DNA from: Chloroflexota bacterium | Lineage (GTDB): Bacteria > Chloroflexota > Anaerolineae > J036 > Brachytrichaceae | Direction of reading: 5' to 3' | Length of the DNA: 44,441 nucleotides | Assembly: GCA_030550095.1 (NCBI GenBank) | Contig: JAUQQA010000017.1 | Span: forward strand, 1 to 44,441 | Part shown: in pieces, positions 1 to 44,441 of the stretch | Position numbering within the stretch: position 1 is the first letter of the stretch | Layout of the letters: every line of letters begins with the position of its first letter | The notes under the pieces: model-generated | Seen by the model: only the letters and a program-made list of their open reading frames with translations | The model's database searches: none | Told to the model about the DNA's origin: nothing | Made by a program: the position numbers and the translations under genes

Positions 1-456
1 GGCGCACCATGCGATCAGCTTGCGCACGCCTTGTTGGAAGTTAGCCGTGGTATCGGTGCGCAGATTTTGTGGAGTGAAGACCTCGAGCACAACTGCACCG
101 ACAGATTCAAGCAAGCCCTTCAGGGCAAAGCCAGCGCGTTGTCCGAGGGCAGTGTCGGTGGTGATCAGGATGTGGTGCGTGCCCCTAAGGGCATCGGCGG
201 GGCTGGATCGGGCGTCAGCGAGCAAGCCGTTCAGCTCGGCGCTGCGCTTGCGCGCCTCGCTGAGCGAGAGAGCAGCGAACTCGTTTATCAGCTCAGCCTC
301 GCGCTGTTTGAGGTGGTTGACGAGCTCAGACGGCAAATTGGCTTCTTTGGTTTCGTTGGCGTATTCGCTGAGCAGCTTGCGCTGTTCTTCGTTAGCGGCG
401 TTGGTGTAGAGGCTAGTGCCGACGGTGGAGACGAATAGGGTGAGCTCGAGGGCCAT
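1..456 (-). CDS. CARF protein of the APE2256 family (possible cOA ring nuclease), partial
   Basis: This is the last visible gene of the cas operon and it runs off the left edge with no stop. The visible 152 residues open with a beta strand and the motif STVGTSLYTN (residues 10-19), followed by a helical insert and then ITTDTALGQ (98-106). That layout is typical of Cas_APE2256/TIGR02619 CARF proteins. Members of this family bind cyclic oligoadenylates, and the archaeal Crn1 relatives cleave cA4. The Ser/Thr-rich first loop is where the ligand and active site lie in those enzymes. The ATG at 456 has a GGAG-type site just upstream and starts 23 bases after the stop of the preceding RAMP gene. 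Whether a C-terminal effector domain (HEPN or other) follows cannot be seen, so ring nuclease and Csm6-like effector both remain possible. Confidence 0.8.
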   Translation of the reverse strand, partial: MALELTLFVSTVGTSLYTNAANEEQRKLLSEYANETKEANLPSELVNHLKQREAELINEFAALSLSEARKRSAELNGLLADARSSPADALRGTHHILITTDTALGQRAGFALKGLLESVGAVVLEVFTPQNLRTDTTANFQQGVRKLIAWCA

Positions 457-479
457 CTTTTCTTTGCTCCGCTTTGAAG

Positions 480-2690
480 CTAGGCTCGCTTCACGGCAGT
501 GACAATCTCGCCATTCAGTTGGAACTTAACCTGCATTCGCTTGCCTGGCATATTGCCTTGGACAACTTTGATGTCGAATCGGTATCTCTTTTGCGTCTTT
601 GCATCCTGCACAACCCCGTAGCGCTTGTCAGGTCTGATCTCGACGATTACACCTTCTAGCCACTGTGTAGAGTTAGGCCCCGCCGTGCTGCCCAACGAGC
701 GAATAGCTGGAGGTGAGGGTAGGGATTTCTGCACACCACTCGGATGCGGCAAAACAGGCCGGTCACGGTATTCATTGAGCTTCTTCCCAGTGCGTGGGTC
801 GCGGCGCTCGATCTCCATATAACGGGTCTTGCTGGCAAGAACTCCGACCTCTGGTCCAGGCCAGCTTAGCATGGCAAAAAGTTCGCGGATGTGCAACTGT
901 TGCTCAAATCCTTGAGGGGTGCCACCTGTCACCCAGTGCTTAAATGCCTGTATGACATCGGCGATCTGCTGGGTATCTGCCAGGGTACTATGAACCGCCC
1001 AGTTACCGCTCTCGTCAAATAAGCGCGTGTAGCGCGCACGGCGATCGACCAAATTCAGTGTGCTTCGGATACTAACGGCACCCATGCCATAGGGCTTTGC
1101 CATACCGAGCTTGAGGCGGTAGTGGGGGTCTGAGGCTAGGAGTAGGATCCAAGCTAACGCGCCGAGCTCATAGGGACGCAAGTTGTCAAAGTAGATGCGG
1201 AAAGTGAAGTCCGCACCTTTTTTAACGGCTTTGATGCGTGTGTACTGTGTCTTGTGGCGCTGGAGCTTCTGTTCGTCCCCTTCCTCTACCTGGTCAATGG
1301 TGACTTCGCCGCGGTTCCAGTACAGTTTGTATCCGCGAATGGGCGTATCGTCGTTATAATTCAAGAGCTTGGCTTTGTCATCAGGATTGGGTTGGCAGAG
1401 ATAGTGTTGGAACGTAGTTGGCTTCGGAGTAGAGAGCACGCGCGGCGTGATCTCGCGCTCGAAAGGGTCAGGCAAATTGCCTGCATAGAGCCCATCAGTA
1501 AATGAGACGCGCCCGGCATGGGCAATGGTTCTATTTCTGCCGCGTCGGGTATAGCCGAAGATCGACTCGGCAAGGTCAACATCATCCCGACCCTGAGGGC
1601 GAAATTCAGCGGGGATGTGGTCTGCGATGCTTTTACGGTAGGGCAAACGCATCATCAGAGTGTGCCCAAAGAAAAGAAGCCTGTTTTTTTGGTCGAGCAG
1701 GTAGAACACGGGGTGCATGTCCTGGAGCACGCCCTTGTCGCCAAGGAGCTTCTTTTGCCCCTCGGTGAGCTGGTCGAGGTAGTCACGATCGAGGGCAACT
1801 GGTCTACCCTCATCGTCCTTAAATCTTAGGGGCAGCCAAGCCTCTGGGGGGATGTCCTCGTCTGGTGCAAGGATGACGGCTTCATGACGTTTCTTGTCTA
1901 TGTGCCCGCTCTTAAGCAGAACGCCCTCCAGAAAGTCTGGTTTTGGCGTTGCTGAAGCCTCAATGACAGGGGCATAGCGGATCCTTAGGAAGCCGCCTTT
2001 TACGTCTTGTAGTTCGTATTTACCCACCTTGACGTAGATCAGGCACGCACTCTTCAGCCCTATGCCCCGTCCTTTTGGCCAAGGCTGCAACTCGTGCTTG
2101 ATCGGGTTCAGACGATCGTGGGAGATTCGACACCAGCCCACGCCATCTTGGGTCTGCTTTGCGGGCTGAATGTACCACTCACCATCCGCCCCCTTACGGA
2201 TGAAGCCTGCCTTCACACGAGGGGTAAACGAGTGCTCTGGGTCTGATGGGTCAGACTCCATAATATGTCCACGATACTGGACACCGAGACTTGTGGTGTC
2301 AAACGCTCGGTAGACCAGCTTTCGGTCGGTGACGAAGCCAAATCGGGCATTGCTGATGATCTCCGTCATCATGCGGAAAAGCCCGCGCAAGGAGCTAGCC
2401 GGGATGCGCGGTGTCTTCTGCTCGTCTATAGAGAAGAAGTCGAGGCGATCGCGCGTTGTCTCTGCAGTAGGGTCATCTACTTTCATCGGCCCTCGAATGA
2501 AGCAGGGGGTTTCTGTGGTGAGCGTGCAATCGAACCAACCTGAGAAAACAGGTTGGTCTCCATCTTCTGTCCAGAATCGGTCATGAGCTAGAGGCGGTGG
2601 TGCAATGCGTACATGTTCTGGCAACGGCACGAAGTTGTAGGGCGCGCAGGCAGTGCGCTCGGGTCGAGTTGGATTGGTGTGCTTGACCAT
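480..2690 (-). CDS. TIGR03986-type RAMP (Cas7-like) protein with a C-terminal OB/cold-shock-like domain
   Basis: This is a 736-residue subunit of the type III effector. The N-terminus APYNFVPLPE (residues 16-25) is characteristic of the TIGR03986 family of CRISPR-associated RAMP proteins, which I infer is related to the group 7 proteins found in III-D loci. RAMP signatures include RIPASSLRGLFRMM (about 95-108) and a glycine loop GMAKPYGMGAV. The last 60 or so residues form a separate small beta domain, with WLEGVIVEIRPDKRYGVV followed by PGKRMQVKF. This reads like a cold-shock or OB fold and could bind RNA. The ATG overlaps the stop of csx19 as TAATG, so translation is probably coupled. No catalytic residue can be assigned from sequence alone. 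Confidence 0.85.
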   Translation of the reverse strand: MVKHTNPTRPERTACAPYNFVPLPEHVRIAPPPLAHDRFWTEDGDQPVFSGWFDCTLTTETPCFIRGPMKVDDPTAETTRDRLDFFSIDEQKTPRIPASSLRGLFRMMTEIISNARFGFVTDRKLVYRAFDTTSLGVQYRGHIMESDPSDPEHSFTPRVKAGFIRKGADGEWYIQPAKQTQDGVGWCRISHDRLNPIKHELQPWPKGRGIGLKSACLIYVKVGKYELQDVKGGFLRIRYAPVIEASATPKPDFLEGVLLKSGHIDKKRHEAVILAPDEDIPPEAWLPLRFKDDEGRPVALDRDYLDQLTEGQKKLLGDKGVLQDMHPVFYLLDQKNRLLFFGHTLMMRLPYRKSIADHIPAEFRPQGRDDVDLAESIFGYTRRGRNRTIAHAGRVSFTDGLYAGNLPDPFEREITPRVLSTPKPTTFQHYLCQPNPDDKAKLLNYNDDTPIRGYKLYWNRGEVTIDQVEEGDEQKLQRHKTQYTRIKAVKKGADFTFRIYFDNLRPYELGALAWILLLASDPHYRLKLGMAKPYGMGAVSIRSTLNLVDRRARYTRLFDESGNWAVHSTLADTQQIADVIQAFKHWVTGGTPQGFEQQLHIRELFAMLSWPGPEVGVLASKTRYMEIERRDPRTGKKLNEYRDRPVLPHPSGVQKSLPSPPAIRSLGSTAGPNSTQWLEGVIVEIRPDKRYGVVQDAKTQKRYRFDIKVVQGNMPGKRMQVKFQLNGEIVTAVKRA

Positions 2691-3331
2691 TAGGCTTGCT
2701 CCTCTTCTTCACAGACAGTCAGTTCAACCAAGCGGGTGGCGACAGTGCGGGCGATTTCGTCTGGGGCAAGGTAGTGGCGGACGCGCAAGCATAGGCGCCG
2801 CGCAGCGCTCACATTCAAGTTCGGGTCACTCGACGGGGGGGCGTGACGGATACCCTGAGCGCCCTCACAGACGATCAAGAAGCCAGCGCCTTTCGTCTGT
2901 GCAGTCACGCCTGTCGTGCCCCAGAGCAGGTAATGCTCGTCGTAGTACTCGCAGAAGTCGTACTCGCAGAAGTCGGGCGGGGCAGAGTTCAGGTCGGCAT
3001 TAACATCGTCGGCTATCGTGCGTGCCTGCCAATGACTGTTGTCGCGCCAGACCAGGACCTCACGCCGGGCGTTGAACAAGCGCGCTTCCCACACCAGCTC
3101 TGCGTTCGAGGCGGGGGAACCGCTGTTCGGGATGTCGCTAGAAGTCGCCCACCCTGTGGCTTCGGTGGGCACCCCCCAGATGACCCCATCGGTTTGGGTG
3201 ACCAGCAAGATGTCGTCGGGCTGTGCTTGTTGGCGCAACCAGCTGAGCGGGTCACCTACAATGCAGTGATAGCTCACTTGCGCTCGGCAGGTCAACAAGG
3301 TACGCACGGGGCAGAAGGATCTATGCGGCAT
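2690..3331 (-). CDS. csx19: Csx19 (TIGR03984), type III-D accessory protein
   Basis: This is a 213-residue protein. The match to Csx19 rests on a central pattern: an ARLFNARREVLVWRD strand pair, a later YLLWGT, and LRVRHYLAPDEIA near the C-terminus. Csx19 occurs with Csx10 in subtype III-D; its biochemical role is not established. The ORF is open for another 61 codons upstream, but that stretch lies antisense-like inside the preceding RAMP gene and has no family resemblance. The ATG at 3331 has an AGGAGG site at the right distance, and the gene then overlaps the preceding one by 11 bases. I therefore chose this start. Confidence 0.8.
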   Translation of the reverse strand: MPHRSFCPVRTLLTCRAQVSYHCIVGDPLSWLRQQAQPDDILLVTQTDGVIWGVPTEATGWATSSDIPNSGSPASNAELVWEARLFNARREVLVWRDNSHWQARTIADDVNADLNSAPPDFCEYDFCEYYDEHYLLWGTTGVTAQTKGAGFLIVCEGAQGIRHAPPSSDPNLNVSAARRLCLRVRHYLAPDEIARTVATRLVELTVCEEEEQA

Positions 3332-4835
3332 GTGAAGCCTCCTGAGCGGCAAGCGATTCGTGCAAGGCGGCGACGAAACCCTCCAACTGCGCTCGGTCGC
3401 CGGAGAGGGTGAGACGGTTGTCAGTTTGTTCGATGCGCCACTCGTGCGTGCGCTGACCGTCGCGGTGGACAAGGTCGGCTGCGATGCCTTGCAAGCGCCC
3501 GCGGCCGATGCCAATCTCGCCGCCGAGCGGCAGGTCGCCAGTCCACAGGTCTTTGAGCAAGAGTAAGAGCACGCCGATCTCGTGCGCCTTGGGGTCGCGG
3601 ATGCGCACAGTGAGGGTCAAGCGAGTGTCCTGGCGAGCAAAGGCGGGTTGTTCGTCGAACAAGGCACCCTCGACGACCCCGCCAGTGAAGCGGTCAATGC
3701 GGATGCGGCTTTGGATCAAATCGGTGATGGCGTTGTCGATCTCGCATTCGGCGGTAATGAGGCGGCTAGCATGTGGTTTTGCGGTGCGATCCTGCAGGTC
3801 TGGGCCAAAGAGGTCGTCCACAATTTGCCGCGCTCGATTTGGGTTGAAAGTATTTAGAATGCGCAGCGCTCGACTGCGCAAGGCGCCAGCAAGCGAAGTG
3901 CCTGAAAGGATGGGGCGCCACGCGCCGTCGCGGCGAGCGTGAAGGTGAACGAGGTCTGGGCCGACGTCGTCGCGCCCGGTGTTGCCGCGGATCATGATCG
4001 AGCCGCACAAGGCGAATGTGGCACGCATCTCGAACGAGGCGTGAACGAGGGTCACGGGGCAGACGTCCTGTGCGCCGAACGCGCGCAGCAGGTCTCGCAT
4101 GATGCTGTCGTCCGGATGTGGCTGACCTTGATCGGTCATAGTGCAGACTTGGGTGCTGTGGTCAGGGCGCAGCGGTGCGTTGCCCTCGCGCAGCCAGGCG
4201 ATGAGGTCGTCAGCGCTGTCGGCGAGGCGGTAGCGGCGCACGCGCCAGCAGGAGACGCGCACTGCGCCGTAGCCGCGCTGCTTGCGCTTGCCGATAGCGA
4301 TCTCGCCGTTGGTCAAGCCGGTCAGCGCGGCTGCTAGCGCTTGTAGGGCAGGGGTGTTGTCCTTGTGCTTAAACAAGAGCAGCTCGAAGCGCAGCGGAAA
4401 GCGCGCGCCAGCCGCCCAGGTCTCAATGCTGAACAACGCCTGGTCGGCTGCGGTGCGGGTGTGCGGGTCGAGCTTGACCCCGTCGCGCAGCTCGACCTCG
4501 GCGGGCGCGCCGATGGCGTCATCCACAATGAGCGGGCTTTGTTCGCCGTCCTCGTCGCCCTTGGCGCCGCCAAAGAGAGCAACATCGAGGGCATGGTTTG
4601 AATTGGTCACGCGGCGAAGGTAGGCGCGCAGCGCGCCGGCGAGCGAGCTGCCGGTGAGCAGCGGACAAGTAGGGTCGAAGCTGTCGCGTAGGAGTGGCAA
4701 GTTGGTGTCGTCACTGCTATCGCCAGCGCCAAAGTGAGCAGGAGAAAGCAGGACGAGCTCACCCTCAACAACGATGCGCTCAGCGATCTGGCGAGACTTT
4801 GAGGGATGCCAAAACGCTTCATTTGAAACAGTCAC
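3321..4835 (-). CDS. Tandem-RAMP Cas7-like protein of the type III effector
   Basis: This 504-residue protein contains two RAMP (Cas7-like) units in a row. Each has the same helix motif, LTGSSLAGALRAYLRR in the first half and LSGTSLAGALRSRALR in the second. Each also has its own glycine-rich loop, RGYGAV in the first and IGIGRGRLQG in the second. It would occupy two backbone positions on the crRNA. The start is GTG at 4835, in a GTGA overlap with the stop of csx10. A strong AAGGAGG lies 5 bases upstream, which decides this start. Tandem Cas7 fusions are known in III-D and III-E-like systems. Which backbone position it fills is not clear from sequence. Confidence 0.82.
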   Translation of the reverse strand: MTVSNEAFWHPSKSRQIAERIVVEGELVLLSPAHFGAGDSSDDTNLPLLRDSFDPTCPLLTGSSLAGALRAYLRRVTNSNHALDVALFGGAKGDEDGEQSPLIVDDAIGAPAEVELRDGVKLDPHTRTAADQALFSIETWAAGARFPLRFELLLFKHKDNTPALQALAAALTGLTNGEIAIGKRKQRGYGAVRVSCWRVRRYRLADSADDLIAWLREGNAPLRPDHSTQVCTMTDQGQPHPDDSIMRDLLRAFGAQDVCPVTLVHASFEMRATFALCGSIMIRGNTGRDDVGPDLVHLHARRDGAWRPILSGTSLAGALRSRALRILNTFNPNRARQIVDDLFGPDLQDRTAKPHASRLITAECEIDNAITDLIQSRIRIDRFTGGVVEGALFDEQPAFARQDTRLTLTVRIRDPKAHEIGVLLLLLKDLWTGDLPLGGEIGIGRGRLQGIAADLVHRDGQRTHEWRIEQTDNRLTLSGDRAQLEGFVAALHESLAAQEASHAA

Positions 4836-6532
4836 GGCTCACCTCCTTGGGCTTGGTTGGTTGACTTGGATGCCCTTACGGCGCGGCGGAGCACTTCAGC
4901 GAGCAGACGCAAGGTCAGAGCACGGCGCTGCTCCAGAGAGGGAGTGACCTCGACATCGCCCAGCTGCACTCTAACGACAACTTCGTTGGCGCGAGCCAAC
5001 TTCAGCGTTTGCGCCCATGCGACGGGGTCTTGCTCGTCCAAGGCTTTGGCGATGACCTCGATCCACTGGTTGAAAGGCTGAGCGCTAGGGCGCTGCACAC
5101 GCTGGCTTGAGGTGACTTCGAGGACGCGAGCGCGTTCCCACTGCTCGCGGACGGTTTGGCGCTTCGTTGCGCTCTCGAGGAAACTTTTCAAGCGCGCAGC
5201 CGGCTCTGGGTCGTTCAAGGCGTTGAGGGTGATGCTGCGCAAGCGATTTAGTTGCGTGCGGCTGGGCGGTGGATGTATTTGGAGCTGAGCAGCGCGACTC
5301 AAGCAGAGCTGCTCCAGGCGCTGAGCGAGCAGCCGTTGTGCCATGCGCTCGGCAAGCTGACGACTGAAGGGTTCCGCTAGGGCAACTCTGCTTCCCTGTG
5401 GGTCGGGTTGCGCTTCGATGCACAACTTCGCCCACTGCTGCCAATTGAAAGCAAGGCGACCGAAGCCCTCGTTGAGGCGCTCACCGAGGCCGACCTGCTC
5501 TAGGGCTTGCAATTTGTCGGCAGGAACAACCTGCGCTGCTTTGAGCACGAGCACGCTGCCTGCAGCGAAGGCATGGGCTTGAGGCAAAGGCAAGCCCCAC
5601 TTGCGGTTGAAGCCGCCAACGACTTCGACGCCGACGAAGGCGCGCTCGAGGGTGACCTCGGCGCCTAGCGCTTCGCCGAGTCGCCGGGCGAGATGCTCGG
5701 CATCCACGGTGAATTGACCGTATTGGTTGCGCAGCAGCAAGGGGCTGAGTAAGGTGGCGATCAGCTCTTCCTGTGCGGGTGCAAGGCAACCGCCGACCTC
5801 GCGCCAGCTAGAGTCGGCACGCAGATATTTGAATCGAGCGCGGCCGTAGCCTGCGGTGTGGGCTTTGCCAATCCAGAACTCGCCATTGAGCAGCGGCTCA
5901 AGTGTTTCCTCGTCAGCATCGTCGCACAGGATTGCACCGATGAAGGTCTGTCCTGCGTCGAGGGCGTCATAGCGGTAAACCGCGCCGTCGCCTTTGCGAG
6001 GGCGGCCAAAGTTGCGATTGGCAGTGGCGCGCTGGGTGTGGATCGCAACACGGCGGCGCGGCGAGAGCAAACGCACGCGGGCGCACTCTTCCTCTGGGTC
6101 ACCCAACCAGCAAAACGGAGCCGTGACGCGCTGGTTTGGCTCATCTCCCTCAGGCTGATCGACGGCGAGATCGAAGATCGGGACCTTGTGCTCTTCATCC
6201 TCCCTAGCCTTCACCCGCTGGCTCTTGTTCTGATACCAGGAGCGCGGTGTGGGCAACATGCGCTCAGGCGACTGGACTTCGGGCACGGCTGGGTAGGCGT
6301 TGAGGAAACGGACGTTGCCAAAGAAGAGCCGGCGCGCAACATCGGCTGTGCGCTCGTGGTCGAGCACGTGCTCAAGCGACACTCCTTCGGTCTGGGCGAA
6401 GCGGGTAAACAGGGCGGCGCGGATCACACTGCCGGGGATGTAGGGGTACGACACGCTGCTGTTGGGGTCGCCCTCCACACGCCCAAACAAGGCCGGTGTG
6501 AGCAACTCAACGCGGTAGATCAGCGCTTTCAT
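4832..6532 (-). CDS. csx10: Csx10, Cas5-group RAMP and signature protein of subtype III-D
   Basis: This is a 566-residue protein. The N-terminus has the Cas5/Csx10 pattern: a beta strand, GDPNSSVSYPYIPGSVIRA (about residues 21-39), then LFFGNVRF and RMLPTPRSWY. Two glycine loops follow, TAGYGRARF and LNEGFGRL near residue 355. Csx10 is expected to cap the 5' handle of the crRNA. From about residue 385 to the end the sequence becomes strongly helical, with no RAMP motifs. This may be a fused small-subunit-like helical domain or a family-typical tail. The ATG at 6532 has GGGAGAGG upstream and lies 26 bases inside the end of the Csm3-like gene. Confidence 0.85.
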   Translation of the reverse strand: MKALIYRVELLTPALFGRVEGDPNSSVSYPYIPGSVIRAALFTRFAQTEGVSLEHVLDHERTADVARRLFFGNVRFLNAYPAVPEVQSPERMLPTPRSWYQNKSQRVKAREDEEHKVPIFDLAVDQPEGDEPNQRVTAPFCWLGDPEEECARVRLLSPRRRVAIHTQRATANRNFGRPRKGDGAVYRYDALDAGQTFIGAILCDDADEETLEPLLNGEFWIGKAHTAGYGRARFKYLRADSSWREVGGCLAPAQEELIATLLSPLLLRNQYGQFTVDAEHLARRLGEALGAEVTLERAFVGVEVVGGFNRKWGLPLPQAHAFAAGSVLVLKAAQVVPADKLQALEQVGLGERLNEGFGRLAFNWQQWAKLCIEAQPDPQGSRVALAEPFSRQLAERMAQRLLAQRLEQLCLSRAAQLQIHPPPSRTQLNRLRSITLNALNDPEPAARLKSFLESATKRQTVREQWERARVLEVTSSQRVQRPSAQPFNQWIEVIAKALDEQDPVAWAQTLKLARANEVVVRVQLGDVEVTPSLEQRRALTLRLLAEVLRRAVRASKSTNQAQGGEP

Positions 6533-7211
6533 GTTTAGCCTCTCCCTTCACAGTTTTGACGAACTGATCGAACGCCGAATCGGTGATGTCTGCCCCTGCC
6601 CGCAGGAGCCGAACCTCTTTGAGACGCCCGCGCCCGCGGTTGCGCCCGCTGCCGACGCGGCGCAGCGCCAATGCGCAGGCGCACAGCAGACCGAGCTCGA
6701 TGTCTGTGGGCTGGCGTTTGAACACCAAATCGGCGGTGAAGGTTTGTTCGCGGATGAGCACACGCGCAGCGCGCAGGCTGCCCTCTTGAGGTGCGCCGTC
6801 TGGGTCGATGCTCGTTTGTCGACGGATATCGGTGAGCGCACCCAGAACGTCGGCGGGAGAAAGCTTGCCCCTGCGCACCTCAGCGGCTACTGCCTCGCAG
6901 AGCTGGTCGGGCAGGCGGGCATCGCCGATGTGGAGCACACCCTCACCGTCAACCAAGCCGCCAGGGATGCCGAACAGCTGCTGCGCTGCCTGGAGAAGCA
7001 ACTGGAGATTGGGGCAACCCTGCACCTCCAACGCAAACAAGATGTTGGCGCACTCCTCGACGAGCAGCCCTTTCAGGGTTCGCCCGCGCATGAAGGGCAG
7101 CCCAGTGGTGCTGTCGTACTCGATCTCATCATCAACCAGACCAGCGACGCCGTCGCCGCGGGCAAGGGTGGCGTCGCTAGCGAACGTGAAGCGCAGGTGT
7201 AGGGTGTTCAT
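6507..7211 (-). CDS. Csm3-like Cas7 backbone protein
   Basis: This 234-residue protein is a single RAMP unit. The motif GLPFMRGRTLKGLLVEEC (about residues 37-54) is the usual Csm3/Cmr4 helix preceded by a loop. Acidic residues DDEIEYD (about 27-33) lie where Csm3 carries its RNA-cleaving aspartate. A glycine-arginine loop, GSGRNRGRGRL, is near the C-terminus. By homology it forms the repeated backbone along the crRNA and may cut target RNA at regular spacing. It overlaps the stop of cas10 as ATGA and overlaps csx10 by 26 bases, so all three are probably co-translated. Confidence 0.85.
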   Translation of the reverse strand: MNTLHLRFTFASDATLARGDGVAGLVDDEIEYDSTTGLPFMRGRTLKGLLVEECANILFALEVQGCPNLQLLLQAAQQLFGIPGGLVDGEGVLHIGDARLPDQLCEAVAAEVRRGKLSPADVLGALTDIRRQTSIDPDGAPQEGSLRAARVLIREQTFTADLVFKRQPTDIELGLLCACALALRRVGSGRNRGRGRLKEVRLLRAGADITDSAFDQFVKTVKGEAKHESADLPR

Positions 7212-9022
7212 GCTTCTTCTGGCTCGGGCTGAAGATCTAGCGTCTCGAGATCAAAGTGCTCGATCGGCAGGTGGAGGTCCATCAGTTCGACGGCGTCGAA
7301 GTAAGCGCAGCGGGCAAGCGATCCGTTGCTGGAGCTATCCAGCCAGCCTGTTCTCCGATGCTTGCCCTTGTCACCTTCAGCCAATTCAGGCAGTTCAGCA
7401 TCGCCGTAAATGGCAACGAACCTCTCAACCGCGTTTGGTCCTTGGCGCAGCGCTTCACGCAGGGCTTTGACTTTGTTGCGGCGCTGCGCCCAGTTGCTCT
7501 CCTGAAAGGCGCGGGTGAGGCGCTCGACAATGGTCCACGTCCGAGCAGTCTCTGCAGTGAGCGATGTGCCGTCTTTGGGTTGAGTCAGCCGAACGGGGCG
7601 CAAGGTCAGCTCGCCGTGGGGAGTGCGATATTCGCGGCGACGCATCGCGCTGAGGTCGTCAATCAGTCCGCTGATGGCGATGTGCCAGTCGAGGTAAGCC
7701 CCTTGAGGCTGATTGGTGGTGTCTTGAGCTCGGGCACGCGCGCGCTTCGCGTTGCGGCACAGCTCGTCGGCAAGCTGATAGGCTCGGGCGAAGGGGAAAC
7801 GAGATTTGACCACAGCGACGCCCGCGCAGGCGCTCGGTTGCTCGTCAGGGAGCAGCGCGCCAGCCTTGCACAGTGCCTCGGCTGCGCGATCAGCAAAGAG
7901 GGTGAGATATCTGGTGGTCAAGGAGAGTGCTAGACGGGCGTCGCAGACAAAGGTAACGTCATCGCCGCCAATGATGAGCGGGCGAAACGGCAGGTATTTC
8001 CTGTTGTCATCTGCGAGTACCAGCTCGGGGGGTTCGACGGGCCAGAGATGCTTACCTTGCTTGCGTGCTTGCTCGACTCGGTGCACGAAGTTGGTCAATG
8101 AGTTGAGCATTTCAGTCAAGGTTGTCTCAGCAGCGTCCTGCAAGGCGCGAGAGCGTTTGCGCAGCGCGTCGATGTAGGTGCGATTGTCGTGGGCGTAGCG
8201 TTGCCCAAGGCGTCTCATGGCTTCGCCGAAACCGTTGCCATCTATGTGGACGACAGCGATGAAACTTTGCTCGCCGCGGGTGCGCCCAAGCTGGTCAAGG
8301 TCGCTTGGGAAGTCGAAGTCACCAGCGATTGCTGCGCGGAATTGCTCACACAACTCATCGGTGGCGAGCGGAGCCGCGCGCAGCTTAGCGACGACGCTCG
8401 ACGAGAGGGGCAGGTTGCGGTCCTCCCCGTAGGAGAGGATGTGAGTTGCGGGCAGTCCTGTTGAGCGGCAAGCCGCGGTCACTCCTAGACCAAGCAGGGG
8501 CGCGTCGAAGGGACGGTTCGCTTTTTGCCGATCAAGATCTGCGAAAGCGTGCTGGACAGCAAGATACAATCCGCCGCCGTGACGCTCAGGGTTGAAGCCC
8601 GAGCCGTCTGGGTGTGCGCTCCAGTCGAAGACGTGCTCAGGCGCTGCCGCCCAATCGAAGCACTGGATGGAGAACAGCAGGGTCAACCCCGGCGCGGAGG
8701 CGAGGACGCGCCGAGAATGTTGGCGGACGAACTGGCGCGCTAGCGTCTCGTCCTTGAACAGGACAAGGACGTTGCCGCCCGTTGCGTAGATCACCTCGGC
8801 CTCAAGGTTGTCTCGCTCGATACAGCGCTGAGGGTCGAGTTGCCCGCGGGCTGGGTCGGCGATGTTGTGCTTGGACGCGACTTGCATGATGGTTTCGAGC
8901 GCCCAGGCACCGGTCGCCTGCTTGACCAGCCAGGAGGCGCCGATGTTCTCGGCAAGCCGGTTGCTGGCGAAGATGTAAGATTGGATTTGAGTTGTGTCCA
9001 CGACAACGAGACAGGGCTTCAT
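7208..9022 (-). CDS. cas10: Cas10, cyclic-oligoadenylate synthase subunit without an HD domain
   Basis: This is a 604-residue large subunit. It begins directly with the first palm domain: residues 8-34 carry the YIFASNRLAENIGAS pattern, and YATGGNVLVLF follows at 79-89. The second palm domain has HIDGNGFG (259-266) and the intact catalytic GGDD at 352-355. The GGDD predicts ATP conversion to cyclic oligoadenylates once target RNA is bound. There is no N-terminal HD nuclease domain, so DNA cleavage by this subunit is not expected. Instead of a full four-cysteine zinc finger, only an AACRSTGLPA motif remains near residue 185. The ATG at 9022 has AAGGAG upstream. The length is below that of HD-containing Cas10 proteins. 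Confidence 0.92.
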   Translation of the reverse strand: MKPCLVVVDTTQIQSYIFASNRLAENIGASWLVKQATGAWALETIMQVASKHNIADPARGQLDPQRCIERDNLEAEVIYATGGNVLVLFKDETLARQFVRQHSRRVLASAPGLTLLFSIQCFDWAAAPEHVFDWSAHPDGSGFNPERHGGGLYLAVQHAFADLDRQKANRPFDAPLLGLGVTAACRSTGLPATHILSYGEDRNLPLSSSVVAKLRAAPLATDELCEQFRAAIAGDFDFPSDLDQLGRTRGEQSFIAVVHIDGNGFGEAMRRLGQRYAHDNRTYIDALRKRSRALQDAAETTLTEMLNSLTNFVHRVEQARKQGKHLWPVEPPELVLADDNRKYLPFRPLIIGGDDVTFVCDARLALSLTTRYLTLFADRAAEALCKAGALLPDEQPSACAGVAVVKSRFPFARAYQLADELCRNAKRARARAQDTTNQPQGAYLDWHIAISGLIDDLSAMRRREYRTPHGELTLRPVRLTQPKDGTSLTAETARTWTIVERLTRAFQESNWAQRRNKVKALREALRQGPNAVERFVAIYGDAELPELAEGDKGKHRRTGWLDSSSNGSLARCAYFDAVELMDLHLPIEHFDLETLDLQPEPEEA

Positions 9023-9040
9023 AGATCTCCTTCCAGGGTT

Positions 9041-10267
9041 TCAGTCTCGGGTTTGGTCACGAATCCATTCCGCGATGCGGTCACCAAGCTCGGCGAGGTC
9101 GCCGCAACCAAAAACGCGGATTTGGTTTTGGTTGTCTGGGTCGATCTGCGCGCGGGCTTCGCGTTGGATGCTGAGGGGGTCTTTGTAAGTACACACCAGC
9201 GCAACCCGCGCCTGGTCGCCGCCGATTTGGCGCGCGCGCAAGATCGCCTCAAAGAGTTTGAGCTTCAAGGCGCTGCGCTCTTCAGCAGTGGTGCAGCTGA
9301 AGACGAACGGTTGATAGCCTCGTACCGCGACGACGTCGAGTTCAAAGTCGATTTCCTTGGTCTTCACACCGTGGAATACCTCTTGAGGGCGCACTTCGTC
9401 AGGCAAGTTTTGCACGACGTGCAAGACGTAGCTCTCTAGCCAGGCACCGTCGAGCCACTTGCAAAAGTCCTCCGTTTTCGAGAAACTCTTAGCGGCTTTT
9501 GCTTGCTCCAGCTTGACTTGTGATGCCTCGATGCCAAGTTCGCGCTGGAGCGCTGCTGTGACTTGAGGGAGATCGCCGACTGGCAAGTCGAGGGTTTTTT
9601 GCTTAAGCTGCCCTTCGCTCAGCCAATCTCTAGAGTTTTGTCTTCTTAGGGGTTGCAGCACCTGCTCCTTCCACTTCTGATAGCGAGGAGACTGAACCCC
9701 CTTTGTGCAGTCGTCGGTGTAGGACAGGGCGATCTCGCGCGCGGTGCCCGGAAACACTGGTTGGACACGAGAATGTCCTAGCGACCAGCCGTGGAGCTTG
9801 AGCATCTCTTCGAGAGTGAGACGGAGCTTGTCGCCGACATACTTGCTCTCTTCCTGAGGTTGATCGAAGACAAGCACCTGCCGGCGCGCGTCCAAGTAAG
9901 AGGCAGACCACTCAGCTCGATTGCGTTGACTCCACTGCTCGACAGCGCGGTAGGCGTGGATCGCCATTGCCTTTGTGCCGCCGGTGTAGTGCAAGGAGAC
10001 ACGGTGGGGCTTGTGTTCCTCGAGGGCACTAGTAATTTCGTCGAAGATCGAGCGAGGGCTAGACTCCTCGACTTCGACGAGATCTGCATGGATACTCAGG
10101 ACTTGCTGTAGTTGCTCGGCAATTGTCTTTGTGCTGGCGGAATGCACCAGCAACACACGTGCAGGTTGGAGCACCCGCGCGGCGACGTAGTTAGGTAATG
10201 GGTTGCCGCCAACCAAGAGGATCATTAGCTGCAGTTCATGATGCTTCTCTACTGATTTGTCCTGCAT
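9041..10267 (-). CDS. Can2/Card1-like protein: CARF domain plus PD-(D/E)XK-like domain with altered active site
   Basis: This 408-residue protein is the first gene of the cas operon. The N-terminal CARF domain has LLVGGNPLPNYVAA and the ligand-loop motif YTGGTKAM (94-101), typical of the DUF1887/Can2/Card1 group. The C-terminal part retains the nuclease-fold landmarks WLESYV (E278) and ELDVVAVRG (D311). Where family nucleases have E-x-K, this protein reads SCT (324-326). Lysines at 335 and 337 on the next helix might substitute, as migrated lysines do in other PD-(D/E)XK enzymes. In relatives, cOA binding switches on DNA and RNA cleavage; here activity is uncertain. The ATG at 10267 has a near-ideal AAGGAGGTG site. 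Confidence 0.85.
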   Translation of the reverse strand: MQDKSVEKHHELQLMILLVGGNPLPNYVAARVLQPARVLLVHSASTKTIAEQLQQVLSIHADLVEVEESSPRSIFDEITSALEEHKPHRVSLHYTGGTKAMAIHAYRAVEQWSQRNRAEWSASYLDARRQVLVFDQPQEESKYVGDKLRLTLEEMLKLHGWSLGHSRVQPVFPGTAREIALSYTDDCTKGVQSPRYQKWKEQVLQPLRRQNSRDWLSEGQLKQKTLDLPVGDLPQVTAALQRELGIEASQVKLEQAKAAKSFSKTEDFCKWLDGAWLESYVLHVVQNLPDEVRPQEVFHGVKTKEIDFELDVVAVRGYQPFVFSCTTAEERSALKLKLFEAILRARQIGGDQARVALVCTYKDPLSIQREARAQIDPDNQNQIRVFGCGDLAELGDRIAEWIRDQTRD

Positions 10268-10387
10268 GTTTTTTCACCTCCTTATTGTGCTCAAGGAATC
10301 AGTTCATTCTCTTTTTGCCCAACGCACAGCTTGCACGAACACTGGTAAGCTGCTGCCCCCTCCACTGCGCGCTGGATTCGCGGAGAA

Positions 10388-10416
10388 AGTGTATGGGAGC
10401 AGCAAAGCACTGTCAA
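10388..10416 (-). promoter_or_regulatory. Sigma70-type promoter of the cas operon
   Basis: Reading the minus strand, a consensus -35 TTGACA (10411-10416) is followed by exactly 17 bases and a -10 TACACT (10388-10393). Transcription should start near 10381, giving a leader of about 115 bases before the ATG at 10267. This is the best-looking promoter in the window. The -35 box forms one arm of the inverted repeat at 10411-10460. Confidence 0.75.
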
Positions 10417-10460
10417 CGGGGCAAAGCCCTGAAATCGATCAGGGTGATCCCCTGTTGACA
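10411..10460. repeat. Nested inverted repeats over the cas promoter -35 box (candidate operator)
   Basis: The outer arms are TGTCAAC (10411-10417) and GTTGACA (10454-10460). They are extended inward by GGGG (10418-10421) and CCCC (10449-10452), with one unpaired T. The inner arms are CCCTGA (10427-10432) and TCAGGG (10439-10444). The element lies between the cas promoter and the stop of the CARF-HTH gene. It could bind a dimeric regulator such as that protein, or act as the transcription end of that gene, although no T-run follows. Confidence 0.55.
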
Positions 10461-10475
10461 AAGCCGCCTCACAGA

Positions 10476-11429
10476 TTACCTTTCAGTCAAAAGCCTAGCA
10501 AATTTTGCCTGCAAAAAATGTTTATCCACCCTTTCTTGTTGACCCAGCTCCCACGCGATGCGGCATTCCTCGTAAATCTGGCGCAAATGCGACTCAAGCG
10601 TCTTGGGGCTTATGCCCAACTGTTGACTCACGGATCCATATGTGGCGCCGGGTTGCGCAATGGCGCGCAGCACCTCGCGTTGACGAGAGGAAAGCCGCGC
10701 GATCACCTGCTGCGCGCAGCGCACATCGTGCGCGCTTGGACGAGGTTGCCGCTCCACTTGCAAAAGCTTCTCAGGTTCAAGCCGTGCCGCCTCCTGCAAG
10801 CCGGGCGCAAACATGACCATGGGCATCAGCGGCACACGCACAAGGCGCACAGGAGGATCTGCCGAGCTGCGGTGCATCACCGCCCCCTCCCCAGCGCGCT
10901 CACGAAGCTCAGGCGGTGTGTAGAGATGAAAGCACTCATCGTGAAGGTCGAACAACAACATCGCTGCCGAAAGCGCTTGCAGCGCCAACAAACGCGGTCC
11001 GCCCGTCACCAGCAGACGGACGGTGAATTCCTCCTGCTTGAGCGTCTTCAGCAGGCGGTGGGTGGTCAACCAGATCGCATTGGCAGCTTCGGGGTGATCA
11101 ACGCGCTCAATCGCTTGACCCACAACGCTTTCGTGCACCCCGCTAACCCAACCAGCAGGCAGCTTGCGGACTGTAAATGATTCAAAAAGAATACCGCCGT
11201 ACCGTGGGTAGCGCTCGAACTCCTCACGTAACCGTGCTAAACTGCGCGCAACGCGGGGGTCGCTTGGCGCAAGATGCAGGGCATACACGCGCTGCGGCAC
11301 AGTGCCCTGCTGAATCAAGGCATCGAGAGCAAAAGTCAGCACTTGCGGCTTTCCGCCTAGAGTTGCCACAAGCGCAACGCGTTCTTCTGAAGCAGAAGGG
11401 AAGGATTGATCCTGGGTCGTCATGGGCAA
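10476..11429 (-). CDS. CARF (NE0113-like) sensor fused to a LuxR-type HTH DNA-binding domain
   Basis: This 317-residue protein has an N-terminal CARF domain of the NE0113 type. It shows VALVATLGGKPQVLTFALDAL (18-38) and VTGGPRLLALQALSAAMLLF (141-160), the strand-plus-helix that contacts the cyclic nucleotide. Residues 245-293 form a LuxR/GerE-type helix-turn-helix: LSSRQREVLRAIA, then GISPKTLESHLRQIY. It is predicted to sense the Cas10 product and bind DNA, most simply at the palindrome in front of the cas operon. TTG at 11429 lies 9 bases after an AGGAGG site; an ATG two codons later (11423) is spaced 15 bases and is the alternative. Its start overlaps that of the divergent Csx3 gene. Confidence 0.85.
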   Translation of the reverse strand: MPMTTQDQSFPSASEERVALVATLGGKPQVLTFALDALIQQGTVPQRVYALHLAPSDPRVARSLARLREEFERYPRYGGILFESFTVRKLPAGWVSGVHESVVGQAIERVDHPEAANAIWLTTHRLLKTLKQEEFTVRLLVTGGPRLLALQALSAAMLLFDLHDECFHLYTPPELRERAGEGAVMHRSSADPPVRLVRVPLMPMVMFAPGLQEAARLEPEKLLQVERQPRPSAHDVRCAQQVIARLSSRQREVLRAIAQPGATYGSVSQQLGISPKTLESHLRQIYEECRIAWELGQQERVDKHFLQAKFARLLTER

Positions 11430-12561
11430 TGCTTTAAACCTCCTACCTGCAATCCTGATCGGCGGGCCACCTCACTCCGGCAAGTCTGTGCTTGCCTATA
11501 GTTTGTCTCAAGCGCTGCGCAAGCGCAACTTGGCGCATTATTTGTTACGCGCTGCGCCTGACGGCGAGGGCGATTGGGCGCAGGAAATGGCATGGGAGCA
11601 CGTGCAAGCCATCCGTTTCAAAGGGGAATGGGATGCGCATTGGGTGCAGGTGGTGTGCCGCGATATCGCAGCACGCACACTCCCGTTGCTCGTGGACGTG
11701 GGCGGTCGCCCCCGCGAGGATCAGCTTGCGATCTTCGACCAGTGCACCGCCGCCATCCTGCTCACACCTGATGAAGCTTCGGCGCGCGAATGGCGCGCGC
11801 TCGTCACCCAGCGCGGCTTGCCCGTGCTCGCCGACTTGCGCTCGACGTTGACAGACAGAGACGCACTCCTGCTCAGCGAGGGCGGTGAGCTGCGCGGTGT
11901 GATCAGCGGCTTGCAGCGCGGCGTAATCGCGCAAGGCCCGACTTTCGCGGCGCTGGTCGAGCGCATTGCGCGTCTTTTCCACTTTTCGCACGACGAGATC
12001 ACCCATGCCCACCTCGCGCGAAAACCCGAGGGAGTCGAAGTCGTGCGCTTTGATTTGCTTGTGCAGGACGCACAACTCGCAGAGAAAAGCCGCTTTCGAT
12101 TTGATCAACTTGAGGCAATTTTGGCGCGCGTTCCCACGGGGGTGCCCATCGCCACCTACGGACGCATCCCAGCTTGGTTAGCAACAGCACTCGGCGCGCG
12201 CCGCGACCTGCGTTGGCAATTCGACGCGCGGCTTGGGTGGGTGCGCACGCCGCACTTCGTCATGGCCCAAGTTGGTGAGCAATTGCCTGCGCTCCAAGCT
12301 GGGCTGCGCTTTACACTCAAGCAAAACAACGCGCAGAGCTTCCACCTTGATGTCTCGCGCGCCGAGTACTACCTGGACTACAGCGCTATGGAAGACGTGC
12401 GCGTCCCTTTCGTGCCACCCACAGCCCACCTCACCATCAACGGACCAGACACGCGCGCAGGGGGATTGCCGCTTTGGGTTTTTGCCGCGCTTGGGCGCGC
12501 TTATCGCCACTGCGCCGAAGTGCGCACCCAAAACGCAAGCACCCCTTCATCACGTACCTAA
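11422..12561 (+). CDS. csx3: P-loop NTPase fused to Csx3 (ring-nuclease-type) repeats
   Basis: This is a 379-residue protein. Residues 14-22 form a Walker A motif, GGPPHSGKS, and VDVGGRPRE near 91-99 completes a kinase-like P-loop domain of the kind joined to Csx3 in cyanobacteria. Residues from about 204 to 275 match Csx3, with YGRIPAWLATAL (246-257) and FDARLG (267-272) in place of SGRGPIWL and YDPRLG. A second, shorter Csx3-like unit follows, with TINGPD and LPLWVFAALGRAYRH (349-363). Csx3/Crn3 degrades cA4 in tetrameric form, so this protein probably turns off signalling. The ATG at 11422 has only a weak ribosome site. The promoter must lie inside the divergent CARF-HTH gene. Confidence 0.8.
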   Translation: MGNALNLLPAILIGGPPHSGKSVLAYSLSQALRKRNLAHYLLRAAPDGEGDWAQEMAWEHVQAIRFKGEWDAHWVQVVCRDIAARTLPLLVDVGGRPREDQLAIFDQCTAAILLTPDEASAREWRALVTQRGLPVLADLRSTLTDRDALLLSEGGELRGVISGLQRGVIAQGPTFAALVERIARLFHFSHDEITHAHLARKPEGVEVVRFDLLVQDAQLAEKSRFRFDQLEAILARVPTGVPIATYGRIPAWLATALGARRDLRWQFDARLGWVRTPHFVMAQVGEQLPALQAGLRFTLKQNNAQSFHLDVSRAEYYLDYSAMEDVRVPFVPPTAHLTINGPDTRAGGLPLWVFAALGRAYRHCAEVRTQNASTPSSRT

Positions 12562-12669
12562 GTTTTGTTTTGCCCTCTCAGAGAGAAGTTTCTCTGCCCA
12601 GCGTCCAGCAGCGCCAGCAGCGCCTACGTATTCTCAGCGGCACAACACACACACCAGGAGGGTTGCTCT

Positions 12670-13155
12670 ATGCAACGGTTACGCATTCGCTTTTCGGCTG
12701 TTCTGGTCGCTGTGTTCCTCACAACCATTTTAGTCGCAGTGCTTGTTGCAATTGCAAGCATGCATTTACAACAAGAAACCCCCGAGGAAGCTGCCCGCGT
12801 TTGGTTTAATGCGCTCATGCGCAGCGATGGAAAACTCCTGCTCGATCACACCTGTTCCGAAAGAGCTGAAGAAGCGCGAAAAGCAGGAGCGACTGCTGCA
12901 ATTGCAAGGTGGATTGGCACTCAACTACTCGACTCACTGAACCAACAGTTTGGCATTGGCGTTGGAGCCGAAATAGGTCTGACAGAAGTGAGGCCTCTCA
13001 TCCTCGATGATGAGTACGCAACTTTGTCGGTCAGCTTGGGAATCACTGCGACGCTGCTTGGGATCCCCCTTTTCTCCACACCGGTTGAGCAGATTTGGAT
13101 CATGAAGCAGGAAAACGGTCGGTGGAAATGGTGCGGCGCGGAGCAGGTGCAGTAA
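12670..13155 (+). CDS. Single-pass membrane protein with an NTF2-like outer domain, function unknown
   Basis: This protein has 161 residues. An N-terminal transmembrane helix (about residues 8-32, rich in V, L, A) follows two arginines. Then comes EEAARVWFNALMRSDGKLLLDHTC, the type of helix that opens small NTF2-like or DUF4878-like domains, and a beta-rich end. I do not recognise a specific family. The ATG at 12670 has AGGAGG 8 bases upstream; the open frame further upstream has no such support. It follows the Csx3 gene on the same strand after 108 bases that contain only a small hairpin (12579-12596). It could be an accessory of the CRISPR locus or unrelated. Confidence 0.7.
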   Translation: MQRLRIRFSAVLVAVFLTTILVAVLVAIASMHLQQETPEEAARVWFNALMRSDGKLLLDHTCSERAEEARKAGATAAIARWIGTQLLDSLNQQFGIGVGAEIGLTEVRPLILDDEYATLSVSLGITATLLGIPLFSTPVEQIWIMKQENGRWKWCGAEQVQ

Positions 13156-13162
13156 GCACCAC

Positions 13163-13987
13163 TCACGCCACAGTGCGCCCAAGCGCTGCCGCGATGCGCT
13201 GCGCTGCCGCCACTAGCTGCGCAAGCTGCGCAAGCGGCAGCGCTTGTTCGCCGTCTGAGAGCGCCTGCGTGGGGTCAGGATGCACCTCAACCAGCAAGCC
13301 ATCCGCCCCCGCAGCAAGCGCAGCACGTGCTGCGGGGATCACCAAGTCCGCGCGTCCTGTAGCGTGGCTTGGGTCGCCGATCACGGGGAAGGGCGCAGTA
13401 GCTTTCACCAGCGCAATCGCGTTGGTGTCCAGCGTGTTGCGCGTGGCGGTTTCAAAGGTGCGAATGCCGCGCTCGCACAGGATGATGCGCTCGTTGCCGC
13501 GCGAACGAATATGCTCGGCTGCAAGCAACCACTCTTTCACCGTCGCCATGAAGCCGCGCTTGAGCAACACCGGCTTATCCAACTCGCCTACTGCCCACAG
13601 CAAGGGAAAGTGTTGCATGTTGCGGCTACCGATTTGGATCACGTCGGCATACTCCGCCACTAGCGGCACGTGCTCCACGCCAAGCGCTTCGGTGACCACG
13701 AGCAAGCCGTATTCATCGGCAACGCGGCGGAGCAGCTTTAGCCCTTCTACCCCTAGCCCTTGGAACGAATACGGTGAGGTGCGCGGCTTGAACGCGCCGC
13801 CGCGCATCACGCGCAAGCCATGCGCCACCATCGCCTCGGCGATAGCGCGCAACTGCGCCTCGCTCTCCACGGCGCAGGGACCAACCATCAACACCACAGC
13901 GTCGCCGCCCACCACAACACCTTTGCCCAGCGCCACAGGCTGTGTCTGCGTGGTAGGGGCGAGAAGAAGCTCATCCGTCGCCACCAA
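13163..13987 (-). CDS. aroF: 3-deoxy-7-phosphoheptulonate (DAHP) synthase, type I beta
   Basis: This enzyme condenses phosphoenolpyruvate with erythrose 4-phosphate, the first step of the shikimate pathway. Recognisable motifs are VGPCAVES (35-42), [40 protein letters not shown] and LLVEVHPDP. These include the metal- and PEP-binding residues (Cys, His, Glu, Asp). At 274 residues it lacks the N-terminal ferredoxin-like regulatory domain of Thermotoga-type enzymes. Translation starts at TTG 13987, 8 bases after AAGGAG, or at the adjoining GTG 13984. It sits three bases after the stop of menE, at the end of the men operon. This placement could raise chorismate supply when quinone synthesis is switched on. 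Confidence 0.93.
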
Positions 13988-13990
13988 AGA

Positions 13991-15439
13991 TCACGCTCCT
14001 TGTTCAACGACGCGTTGCGCTGCCCAAGCTTGCGCCGCTTTGCGATCCACTTTGCCCGACGCTGTGAGCGGCAACGCGTCCACAAACCAAATAGCGCGCG
14101 GGCACTTGTAGCCCGCGAGATGTTCACGACAAAACGCTTGCAGCACACCCACTTCCACTTGCGCGTGAGGGGCGCGCTGCACCAACGCCACCACGCGCTG
14201 CCCCCACTCCGCATCCTCGACGCCCACTACACACGCCGCCTCGACCGCAGGGTGACGCAACAACACCGCTTCCACCTCAGCGGGATACACGTTCTCGCCG
14301 CCGCTGAGGATCAAATCGGTGCGCCGCTGCACCACCCACAGCCGCCCAGCTTCGTCGAAGTAGCCGAGGTCGCCCGTGCGCAACCACCCTTGCGGCGTCA
14401 ATGCGCGCGCGGTTGCCTCTGCGTCGCCCCAATAGCCGCGCATCACCACAGGACCGCGCACCCACAGCTCGCCAATCGCGCCCGTCGGCACTGCTTCGCC
14501 GTGCTCATCGGCAACGCGCACGCGCACGCTGCGCAGCGGATGCCCCACGCTGCCTGGTGCTGCGCGCACTTGTTCGGGCGTCGCCGTCGCCACCTGCGAT
14601 GCCGCCTCGGTCAAGCCGTATGTGAGCGCGACAGGCACGCGCGCCGCAAGCGCGCGCTCTAGCAACGGCGCAGGCGTCGCCGCGCCGCCGAGCAACACCA
14701 AGCGCACGTGCTCAGGCAGCGGACGATCACCGTTGGCGTCGAGCAGCCGCTTGAGCATTGTCGGCACAAGCGAGATCAGCGTGGCGCGGTCGCGCGCCAA
14801 CGACGCCAACACCGCCTCAGCATCAAAGCGCGCGTGCAACACGATGGGAATACCGTAGAGCGCCGCGCGCAACACCACCGCCAGCCCGCCGACGTGATAC
14901 AGCGGCAAGCACAACAGCCAGCGATCGTCGCGTTGCACGCCCAAGCGCCACCCCGAAGCGATAGCGCTCCACACATGGTTGCCCCACGTGAGCATGGCGG
15001 CTTTGGGCGTCCCCGTCGTGCCCGAGGTGAAGACCAACGTGTGCAGGTAAGCAGACGTCGGCAGATCAGACAGGTCGGCGGGTCGAGGCGCGTCTGCGGT
15101 GCTGAGATCAAGCAGTGGCGCTTCGGGAGCAAGCGCTGCCGCCTGGAGCGCGGTGGTCGCATCGTGCACCAGGCAGCGCAACGCCACACGCCGCACTTGC
15201 TGCTTTAGCTCTGCGACGGTCAGGCGCACGTTCAACGGCACAAGCACCGCGCCGAGCTGATGCACTGCGTGAATGAGGAACACCGCCTGCGGCGTGTTCG
15301 GGAGCAGCATCCCCACGCGATCGCCTGCGCGCACGCCAAACGCCGCTAGCTGCTGCGCCAAGCGGCGTGCTTCTGCGCGCAGCGCAGCAAACGTCCACGC
15401 TTTCCCTTCAGCGATCAGCGCCAGCTCCTGTGCATTCAT
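13991..15439 (-). CDS. menE: o-Succinylbenzoate-CoA ligase
   Basis: This is an acyl-adenylate-forming enzyme that activates o-succinylbenzoate for ring closure by MenB. Motifs run in order: TLVFTSGTTGTPKAAML (AMP-binding P-loop), GLTEAASQV, GWLRTGDLGYF, RRTDLILSGGENVYP, and the C-terminal lysine motif PLTASGKVDRKA. The ATG at 15439 (MNAQEL) forms an ATGA overlap with the stop of menB. The open frame continues about 70 codons upstream, but those residues have no ligase features and lie within menB. The resulting 482-residue length fits the family. Confidence 0.92.
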   Translation of the reverse strand: MNAQELALIAEGKAWTFAALRAEARRLAQQLAAFGVRAGDRVGMLLPNTPQAVFLIHAVHQLGAVLVPLNVRLTVAELKQQVRRVALRCLVHDATTALQAAALAPEAPLLDLSTADAPRPADLSDLPTSAYLHTLVFTSGTTGTPKAAMLTWGNHVWSAIASGWRLGVQRDDRWLLCLPLYHVGGLAVVLRAALYGIPIVLHARFDAEAVLASLARDRATLISLVPTMLKRLLDANGDRPLPEHVRLVLLGGAATPAPLLERALAARVPVALTYGLTEAASQVATATPEQVRAAPGSVGHPLRSVRVRVADEHGEAVPTGAIGELWVRGPVVMRGYWGDAEATARALTPQGWLRTGDLGYFDEAGRLWVVQRRTDLILSGGENVYPAEVEAVLLRHPAVEAACVVGVEDAEWGQRVVALVQRAPHAQVEVGVLQAFCREHLAGYKCPRAIWFVDALPLTASGKVDRKAAQAWAAQRVVEQGA

Positions 15440-16311
15440 GCCCAGCGCGGGAAACGGTCGAAGCGCGGCGGGCGCTTCTCCAAGAAAGCGTTTCGTCCCT
15501 CCTCGCCTTCCTCGGTCATGTAGGCAAGCCGCGTCGCTTCGCCAGCGAAGATTTGCTGGCCCACTAAGCCGTCGTCGAGCAAGTTCAGCGCGTACTTCAA
15601 CATGCGGATTGACGTTGGGCTTTTGCTGTTGATGATCTGCGCCCAAGCAAACGCGGCTTCCTCAAGCTCGGCATGTGGCACCACTTTGTTCACCATGCCC
15701 ATTTGGAACGCCTCTTCAGCGGTGTACACCTGCTCGAGAAAGAAAATTTCGCGCGCGCGCTTCTGCCCCACGTGCTTGGCGAGATACGCCGAGCCATAGC
15801 CGCCATCGAAACTTGCCACGCTCGCGTCGGCTTGGTGAAAGCGCGCGTGTTCCTTGCTGGCGATGGTGAGATCGCACACCACGTGCAGGCTATGCCCGCC
15901 GCCCACTGCCCAGCCGGGCACGGCGCAGATCACCACCTTGGGCATGAAGCGGATGATGCGCTGTAGCTCGAGCACGTGCAGACGCGGCAACACGTAGCCC
16001 CCCGCGTAGCCGCCCGAGACGCGCACGCGCTGATCGCCGCCCGCAGAGAACGCCCAGCCGCCATCCTTCGGCGAAGGCCCCTCTCCCGTGAAGATCACCG
16101 TGCCGATGCTGGTGTCGTGCCAGGCGTCGGTGAACGCTTCGATCAACTCGTCCACCGTCTCAGGGCGAAACGCATTGCGCACTTCGGGGCGGTTGAACGC
16201 AATGCGCGCCACACCCTGCGCCTTGTAATACGTGATGTCTTGATACTCCTTCACACGCTGCCAATCGGCAGCCTTGCGGATGTAGTTCCAAGTCTGAGGT
16301 TCGTTGTTCAT
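15436..16311 (-). CDS. menB: 1,4-Dihydroxy-2-naphthoyl-CoA synthase
   Basis: This crotonase-fold enzyme closes the second ring of the naphthoquinone. It has the disordered substrate loop SPKDGGWAFSAGGDQRVR, the oxyanion segment GWAVGGGHSLHVVCD, and QADASVASFDGGYG. The last of these carries an aspartate where the E. coli-type enzymes have glycine and use bicarbonate, so this is probably a bicarbonate-independent MenB. I prefer the ATG at 16311, because GAGGTGA lies 5 bases upstream. A GTG at 16320 overlapping the menD stop is the alternative. The protein is 291 residues. Confidence 0.94.
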   Translation of the reverse strand: MNNEPQTWNYIRKAADWQRVKEYQDITYYKAQGVARIAFNRPEVRNAFRPETVDELIEAFTDAWHDTSIGTVIFTGEGPSPKDGGWAFSAGGDQRVRVSGGYAGGYVLPRLHVLELQRIIRFMPKVVICAVPGWAVGGGHSLHVVCDLTIASKEHARFHQADASVASFDGGYGSAYLAKHVGQKRAREIFFLEQVYTAEEAFQMGMVNKVVPHAELEEAAFAWAQIINSKSPTSIRMLKYALNLLDDGLVGQQIFAGEATRLAYMTEEGEEGRNAFLEKRPPRFDRFPRWA

Positions 16312-16316
16312 GCGAA

Positions 16317-18110
16317 TCACCTCATAGCGACCAACGCCGTGCCTAATGCTGCGCGCACGTGCTGCGCCAAAGCAGCCTGTGCGCGAGCGCTGGCGTTGGG
16401 ATCGGTGTGCACCTCCAGCAAGCTCGGCGCACTCGCGCGCAGCGCCGCGCCGAGCAACGCACCTACGCGCGCCACCTCGTGCGTGGCGGCGTAGCGCAAC
16501 CCGAAGAGCTGCGCCGCAGCCTCAAACGTCAAGCGGTGTTCTGTGAAGAACAGCGTGCGGAACGGCGGCTCGTAAGCAGCGATCGGCAAACGATGGAAGA
16601 TCGCGCCGCCGCCGTTGTTGATGAGCACGATGTGCAAGTTCGGCGTGGGCACGCGCTGCACTGCAAGCAGGCTGTTCAGGTCGTGATAGAACGACACATC
16701 GCCAATGAGCAGCACCGTGGGGCGCTGGGGGTCAGTAGCTGCGATGCCGGCTGCGGTGGCGATCACGCCGTCTATGCCGCTGGCGCCGCGGTTGGCGAAG
16801 ACATGCAGCCGCTTTGTGCGCGGCAAGCCCACTTGGTCAAGGTGCCGCACAGGCAAGCTGTTTCCCACCACCAGCGCTGCGCCTTCAGGCAGCGCGTCGA
16901 GCAGCTCACTCACGATCCACTCTTCCGCTTCGGGGACTTCGGCGCGGGCTGCCTCAAGCGCAGCGCGCACCTCTGCATCCAGCGCTGCCCAAGCACGCGC
17001 CCAAGTTGTGTCGTGCGGCGCGTCAGGCAAGCGCTCGATCACCGCAGCGCATAGCGCCGCTGGATCTGCCCAGAGCCACGTTGCCGCGTTGTGCGGCGCA
17101 TCTTCCCAGACACCATCCGCGCTCACCATCACGCGCTCGGCAGTGCTTTGCTCCAGAAAGCGTTCAAGCGCCGCAGATACAGGCATGCCGCCGAAGTGCA
17201 GGATGAATGTTGGTTGCAGCGCCGCAGGCAAGTGCGGCAGCGCCAACTCGTAGCCGCCGCAAACCACTGCCTCGCCCGCAGGCACGTCAAAACGCGCGCC
17301 AGAGAGCGCATCTGCGAGGATGGGGTAGCCGCAGCGCGCCGCGAGCTGCGCCACGCGCGCCCGTGCTTCGTCCGTCAGCCCGTGCTTGCCCAAGACGATC
17401 ACACCGCGCGGATGTGCGAGCAGCTGCGCAACCAACGCGCGCACCTGCGTCGAGGTTGGGCACATCACGCCCCGTTCGGCGCGCGTGATCGGATGGGCAT
17501 CTGCGCGACCGCTGTAGCCGAGCGTCTCGGGCAGCGTCCTCGGCACATCGCCCGCCACAGGCGTCGGCTCAAGCGGCTTGCGAAAGGGAAAGTTCAGGTG
17601 CACTGGCCCTGCGGGCAAGCTCATTGCCGTGAATACGGCGCGCGCCGCAAGTTGTCGCAAGGCACGCAGCGCAAGCTCGGACGGATTCGCCTCTGGCAAG
17701 GGCACTTCGAAGAACCAGCGCACGTAGTCGCCAAAAATCTTGAGCTGGTCAATGGTTTGATTTGCACCGCAATCGCGCTCCTCGGGCGGGCGATCGGCAG
17801 TGAGCAAGATGAGTGGCACGCGGCTCTGCGCGGCTTCCACCACGGCGGGGAAAAAATTGGCGACCGCCGTGCCCGACGAACACAGCACCACAACGGGCTG
17901 CATCGTGGCGCGCGCCAGCCCCAGCGCAAAGAACGCCGCGCCGCGCTCATCGAGCAGCGAGATCACGCGCAGCGCTTGTTGCGCAGCGAGCGCCAACGCG
18001 AGCGGCGTGGAGCGCGAGCCAGGCGCGATCACTGCCGCACGCACACCAGCGCGCACCAGCTCCTCGGCAAAAACGTGTGCCCACAGCGCGTTGCGATTAG
18101 CGAAGCTCAT
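16317..18110 (-). CDS. menD: SEPHCHC synthase (thiamine-diphosphate enzyme of menaquinone synthesis)
   Basis: This enzyme adds 2-oxoglutarate to isochorismate with loss of CO2. At 597 residues it matches the family. The N-terminal ThDP domain starts with NALWAHVFAEELVRAGV and PGSRSTPLALAL. The C-terminal domain has the cofactor motif GDVSFYHDLNSLL, ending in IVLINNGGG. The ATG at 18110 (MSFANRN) overlaps the menF stop as ATGA. The 18 residues of open frame before it are inside menF and are not conserved-looking. Confidence 0.93.
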   Translation of the reverse strand: MSFANRNALWAHVFAEELVRAGVRAAVIAPGSRSTPLALALAAQQALRVISLLDERGAAFFALGLARATMQPVVVLCSSGTAVANFFPAVVEAAQSRVPLILLTADRPPEERDCGANQTIDQLKIFGDYVRWFFEVPLPEANPSELALRALRQLAARAVFTAMSLPAGPVHLNFPFRKPLEPTPVAGDVPRTLPETLGYSGRADAHPITRAERGVMCPTSTQVRALVAQLLAHPRGVIVLGKHGLTDEARARVAQLAARCGYPILADALSGARFDVPAGEAVVCGGYELALPHLPAALQPTFILHFGGMPVSAALERFLEQSTAERVMVSADGVWEDAPHNAATWLWADPAALCAAVIERLPDAPHDTTWARAWAALDAEVRAALEAARAEVPEAEEWIVSELLDALPEGAALVVGNSLPVRHLDQVGLPRTKRLHVFANRGASGIDGVIATAAGIAATDPQRPTVLLIGDVSFYHDLNSLLAVQRVPTPNLHIVLINNGGGAIFHRLPIAAYEPPFRTLFFTEHRLTFEAAAQLFGLRYAATHEVARVGALLGAALRASAPSLLEVHTDPNASARAQAALAQHVRAALGTALVAMR

Positions 18111-19450
18111 GGCTGCGTGATTGCTTCTAGCAGCGGGCGCAGCTTCAGCGCCGTCTCTTCCCACTCGCGCTGCGGCTCCGAATCGGCGACGATGCCGGCG
18201 CCGGCAAACAACGTCACGCCCTCGGGCGTAGCGAGCGCAGAACGAATGGCAACGGCAAAGTGCCCCTCGCCCGCGGCGTTGGCGACGCCAAACGGCGCAG
18301 CGTACCAGCCGCGCGCAAACGGTTCAAGCTGCTGCATCAGCGCAAGCGCTGCGCGGCGCGGCAAGCCCCCCACAGCAGGTGTTGGATGAAGCTGCGCCAA
18401 CACGTCCCACACGTCCACCGTCGGGCGCAGGTGTGCTGTGATCGGCGTGTGGAGATGCTGGATGTTGGGCAAGCGCAACACGTGTGGCGTTGGTTCAACA
18501 TGCACCGACACGCTCAACGGTTGCACCGCCTGCACGATAGCCTCGGCCACCAACGCGTGCTCGTGGCGATCTTTGACGCTGCGCAGCAGGCTTTCGGCTT
18601 GTGCAGCGTCGTCCTCAGGCGTTGCGCCGCGGCGCGCCGAACCAGCTAGCGCCATGGTCCGTAGTGCGCCGTTCTCAACCTCCGCCAGCGTCTCTGGTGA
18701 GGCGCCGAAGAAGGCGTGCCCTGCGCGTGGCTCGAACAAGAAGCAGTAACTGCCAACGTAACGCTGCCGCAAGTGCGCCAGCGCCGCCACTGGATCGGGG
18801 CGACAGCCCGGATAACGCACGGTGCGCGCGAGCACCACCTTGCGCAACGTTCCCGCCCGCACTGCTTCAACAGCGCGCGCGACATGCGCTAGCCAAATTT
18901 CGCGCTCGGGATGCGCATCGCTCGCGTGCGCGCGGCACGGTGCGCTGCCCAGCTCAAAGTTCGCGCGCCGCAGTCGGCGATGCACACGTCGCCAAAGACG
19001 CGCTGCCTCTGCTGCCTCCGCAGCGATCACCGTGAGCCAAGCGCCCTCGCGTCTTCGGTGCAGCAGCACGCGCGGCACCACGAAATGCGCACTTCCAAAC
19101 GCAGCCCATCGCTCATCCTCGCGCTCATCGAACGCAAACCCACCCACCGCAACGGGTTGGGGCGCGTGCCTATCGCCCACGCTGCGCACATCGCTGAGCA
19201 TTCGGCGCACGCCCTCACGCACAGCCGCGAAGTTTGTTTTCTGACTCATGCGCACGCGCCGCGCCACTCCCACGCCCGCCACGACCTCGCCGCTTGGCGT
19301 CTGCCAGAAAAACCGTGGGTGCCCCTCGGCAATTGCAAGGAGAGCCAAGGGATCAACCTCCTCGGCGAATGCGTGCGCCCACGCTAAACATGCCGCGTGG
19401 GGTGCTTGCGCGGGGAATTCCGTGCGCTCCACATCTTGAATCATGTTCAT
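18107..19450 (-). CDS. menF: Isochorismate synthase
   Basis: This is a 447-residue chorismate-utilising enzyme that isomerises chorismate to isochorismate, the entry to menaquinone. Characteristic segments are LRKVVLARTVRY, FFGASPETLAEVENG, LAGSARRG, PNIQHLHTPI, LHPTPAVGGLPR and YAAPFGVANAAGEGHFAVAIRSA. The glutamates and histidine of the active site are present. The ATG at 19450 overlaps the tetR stop as ATGA; an ATG two codons later (19444) is better spaced from GAGG. It is the first enzyme of the operon. Confidence 0.93.
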   Translation of the reverse strand: MNMIQDVERTEFPAQAPHAACLAWAHAFAEEVDPLALLAIAEGHPRFFWQTPSGEVVAGVGVARRVRMSQKTNFAAVREGVRRMLSDVRSVGDRHAPQPVAVGGFAFDEREDERWAAFGSAHFVVPRVLLHRRREGAWLTVIAAEAAEAARLWRRVHRRLRRANFELGSAPCRAHASDAHPEREIWLAHVARAVEAVRAGTLRKVVLARTVRYPGCRPDPVAALAHLRQRYVGSYCFLFEPRAGHAFFGASPETLAEVENGALRTMALAGSARRGATPEDDAAQAESLLRSVKDRHEHALVAEAIVQAVQPLSVSVHVEPTPHVLRLPNIQHLHTPITAHLRPTVDVWDVLAQLHPTPAVGGLPRRAALALMQQLEPFARGWYAAPFGVANAAGEGHFAVAIRSALATPEGVTLFAGAGIVADSEPQREWEETALKLRPLLEAITQP

Positions 19451-20064
19451 GCCTCGCTTCTCTTCTCCATCTGCACGCCCACGCTGCGCAGCAGCAACGC
19501 GCGCAACGCAGGCAAGCTCCGTTCTGGCTCTGGCGCGCCGCTGTAAATCCAGCGAATCACCACCTCGTTCAGCGCGCCGATCCACACCAGCGCCGCCACC
19601 TCGGTGTCTATTGGCGGGATGCTGCCTTCGGCAACAGCGCGGTCAAGCTCGCGTTTGATGATGTGCACGAAGCGCTGGTGCACCTCCAGCCGCTTGCGCT
19701 CGAACACATGCCCCAAGCCCGCCGCCTGCACCAGCACCACCTTCGCCAACTGGCGGTAACGCCCAAACAGCTCCATGCACACGCGCAACGCTGCATCCAC
19801 ACGCCGCACGCCGCTGCTCTCCTCAGCGAGCGCTTGTTCAAGGCGCGACTCAAGCAACGCAGCAAACTCATCCACCAAAGCGAGGAAGATGTGCTCTTTG
19901 CTGGGGAAGTGGAAGTAAATCGCGCCCTTCGAGGCATCTGCGGCTGCAACGATGTCGTCCATGCGCGCCTCGTGGTAGCCCTTTGCGGCGAACACGCGCA
20001 GCGCAGCATCCAGGATGCGTTGGCGCGTCTCGCGTGCGCGCGGCTGAGGCGTCTCGTCCACCAT
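19447..20064 (-). CDS. TetR-family regulator heading the menaquinone operon
   Basis: This 205-residue repressor-type protein has an N-terminal TetR helix-turn-helix (residues about 14-60): RQRILDAALRVFAAKGYHEARM, DIVAAADASKGAIYFHFPSKEHIF. A variable helical ligand domain follows. The ATG at 20064 has GGTGAG 5 bases upstream. It is first in an operon in which every following men gene overlaps its predecessor. A perfect palindrome lies just before it, so it probably represses itself and the men genes. The ligand is unknown; a quinone precursor, acyl-CoA or lipophilic signal would suit the pathway. Confidence 0.92.
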   Translation of the reverse strand: MVDETPQPRARETRQRILDAALRVFAAKGYHEARMDDIVAAADASKGAIYFHFPSKEHIFLALVDEFAALLESRLEQALAEESSGVRRVDAALRVCMELFGRYRQLAKVVLVQAAGLGHVFERKRLEVHQRFVHIIKRELDRAVAEGSIPPIDTEVAALVWIGALNEVVIRWIYSGAPEPERSLPALRALLLRSVGVQMEKRSEA

Positions 20065-20074
20065 AGCAACTCAC

Positions 20075-20104
20075 CACAACCGACCGACCAGTCGGTCGGT
20101 TGTG
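20075..20104. promoter_or_regulatory. Perfect palindromic operator of the tetR-men operon
   Basis: Two 14-base arms, 20075-20088 and 20091-20104, are exact reverse complements with a 2-base centre. The core ACCGACCAGTCGGT resembles operators recognised by many TetR-family proteins. It covers the predicted transcription start, between the -10 box and the ribosome-binding site of tetR. Confidence 0.85.
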
Positions 20105-20105
20105 A

Positions 20106-20133
20106 AGTGTAGCACAAAGGGCGCGCAACGCAA
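20106..20133 (-). promoter_or_regulatory. Predicted promoter of the tetR-men operon
   Basis: On the minus strand, TTGCGT (20128-20133) is followed by 16 bases and TACACT (20106-20111). The start would be near 20099, inside the palindrome, so a bound dimer would block it. The -35 box is only a fair match. Confidence 0.5.
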
Positions 20134-20176
20134 CACGTTCAGCGCCTGCTCAGCCTAGGTTACGAGACACGGTGCT

Positions 20177-20455
20177 TCAAGAAGCACGCTTCGGCGTGCA
20201 GGGCGTGGAGAAGGGAGTGCCAGAATGATAGAGGTTCGCCCACATGTAAGTGGGCCAATAGGTCACATCAAAAACAAAACCGATGACCCCTCCAAACATT
20301 TCTGGTTCGACGAATTCGCCGCGAGCCTGCCTTACTGCGCGGCAAGCCTCTAACTCGCGTTTCCAAACAAAATGAAAAACAACGCCTGCCGAAAGATAAA
20401 ACGCAACAAGCGCAATAAAACCAACAGCAATCAGGCGCGAAATCTGTGTTTTCAT
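20177..20455 (-). CDS. Small membrane protein, function unknown
   Basis: This protein has 92 residues. The N-terminal helix (about residues 8-30, VGFIALVAFYLSAGVVFHFVW) looks membrane-spanning. A second hydrophobic, aromatic segment (MFGGVIGFVFDVTYWPTYMW) follows a charged linker. I recognise no family. There is no clear ribosome site, but TTTAGA ends 7 bases before the ATG, as in other possibly leaderless genes here. Lower GC than its neighbours is visible in the coding strand. It lies between the tetR operator and icd and is transcribed away from icd. Confidence 0.55.
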   Translation of the reverse strand: MKTQISRLIAVGFIALVAFYLSAGVVFHFVWKRELEACRAVRQARGEFVEPEMFGGVIGFVFDVTYWPTYMWANLYHSGTPFSTPCTPKRAS

Positions 20456-20520
20456 CTGCGCATCTAAACAGTGGTCAAGCGGAACACGCCGCGCTGCAAT
20501 GCAAAATGACCTGCGCGCGC

Positions 20521-20548
20521 TACAATCTTAGCACATAGCATTGAGGAG
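20521..20548 (+). promoter_or_regulatory. -10 box and ribosome-binding site of icd
   Basis: TACAAT at 20521-20526 is a good -10 hexamer, but no convincing -35 box is seen 17 bases upstream. GAGGAG at 20543-20548 lies 6 bases before the ATG of icd. Confidence 0.5.
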
Positions 20549-20554
20549 CACGCC

Positions 20555-21967
20555 ATGGCATACGTACTCTCCCAAGTCCCTCGAGAGGGCGAGAAGATCC
20601 GCATCGAGAACGGCAAGCTCATCGTCCCCGATAACCCGATCATCCCGTTCATCCGCGGCGACGGCACCGGTCCCGACATTTGGGCAGCGAGTGTGCGCGT
20701 TTTCGATGCCGCCGTTGCCGCTGCTTATGGCGGAAGGCGCAAGATCCACTGGATGGAGGTCTTCGCGGGCGAAGCCGCGTTCCGCCGTTTCGGCGATTGG
20801 CTACCGCAGGAGACGATTGACGCCTTCCAGGAGTTCCTCGTCGGCATCAAGGGACCGCTCACCACGCCAGTGGGCAAGGGCATTCGTTCGCTCAACGTGG
20901 CACTGCGCCAGAAGCTCGATCTCTACGTGTGCTTGCGCCCTGTGAAGTACTTCACCGGCGTCCCCTCGCCCGTGCGCCATCCCGAGAAGGTGGATATGGT
21001 GATCTTCCGCGAGAACACCGAGGACATTTACGCAGGAATTGACTTCGAGGCAGGCAGCCCCAAGGCGCTGAAGCTGTTGAATTTTCTGAAGACCGAGATG
21101 CCCGAGGAGTTCAAGAAAATCCGCTTCGGCGCCGAGGCGCCCGAATGGGTCGGCGTCGGGGTGAAGCCGATCAGCCGCCTGGGCACCGAGCGCTTGGTGC
21201 GCGCTGCGATTGAGTACGCCCTGCGCTTCAACCGCCGCAGCGTCACCTTCGTGCACAAGGGCAACATCATGAAGTACACCGAAGGCGCCTTCCGCGATTG
21301 GGGCTACGCGCTCGCCAAGCGCGAGTACCGCGACCGCATCGTCACGCAGCGCGAGAGCTGGATCTTGGACAACTACGACCGCAACCCGGGCATCAGCATC
21401 GAGGAGAACGCGCGCGCCATCGAGCCAGGCTACGACATGATGACCGATCAGCAGCAAGCCGAGGTGCGCGCTGAGGTCGAGGAAGCGCTAAAGCTGGTAC
21501 CCACACACGGCAACGGGCAGTGGAAGAAGAAGCTGCTGATCAAGGACAGCATCGCCGACATCACGCTGCAACAGGTGCTCACGCGCCCCGAGGACTTCGA
21601 CGTGATCGCAACGCCCAACCTGAACGGCGATTACCTGAGCGACGCGCTCGCGGCACAGGTCGGCGGCATCGGCATCGCACCTGGCGGCAACATCAACTAC
21701 GAGACAGGGCATGCCGTCTTCGAGGCGACGCACGGCACCGCGCCGAAATACGCCAACCTCGACAAGGTGAACCCAAGTTCCGTGATCCTCAGCGGCGAGA
21801 TGATGTTGCGCTACATGGGCTGGATCGAAGCCGCCGACGCCATCCTCAACGCAATGGAGAGGACGATCAGCCAAAAGATCGTCACCTACGACTTTGCGCG
21901 CTTGATGGATGGCGCGAAGGAGGTGCGTTGCAGCGAATTCGCCGACGCGCTCATCCGCAACCTGTGA
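20555..21967 (+). CDS. icd: Isocitrate dehydrogenase (NADP type)
   Basis: This 470-residue TCA-cycle enzyme converts isocitrate to 2-oxoglutarate. Motifs are [13 protein letters not shown], substrate loop [56 protein letters not shown], and the metal/cofactor end region [19 protein letters not shown] and [10 protein letters not shown]. It is somewhat longer than the E. coli enzyme. A GAGGAG ribosome site precedes the ATG. Its product, 2-oxoglutarate, is also the MenD co-substrate, but nothing in the sequence links their control. Confidence 0.95.
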
Positions 21968-21983
21968 ATGGCACAAACGAAGG

Positions 21984-22025
21984 CGCGGCGACGTAACCCG
22001 AAACGCGTCGCCGCGTCTAACTTTT
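21984..22025 (+). terminator. Intrinsic terminator after icd
   Basis: A perfect 10-bp stem (21984-21993 with 22006-22015) has a 12-base loop and is followed by a T-rich stretch ending in CTTTT at 22021-22025. It lies 17 bases after the icd stop and upstream of the speD promoter. Confidence 0.75.
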
Positions 22026-22048
22026 AAGGTGCAAGGCGGCAAAAAGCC

Positions 22049-22077
22049 TTTACAAAAAGAATCAAGTCCGCGACAAT
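22049..22077 (+). promoter_or_regulatory. Predicted promoter of speD-speE
   Basis: TTTACA (22049-22054) and GACAAT (22072-22077) are separated by 17 bases. Transcription would begin near 22084, just before the first hairpin of the leader. Confidence 0.5.
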
Positions 22078-22086
22078 AGCGGCTCT

Positions 22087-22163
22087 TGCCAGATGAAGCC
22101 CCACACGGCTTCGCCACCTCTGGCAGTTGGGTTTGAACAGAACTTCGTTCTGTTGGAGGTGAG
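22087..22163 (+). promoter_or_regulatory. Structured 5' leader of speD with a ribosome-site-masking sequence
   Basis: Hairpin 1 has an outer stem TGCCAGA/TCTGGCA (22087-22093 with 22119-22125) and an inner stem GAAGCC/GGCTTC (22095-22100 with 22107-22112), with a CCACC bulge. Hairpin 2 is AACAGAAC/GTTCTGTT (22136-22143 with 22147-22154). It directly abuts the ribosome site GGAGGTGAG (22155-22163). CACCTC at 22115-22120 is complementary to GAGGTG at 22156-22161. The last two bases of CACCTC are held in hairpin 1, so the two pairings compete. This is the layout of a translational switch; the ligand, if any, is unknown. Confidence 0.6.
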
Positions 22164-22165
22164 AG

Positions 22166-22564
22166 ATGAACAACCTGAAGCTCGGCGTCCATTACATCTG
22201 TGACTTTTCTGGGTGCGACCGCGCGTTGTTGATGAACAGCGATCGGTCGCATTCTCTTTTCGCCGAAGCCGTGCGTAATGCTGGCTTGACGGTCGTTGAC
22301 GAGGGGCTGTACAAGTTCAGCCCTCATGGGTTCACCAGTTTCCTGCTCCTGGCTGAATCGCACGCAAGCTTACACGCTTGGCCGGAGTACGGATACTGCG
22401 CGATTGATTTGTTCAGTTGCAACTTGGGGCTTGACCTCAAGCCGCTCATTCAAGAGCTGCAACGCTTGTTCAAAGCGCAGAACGTGAGCATTCGCAAGCT
22501 CGACCGCAACGCGCAGGTGCCGGAGTGGATCGGCGAGCCGGCGCTCGCAGCAATGCCCGCATGA
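22166..22564 (+). CDS. speD: S-adenosylmethionine decarboxylase proenzyme
   Basis: This is a 132-residue prokaryotic-type enzyme that supplies decarboxylated SAM for spermidine synthesis. The self-cleavage motif is AESHASLHAWPEYGY; the chain breaks before the serine, which becomes the pyruvoyl cofactor. The family more often has ESHLSIHTWPE, so the substitutions around the site are mild. C-terminal strands with FSCNLGLD follow. The ATG has a strong GGAGGTGAG and a structured leader. It overlaps speE as ATGA. Confidence 0.92.
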   Translation: MNNLKLGVHYICDFSGCDRALLMNSDRSHSLFAEAVRNAGLTVVDEGLYKFSPHGFTSFLLLAESHASLHAWPEYGYCAIDLFSCNLGLDLKPLIQELQRLFKAQNVSIRKLDRNAQVPEWIGEPALAAMPA

Positions 22565-23388
22565 ATGTCTGGTTCACCGAGCAACTCCATCCTTTCCTGC
22601 GCGTGAACTTGCGCGTCGAGCGCATCGTACACGAAGAGCGGAGTCCGTACCAGCACATCCTCGTGCTGGACACAGCGTTCTTCGGGCGCACGCTCGTGCT
22701 GGATGGCATCATCCAGCTCACCGAGCTGGACAACGCCGGCTATCACGAGATGATGGTGCACGTTCCCGCGCTGACGGTGGGCGCCCCGAAGCGGGCGCTC
22801 ATCGTCGGCGGCGGCGACGGCGCGGCGTTGGTGCAGATGCTGCGCTACCCCTCCCTCGAGGAAGTCGTGGTCTGCGAGCTAGACGCGCGCGTGGTCGAGG
22901 TGTGCCGCGCCTACTTCCCCGCTTTTGCCCGTGCTTGGGACGACCCGCGCGTGCGGCTCATCACGCGCGATGCTTTTGCTTATCTCGAAGAGCAGCCTGG
23001 CCCCTTCGACGTGATCTGCGCCGACACCACCGATCCCATCGGCATGGCGGAGCGCCTGTTCTCCGCTGAGTTTCTGCGGCTCATTGTGTGCGCGCTTAGC
23101 CCTAACGGCGCAGCGGTCACCCAGTGTGAGCAGCCCTACTTCGACGCTGCGCTCATCACACAGCTTTATCGCGCTGCGCAGGCGCTTGTGCGCCATCCGG
23201 CATACTACTATGTTGCCGTGCCCACCTATCCTGGCGGCGGCATCGGCTTCCTCTATCTCTCCAACCAACCTTGGGAGAAAGGGCTAGAACACCCCTACCC
23301 TCCCGGCGAAAATGCCTATCTCAACCCGCAAACGCACCGCGCGGCGTTCGCGCTGCCTGAGTTCTTCAGGAAAGCCCTTCAGAGCTAG
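22561..23388 (+). CDS. speE: Polyamine aminopropyltransferase (spermidine synthase)
   Basis: This 275-residue enzyme transfers the aminopropyl group from decarboxylated SAM to a polyamine. Motifs are LVLDGIIQLTELDNAGYHEMM, nucleotide-binding IVGGGDGAALVQMLRY, acidic CELDARVV, and the catalytic DTTDPIGMAERLF, which carries the aspartates. The ATG at 22561 overlaps the speD stop; the 12 preceding codons lie within speD. Its stop shares bases with the stop of the convergent gene at 23385. Confidence 0.94.
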   Translation: MNVWFTEQLHPFLRVNLRVERIVHEERSPYQHILVLDTAFFGRTLVLDGIIQLTELDNAGYHEMMVHVPALTVGAPKRALIVGGGDGAALVQMLRYPSLEEVVVCELDARVVEVCRAYFPAFARAWDDPRVRLITRDAFAYLEEQPGPFDVICADTTDPIGMAERLFSAEFLRLIVCALSPNGAAVTQCEQPYFDAALITQLYRAAQALVRHPAYYYVAVPTYPGGGIGFLYLSNQPWEKGLEHPYPPGENAYLNPQTHRAAFALPEFFRKALQS

Positions 23389-23852
23389 TTACCCACACGC
23401 CGCGCCGTCGCCAACACGAACTCAGCGGCACCCCGGCAATAGTTCCCCCAACGTCGCACATCGTCTGGCGGCGTGAGCAACACACCTTCGCTGTTGAGGT
23501 AACCGAGATTCGTGGGGCGGAGGTATCGGTACACGCTGAACTGCCAGCGCCATTGCTCGTCATAGAACGTCGTGCGCACCAGCCGCCGTGTGCCGCGCGA
23601 GATGCGCACGGTGCGCTGCTTCCAATCTGGTGGAATGCCTCTGCCGACGTTGAGCGAAAGTGTGCATCCGGGCGCTTGGGTGTTTTCGAGCCGATTCTCG
23701 GCGGAGTTGATGCGCCAACTCCTAGGATTAAATTGCAGCAGCACGTTCGGGACGATCTCCCACTCCGCGCGCTGTGCAACGGCGGGCTGCGCGCTGCCGG
23801 CAACGCTCACCACCAAGCTCAAAAGCACTGCGCTCAAGGCTCGTCTGAACAT
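23385..23852 (-). CDS. Secreted protein of unknown function
   Basis: This protein has 155 residues. A clear signal peptide (residues 1-27: RR, then a hydrophobic core, ending AVA) is followed by a beta-rich domain with paired cysteines (PGCTL and NYCRG). I recognise no family. The ATG at 23852 is preceded by GGGAGG. The hairpin at 23871-23903 lies immediately before that site. Its stop overlaps the speE stop on the other strand by CTAG. Confidence 0.7.
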   Translation of the reverse strand: MFRRALSAVLLSLVVSVAGSAQPAVAQRAEWEIVPNVLLQFNPRSWRINSAENRLENTQAPGCTLSLNVGRGIPPDWKQRTVRISRGTRRLVRTTFYDEQWRWQFSVYRYLRPTNLGYLNSEGVLLTPPDDVRRWGNYCRGAAEFVLATARRVGN

Positions 23853-23870
23853 GCTTGTAACCTCCCAATC

Positions 23871-23903
23871 GGGAGGTCAGCCCGGCTTGCGGGCTGACCT
23901 CCC
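23871..23903. repeat. Perfect 14-bp inverted repeat between the AOR gene and the secreted-protein gene
   Basis: The arms are 23871-23884 and 23890-23903 with a 5-base loop. On the minus strand it follows the aldehyde oxidoreductase stop, without a T-run. The CCTCCC at its end could alternatively pair with the GGGAGG ribosome site (23861-23866) of the next gene. It may act as a terminator-like or RNA-stabilising hairpin that also keeps that site free. Confidence 0.65.
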
Positions 23904-23943
23904 ACCAGAGCGGGTGCAGATCCTCGGGTGTGGTCGTGTGCAG

Positions 23944-25770
23944 CTAGATGATCTCCAGCTCCTTCAGCTTCGACTCAGGCACGACGCCGTTGACCCAGCC
24001 GCGCTCTTGGTAGTACTCCTCGAGCATGAGGTCGAGTTCGCACACGTGCCCTTGCGAGCCGGGCATGGTGGAAGGCTCCTTCAAGAAGCGCTCGGGCAAG
24101 TAGTCGCTGCCTTCGCGGAAGCCAGCGAGGTTGTTGTAGTAGCGCTCGAGGTTATAGATGCGCTCGCCGCAGCGCAGCAGCTCCTCGACTGTGTAGTTCA
24201 AACCCGTGATGGCGTTGAACTGCGCGGTGTACTCCTCCATGCTCTCCGCAAACGCCGAGAACTTGCACAGGTCGAGCGAGTCGGAGACCGCGTGCACGTC
24301 TTGGAAGATCTTGGTTAGTTTGCCCTTGCCCTTCCACTCAAGTGGGTCGGCGCGCAGGGAGCGATAGGGCATGATGTTCAACTCAGCGGCTGGCGTGTAG
24401 GCGCGCAGGTGGCAGGCGCCGCGGTTGCTCGTCGCATACGCAATGCCCATGCCCTTCAAGCCGCGCGGGTCGTATGCTGGGATCGCCATGCCTTTGACCG
24501 TCATCGCCAGCTCAGGGTGACCGAAGTGCTTCGCCGTGCGCTCGGTGCCCTCGGCGAGCACATTGCCAACACCCTCGCGGAAAACGAGCTTGCGGATCAT
24601 CTCGATCATCCCCATCGCATCGCCCCACGCCAGCGGCTCCTTGCCGTTGTAGCCGCGGTCGCAGATCTCCATGTACACCGCGAGCACGTTGCCTGTCTCG
24701 ATGGTGTCGATGCCGTAGTCGTTGCACATTTGGATCATCTTGGCGATGGCGTAGGGGTCATCGTTCAAGCAGTTCGCGCCGAGCGCCCAAGCCGTCTCGT
24801 ACTCGAAGCTCTCCGTGCGCACGCCTGCGAAGGGCCCTGTCTTCACCTCAACTTCTTTCTTGCACGCGACAGGACAGGCATGGCAGGTGGGATCGTCCAC
24901 CAAGATGTTCTCCTTGACCCACTCGCCGCTGATGCGCTCCGCCTGCGGACCGAACGCGGTGAGTTGGCTGTTCTTGGTCGGCAGTGCTCCCATCACGTTG
25001 GTGATGTTCATGAGCACGTTGGTGCCATACACCGAAAGGCCGCCTTTGCGCGGGCTGGTGATGTTCTCCTCCGCCATGATGGTCTCCAGCGCGCGCTTGT
25101 GGGCTTCTTTCCACGCCTCGCGGTTGGCTGGCTTGGGCATTTTCTTCTCTGCTTTGATCACCACCGCTTTGAGATTCTTGCTGCCGCCAATACACCCTGT
25201 GCCACCGCGACCGCTCGCGCGATCATTCTCGTTCACCCAACACGCGAAGCGCACCAAGTTCTCGCCAGCCTGCCCGATGGCGATCACCGACAGATCCTTC
25301 TCGCCGTACTTCTCCTTGAAGTACTTCACGGTGTCATGCACGCCTTTGCCCCAGATCTCCGAGGCGTCGTGCAACTCCACGATGCCGTCGTGGACATAGG
25401 CATACACGGGCTTGGGCGCCTTGCCCTTGAAGATCAAGCCGTCGAAGCCTGCCCAGCGTAGGCGCGCCGCACTCCAGCCGCCATGGTGGCTATCGGTCAC
25501 CGTGCCTGTGAGCGGCGACTTGGTGACGATCGCCATGCGCCCGCTCATGTTCGCCTCGGTGCCCGTGAGCGGCCCGTTCATGAAGCAGAGGATGTTGTCG
25601 GGCGAGAGCGGGTCCACCTGTGGGCCGTTCTCAAACACATACTTGACGCCAAGCCCACGCCCACCAATGTATTTGCGGGCCCAATCGTCTGGGATGGATT
25701 CGTAGGTCACAGTGCCGGTCGTGAGGTCAATGCGCGCGATGCGGTCAGCATATCCTCCTAACGTCGTCAT
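23944..25770 (-). CDS. Aldehyde:ferredoxin oxidoreductase family enzyme (tungstopterin)
   Basis: This 608-residue family enzyme oxidises aldehydes to acids with ferredoxin, using a tungsten bis-pterin and one 4Fe-4S cluster. The cluster ligands are visible as CHACPVAC (about residue 295) and a distal LCKF cysteine. Other landmarks are IGGRGLGVKYVFE, SGRMAIVTKSPLTG, HHGGWSAARLRWAGFDG, RASGRGGTGCIGGSKNLK and AYDPRGLKGMGIAYATSNRGACH. It stands alone, with no MoaD-like partner beside it. AAGGAGG precedes the ATG. Substrate cannot be told from sequence. Confidence 0.92.
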   Translation of the reverse strand: MTTLGGYADRIARIDLTTGTVTYESIPDDWARKYIGGRGLGVKYVFENGPQVDPLSPDNILCFMNGPLTGTEANMSGRMAIVTKSPLTGTVTDSHHGGWSAARLRWAGFDGLIFKGKAPKPVYAYVHDGIVELHDASEIWGKGVHDTVKYFKEKYGEKDLSVIAIGQAGENLVRFACWVNENDRASGRGGTGCIGGSKNLKAVVIKAEKKMPKPANREAWKEAHKRALETIMAEENITSPRKGGLSVYGTNVLMNITNVMGALPTKNSQLTAFGPQAERISGEWVKENILVDDPTCHACPVACKKEVEVKTGPFAGVRTESFEYETAWALGANCLNDDPYAIAKMIQMCNDYGIDTIETGNVLAVYMEICDRGYNGKEPLAWGDAMGMIEMIRKLVFREGVGNVLAEGTERTAKHFGHPELAMTVKGMAIPAYDPRGLKGMGIAYATSNRGACHLRAYTPAAELNIMPYRSLRADPLEWKGKGKLTKIFQDVHAVSDSLDLCKFSAFAESMEEYTAQFNAITGLNYTVEELLRCGERIYNLERYYNNLAGFREGSDYLPERFLKEPSTMPGSQGHVCELDLMLEEYYQERGWVNGVVPESKLKELEII

Positions 25771-25888
25771 GACTTGCCTAACCTCCTTACTCCTGGTTCT
25801 GCTTGGTAAGGCTAGTTTGCACTAGAGTGAGAAATTGCGCAAGTTGCGCGCCACGCGCGCTCATCCTGATCTCACCCTTCCCTGTAAG

Positions 25889-26116
25889 ATGAAGAGCATG
25901 GAGCGCAGGACAGTCCACATCCCCGCCATCGGCTGCGAAGGTTGCATCCGCACAATCAAGCTCGCCTTGAGCGAGATCGAAGGCGTGCGCGAGGTGCAAG
26001 CCGACGTGAACACGAAAAACGTCACCATTGTCTGGGATGAGCGCACCTCATGGGATGCGATTCACGCTTGCCTTGTCGAGATCAACTACCCGCCGCAAGC
26101 TGTTGTGCAGGCGTAG
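25889..26116 (+). CDS. Heavy-metal-associated (HMA) copper chaperone
   Basis: This 75-residue protein (72 if ATG 25898 is used) is a single HMA domain with the metal-binding motif GCEGC, then a helix and the strand VTIVWDE. It probably passes Cu(I) to the CopA pump encoded 7 bases downstream. TAAGAT at 25885-25890 ends 7 bases before the ATG at 25898, and no ribosome site is seen. A leaderless message starting at 25898 is therefore plausible and would make that the true start. The first cysteine motif lacks the M-x preceding residues usual in CopZ. Confidence 0.82.
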   Translation: MKSMERRTVHIPAIGCEGCIRTIKLALSEIEGVREVQADVNTKNVTIVWDERTSWDAIHACLVEINYPPQAVVQA

Positions 26117-26122
26117 CTTGCC

Positions 26123-28423
26123 ATGACCAGCTTTCAGCCTTCCGCTGAAGCTTTGCCCGAGACGGTCCAGGTTGAGCTGCCCGTGGTGGGCATGACGTGC
26201 GCGAACTGCGCGTTGACCGTTGAGCGGGTCGTGCGGCGCGTGCCGGGCGTGGCCGAGGTGAGCGTTAACCTCGCAACGGAACACGCGCAAGTGCGCTACC
26301 ACCCCGGGCAGGCGGCACTAGCCGAGATCGTGGCAGCGATCCGAAAAGCGGGCTACGACGTCGCCGAAAGCACCGAAGAAATTGCAATCGAGGACGCGGA
26401 GCAAAGCGCGCGCAAGGCTGAGATCGCCGACCGCCGACGGCGCGCGTTGTTCGGTTTGCTCTTCGCTGTGCCGACGTTCGTGATCAGCATGAGCCGCGAT
26501 TTTGGCTTGTTTGCAGCGATGTTCGGCGAGGCGTTCGCGCCTGCTCACGCCCACATAACGCCCGCGAATGCGGCGCTCAACCTCGTGCTCTTCGCGCTCG
26601 CCGCGCCTGTGCAAGCATTCACGGGCTTGCCTTTCTACGTTCACGCCTTCAAGGCGCTGCGCAACCGCACCGCCAACATGGACGTGCTCGTGGCGCTCGG
26701 AGCCACCGCTGCCTTTGGCTGGTCGTTGGCGGTGCTGCTCGGCCTCGCCCACGGGCACGTGTACTTCGAGACCAGCGCGCTGATCCTCGCGCTGATCAGC
26801 GTGGGGAAGTACCTCGAGGCGCGCGCGAAAGGGCGCGCTAGCGAGGCGATCCGCAAGCTGATGCAGCTCGCGCCGAAGACAGCGCGCGTGATCCGCAATG
26901 GCGTTGAGCAAGAAATTCCCACAAGCCAAATTCGCATTGGCGATGTGATCGTGGTGCGTCCCGGGGAGCGCATCGCCACCGATGGCGTTGTGGTTGGCGG
27001 GCACTCCAGCGTGGATGAGAGCGCCATCACTGGCGAGAGCATGCCGCGCGATAAGGGCGTGGGCGATCGGGTGATCGGCGGCACGCTCAACGTGGACGGC
27101 GTGTTGCGCTACGAAGCCACGCGCGTCGGTCGAGATACATTCTTGGCGCAGATCGTGCGCTTAGTGGCGCAAGCACAGGGCAGCAAGGCGCCGATTCAAG
27201 CGTTGGCTGATCGCGTCTCGGCGGTGTTCGTGCCTACGGTTATCGCCATTGCGCTGCTCACATTCGCTGGGTGGTGGCTGCTGAGCGGCAACGGGGAACG
27301 CGCGCTGATCAACGCCGTGGCGGTGCTTGTTGTGGCGTGCCCGTGCGCCCTGGGGCTGGCCACGCCCACCGCGATCATGGTGGGCATGGGCAAAGGTGCC
27401 GAAATTGGCGTGCTGTTCAAAAGCAGCGCCGCGCTCGAACAACTTGCGCACCTCAAGGTAGCCGTGTTCGACAAAACCGGCACGCTCACGCAAGGTCGCC
27501 CCAGCGTCCAGGCTGTGATCGCGTTCGGCGAGGCCACGCCAGAGCGCGTGCTGAACCTCGCTGCGCAGGCGGAACATGCCAGCGAACATCCGATCGCTCA
27601 GGCGATCCGCGCCGCGGCTGAAGCGCGTGGCTTGGCGACTCAGCCTCCTGAGTGGTTCCAAGCGGTGCCTGGTCGGGGCATCCTTGCCGTCGTGCGAGAA
27701 GGCGAGCGCGCCCTGCGGGTTGCGGTGGGCAACGCCACGCTGATGCACCTTCAGGGCATCGCGCTCGACCAAGCGGCGCAGCACCGCATTCAGCAACTGC
27801 GCGCCGAGGGGCACACCGTCGCCATCGTCGCCGCAGAAGGGCAAGCGCTCGGCGCGATCGGCTTAATGGACACACCAAAGCCCGAAGCGCACGACGGGCT
27901 TGCACAACTGCGCGCGATGGGCGTGCGCACGATCATGCTGACGGGCGACCATCGCCAAGCAGCGCAGGCGATCGCTTATCGCCTTGGCATTGACGAGGTG
28001 ATCGCCGAAGTGCTCCCCACTGACAAAGCCGATCACGTCTCGCGGCTGCGCGCAGCGCTGCACGGGCCCAGAACGCTGGCGATGATCGGCGACGGCATCA
28101 ACGACGCACCCGCGTTGGCAGCCGCCGATGTGGGCATCGCCATGGCGCGCGGCGCCGACGTGGCGCTCGAGGCAGCCGACGTGACGCTCGTACACAACGA
28201 CGTGCGCGATGTTGCGCGCGCAGTGCGCCTCGCCCAACAAACACTGCGCGGCGTGCGCCAGAACTTGTTCTGGGCGTTCTTCTACAACGTGCTGCTCATC
28301 CCCACAGCCGCGCTCGGCGTCTTTCAAAGCTACGGTCCGATCCTCGCCGCTGGAGCAATGGCATTTAGCTCGCTGTTTGTTGTGGGCAACAGCCTGCGCC
28401 TGCGCCGCCTGCCGATCCGCTAA
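26123..28423 (+). CDS. copA: Copper-translocating P1B-type ATPase
   Basis: This is a 766-residue membrane pump for Cu(I) export. An N-terminal HMA domain has GMTCANC (about 23-29). Eight membrane helices are expected, with the ion motif [13 protein letters not shown]. The actuator has ITGESMP; the phosphorylation loop has [10 protein letters not shown]; the nucleotide domain has SEHPIAQ; and the hinge has [10 protein letters not shown] and [10 protein letters not shown]. All catalytic motifs are intact. It follows the chaperone gene closely and probably shares its transcript. Its stop overlaps the convergent gene by CTAA. Confidence 0.95.
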
Positions 28424-29229
28424 AGCACAAGCCGCAGCCCAGGGACGGGGATGAACACTTGCCCCTCGAACTCGCGCTGCGCTTCTTCGATCAAGATTTG
28501 GCGCTGCTCCAGCGTGGCGGCTTCGATGTGCGTGAGCGCCAAACGCCGCGCGTGCGCCGCGCGCGCGTTGCGCCCTGCAACTTGCGCTGTGCTGTGCCCG
28601 TAGGCGCCCTCAGCATATTGCGGCTCCAAAGTTGCTGAGAGCGTCGCCTCGTGCACCAACAAGTCTGCCTCTTGCGCGAGCACCCCAATGTTGGGGTTGG
28701 GCAATGTGTCGCCCGTGAAGGCGATCGCGTGCTCACCGAACGGTCCGCGCGTCTCGATGCGCACGCCGAGCACCGGCGCAAAATCCGAGTGCTGCATCGG
28801 GAAAGTGCGCAGGCGAATGTGGGGGTGGATTTGCACCTCAGCGGGCGCATCTTGTGGCAGCACGATCCGCGGCGCAGATGCAGTCACGCCTTCGACGTTG
28901 CCGAACGCCGTGTCCATGAGCGTGTCGAGCGCGGCGAAGGTCTGCGCCGATGCGATCAATGTCGGCAACGCGAGGTTGGGATTCTCTTGCAGCTCATACC
29001 ACAGCATCAGCATTGGGTAGCCCAGGGTGTGATCGCCGTGGCGGTGCGTGAAGAACACGTGCGTTAGCTCTGCTGGCGAAACGTTCACGCTATCGAGCTG
29101 CTGCAAGATGCACGGACCGCAGTCAATCAGAATGCGCTCGTTGCCGATGCGCACAAGGTAAGCCGCGTTGGCGGTGTCGCGGTGTGGCAATGCTGCGCTC
29201 ACACCGAGGAAGATGACTTCGACGGACAT
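28420..29229 (-). CDS. Metallo-beta-lactamase-fold hydrolase, RNase Z-like
   Basis: This protein has 269 residues. It opens with [13 protein letters not shown] and has the zinc motif [12 protein letters not shown], a later TGDTLPNP aspartate, and a VHEAT motif. These are typical of RNase Z/ElaC-like and phosphodiesterase-like members. tRNA 3' processing is possible, but the RNase Z exosite is not evident, so I leave the function open. The ATG at 29229 (MSVEV) fits the family start; the long open frame upstream crosses the divergent promoter and is not used. TACACT ends 7 bases before this ATG, suggesting a leaderless message. Confidence 0.85.
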
Positions 29230-29236
29230 CAGGTTG

Positions 29237-29276
29237 AGTGTACAAGCTTGCGCGCTGCGCGATCTAGCCGCATACT
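29237..29276. promoter_or_regulatory. Divergent leaderless promoter pair
   Basis: On the minus strand, TACACT (29237-29242) ends 7 bases before the ATG at 29229. On the plus strand, TTGCGC (29248-29253), 17 bases, then CATACT (29271-29276) ends 7 bases before the ATG at 29284. Both genes lack ribosome-binding sites. Transcription would begin at or next to each start codon. Confidence 0.5.
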
Positions 29277-29283
29277 TGAAGCC

Positions 29284-30534
29284 ATGAGCACCCTCGATCC
29301 AAAGCGAACCGTTGAGGAACTTAAGGAACTCCGCGCCCTCACAAGCGACCCCAACACCGGCGGTGCCATGCGCGTGGCATGGACGGACACATGGCTCAAA
29401 GCGCGCGAATGGCTGCGCGAGAAGACAAAAGGGTTGCCACTCGAAATTCACAACGACGAAGCCGGCAACACATGGTACACCCTGCCTGGCAAGAGCAAGA
29501 AAGCGCTCATCATTGGCGGGCACATGGATAGCGTGCCCAACGGCGGCTGGCTCGACGGCTGCTTGAACGTGCTGGCAGGGCTAGAAGTGCTGCGACGCAT
29601 CAACGATCAGTACCACGGCGAGCCGCCCGTCACTGTGCGTTTGGTGGACTGGGCGGACGAGGAAGGCGCGCGCTTCGGGCGCAGCTTGCTCGGCAGCAGC
29701 GCGTGCAGCGGCAACTTCGATCCTGATCTTGAGCGCAACCGCACAGACAAGGATGGCATTCGCCTCGAGGAGGCGCTGCGCCGGTGCGGCGTGGAGATTG
29801 ACCAAATGACCAAAAGCCGCAAGGAGCTGAAGAACGCCGCGGCTTACCTCGAGCTGCACATCGAGCAAGGACCCGTGCTTGAAAGCATGAAGTTACCGCT
29901 CGGCGCAGTGCTCGGCACCTTCGGCGTCGAACGCCACGCGATCAAGTTCATCGGTCAAGCCGCCCACAGCGGCAGCACACCCATGGACAAGCGGCGCGAT
30001 GCGCTCGCAGCAGCAGCAAAGCTGGCGCTGGAGATCCGCCCCATCGCCAACAAGTACGGCGGCGTGTGCACGGTGGGCAGTTGCGTCACCAAGCCCGGCA
30101 TCCCCACCGCGGTCGTCGGCGAGTGCGACATCACGCTCGACCAGCGCCATCTCAGCGCGAGCAAGCTTAAGCGCATGCTCAACGACGCGATCAAAGCCAG
30201 CAAGCGCTTCGCCAAAGAGGAGAAATGCGAGGTGCAATGGAGCACCATCTGGCGCATCGAGCCGATCCTCTTTCACAAGGAGCTGGTGAAGCTTTGCTAC
30301 GACGCCTGCGTCGAGGTGGCGGGCAAGGCGCACAAGCTGCCGAGCGGCCCGTTGCATGATGCTGCCGAGGTGGCGCGCGCTGGCGTGCCGACTGTGATGA
30401 TGTTCGTGCAAAGCCTGCGCGGCATCTCGCATAACCCCATCGAGGACACCAAGATCGAGCATATCGAGATGAGCGTGCGCGCGCTGGATCGGCTCGCAGA
30501 CAAGACCATCGAATGGATCCTGAAACAGAAGTGA
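29284..30534 (+). CDS. M20-family amidohydrolase (allantoate amidohydrolase / N-carbamoyl-amino-acid hydrolase type)
   Basis: This is a 416-residue metal-dependent hydrolase that cleaves ureido groups. Family marks are IIGGHMDSVPNGGWLDG (metal His and Asp), DWADEEGARFGRSLLGS (metal Glu), LELHIEQGPVLE, GVERHAIKFIGQAAHSGSTPMDKRRDA (dimer lid), and GPLHDAAEVARAGVPT with SHNPIE at the end. The start ATG at 29284 is chosen because a -10 box lies 7 bases upstream and the family begins near here. It overlaps the arginine-deiminase-like gene by 22 bases. Allantoate, carbamoyl-beta-alanine and carbamoyl amino acids are all possible substrates. Confidence 0.88.
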   Translation: MSTLDPKRTVEELKELRALTSDPNTGGAMRVAWTDTWLKAREWLREKTKGLPLEIHNDEAGNTWYTLPGKSKKALIIGGHMDSVPNGGWLDGCLNVLAGLEVLRRINDQYHGEPPVTVRLVDWADEEGARFGRSLLGSSACSGNFDPDLERNRTDKDGIRLEEALRRCGVEIDQMTKSRKELKNAAAYLELHIEQGPVLESMKLPLGAVLGTFGVERHAIKFIGQAAHSGSTPMDKRRDALAAAAKLALEIRPIANKYGGVCTVGSCVTKPGIPTAVVGECDITLDQRHLSASKLKRMLNDAIKASKRFAKEEKCEVQWSTIWRIEPILFHKELVKLCYDACVEVAGKAHKLPSGPLHDAAEVARAGVPTVMMFVQSLRGISHNPIEDTKIEHIEMSVRALDRLADKTIEWILKQK

Positions 30535-31724
30535 CTCCATCGTCGGCTCCGTTCGTCGTGCAGCAGGCAGCCGAATGGCTGCCTGCGCGCGTTGTGCTTG
30601 TTTGCGAGCCGCGCCAAGAGACGCTCTTCGCAATCCTGCACGCGGAAGCCGCAAGCTTCCTTTACCCCTTCGCGCTGCACCAAGGTCGGGAAGAACATCG
30701 CGCCTTTCGCCAGTGCTTGGCATCGTTTGGCGTGCGCGTCTTGGACCTGCGCGCGGTGCTTTGCGCCGCCGATGCAAACGCCCTCCGCGCATGGGCGCGC
30801 GCTGCTGTGCGCATCCACTACGACGAGCCCCTGCCCGAACCACTCCGCGCTGAGACTGAGCGCCAGCTCGATGCTGCATTGGCGCATCTCGACACTGCCT
30901 CACTGGTTGACGTGCTCTTCCTGCGCCCAACGTTGCACGTCACCCGCGCCGATGGCGACGCTGCGCGCTGGTCGCGCGTGCAGGTGCGCTTCGATGTTCA
31001 ACCTGCGCACAGCGCATACTACACGCGCGATCCTCTCATCACCACTGCGCGCGGTTGCGTGATCACGCGCCTCGACCAAGACGACCGCCTTGCCGAGAAC
31101 GATCTCGCCGAGTACGCACTGCGCACGCTTGGGGTCACACCGATCTACCGTGTGCAATCGCCTGGCACGCTCGAAGGCGGCGACTTCATCCCATGCGGCG
31201 ACTTCGTGCTGCAGGGTCAGGGCTTGTTCACCAACGCTGACGGCGTGAGGCAATGCCTCGAGGCGCGCGTGTATGGCTACGTTGAGGTCGCAGTGGTCGA
31301 GGACCCGCGCGGCAGCCTTGATGAGATGCACTTGGACACCTACTTTGCTATGCTCGATCGCGATCTCGCGCTGTGCCTCGAGACGCGCATGCACGGCGCC
31401 GATGAGCCTGCGGTGCACGTGTATCAACCCGAAGGCACACGCGACCAATTCCGCTACGTGCTTACGCGCAGCGTGCTGTTCTCACGCTATCTCGAGGAAA
31501 AGGGCATCCGTGTGATCCCTGTCTCGAAAGAGGAACAACTGCGCTTCGGCATCAACGGCTTCACCGTTGCACCGCGGCAATGGATCGGCGTGCGACATGC
31601 TGGCGCAGACCTGCACGCGCGTTTGCGCGCTGCTGGCGTCACGGTGCACGAAGTGGACTACGAGGCGCTTGCCGGCGGCTACGGCGGGCTGCACTGCTCC
31701 ACACAGGCGCTGCTACGCGGCTAA
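30513..31724 (+). CDS. Arginine-deiminase-like guanidino-modifying enzyme
   Basis: This 403-residue protein has the catalytic layout of arginine deiminase: YTRDPLI, GTLEGGDFI, DEMHLDTYFAML (His and Asp), and a C-terminal GGLHCSTQAL with the nucleophilic cysteine. Classical enzymes read PRCMSMP around the cysteine, so this is a divergent member and its substrate may differ from arginine. The ATG at 30513 lies inside the previous gene. A GTG at 30531 would give a GTGA overlap like others in this window and is a real alternative. Being fused by overlap to an M20 ureido hydrolase suggests a shared guanidino/ureido nitrogen pathway. Confidence 0.8.
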   Translation: MDPETEVTPSSAPFVVQQAAEWLPARVVLVCEPRQETLFAILHAEAASFLYPFALHQGREEHRAFRQCLASFGVRVLDLRAVLCAADANALRAWARAAVRIHYDEPLPEPLRAETERQLDAALAHLDTASLVDVLFLRPTLHVTRADGDAARWSRVQVRFDVQPAHSAYYTRDPLITTARGCVITRLDQDDRLAENDLAEYALRTLGVTPIYRVQSPGTLEGGDFIPCGDFVLQGQGLFTNADGVRQCLEARVYGYVEVAVVEDPRGSLDEMHLDTYFAMLDRDLALCLETRMHGADEPAVHVYQPEGTRDQFRYVLTRSVLFSRYLEEKGIRVIPVSKEEQLRFGINGFTVAPRQWIGVRHAGADLHARLRAAGVTVHEVDYEALAGGYGGLHCSTQALLRG

Positions 31725-32608
31725 GGGCGCCATGCTCGAAGCGCGTCGCGGAGCGCGGCAAGGTCTTGTCCCTGTTGCTGCGCTGCTTCAAGGATGCCCG
31801 CAGCGAGGAGGTGGGCATAGGTGAACGGCACCGGCGCAGGCTCGCCCCTCCATGTGGCGCCCGCAGCCAGCGTGTAGGCGCGCCACGCGAGCGCGTGCTC
31901 CTCGCCGATGCGCACGCGCGCATGGCCGAGCCAGCGTTCCAACTGCGCCGTGAGCGCAAGCGCCATCGCCAGCGTGCGCAAAGCGCTCACCTCGCCTTCG
32001 TGCGCTTGAGGCGCACAGGCGATCACCATGTCGGCGATCGCGCGCGCCAACGCAGCCACTTCAGGCACGTATGGCGCATGCAGCTCGGCATCACGTCGCC
32101 ATGTCTCGCACGCGGTGATCATGCTGAGCACGTCCACCACCCCGGCGGCGCGGTACAGCGGCGGCGCGCTGCCGATCAACGCCCAATCCAGCAGCAGAGC
32201 AGCCGCGGGAGTTGCCTCCTCATGTTCCCAACCTGAGAGCGTCCACAGCTCGACGTGCGCCGTGAAGAATGCGAGGCAACTCAAGGCGCTCGGCACGCAC
32301 ACCCACGGCAAGCCAAGGACATGCGCAACGTACTTTGCAGCGTCTGCAGCGCGCCCACCGCCCACGGCATACACCACTTCGCCCATGCCCGTGCAGCGAT
32401 GGGCGAGGCGCTGCAATGCCGCGCGCGTGATCACAAGCGGCGCGTCGAACAAGGCACCGATCTCCCATTGCACCCCTTGGCGCTCCAGCCAGCGCCACGC
32501 GGTGTCTTGCTTAATCACGATGAGCGCGGAGGTTTCATGATGCTTGGCGAGGCACACCTCGCGCACTTCTGGGGCCGCCGGCACAAACAACTCTGAGAGG
32601 GTGCTCAT
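31721..32608 (-). CDS. Glycerol-1-phosphate-dehydrogenase-like protein (divergent)
   Basis: This protein has 295 residues. The nucleotide-binding segment YAVGGGRAADAAKYVAH and VPSALSCLAF match the iron/zinc alcohol dehydrogenase group near EgsA/AraM. VVDVLSMITACETWRRD and IGEEHALAW supply an expected aspartate and histidine. The second metal histidine usually sits in an HG-E/x-V motif. Here the aligned position reads YAHLLAAG, so it may be shifted or lost. The ATG at 32608 overlaps the chorismate mutase stop as ATGA. Whether it makes sn-glycerol-1-phosphate is uncertain. Confidence 0.65.
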   Translation of the reverse strand: MSTLSELFVPAAPEVREVCLAKHHETSALIVIKQDTAWRWLERQGVQWEIGALFDAPLVITRAALQRLAHRCTGMGEVVYAVGGGRAADAAKYVAHVLGLPWVCVPSALSCLAFFTAHVELWTLSGWEHEEATPAAALLLDWALIGSAPPLYRAAGVVDVLSMITACETWRRDAELHAPYVPEVAALARAIADMVIACAPQAHEGEVSALRTLAMALALTAQLERWLGHARVRIGEEHALAWRAYTLAAGATWRGEPAPVPFTYAHLLAAGILEAAQQQGQDLAALRDALRAWRP

Positions 32609-33312
32609 GATTCTTGCGTGCCGCCTCGACGCAGCGCAGCGACGTGCTGCAAAAAGCGCACCTGCAAGTCCAGCGCGCGCGCCATCACCCACTCGAAGGC
32701 TTCAATCATGAGCGGTGCAGGGCAGCCGAAACGATGGGCAGCCTCTGAGACTTGCGTAAGCACCACCAGCTCGCGGTCAGGGTCGCGCAGTTGATCGCGA
32801 AGCGCAGCGGGCTGGTCGGCGAGCGCGAGAAGCTCGGGTTCGCGCTCGAGTTTGTAATAAGCCACGAATGCACCGAGGTAGATGCGCTCGTTGAGCCGAG
32901 TGATTAGATCAGCATCGGTGTAAGCCACCTCACCGTAGTCGTGCGGGTCCTCGCCAGGCGAGCACAGCCGCGGCAGCAGGTCAAGGTAAAAGCGGATCAG
33001 CGTCTCGCGGGCGATTGGCGGTACTTTGGGCAAGCGCGGTAGCTGCACCGTGCGCTGCACTGGTGAATCAGGGAACGAGGCTAACACAAGCGGGTGCTGA
33101 TCGGGCACTTCGTAGCGTCCTAGCGAAGCGTGATAGCGCTCTAGCCCTTCCAGCGACCAATCGAGGAGTGAACGATCGGGATGCCCCGCGATCGGGATAG
33201 CGCCAGGGATGTAGAGGCTAGGGTTAAGCGCAAACCAAGCGCGATCGCGGAAGCGCGCCACGATCTGCTCGCTGAGTCGGTCGAGCTTGGCGCGCAGTGC
33301 GACGAGTGACAT
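32605..33312 (-). CDS. Chorismate mutase of the plant/yeast (eukaryotic) type
   Basis: This 235-residue protein converts chorismate to prephenate if active. The first helix is LRAKLDRLSEQIVARFRDRAWFALNPSLY. The following segments line up in order with plant enzymes: LGRYEVPDQHP, then FYLDLLPRLCSPGEDPHDYGE, then LNERIYLGAFVAYYKLE. In plants these read GRYKSPDEHP, FRDLLPRL and SKRIHYGKFVAEAKF. The active-site arginine and lysine positions appear kept. Bacterial chorismate mutases are usually the short AroQ form. The ATG at 33312 (MSLVALR) is chosen because the family's first helix begins there. It overlaps the next gene as ATGA. Confidence 0.8.
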   Translation of the reverse strand: MSLVALRAKLDRLSEQIVARFRDRAWFALNPSLYIPGAIPIAGHPDRSLLDWSLEGLERYHASLGRYEVPDQHPLVLASFPDSPVQRTVQLPRLPKVPPIARETLIRFYLDLLPRLCSPGEDPHDYGEVAYTDADLITRLNERIYLGAFVAYYKLEREPELLALADQPAALRDQLRDPDRELVVLTQVSEAAHRFGCPAPLMIEAFEWVMARALDLQVRFLQHVAALRRGGTQES

Positions 33313-33337
33313 GGCACGACGGAGGCAAATGCACCGA

Positions 33338-34309
33338 TCAGCGGACCTCGATGCGAGCGCGCGGCTCGACGACTTCACCACTCCCTTTCATCAGCCCGAT
33401 TCCCTCTGCTTCCGCGCTCTTCCTTGCACCCTCATCAATGCGGATGCCGTACGCATACACGAGATATTCGCCGACATAGCCGCGCTCGACGAGCCGCCGT
33501 TGCCAGCCCTCCGAGCGCATCCGCTGCGCCCATGCACGCACTTCGCGTTGGCCCAGCCTTGCCTTCGCCTCGATCACGATCCACACTTGCCGCCCTTGTG
33601 GGTCTTCCGCGAGGAAGATCACGTCAATCTCGCCATCGAGCGCAAGCGGCACTGGGTCACGCAAGATGCGGTATCCCTTCCGTTCCAACACAGCAACCAC
33701 GACCCCTGCAGCTTCGTCTTCCAGGCTGGAGCCGATCACGTCGGTAAGCCTGCCGAACGCTTGACCAAGGTTGTCCACCTTTTTCTCCAGCCGATCAACC
33801 CGCGCTTCCAACCGATCCACCTTCTCGTCGGTTCGGCGCTGTGCCTCTTCAAGGCGATCAAAGCGCTGCTCAAGCCGGCGCTGTCCATCCTCAAGCCGCT
33901 CAACGCGTTGCTCAAGCCGGCGCTGTCCATCCTCAAGCCGCTCAACGCGCTGTTCGAGCTGACGCTGCCCTGCTTCAAGCTGCTCAAAGCGCTGCTCAAG
34001 CCGGCGCTGTGCTTCGGCAAGCGAGGCCATCGCCTCTTCGAGCAACTTCATCCGCTCCTCAGTCCGACGGCGGCTCTCAGCAACTTCCTCCTCCAAGCGA
34101 CCTACGCGCGCTTCGAGACGTTGCTGGCCCTCCACTAACATGCGTTGCGTCTCGGAGACCGTCTGCAATGTTTTCGAGAGCGTCTCGACAATGCTCGGCA
34201 GACGCAACAGATCCTCCGTCAGCACCAATTGCCGCAGCTCTTGGCGCCACTCTGGATGCTCATAAAGCGCTTCGATGATCGCGCGGAACTCGGGCAGACC
34301 AACTGGCAT
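33338..34309 (-). CDS. Coiled-coil protein with a C-terminal PD-(D/E)XK-like domain (DUF3782-like)
   Basis: This protein has 323 residues. A short helical N-terminus is followed by a long coiled coil (about residues 55-195) made of near-identical 14-residue units of the type RLEQRVERLEDGQR. The last third has ALDGEIDVIFLAED, then VWIVIEAKARLGQREV. This is the D...E-A-K arrangement of PD-(D/E)XK nuclease folds. Such proteins are common in cyanobacteria and Chloroflexota and have no settled role. The ATG at 34309 (MPVGLPEF) is used; the open frame upstream overlaps the glycosyltransferase gene and has no resemblance. Confidence 0.78.
   Translation of the reverse strand: MPVGLPEFRAIIEALYEHPEWRQELRQLVLTEDLLRLPSIVETLSKTLQTVSETQRMLVEGQQRLEARVGRLEEEVAESRRRTEERMKLLEEAMASLAEAQRRLEQRFEQLEAGQRQLEQRVERLEDGQRRLEQRVERLEDGQRRLEQRFDRLEEAQRRTDEKVDRLEARVDRLEKKVDNLGQAFGRLTDVIGSSLEDEAAGVVVAVLERKGYRILRDPVPLALDGEIDVIFLAEDPQGRQVWIVIEAKARLGQREVRAWAQRMRSEGWQRRLVERGYVGEYLVYAYGIRIDEGARKSAEAEGIGLMKGSGEVVEPRARIEVR
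33869..33950. repeat. Exact 40-bp tandem direct repeat, 42-bp period, inside the coiled-coil gene
   Basis: Copies lie at 33869-33908 and 33911-33950 and are identical. Weaker copies flank them. The 42-bp period equals 14 codons, so copy-number change keeps the frame and lengthens the coiled coil by two heptads. Confidence 0.85.
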
Positions 34310-34329
34310 GTTGCTTCGCTTTAGCGATT

Positions 34330-35790
34330 CTACCGCTCTCCCATTTTGCTCATCGCGAGCGACCGTAGCTGATCTGCTGCGACTGCGCCAAACCCAAGCG
34401 CGTAAAGCACGAGCGGCAACGCCGCAAACCAATCGGCGCGCCGCAGCGCAAGCGCCGCCGCCCAAGCGGTATAGCCGGCGAGCGCCAACTCCACAAGCGC
34501 AGTCCAATCCGCGCGCTGGGGCGCATACGGCGAACGCCGCAATGCGCCGCGCTTCGGCGTGCGATCGAACACGCCCGTGCGCCCATCGAACAAGGCGCTC
34601 GTCAACGCAACAGTGTTCGAGAGAGAAACACCCACACCAAGCATCAGCGCAAACGGCAACGCACGCAGCGTAGCTCCCCAGGGTTTGCCCTGCATGCGCT
34701 GCGCGACGACAAACGAGACGAGCGGCACAGCGCAGAGCGTGCTCATCACGCCCAGCCATGCAGGCAGCGCAACGTCTTGTCCGCTCACCCAACGCCACAT
34801 CAGCAGCGGCGCCGTGAACGCCGTGAGCGCAACCCAGACATGGACGAAGTAGCCCGCAAGATGAAACAGCACCGCCAGGCGATGCCACCAAGGCAAAGCG
34901 CTGCGCGTGATCTGAGGCAGCATCTTGCGCAACACCTGCGCCGTGCCCCGCGCCCAGCGCGCCTGCTGACGTTTGTAGCTCAACACATCCGCGGGGAGTT
35001 CGCTCGGAACGGCCACCTGTGGCAAGTAAACCCCACGCCACCCGCGCAGCTGCGCGCGATAACCAAGGTCAAGGTCCTCAGTTAAGGTGTCTGCCTGCCA
35101 CCCACCTGCGTCGAGGATGCACGCCCGACGCCACACCCCGGCAGAGCCGTTAAAGCTGATTGGGAGGCCGACGCTCGCGCGCGCGCGTTGCTCGATCTCA
35201 AAGTGCACATCGAGCATCAGCGCTTGGGCATGCGTCACGAGCGAGCCTTCAGCGTTGAGAAACGCCCAGCGCGTTTGCACAAAGCCAACGCGCGTGTCTG
35301 CAAAAACGGCTTCTTCGACGAGCACGCGCCGCAAGAAGTCGGGCGGCGGCACGAAGTCTGCATCGAAGATCGCAAGGAACTCATCGTCAGTGTGCTGAAG
35401 CCCCTCAGCAAGCGCACCTGCTTTAAACCCGGTGCGCACGCTGCGTTGGATCAGCTCCACGCGCACGCCCTGCGTGCGCAACTGCGCCGCCAACTGGCGC
35501 GCCAGGGTGCGCGTCTCGTCGTCGGAGTCGTCGAGCACTTGAATGCGGAAGCGATCGCGCGGGTACTCTTGCGCTGCAACCGCGCATAAGATGCGCTCCA
35601 CGACAGCACGCTCGTTGTAGAGGGGCACCTGCACAGTGACGCTGGGAAAAGTGTTTGCTTGCAGCCGAGATGACGGAGCAGACGCCGCGCGTGGCGCGCG
35701 CAGAAGCAAGAACAGCAGTGTGGCATGATATGCAGCGTGAAGCGCCAATGCGCACACCGCGAGGGCGTGCAGAGCCGCGATGAGGTCCAT
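34330..35790 (-). CDS. Family 2 glycosyltransferase, cellulose-synthase-like membrane protein
   Basis: This protein has 486 residues. An N-terminal membrane helix precedes a GT-A catalytic domain with VTVQVPLYNE, VLDDSDDETR, FDADFVPPPDF, TEDLDLGYR and QQARW (the QxxRW motif). All aspartates for sugar-nucleotide binding and catalysis are present. Four or more membrane helices follow (from about residue 300). It probably polymerises or transfers a sugar at the cytoplasmic membrane, for glycolipid or exopolysaccharide. No other polysaccharide genes are beside it, so the product is unknown. Confidence 0.9.
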   Translation of the reverse strand: MDLIAALHALAVCALALHAAYHATLLFLLLRAPRAASAPSSRLQANTFPSVTVQVPLYNERAVVERILCAVAAQEYPRDRFRIQVLDDSDDETRTLARQLAAQLRTQGVRVELIQRSVRTGFKAGALAEGLQHTDDEFLAIFDADFVPPPDFLRRVLVEEAVFADTRVGFVQTRWAFLNAEGSLVTHAQALMLDVHFEIEQRARASVGLPISFNGSAGVWRRACILDAGGWQADTLTEDLDLGYRAQLRGWRGVYLPQVAVPSELPADVLSYKRQQARWARGTAQVLRKMLPQITRSALPWWHRLAVLFHLAGYFVHVWVALTAFTAPLLMWRWVSGQDVALPAWLGVMSTLCAVPLVSFVVAQRMQGKPWGATLRALPFALMLGVGVSLSNTVALTSALFDGRTGVFDRTPKRGALRRSPYAPQRADWTALVELALAGYTAWAAALALRRADWFAALPLVLYALGFGAVAADQLRSLAMSKMGER

Positions 35791-35835
35791 CGAACAAAAT
35801 GAGAAGCGCGCTAAATCGAGGATGATCCCTAGCGC

Positions 35836-36372
35836 CTATCGTGGCTTGTCGAGGTCGTCCAGGTCAAGAGAGCTGAGGAAGTCTTTGAACGCGCCGAGGT
35901 CCTCGTCGTCCTCTGAGGCGCCTGGCTCAGCTGCAGCGGCGCGCGCTTCTGTCTCTTCTCCTGTTTCCTCCTCGAGCACGACAGCGTGCTGATTCATGAC
36001 CTCATCATCTACAAAAATGGGGCAACCCCAGCGCACAGCAATGGCGATCGCGTCGCTTGGGCGAGAGTCAATGCTGAGATCGCGCCCTTCTGCTGTGCGC
36101 ATGACGATGCGGGCGTAGTAAGTGTCCTCGCGCAACTCATTCACGATGACGTAGCGGATGTTGACCTCGAGCGCTTTGAGGATGTTCACGATGAGATCGT
36201 GCGTGAGCGGGCGCGGCACGTGCACCCCCGCAAGATGAATGCTGATCGAATCGGCCTCCGCTTGCCCAATGTAGATAGGCAAGTAACGATTTGCGGAAAC
36301 GTCTTTGAGCACCACAGCGCGGAATTGGTTGCGGGCGCTCATGCGAACGGATTCGATCTTCACCTCAACCAT
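35836..36372 (-). CDS. Bifunctional-nuclease-family protein (DUF151), copy A
   Basis: This protein has 178 residues. The DUF151 core covers residues 1-125: MVEVKIESVRMS, VLKDVSANRYLPIYIGQAEADSI, RPLTHDLIVNIL and DSRPSDAIAIAVRWGCPIFV. It is followed by an acidic tail ending DFLSSLDLDDLDKPR. Plant and bacterial relatives show DNase and RNase activity. ATG 36372 starts the family core; a GTG at 36381 overlapping the upstream stop is the alternative. It is coupled to copy B. Confidence 0.85.
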   Translation of the reverse strand: MVEVKIESVRMSARNQFRAVVLKDVSANRYLPIYIGQAEADSISIHLAGVHVPRPLTHDLIVNILKALEVNIRYVIVNELREDTYYARIVMRTAEGRDLSIDSRPSDAIAIAVRWGCPIFVDDEVMNQHAVVLEEETGEETEARAAAAEPGASEDDEDLGAFKDFLSSLDLDDLDKPR

Positions 36373-36377
36373 GGCAA

Positions 36378-36884
36378 TCACTCGTCCTTGTCTTTGCGCT
36401 CGAGGTCGTCGAGATCAAGCGAGCTGATGAACTCGTCGAACGCCTCTAACCCTTTCTCTTCTTCCTCTGGCGTCTCCTCAAACTCTGGAGGAATGACGCC
36501 AGCTTCGTCCATCACTTCTGGCGCTACGTAGATGGGGCTATCTAGGCGCACGGCAAGCGCAAGCGCGTCGCTCGGGCGCGCATCGAACGAAAATTCGCGT
36601 CCATTGGCTGCGATCACCACTTGGGCGTAGAAGTAGCCGTCGCGGAGCGCGTTGATCACAATACGCCGCAACGAGACGCGCAACTGGCTGATCAGGTTTG
36701 CCGCGAGATCGTGCGTCATCGGTCGTGGAAACTGTTCGCCGTTGAGGTGAGTGTAGATCGCATCTCCTTCTGGGCGACCGATGAAGATGGGTAAGCGACG
36801 TTTTCCTCCTCGCTCGCGCAGGATCACCACCTGCGTTGTGCTCATGAGGCTGATCCGCACGCTTTCGATGAACGCCTCGATCAT
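36378..36884 (-). CDS. Bifunctional-nuclease-family protein (DUF151), copy B
   Basis: This 168-residue protein is paralogous to copy A. It shows FIESVRISLMSTTQVVILRE, RRLPIFIGRPEGDAI, RPMTHDLAANLI and DARPSDALALAVRLDSPIYV, then an acidic tail ending EFISSLDLDDLERK. The shared tail motif suggests a common partner or a dimer of the two copies. It lies 68 bases after the FecR-like gene. Confidence 0.85.
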   Translation of the reverse strand: MIEAFIESVRISLMSTTQVVILRERGGKRRLPIFIGRPEGDAIYTHLNGEQFPRPMTHDLAANLISQLRVSLRRIVINALRDGYFYAQVVIAANGREFSFDARPSDALALAVRLDSPIYVAPEVMDEAGVIPPEFEETPEEEEKGLEAFDEFISSLDLDDLERKDKDE

Positions 36885-36952
36885 CGTGGTTTTTAAGGAT
36901 TATACGCCGCCCGAGCTTGCTGAGAGAGGCGCTGCGTCTTCTCGCTGTGCCC

Positions 36953-38209
36953 TCATTCTTGCAGCAGCAACTCAACGCGGTTGATCTGGGTGCGGACGGC
37001 GTGCCCCTCAGCATAGATCGAGATGGCGCGCAGGATTTGCATATCCGGGATGAGCGCCAAGAGGTTGCCCGACTCAAACGGCGGCTCGGGTGCGTTGAGT
37101 CGGCGGGCGATGTGCTTGTTTTGCGGGTTGGAGCGGATGTAGTCGGGGAGTGTTGTGCCGCTCGGCGTGCCCACCGCGTAGAACCCTTGAATCCAGAACG
37201 CATCGCGCCCATCGCGGGTGCGGTAATCGAGCCGCACCATGAGAGGACATTCGCTGCCTTCGCCGCCGCAAACTGGGATCTCCTGGTAAAGGATGCGAAA
37301 GTCTATCCGCAGCTGCAACGAGCGACGGTCCACGACGTTCTCGTTAATGATCTGGCGCACGCCCGTGCGCCCCCAACTGATGCCGCTGCCCACGCGCTCG
37401 AGGAACAAGGCAGGGCGCCCGTTGACCTCGCGGACCGTGACTGTGCCCGTGACGGTGCTCCCTTGAATGACGAGCGTTTCGATCTCCCAGTCGCGCGTGA
37501 GCGGGGCTGTGAAGGTGCCGTTGCGGATGAGGTTGCGCACGGGGGGCAACACGCCTGCTAGTCCACCCTCGCGCGCAATCAATGTGCGCTGCCCAGTGCC
37601 CAGTCGAATGCTCTGCTGCCCATCAGCGGTGGCGACGCGCGCAGCGCCCTCAGCGACAAACACGCGCAGTTCCTCTGGCGTGCGCTCAACCGAGTAAGCG
37701 CCTGGTGTTTCGATGAACACTGCGCCAAGCGAACTCGTGAACTGGAGCAAGAAGTCGCGCTCAGGCGGCGCCTCGACGACGACCTGTAGGCGTCCCTGTT
37801 CCAACGCAAACGCAAACACATCAGCGCGATTGGCAATCGCGAAACGCTTGTAGCGCGCCTGCTCGATGCGCAGGCGCGTGTCGGCATATAGCTGCACGTT
37901 GAGCACGGGGCGCTCGCCGCCAGCATCGCCAATGGTGAGCAGCCCAACGGATTCAGGGCCGGCGATGAGCGTCGTGCCTTCCTCCACAGGCCTGCCCTCA
38001 AGCGCGACAACGCGCGCGTCGCGTTCTTGCTCAAAGCGGGAGAAGGTCTTCAGGATGCCAGCGCGCAGGCGCACGTCCATGCGCGCCTCGACCGTGGCGC
38101 TGTTGATCAGCGCCCAGGCGCTCGCGGGCACGCCCACAGCGAGCACGCAGCATGTGAACAACGCGGCGAAGAGGATCAGCCAAGCGCGGCGCTCTGGCGT
38201 GCTCCACAT
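36953..38209 (-). CDS. Membrane-anchored FecR-like protein, function unknown
   Basis: This protein has 418 residues. One N-terminal membrane helix (about residues 9-34) is followed by a beta-rich outer domain with FecR-like repeats: ADTRLRIEQARY, FALEQGRLQVVVEAP, then TPGAYSVERTPEELRVFVAEGAARV. The C-terminal half (from about 225, RNGTFTAPLTRDWEI) resembles a jelly-roll carbohydrate-binding module. No sigma-factor partner is adjacent, so a signalling role is not supported. It follows accC by 6 bases. Confidence 0.75.
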   Translation of the reverse strand: MWSTPERRAWLILFAALFTCCVLAVGVPASAWALINSATVEARMDVRLRAGILKTFSRFEQERDARVVALEGRPVEEGTTLIAGPESVGLLTIGDAGGERPVLNVQLYADTRLRIEQARYKRFAIANRADVFAFALEQGRLQVVVEAPPERDFLLQFTSSLGAVFIETPGAYSVERTPEELRVFVAEGAARVATADGQQSIRLGTGQRTLIAREGGLAGVLPPVRNLIRNGTFTAPLTRDWEIETLVIQGSTVTGTVTVREVNGRPALFLERVGSGISWGRTGVRQIINENVVDRRSLQLRIDFRILYQEIPVCGGEGSECPLMVRLDYRTRDGRDAFWIQGFYAVGTPSGTTLPDYIRSNPQNKHIARRLNAPEPPFESGNLLALIPDMQILRAISIYAEGHAVRTQINRVELLLQE

Positions 38210-38215
38210 GCTTCT

Positions 38216-39727
38216 TCACCAGCGACGCAGCCCCCAGCGCCACGGCGAAATCCCGCCCACTTCGGCACGCTCGATGTGCTCGGCGGCTTGCCGCCCTTGT
38301 TGGTGAGCAATCATCGTGGCAACCAGCGCGGCAACCTCGCTGTAGCCGGGGTCCTCTTCCTCGAGCATGAAGCGGTCTTCGACGAAGCGCGTGTCGAACT
38401 GCCCAGCTTGAAAGCGCGTGGAGCGAAAGAGCTGCTGGTGGAACGGCACATTGGTCTTGACGCCCATGATGCGAAACTCGTTCAGCGCGCGGCGCATGCG
38501 CAACAGCGCCTCAGCACGCGTGTCGCCCCAGGCGATCAGCTTGGCGATGAGCGAGTCGTAGTAGGGCGTGATCTCGTAGCCTTCATACACGCCACTCTCC
38601 ACGCGCACGCCAGGACCTGTGGGGAAGTGAATGCGCGTGATCTTGCCTGTGCTCGGCATGAAGTTTGCGAAGGGGTCTTCGGCGTTGATGCGACATTCGA
38701 TCGCCCAACCGTTGATTTGAATGTCCTCTTGGCGGTAACGCAGCTTGCGCCCACGGGCGATGCGGATTTGTTCCTTCACGATGTCCACGCCGGTCACGCG
38801 CTCTGTGACGGGATGCTCGACTTGCAGGCGTGTGTTCATCTCCATGAAGTAAAAGTTGCCGTTTTTGTCGAGCAGGAACTCAATGGTGCCAGCGTTGACG
38901 TAGTTCACCGCCTGCGCCGCGCGCACCGCCATCTCGCCCATCTTAGCGCGCAGCTCTGGGGTGAGCGCAGGCGAAGGTGCCTCTTCGACCAACTTTTGGC
39001 GCCGACGTTGCAGGCTGCACTCGCGCTCGCCGAGGTGGATGATGTTGCCGTGGTGGTCGCCGAGGATTTGAAACTCGATGTGCCGCGCGTTCTCCACCAA
39101 CTTCTCCAGATACACTGAGCCGTCGCCGAAGGCGCTCTCCGCCTCGCGGCGGGCGCTCTTCAGCAACGCTGGCATCTCCTCGAGGCTGTGCACTTCGCGC
39201 TGCCCTTTGCCGCCGCCGCCTGCGCTGGCTTTGATCAGCAGTGGAAAGCCGATCTTCGGCGCAAGGCGCAGCAGATCATCGTCGCTAAGGTCGGCTTCGC
39301 CCTCTGTGCCCGGCACGACGGGCACACCTGCCTTCTGCACCGTCGCGCGCGCTACTGCCTTATCGCCCATCTTAGCGATGGAGGTTGGTGAGGGACCGAT
39401 GAAGACGATGCCCGCGTCGGCGCAGGCCTGCGCAAAATCTTCGCGCTCGGCGAGAAAGCCATAGCCGGGGTGAATGGCATCGGCGCCAGATTTGCGCGCC
39501 ACGTCAATGAGTTTGTCAATGCGCAGGTAGGAATCGCGCGAGGGCGGCGGACCGATGTGATACGCTTCGTCGGCAAGGCGCACGTGCAGCGCGTTGCGAT
39601 CGACGTCGGAATACACCGCCACTGTGCCGATGCCCAGCTCTTGGCAAGCGCGGATGATGCGCACAGCGATCTCACCGCGGTTGGCGATGAGGACCTTGCG
39701 GAACATGCGAGGAGCTTGTGTGCTCAT
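38216..39727 (-). CDS. accC: Biotin carboxylase subunit of a biotin-dependent carboxylase
   Basis: This 503-residue enzyme carboxylates biotin with ATP and bicarbonate. Motifs are [38 protein letters not shown], the glycine loop [67 protein letters not shown] and [13 protein letters not shown]. It could serve acetyl-CoA, propionyl-CoA or pyruvate carboxylase; no biotin-carrier or transferase gene is nearby. The loop usually reads GGGGRGMR, so K and Q here are slight departures. ATG 39727 is used; ATG 39706 is the alternative. Confidence 0.93.
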
Positions 39728-39741
39728 GATGCCAATCGGGC

Positions 39742-39747
39742 AGTATA
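39742..39747 (-). promoter_or_regulatory. -10 box upstream of accC
   Basis: TATACT on the minus strand is the strongest -10 match near accC. The start would leave a leader of about 7 bases and no ribosome-binding site. No convincing -35 box is seen. Confidence 0.4.
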
Positions 39748-39778
39748 GCAAGCTAGCGTGACGCAACTCCGTGCCACG

Positions 39779-40621
39779 CTACGCCGCCAAAAAGCGCTCC
39801 ACCGATTGCGCCAAGCTCAGCTCGCCTGCGAGCACAGCGCGCTCATACTGCTGCGCCCAACTGTAAATCTGCCCGCGCGCCAATTGCAGCTCGCGCAAGA
39901 TCAAGCGCGCCAACGGCCCAGCGCCTTCCAGGAAGCCCGTCTCGTAGAAGTCGCGCTCGGCTTGGGCGCGGTCATACTCCAAGCGCACGATCGCGCCATG
40001 CCAACGGTCGTGGTGCCAGGTGAGCTGCGCATAGCTTGCGCGCGGGTCGCCATCGAACGGCAACCCCACAGCGCCTGCGTTCACCACCAACATCTCGCCC
40101 ACTTCGCGCACGAGCGGCTGGTGCGTATGTCCCACGCAGAACACCGCAGGCAGCGGTGTGCCCGCCTTGGCGCGCATCTCTGCTGCGGTGCTGAAGGGGT
40201 AGATTCCCTCACGCGTGCCGAGCATGGAACCATGCGCCGCGCGCACGGGCCAGCGCACATGCCCGTTGAGGGCCAGCTCCAGCGAGAACGGCAACACGCG
40301 CAGCGCCTGCACTGCCTCCGCGCCGAGCTGTTCCATCGTCCAGCGCGAGACGCGCATGATCTCAGCCTTCGGGCCCTCAAGCGGCGCAGAGGGGGAGGCT
40401 TGCTCCAACACGTACTCCTCATGATTGCCGAGCAGCACGCGCCAACCCTCGCGATCGCGCTGCTCGCGGATGAGTTGCCAACATTCGCGCGAGCGCGGTC
40501 CACGGTTGACGATGTCGCCCAACACCAACACAAAATCGGGGCGCCAGTGCTCGAGGTGATTGAGCACGGCACAAAGCGCGGGGTAGTTGCCGTGAATGTC
40601 GGAGAGGATCGCGATCTTCAT
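39779..40621 (-). CDS. Calcineurin-like metallophosphoesterase
   Basis: This 280-residue protein has all metal motifs of the family in order: SDIHGNYPA, GDIVNRGP, LLGNHEEY, a central histidine (AAHGS) and GHTHQP. These ligate two metal ions. YfcE/ApaH-like members hydrolyse phosphodiesters or dinucleotides; the natural substrate is unknown. The ATG overlaps the mazG stop as ATGA, so the two are co-translated. Both could act on nucleotides, but that is inference from position. Confidence 0.88.
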   Translation of the reverse strand: MKIAILSDIHGNYPALCAVLNHLEHWRPDFVLVLGDIVNRGPRSRECWQLIREQRDREGWRVLLGNHEEYVLEQASPSAPLEGPKAEIMRVSRWTMEQLGAEAVQALRVLPFSLELALNGHVRWPVRAAHGSMLGTREGIYPFSTAAEMRAKAGTPLPAVFCVGHTHQPLVREVGEMLVVNAGAVGLPFDGDPRASYAQLTWHHDRWHGAIVRLEYDRAQAERDFYETGFLEGAGPLARLILRELQLARGQIYSWAQQYERAVLAGELSLAQSVERFLAA

Positions 40622-42090
40622 CGCGTGGCGTCAGCAGCAGCGAGGGTCTTCGATTCTTGCCAAAGTGCAAGCAAAGCCTCGCGCGAGAGCGTGCTCAAGG
40701 TGATGCCGCGCGCCCGTGCGAGGCGCTCCAGCGCGCGAAAGCGCTGGGCGAATTTTTGGTTTGCCTCGCGCGTCGCAGCCTCCAGATCAACGCCATAGCC
40801 CTCCGCCCAAGCCGCGATCGCAAGGATGAGATCGCCGAATTCTTCGGCGCGTTGCGTGGTGCTTTCGGCGTTGGTGATCTCCTCGAGTTCCTCGCGCACC
40901 TTGCCCAAGCGCTCGGCGAGGGTCTGCCACCGGAATCCTGCACGCTCAGCGCGATGGATCAGCTTCTGTGCCTGCGCCAACGCGGGCAGGGCTGGTGGAA
41001 TCCCATCGAGCGCTGAGCTGTCTTCTGCTTGTTGCGCGCGTTCGCGTTGCTTGATCGCGTGCCAATTGTTCAGCACCTCTTCGGCTGTGCGCGCGACGGC
41101 CTCGCCAAACACGTGGGGGTGCCGACGCTTGAGCTTGGCGATCACGTGGGCGATGCAATCGCTCATGCGGAAGGTCTCGCTCTCGGTGGCGATCTGCGCT
41201 TGCATCACCACGTTGAGCAGCAGGTCACCCAATTCTTCTTTGAGCGCCTGCCAGTCCTCGGCATCAATGGCGGTGAGCACCTCGTAGGTCTCCTCCAGCA
41301 ACGTCGCGCGCAGCGATTCGTGGGTCTGCTCCCGATCCCAGGGGCAGCCCTCTGGCGCGCGCAAGTGCGCCACGATCTCCTGCAAGGCTTCAAAGCTGCC
41401 CGGCTGCGGCAGCGGCGGCACGTAAAGCGTGGTGAGGTGATCGAAGCGGTCGGCGTGGTCCAGCTCATGTAGCGGCACGCGCTCCACATGGCGATCGCGC
41501 ACCACCCACACAGGATGTTGCGGCGCGTACTGATTCATCAACGTCAGCTTCACGTCAGAGGCGATCAGCCGCGAGTACACTTGTGCGATGAGCGCAGGTT
41601 GATCTGGATTCAACGGTGGGTGGTGCGCTGTGGCAAGCTCCAGCGCATCACACACCTGCAAGCCACGCAGCGGGTCAAGCCCATCGGCGCCAAACGCCGA
41701 GTGCGCAGCCAAAGCCTGCAACGTGCTCTCGACAAAGCTCACGCCAGCAACCACGCGAACCGCAATGCCGCGTTGGCGCGCCTGGCTGAGGATAAGACTG
41801 CTTGTCGCCTCGCCAACCAATGGATGCCCTGGCACAGCATACATGACTTCTCCCTCGCGCTCCACCGCTGCGAGGACCTCGGCTGCGATCGCGCGATACA
41901 CGCTTTCAAAGTCCTCCTCCTGCTCGTAGAGCGCGTCAAAGCTACGCAAGATGAGGTGCGCAGGCAGGGCGTCAACGGTGGGATGGCGCCGCGTGCGCAA
42001 GTAGAGCACGCGCGCCTTCTCGAGCACCATCCACGCTTCGCGCGTGAGCAAGGCGGGGTCGCCAGGACCAAGACCAAGCAGCGTGATCAC
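40618..42090 (-). CDS. mazG: MazG nucleotide pyrophosphohydrolase with N-terminal tetrapyrrole-methylase-like domain
   Basis: This is a 490-residue YabN-like fusion. Residues 1 to about 230 form a methylase-like fold: LLGLGPGDPALLTREA, YAVPGHPLVGEAT, RVVAGVSFVEST. Residues from about 245 hold MazG: LRAPEGCPWDREQTHESLR, LLEETYEVLTAID, EELGDLLLNVVMQAQIA, and a second set, EELEEI and EEFGDLILAIAAWA. The family hydrolyses NTPs, including damaged ones. The start is GTG 42090. No ribosome site is seen, but TAAGAT lies 15 bases upstream. Confidence 0.92.
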   Translation of the reverse strand: MITLLGLGPGDPALLTREAWMVLEKARVLYLRTRRHPTVDALPAHLILRSFDALYEQEEDFESVYRAIAAEVLAAVEREGEVMYAVPGHPLVGEATSSLILSQARQRGIAVRVVAGVSFVESTLQALAAHSAFGADGLDPLRGLQVCDALELATAHHPPLNPDQPALIAQVYSRLIASDVKLTLMNQYAPQHPVWVVRDRHVERVPLHELDHADRFDHLTTLYVPPLPQPGSFEALQEIVAHLRAPEGCPWDREQTHESLRATLLEETYEVLTAIDAEDWQALKEELGDLLLNVVMQAQIATESETFRMSDCIAHVIAKLKRRHPHVFGEAVARTAEEVLNNWHAIKQRERAQQAEDSSALDGIPPALPALAQAQKLIHRAERAGFRWQTLAERLGKVREELEEITNAESTTQRAEEFGDLILAIAAWAEGYGVDLEAATREANQKFAQRFRALERLARARGITLSTLSREALLALWQESKTLAAADATR

Positions 42091-42129
42091 GAGAGGTCTG
42101 CTGAAATCTTAAAGGCTGATGCGTTTAAC

Positions 42130-42157
42130 TTGCCGTAAGGATGCGCACCGCTACAAT
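42130..42157 (+). promoter_or_regulatory. Predicted promoter of the ftsH-like gene
   Basis: TTGCCG (42130-42135) and TACAAT (42152-42157) are separated by 16 bases. An AAGGAG site lies about 12 bases before the ATG at 42221. Confidence 0.5.
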
Positions 42158-42220
42158 CGCGCAAAGGACCTATCGCTCGATTATAGCGACGGCAATCTGT
42201 GGTGAAGGAGTTGTTGAACG

Positions 42221-44176
42221 ATGACAGCGACAACCAGCAACCCAAGCGCGGCGGCTGCATCTCGGGCGCGGAAACGCAAGAAGATTGACATCCCTTATGA
42301 CCGCTGGCCCAACCGACTCAAGCGTGCGTTCAAGAGCTTCATCAAGATCACGCTCTTGATCAGCCTCGGGGTCACGATTTACATGCTGGCAACCATTGAC
42401 GATGTCTCGCTTAACATCTTCTTCACCATCCTCGAGGAGCTTGTTCGGCTCGTCCTCTACGTTGTCACGATTCTCTTCAGCATCATCCTTCAGTTTGGTT
42501 TGATCTTCTGGTTCCTCTCGCGCCCCGATGCCGAGATCATCCGCCCTGGTGACGACACTACCGTGACCTTCGACGACTATTGGGGGCAGCCTCAGTTGGT
42601 CAAGCTCGTCAAGCAGTGGATGAGCCTGCTGCGCGACCGCAAGGAGTTTGAAAAGATGGGCGGTCGCTACATCAGCGGCTTGCTGCTCTACGGGCCTCCG
42701 GGCACAGGCAAGACGATGCTCGCCAAAGCCATTGCAGGTGAATCGGGCATGGCGTTCATCAGCGCGCAGGGCACGAGCTTCCAGGGCATGTTCTGGGGCA
42801 TGGACATTCTGCGCGTGCTGCGCTTTTGCAAGTGGGCGCGCGATTTGGCGAAGAAATACGGCGCATGTGTGGCTTACATTGACGAAATTGACGCTGTGGG
42901 CATGAACCGCGGCGGCGTGCGCGGCAGCGGCCCGATGGTCGGCAGCTTCACGGGCTTCGGGCTGGGCATGTTTGCGCTCTCGACGCTGCTCAGTCAGATG
43001 GATGGCATGAACAAGCCCACGCGCAAGGAGAAATTCCTGCGCCGTCTGTATCGCTTCTTCGGCAAGGAATACAAGCCCAAGCGCGATTGGCATGTGATCT
43101 GGATGGGCAGCACCAACCGCCCTGACGTGCTCGACCCCGCGCTCACACGCTCCGGCCGTCTGGACACAAAGATCGCCGTTGACCCACCCGACCGCGCCAG
43201 CCGCCGCCAGATCATCGAGGGCTATCTGAGCAAGATCGCCCACGATGAGACCGTGGATGTCGAGGCTATCGTCGCCGACACCGCCGGCATGACCCCCGCA
43301 GACATCGCAGGCGCAATCACCAAAGATGCCGTACGCATCGCCTTCTTTGAAGGTCGGCGCAAGGTCAGCCAGAAAGACATTGACCGCGCGCTGATGGAGC
43401 AAACGCTGGGCATGGAGTCGCCGATCGAGGAAATGGATGAGCACCAGCGCCGCGTGCTTGCCTATCACGAGGCAGGACACGCCGTCGCGCAATACTACGT
43501 GATGCCCGATCAGAAGATCGTGCGCGCGACGATCGTGCGCCTCACCACGGGCGCGCTGGGTCACGTGATGCCTGTGGACACGGTGGATCAGCACGTTGAG
43601 CCTGTGATGCGCTACGCCTACGAGATCATCGTCGCGTTGGCTGGGCGCGCTGCGGAGAAGATTCTGACCGGCGAGATTTACAACTCCGTTGCTGGTGACT
43701 ACATGACCGTGCAACGCAACTTGTGGCTGATGGCGCGCACGGGCTTCTTTGGTCCCGCGCTTGCGATGAAGGCGACCAACGAGACGCTACTCGGCGAAGA
43801 CGAACGCTTGGCGCGCTACTGGCTGCAAATGGAGGAGATCACGGAGCAGTTGTTGCGCCGCCACTGGCGCGAGGTCACGGCGCTTGCGGAAGAGCTGTTG
43901 GTGAAGAGCACGCTCAACGGCAAAGAGGTGGTGGAGATCATCGAAGCAAACCAGTCGCCTGAGGCCCTGCGCGAGGAGACGATCATCCCGCGCACGCTGG
44001 CAGCCATGCGCGCGCAGGCGCTTGCCGAGGTGCGGCGTGGAGGTGCTTACCCGCCGTCAAACTCGCTACACGCACCCAACGGCAGCAACGGAAGCGCGCC
44101 CGAGGAAGACGTGATCGTCATCAACGGCTCATCGAACGGGGCCCACGGGAACGCACCTTCGTCCTCAGCCAGCTAG
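42221..44176 (+). CDS. FtsH-like membrane AAA+ zinc protease, divergent
   Basis: This protein has 651 residues. Two membrane helices (about 44-62 and 73-103) are joined by a short loop, so the usual outer domain is missing. The AAA module has GPPGTGKTMLAKAI, Walker B VAYIDEIDAVG, and STNRPDVLDPALTRSGRLD with both arginine-finger positions. A basic insert of about 25 residues (KEKFLRRLYRFFGKEYKPKRD) lies before the STN motif. The pore loop reads MFWG rather than the usual FVG. The peptidase has HEAGHAVAQYY and the third metal ligand in AGDYMTV. A low-complexity Ser/Asn/Gly tail ends the protein. It probably degrades membrane proteins. Its divergence leaves a second, housekeeping ftsH elsewhere likely. 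Confidence 0.88.
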   Translation: MTATTSNPSAAAASRARKRKKIDIPYDRWPNRLKRAFKSFIKITLLISLGVTIYMLATIDDVSLNIFFTILEELVRLVLYVVTILFSIILQFGLIFWFLSRPDAEIIRPGDDTTVTFDDYWGQPQLVKLVKQWMSLLRDRKEFEKMGGRYISGLLLYGPPGTGKTMLAKAIAGESGMAFISAQGTSFQGMFWGMDILRVLRFCKWARDLAKKYGACVAYIDEIDAVGMNRGGVRGSGPMVGSFTGFGLGMFALSTLLSQMDGMNKPTRKEKFLRRLYRFFGKEYKPKRDWHVIWMGSTNRPDVLDPALTRSGRLDTKIAVDPPDRASRRQIIEGYLSKIAHDETVDVEAIVADTAGMTPADIAGAITKDAVRIAFFEGRRKVSQKDIDRALMEQTLGMESPIEEMDEHQRRVLAYHEAGHAVAQYYVMPDQKIVRATIVRLTTGALGHVMPVDTVDQHVEPVMRYAYEIIVALAGRAAEKILTGEIYNSVAGDYMTVQRNLWLMARTGFFGPALAMKATNETLLGEDERLARYWLQMEEITEQLLRRHWREVTALAEELLVKSTLNGKEVVEIIEANQSPEALREETIIPRTLAAMRAQALAEVRRGGAYPPSNSLHAPNGSNGSAPEEDVIVINGSSNGAHGNAPSSSAS

Positions 44177-44191
44177 ATCGCACAACGTGAC

Positions 44192-44227
44192 GCTGCGGCG
44201 TGCCACGCACAGCTTGGCACGCGCAGC
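44192..44227 (+). terminator. Strong hairpin after the ftsH-like gene
   Basis: The left arm GCTGC-G-GCGTGCC (44192-44204) pairs with GGCACGC-GCAGC (44216-44227), giving 12 pairs with one bulged G and an 11-base loop. It begins 15 bases after the stop. No T-run follows, so it may be a Rho-assisted or 3'-end-protecting hairpin. Confidence 0.5.
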
Positions 44228-44314
44228 CCACACAAGTGACCATCAGTCGGGTTCAACAATGTCTTTGACCCCGTACCCAAGCACTGCGTGGGTGCGGCGT
44301 ATGATTGAGCTGAC

Positions 44315-44441
44315 ATGAGCAGCGCATCTACTGAGCAACATCGCGCAATTGCTGCAGGGCAAGGACCTGTGCGCGTCGCCATCGTCACCGTGAGCGATAC
44401 CCGCACCCGCGAGAACGACACAGGGGGCGACTTAATCGAGC
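44315..44441 (+). CDS. MoaB/MogA-type molybdenum cofactor protein, partial
   Basis: The first 42 residues are visible before the right edge. VRVAIVTVSDTRTRENDTGGDLI is the typical start of MoaB/MogA, which adenylates molybdopterin before metal insertion. TATGAT (44300-44305) ends 9 bases before the ATG, and no ribosome site is seen. The tungsten/molybdenum oxidoreductase at 23944 would need this pathway, though it is distant. Confidence 0.85.
   Translation, partial: MSSASTEQHRAIAAGQGPVRVAIVTVSDTRTRENDTGGDLIE

Follow-up and report, generated by a model that had tools for sequence, protein, structure and literature searches.

A candidate CARF-LuxR regulator of bacterial type III CRISPR operons and its four-half-site operator

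To our knowledge, little has been established on how bacteria turn on their type III CRISPR operons. In the window, i.e., the whole stretch of 44,441 nucleotides of a Chloroflexota contig that was analysed, a gene for a protein with a CARF domain and a LuxR-type helix-turn-helix (HTH) lies beside a palindrome at the promoter of a type III-D operon, and the question raised by this locus is whether the protein controls the operon, in which direction and in response to which ligand. A regulator placed beside an operator of its own CRISPR operon suggests an immune system that adjusts its own production upon virus detection. Judging from sequence, we consider it probable (roughly 0.6) that this protein is a dedicated activator of the adjacent type III operon, controlled by cyclic oligoadenylate (cOA).

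The regulator, its operon and its divergent partner

480 to 7211, minus strand: type III-D effector genes, itemised in the following lines
480 to 2690, minus strand: Cas7 of the type III-D operon
2690 to 3514, minus strand: Csx19 of the type III-D operon
3321 to 4835, minus strand: Cas7 of the type III-D operon
4832 to 6532, minus strand: Csx10/Cas5 of the type III-D operon
6507 to 7211, minus strand: Cas7 of the type III-D operon
7208 to 9022, minus strand: Cas10 (type III-D) with GGDD palm motif (PADLOC Cas10d, 5e-124; translation)
9041 to 10267, minus strand: CARF-PD-(D/E)xK nuclease of the Can2/Card1 type, first gene of the operon (PADLOC CARF4 CARF_PDDEXK, 1e-101; Pfam Card1_endonuc)
10476 to 11423, minus strand: CARF-LuxR regulator, 315 aa, likely start ATG 11423-11421 in the ORF 10476-11429; NE0113-type CARF at about residues 15-215, LuxR/GerE HTH at about 236-290 (GerE match near 243-285), C-terminal helix at 301-314
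11422 to 12561, plus strand: AAA-Csx3, a predicted Crn3-type ring nuclease with a P-loop domain (PADLOC C3a67 AAA-Csx3, 2e-88)

The preliminary description had read the regulator as an NE0113-like CARF domain joined to a LuxR-type HTH, of a class other than the winged HTH of Csa3, and the domain models agree on both counts. PF09623 (Cas_NE0113) matches with 64.7 bits against a Pfam cut-off of 23, across most of the first 215 residues, and PF00196 (GerE) with 30.7 against 23.5, while the Csa3 model TIGR01884 (NCBIfam) gives 20.7 against a cut-off of 60.2 and Pfam reports no Csa3_N domain at E 0.1. The Pfam model Sigma70_r4_2 is also above its cut-off (29.6 vs 25.7); it and GerE belong to one HTH superfamily. 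The HTH profile matched LiaR, VraR, NarL and FixJ in the PDB, down to 3.5e-10, and PADLOC labels the protein over its full length as CARF3--CARF PDLC01855 (E 7e-74). Both domains are general among the homologues, with PF09623 matched by 74/74 and GerE by 70/74 at E 0.001 or better.

The AlphaFold2 model of the regulator (74 sequences) has a pLDDT of 92, and its CARF domain matches Cad1-CARF and Sso2081, both cA4-binding, with Z 16-17; Sso2081 is the nearest solved relative of this domain by sequence and is among the nearest by fold. Efficient cleavage by Sso2081 requires Thr10-Ser11 of its GTS motif, and a missing GTS is regarded as a sign of non-cleaving CARFs, e.g., Can2 and Card1 (PMC10018336). 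This ring-nuclease motif I, the mark of Crn1, is present in none of the 84 aligned sequences of the regulator family, nearly all of which have GGQ or GGK (GG[QK]P) in its position. The basic motif II, GG[RP]R, which lies at the dimer axis, is kept in the family, and its R144, aligned with Lys106 of Sso2081, is invariant in the 74-sequence alignment. Because the GTS motif is lost and the basic motif II is retained, the CARF domain looks like a sensor that leaves its ligand uncleaved.

A scan of genome contigs gave one relative (L002), and a plasmid search gave distant Rhodothermus proteins only. A protein of the Rhodothermus marinus plasmid pRMAR01 (L161, 5971-6876), whose gene lies directly upstream of csm1, is annotated as a "CRISPR-associated ring nuclease"; it has an HTH tail and GEQP in place of GTS, and is more plausibly a regulator like the present one.

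Downstream of the regulator, the Can2/Card1-type gene has a strong Shine-Dalgarno sequence at its start (10267). At the other end of the operon, an open frame at 1-459 on the minus strand (MALELTLFVSTVGTSLYTN...) is cut by the contig end; it matches Cas_APE2256 at 1e-9, keeps the GTS motif I, and is probably a further CARF gene ending the cas operon. Since Cas1 was not found in the source genome, which is 97% complete, the type III system may be without spacer acquisition genes of its own.

On its other side, the regulator stands head to head with AAA-Csx3, with overlapping start codons. The comparison set comprised 86 loci: that of the window and those of homologues (31-65% identity) retrieved by searching whole genomes. 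AAA-Csx3 is the divergent neighbour in 80 of these 86 (window counted), at a median start-to-start distance of 30 nt; among the remaining six, the contig ends next to the regulator in three, and AAA-Csx3 has another orientation in two. Ring nucleases that act on cA4 are known from the Csx3/Crn3 family (PMC7371418), and the AAA-Csx3 fusion, which had no match in the PDB by phmmer, would presumably share the ring-nuclease activity.

The operator in the window and across homologous loci

10388 to 10393, minus strand: -10 element TACACT, after a 17-nt spacer and 20 nt after the operator
10411 to 10416, minus strand: -35 element TTGACA, overlapping half-site 4
10411 to 10460, minus-strand reading TGTCAACAGGG-gatca-CCCTGATC-ga-TTTCAGGG-ctttg-CCCCGTTGACA: putative operator of four half-sites (inverted repeat, congeneric layout, family-operator homology)
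10427 to 10444: central dyad CCCTGATCGATTTCAGGG (half-sites 2 and 3), the part most conserved within the genus

Read on the minus strand from 10460 to 10411, the 50-bp inverted repeat is TGTCAACAGGGGATCACCCTGATCGATTTCAGGGCTTTGCCCCGTTGACA, with TTGACA as its last six bases. Its arms (10411-10432 and 10439-10460, gap 6) are complementary at 17 of 22 positions, which was reached in 0/1000 shuffles of the intergenic region. TTGACA followed by 17 nt and TACACT is the only sigma70-type site detected in 9000-12600, and the statement in the preliminary description that the repeat includes the -35 of the cas operon is thereby confirmed. The regulator indeed ends next to the repeat, although the gap from its stop codon to the palindrome is 15 nt and not the 16 given there; likewise, the repeat itself stands, but what had been described as a nested palindrome is not two independent nested repeats, as comparison with the homologues resolves it into an operator of four half-sites. 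The central dyad has no second exact match in the whole 2.35-Mb genome, in which the search for further operator copies returned two-mismatch sites only, at chance level. Two further long inverted repeats, matching at 17-18 of 22, lie in the window at 20066 and 22765.

The family operator, 44 bp in length and located just downstream of the regulator, reads CATCAGAG-N4-CTCTGAAA-NN-TTTCAGAG-N4-CTCTGATG, i.e., four half-sites that make up two dyads 22 bp apart. The symmetric motif search after the regulator stop reached a log-likelihood of 549, compared with 73-90 for shuffled sets. Two simpler approaches were set aside: a single-dyad model of 22 nt is real, yet it covers only half of the operator, and a generic dyad scan without a motif model gave a weak signal because the half-sites differ between loci.

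For the held-out test, the model was trained on 4/5 of the protein clusters (60% identity) and whole held-out loci were scanned; clusters were held out because phylogenetic relatedness inflates some statistics, and seeds came from the training set only in order to avoid circularity. In 51/84 cases, where 1.6 were expected, the best match of the whole held-out locus fell between -20 and +150 nt relative to the regulator stop, so the operator is conserved in most loci in which the regulator occurs, which is the conservation on which the preliminary description had let its reading depend. Elsewhere in 1.03 Mb, just 15 more matches exceeded 13 bits, several of them with a -10 at the right distance, and about a third of the loci have no clear operator with the family model. 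The window's own site scores low with this model (4 bits, rank 10 in its own locus when held out), because its genus uses a diverged half-site, and what assigns it to the family operator is its internal symmetry, its geometry and two intermediates from the same genus. One of these (L032) has the 50-nt layout of the window: its start and end coincide with those in the window and carry GTCAAC and TGACAG, TTCAGGG occupies the centre, and TACACT follows at an equal distance. The other (L033) has the window's layout shortened by one nt.

Within a locus the half-sites are more alike than between loci; this holds for each of the six pairs, direct-repeat pairs among them (p=0.0005 each), as would be expected if one HTH reads all four. 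In addition, operator distance tracks recognition-helix distance when CARF-domain distance is regressed out (partial Mantel r=0.345, p=0.001), and the regulator is present in 17 of 20 genomes with the operator pattern, compared with 88/396 overall (p=1e-9). Operator matches in three genomes (G046, G365, G352) lie beside unrelated genes and were treated as chance. As far as sequence can tell, the architecture, the operator, the fixed promoter geometry described below and the coupling of recognition helix and operator are strongly supported, and we strongly infer that the regulator binds DNA.

The first gene past the operator, considered in 43 loci, is Cas10 in 21, a Can2/Card1-type gene in 10 and Cas6 in 4, followed by RAMPs and mCpol, and from this variety it appears that the operator belongs to type III operon promoters and not to one particular gene. 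Further operators lie before a Cas10 gene on another contig of one genome (L164, G143:C113; genome G143) and before a RAMP gene in another (L166, G369:C226; genome G369), which means that the regulon can extend to a further operon of type III; regulation of these sites in trans by the regulator of the same genome is possible.

Several other sites deserve mention. In one locus (L127), an operator-like site about 916 nt before the regulator stop, between the regulator and AAA-Csx3, has its -10 facing AAA-Csx3, which may be co-regulated from such a site in some loci. A strong operator also precedes a Csm1-type Cas10 gene (L170, G191:C82) in a genome in which no regulator was found at E 1e-20. A distant NE0113-HTH subfamily (L055, L056, L060, L061; 26-28% identity, no AAA-Csx3 neighbour) has a different repeated element after the regulator stop, ATAGTAGAGAnCTnCTAC...AGTAGATnTCC...GATG, with a periodicity of about 23 nt, which is perhaps a parallel operator.

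Promoter geometry and the mode of control

The best -10 hexamer begins 18-20 nt past the operator in 48/60 operator loci (exactly 19 nt in 33), and this spacing holds whichever cas gene comes next; a -10 lies within 14-24 nt in 50/60 loci, compared with a mean of 14 (maximum 24) when the downstream sequence is shuffled. Taking the start of the -10 as -12, the dyads are centred at about -42.5 and -64.5 (about -43 and -66 in the window), with the -35 overlapped by the fourth half-site. In 32/48 homologues the -35 agrees with TTGACA at 3/6 positions or worse, and in the window it is perfect; 41/48 homologues have a -10 with 4/6 matches or better. Class II activator promoters are usually built with a weak -35, a good -10 and a lux-box position overlapping the -35. 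The class II (lux-box-type) placement is what is found here, with a dyad near -42, overlap with the -35 and, in the 48/60 loci, the fixed distance to the -10; across the homologues, the mostly poor -35, the good -10 and this dyad position form an activator signature.

In the mechanism that we propose, two LuxR-type HTH dimers, or one tetramer, would occupy the tandem dyads near -42.5 and -64.5, of which the proximal one overlaps the -35, and would assist RNA polymerase at promoters that mostly have a weak -35, i.e., by class II activation like that of LuxR at the lux box. The CARF dimer would sense cOA made by Cas10 and alter the activity of the HTH, and target recognition would then lead to more Cas10, Can2 and effector complex, with the divergent AAA-Csx3, as predicted ring nuclease, serving as the opposing brake. 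That the regulator activates and does not repress, that its ligand is cOA and that the feedback is positive is what we infer from these features; the window promoter, with its perfect -35, may not need an activator.

That overlap of half-site 4 with the -35 could also suit a repressor, which would block RNA polymerase from the operator and be released or tightened by cOA, so that the operon is induced or damped, and the window promoter, with its perfect -35, does look strong unaided. The homologues, however, mostly combine a poor -35 with a good -10 and a fixed spacing, which is the activator-dependent pattern, and the sites of repressors are usually placed less strictly; we regard repression as doubtful. 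The regulator might instead act locally without cOA control, either through another CARF ligand (e.g., SAM-AMP) or by constitutive DNA binding, and the binding of Csa3 to DNA in vitro is indeed independent of cA4 (PMC8844856). Yet the neighbours here are a cyclase-competent Cas10 (GGDD), a Can2-type cA4 effector and Csx3, the basic motif II is conserved and the fold is close to that of cA4-binding CARFs, which makes such a regulator improbable.

Membership of the regulator in a Pfam family whose proteins include annotated ring nucleases, with Sso2081 as the closest solved sequence relative of its CARF, could point to a ring nuclease (kin of Crn1/Sso2081) that has an HTH-like tail and is unrelated to the palindrome. 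We give this little credence, as the GTS motif that marks the activity (PMC10018336) is absent from the 84 aligned sequences and the operator co-varies with the recognition helix. Hardly any weight can be given to an RNA element in the regulator transcript, be it a terminator or a leader hairpin: compared with shuffles the RNA does fold better (z -2.97), but there is neither a U tract nor a terminator call, the repeat is located upstream of the adjoining promoter and in fixed phase with the -10, and the half-sites agree as direct repeats too, which hairpin pairing would not require. Both the absent terminator signals and the direct-repeat agreement led us to reject this RNA reading.

Activation under cOA control thus remains our preferred reading for the window. 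The suggestion in the preliminary description that the alarm molecule of Cas10 adjusts transcription of its own operon is partly supported; the four half-sites, the fixed 19-nt spacing to the -10, the lost ring-nuclease motif and the AAA-Csx3 partner had not been noted there. Its extension to a widespread bacterial one-component switch, in which an alarm nucleotide acts through a CARF-LuxR activator and a four-half-site operator, with positive feedback on the whole type III operon, an AAA-Csx3 brake and, in some genomes, a second operon in trans, is tentative, and we would put it somewhat below even odds.

Relation to known regulators

CARF proteins of the NE0113 type have already been predicted to be transcription regulators (Makarova et al. 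2014, PMC4012209), and according to a 2022 review, Csa3 was the sole experimentally characterised non-nuclease CARF effector (PMC9704534). In the open-access literature, which leaves out many papers, we found no paper on the CARF-LuxR regulator or its operator. The present loci, more than 80 in number, combine a different CARF clade and a different HTH class with a precisely placed operator, a promoter geometry and a partner enzyme, so that feedback by the alarm nucleotide can be put to a direct test with a single protein, a 60-bp fragment and a series of ligands.

With the NE0113/CARF3 family (PF09623) the regulator shares its membership, but that label comes without HTH or operator, and the HTH class, the operator, the promoter geometry and the pairing with AAA-Csx3 are defined here. 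The basic motif II is common to the regulator and the Crn1 enzyme Sso2081, whereas the regulator family is without the GTS motif I and has the added HTH. With the LuxR/NarL/FixJ activators on lux-box-like sites it shares the GerE HTH, the dyad at about -42.5 over the -35 and a second site two turns upstream, although their sensors are autoinducer or receiver domains and here the sensor is a CARF domain. CalpL/CalpT/CalpS also give a transcriptional response to a type III signal (PMC12751052) but act through a protease with a SAVED sensor, whereas a single protein would be sensor and regulator here. Csa3 of archaeal type I-A loci likewise joins a CARF domain to an HTH, regulates cas genes and binds a promoter that has palindromic sites (PMC8844856); its HTH, however, is a winged one of another class, in contrast to the LuxR-type HTH found here, which occurs with type III operons of bacteria, with four half-sites at a fixed distance from the -10 and with the AAA-Csx3 partner.

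Follow-up and report, generated by a model that had tools for sequence, protein, structure and literature searches.

A putative bistable translational leader of the speD–speE operon and an unrelated leader motif at other speD loci of Anaerolineae

The leader of the speD–speE operon in the window (the whole stretch of DNA analysed, 44,441 nt; all features described in it lie on the + strand) is likely to be a new, narrowly distributed bistable leader, in which one predicted fold would bury the Shine–Dalgarno (SD) sequence of speD and the other would leave it free, and we regard it as a candidate riboswitch. The two folds, their conservation, their near-balance and the order of their formation are computed results. 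A switch acting on translation, as had been proposed in an earlier note on this DNA, appears to be the best reading of two conserved folds that compete with each other and would leave the SD accessible or hide it. The best explanation of the leader as a whole, which we place somewhat on the favourable side, is a bistable translational switch whose 5' domain, made up of helices P1 and P2, would sense a small molecule belonging to the polyamine pathway. The leader is compact, has two predicted states on a balanced energy landscape and belongs to the gene for the committed step in making spermidine; it should be directly testable in a tube. A second speD leader motif of Anaerolineae, type B, may perhaps be the more important find.

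Operon and leader boundaries

The gene speD (S-adenosylmethionine decarboxylase, 22166..22564) matches TIGR03330 with 97.5 bits (cut-off 75.65) and also PF02675. The next gene, speE (polyamine aminopropyltransferase, 22561..23388), matches NF002010 with 276.5 bits (cut-off 260) and PF01564, its score against TIGR00417 (239.6 bits) being just under the cut-off of 249.55. The two genes overlap by four bases, ATGA, beginning at 22561, and speE stands directly 3' of speD in the window and in all three other copies of the leader locus. The SD, GGAGGUG (22155..22161), was read from the sequence 4 nt 5' of the ATG at 22166.

A promoter-like site (22049..22077), with 9 of 12 matches in a consensus scan, consists of TTTACA (22049-22054), a 17-nt spacer and GACAAT (22072-22077), and eight bases separate its end from hairpin 1. 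The distance from the -10 element to the P1 arm is 7–8 nt in all four genomes with this leader, the -10 of genome G025 being TATAAT, and because this spacing is conserved the 5' end of the RNA is expected at P1. The description of a short leader with two hairpins holds, but the start given for it, 22078, does not: judged from the promoter match, the leader would begin near 22084 and be about 82 nt long. It contains no terminator, the sole terminator-like site in 21900-22300 (22003-22016) lying 5' of the promoter, and control by a terminator and antiterminator was rejected for that reason.

Two mutually exclusive folds

Fold A consists of P1, P2 and P3 and leaves the SD free. The arms of P1 are UUGCCAGA (strand X, 22086..22093) and UCUGGCAG (22119..22126), which are paired in all four homologues. 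P2 is the hairpin UGAAGCC/GGCUUCG (22094..22113), where 22094-22100 pairs with 22107-22113 around a variable loop (22101-22106), and between P1 and P2 the structure leaves a 5-nt bulge, CCACC (22114..22118; CAGCC in G025), free to pair elsewhere. The pairing of the P3 hairpin, AACAGAAC/GUUCUGUU (22136..22154), is present in the sequence; among the homologues, G025 lacks two tip pairs of this stem, and G002 and G001 have one or two disrupted pairs at its base. The pairings from which the two hairpins had originally been drawn were all recovered, namely TGCCAGA (22087-22093) with TCTGGCA (22119-22125) and GAAGCC (22095-22100) with GGCTTC (22107-22112) in hairpin 1, and AACAGAAC (22136-22143) with GTTCTGTT (22147-22154) in hairpin 2.

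Fold B consists of P2, a 12-bp helix that pairs the SD and, inside that helix, P4. The helix is formed by the anti-SD strand Y, CACCUCUGGCAG (22115..22126), and strand Z, CUGUUGGAGGUG (22150..22161), which holds the SD. P4 pairs GGGUUU (22129-22134) with GAACUU (22140-22145) and appears both in the single fold and in the consensus fold B. The earlier note had based the switch on the complementarity of CACCTC (22115-22120) and GAGGTG (22156-22161), which is exact to the base, and the final two positions of CACCTC (22119-22120) do lie within the hairpin-1 arm as it said. The extent of the pairing was understated, since these bases are only the core of the 12-bp helix of 22115-22126 with 22150-22161. 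This helix takes up the 3' arm of P1 completely, together with five bases from that of hairpin 2, and it therefore excludes both hairpins. Computation thus predicts for this leader a mark of translational riboswitches, namely folds that exclude each other and either hide the SD or set it free. A third pairing, between CUCUUGCC (5' end) and GGUGAGAG, is a competitor in one fold of the window's sequence; as judged by eye, it is weaker in G001 and disrupted in G025, and it was put aside.

Conservation and distribution

A SpeD match of some kind was found in 11 of 60 relatives, and a close SpeD in four genomes, all from the window's family. One genus contains three of them, the window's own genome (G000), G002 and G001, the proteins of the latter two being 91% and 79% identical to that of the window, and the fourth, G025 (80%), belongs to another. 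The leader accompanies all four of these close orthologues within the 28-genome order and is always situated 5' of speD. A covariance model built from the four leaders (R1) scored them at 86–103 bits and the next match at 29.8 bits or less. At E up to 0.1 it matched in seven of the 28 genomes of the order and in 14 of the 396 genomes of the class, strongly in either case only in the four. Among the matches listed for the phylum (301 genomes, a set overlapping with those of the class and the order), three had E up to 0.01, of which two were strong (G000 and G002), G001 and G025 not being among the phylum matches listed. Seven of the weak R1 loci were searched again and the four best alignments viewed, none of which was convincing.

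The leader is 76–96% identical between the genomes, compared with 44–72% in the preceding 40 nt, 46–53% in the next 120 nt upstream and 28–89% at the 4-fold sites of speD. Within it, all 12 columns of the SD-bearing strand Z are invariant in the four genomes, including the CUGUU that precedes the SD, while variation is found in three of the 12 columns of strand Y, two of the five of the bulge, four of the ten of the linker and six of the eight alignment columns of the P2 loop. The 22 pairs of fold A are able to form in 96.5% of the cells of the four-sequence alignment. Compensatory changes in the homologues, on which the earlier note had let its proposal depend, are favourable but weak with four sequences. 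As aptamer covariation they amount to one full double change in 22 pairs, from G-C to A-U in P2 of G025, and they are accompanied by three single-side changes in P1, all of which keep the pairing. The pair-change score was reached in 129 of 500 shuffles, which is not significant with this number of sequences. The SD helix has lost one pair in G025.

Of 6000 shuffles of the alignment columns with the SD columns held fixed, 1 equalled the SD-free fold, 16 equalled the SD-paired fold and 1 equalled both. Dinucleotide shuffles of the single leaders (3000 each) matched both folds in 4 cases for G000, 4 for G002, 16 for G001 and 71 for G025.

Energetics and order of folding

The free consensus fold of the alignment is fold B, at -22.8 kcal/mol, and forcing the SD open yields fold A at -20.2 kcal/mol. 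When P1 and the SD helix were each forced at 37 °C, P1 was favoured by 1.6 kcal/mol in G000 and the SD helix by 4.8, 3.2 and 2.3 kcal/mol in G002, G001 and G025, respectively; these are model values without Mg2+ or pseudoknots, and their error is as large as the gaps.

In prefixes of growing length the predicted probability of P1 is 0.99–1.0 in every one examined up to 66 nt. On emergence of the SD it falls to 0.03 or less in G002, G001 and G025, where the SD helix is predicted to replace P1. P1 recovers in some longer prefixes, reaching 0.69 at 100 nt in G001 and, in G025, 0.52 at 90 nt and 0.66 in the longest one, the outcome in these two genomes being sensitive to the length of coding sequence taken in. 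This pattern is as expected of a switch whose 5' domain has to be stabilised for the gene to be on. For G000 fold A is still favoured after emergence of the SD (P1 0.79–0.97, SD helix only 0.03–0.16), with the SD itself merely 0.33 unpaired owing to local pairing, and the default state of the window's own copy is predicted to be on.

Proposed mechanism and alternatives

We suggest that the 5' domain, P1–P2 with its CCACC bulge, would fold first during transcription and that the emerging SD strand may then displace P1, the 3' arm of P1 and the bulge pairing with it over 12 bp. Fold B formed in this way would block ribosome binding and represent the off state. Were P1 stabilised, P1, P2 and P3 would persist, the 12-bp SD helix could not form and fold A would represent the on state. 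P1–P2 would be the likely sensor, and its stabilisation would raise the production of SpeD and also, via the overlapping start, of SpeE. We infer that the balance of the folds controls translation and that P1–P2 senses something, which would be a small molecule from the polyamine pathway (if it is an on-switch, an imported diamine or else agmatine) rather than SAM.

The alternative that survives best accepts both folds as real and dispenses with a specific small molecule, so that a protein, general effects of polyamines or ions on RNA folding, or kinetics would set the translation of speD. We think this unlikely, although it has real weight. P1–P2 comprises 41 nt, its loop is variable, and with a single 5-nt bulge it offers little in the way of an obvious pocket; polyamines, moreover, bind RNA non-selectively, and PMC10853860 singles this out as the chief obstacle to claims of this kind. 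The bulge and the linker are partly conserved, which would argue for a specific site, but fold B alone could account for that conservation.

A different use of the same bulge is conceivable, in which P1 and P2 stay formed and CCACC (22114-22118) pairs with GGUG of the SD in a pseudoknot, so that ligand binding would turn speD off as in end-product control by spermidine. CACC can pair with GGUG in three genomes, and in G025 three pairs with a G-U among them are possible (from the alignment, by eye); end-product control also underlies the known spermidine riboswitch (PMC10853860). Such a pseudoknot would have 3–4 pairs only, lies outside what the folding tools used compute, and competes with the 12-bp helix, which accounts better for the same conservation; we therefore hold it to be rather improbable. 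It is still less probable that the structure is due to chance and has no function: the single-sequence fold of 22078-22175 stands out only a little (z -1.88; 8 of 200 shuffles) and there are only four sequences, yet the strong excess conservation of the leader and the shuffle tests described above speak against this explanation. That heat opens the SD helix of an RNA thermometer is very improbable. The predicted exposure of the SD does climb with temperature, in G002 from 0.00 to 0.29 between 37 and 70 °C, but any structure melts, a thermometer needs no two exclusive conserved folds, and to our knowledge speD–speE is not a heat-shock operon. Attenuation by a leader peptide, as in some polyamine genes, can practically be dismissed: the ATG at 22093 starts a frame in G000, G002 and G001, but of 36, 14 and at least 30 residues, with peptides that diverge after the first codons, the ATG is lost in G025, almost no space is left upstream for a ribosome site and the leader has no terminator, so that no conserved short frame with a ribosome site of its own was found.

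Candidate ligands and known riboswitches

The leader had not been recognised as a known SAM riboswitch in the earlier note, and the Rfam searches agree with this. The whole window gives no match at the gathering threshold, and at E up to 10 the region 21950-22300 gives no riboswitch, its one match being a chance one to a yeast snoRNA family (E 0.87, 13 bits). As RF00162 has no match in this region even at that E value, a SAM-I or spermidine riboswitch was rejected. The same model finds two SAM-I sites per genome in all four genomes; neither of those in G000 is the speD leader, and one of them precedes metK, named by eye from the sequence. Because the genomes that carry the leader also carry SAM-I riboswitches, SAM is a less likely ligand than a compound of the polyamine pathway, and a separate SAM sensor for speD, though possible, is less needed.

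SMK/SAM-III and SAM-II are translational riboswitches that bury the SD. The leader resembles them in the competition for the SD within a short leader but differs in its helices and in having no Rfam riboswitch match. The spermidine riboswitch, a variant of SAM-I that regulates genes of polyamine synthesis, speD and speE among them, is like the leader in its RNA-level control of such genes; according to PMC10853860, however, it has the four-stem aptamer of SAM-I and acts by transcription termination in Gram-positive bacteria. The leader, in contrast, combines a 5' domain of two helices with a helix that would bury the SD and finds no match in Rfam, and the intrinsic terminator that is the expression platform of SAM-I and spermidine riboswitches is absent from it. 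The same paper, which reports the spermidine class, is not convinced by previous claims of riboswitches for polyamines and anticipates additional classes. Our literature searches (speD, polyamine, SAM decarboxylase and RNAs of Chloroflexi or Anaerolineae), with subscription journals mostly outside their scope, found neither the leader nor the type B motif reported among the entries listed, and the available portions of PMC3766115, PMC2864571 and PMC8632094 make no mention of speD.

The gene content of the host genomes is relevant here. The decarboxylase families PF02784 and PF01862 have no match in G000, G001, G002 and G025, and PF01276, also a decarboxylase family, has none above the cut-off in them. 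Since PF02784 matches in 13 of 14 control genomes, its absence from the four is unusual. The agmatinase family PF00491 was found in G025 only and not in the window's genus. As these families were not found, the known routes to putrescine look absent in the window's genus, the genomes of which are incomplete, and an imported diamine or agmatine is therefore a reasonable candidate for the ligand of an on-switch, as spermidine would be for an off-switch. The speD–speE operon may run on imported diamines, in which case a diamine on-switch becomes a concrete, testable idea.

A second speD leader motif in Anaerolineae

A scan of 84,980 named species for SpeD yielded 74 loci, three of them being those of the window's relatives. 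At 44 of the 74 a second, unrelated motif precedes speD, in Anaerolineae that include many Anaerolineales. This type B leader (for example L093:2875-2965, with 43 further loci between L059 and L120; alignments A4 and A5) is about 80–94 nt long. The count comprises 40 aligned copies and four that were found among 25 further loci with the covariance model of type B (R2). The alignment leaves out L074, which has an insertion, and the search of the further loci leaves out L057, L076, L080, L082, L085, L100, L103 and L121.

A closing helix of 16 bp surrounds a conserved core, GUUACGCAGG..ACAUCCUGCGGAUC, and is followed by a U-rich stretch and then by the SD. The consensus has 26 pairs, 12 of which show changes on both sides, and 80 double-change cells were observed against 20.0 (sd 4.7) in shuffled alignments, none of 500 shuffles reaching 80. 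Nothing relevant in Rfam matches it. In the class, R2 gave 16 matches in 15 of 396 genomes, all of one family, and speE is directly 3' of speD in 39 of the 44 type B loci. Four of the leaders (L072, L074, L088 and L104) lie farther than usual from the ribosome site of speD, apparently with extra DNA in between.

Type B is like the window's leader in its location between the promoter and the SD of speD in related bacteria and in its conserved, switch-like long helix, but it differs in sequence and structure. The idea that the window's leader is a divergent type B was rejected, as an unfiltered R2 search of the four loci gave at best 10.2 bits (E 0.74), inside speD. Other relatives have speD without a type B leader, and since the two leaders are unrelated, RNA control of speD may have arisen more than once in the class. 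That Anaerolineae have at least two unrelated, undescribed classes of riboswitch 5' of speD, a small SD-burying one and the larger covarying type B, both sensing a polyamine or a precursor and not SAM, is a tentative proposal which we regard as doubtful in its full form. Type B supplies tens of sequences for this same question of polyamine sensing.

A third short leader with a single long hairpin is present at L054:525-587, where the speD is 76% identical to that of the window. It was considered as a link between the two leader types, but it fits neither model (R1 1.9 bits, R2 6.2 bits); by eye only, UUACGCAAG/CUUGCGG is common to it and the core of type B. In L043 (reverse strand) an inverted repeat that is very long and nearly perfect occupies the last 200 nt 5' of speD and may be a small mobile element. 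At L081:2816-3000 another distinct long hairpin, GGTGACAGTC..GACTGTCACC, with T-rich DNA after it, stands 5' of speD and is possibly a leader terminator.
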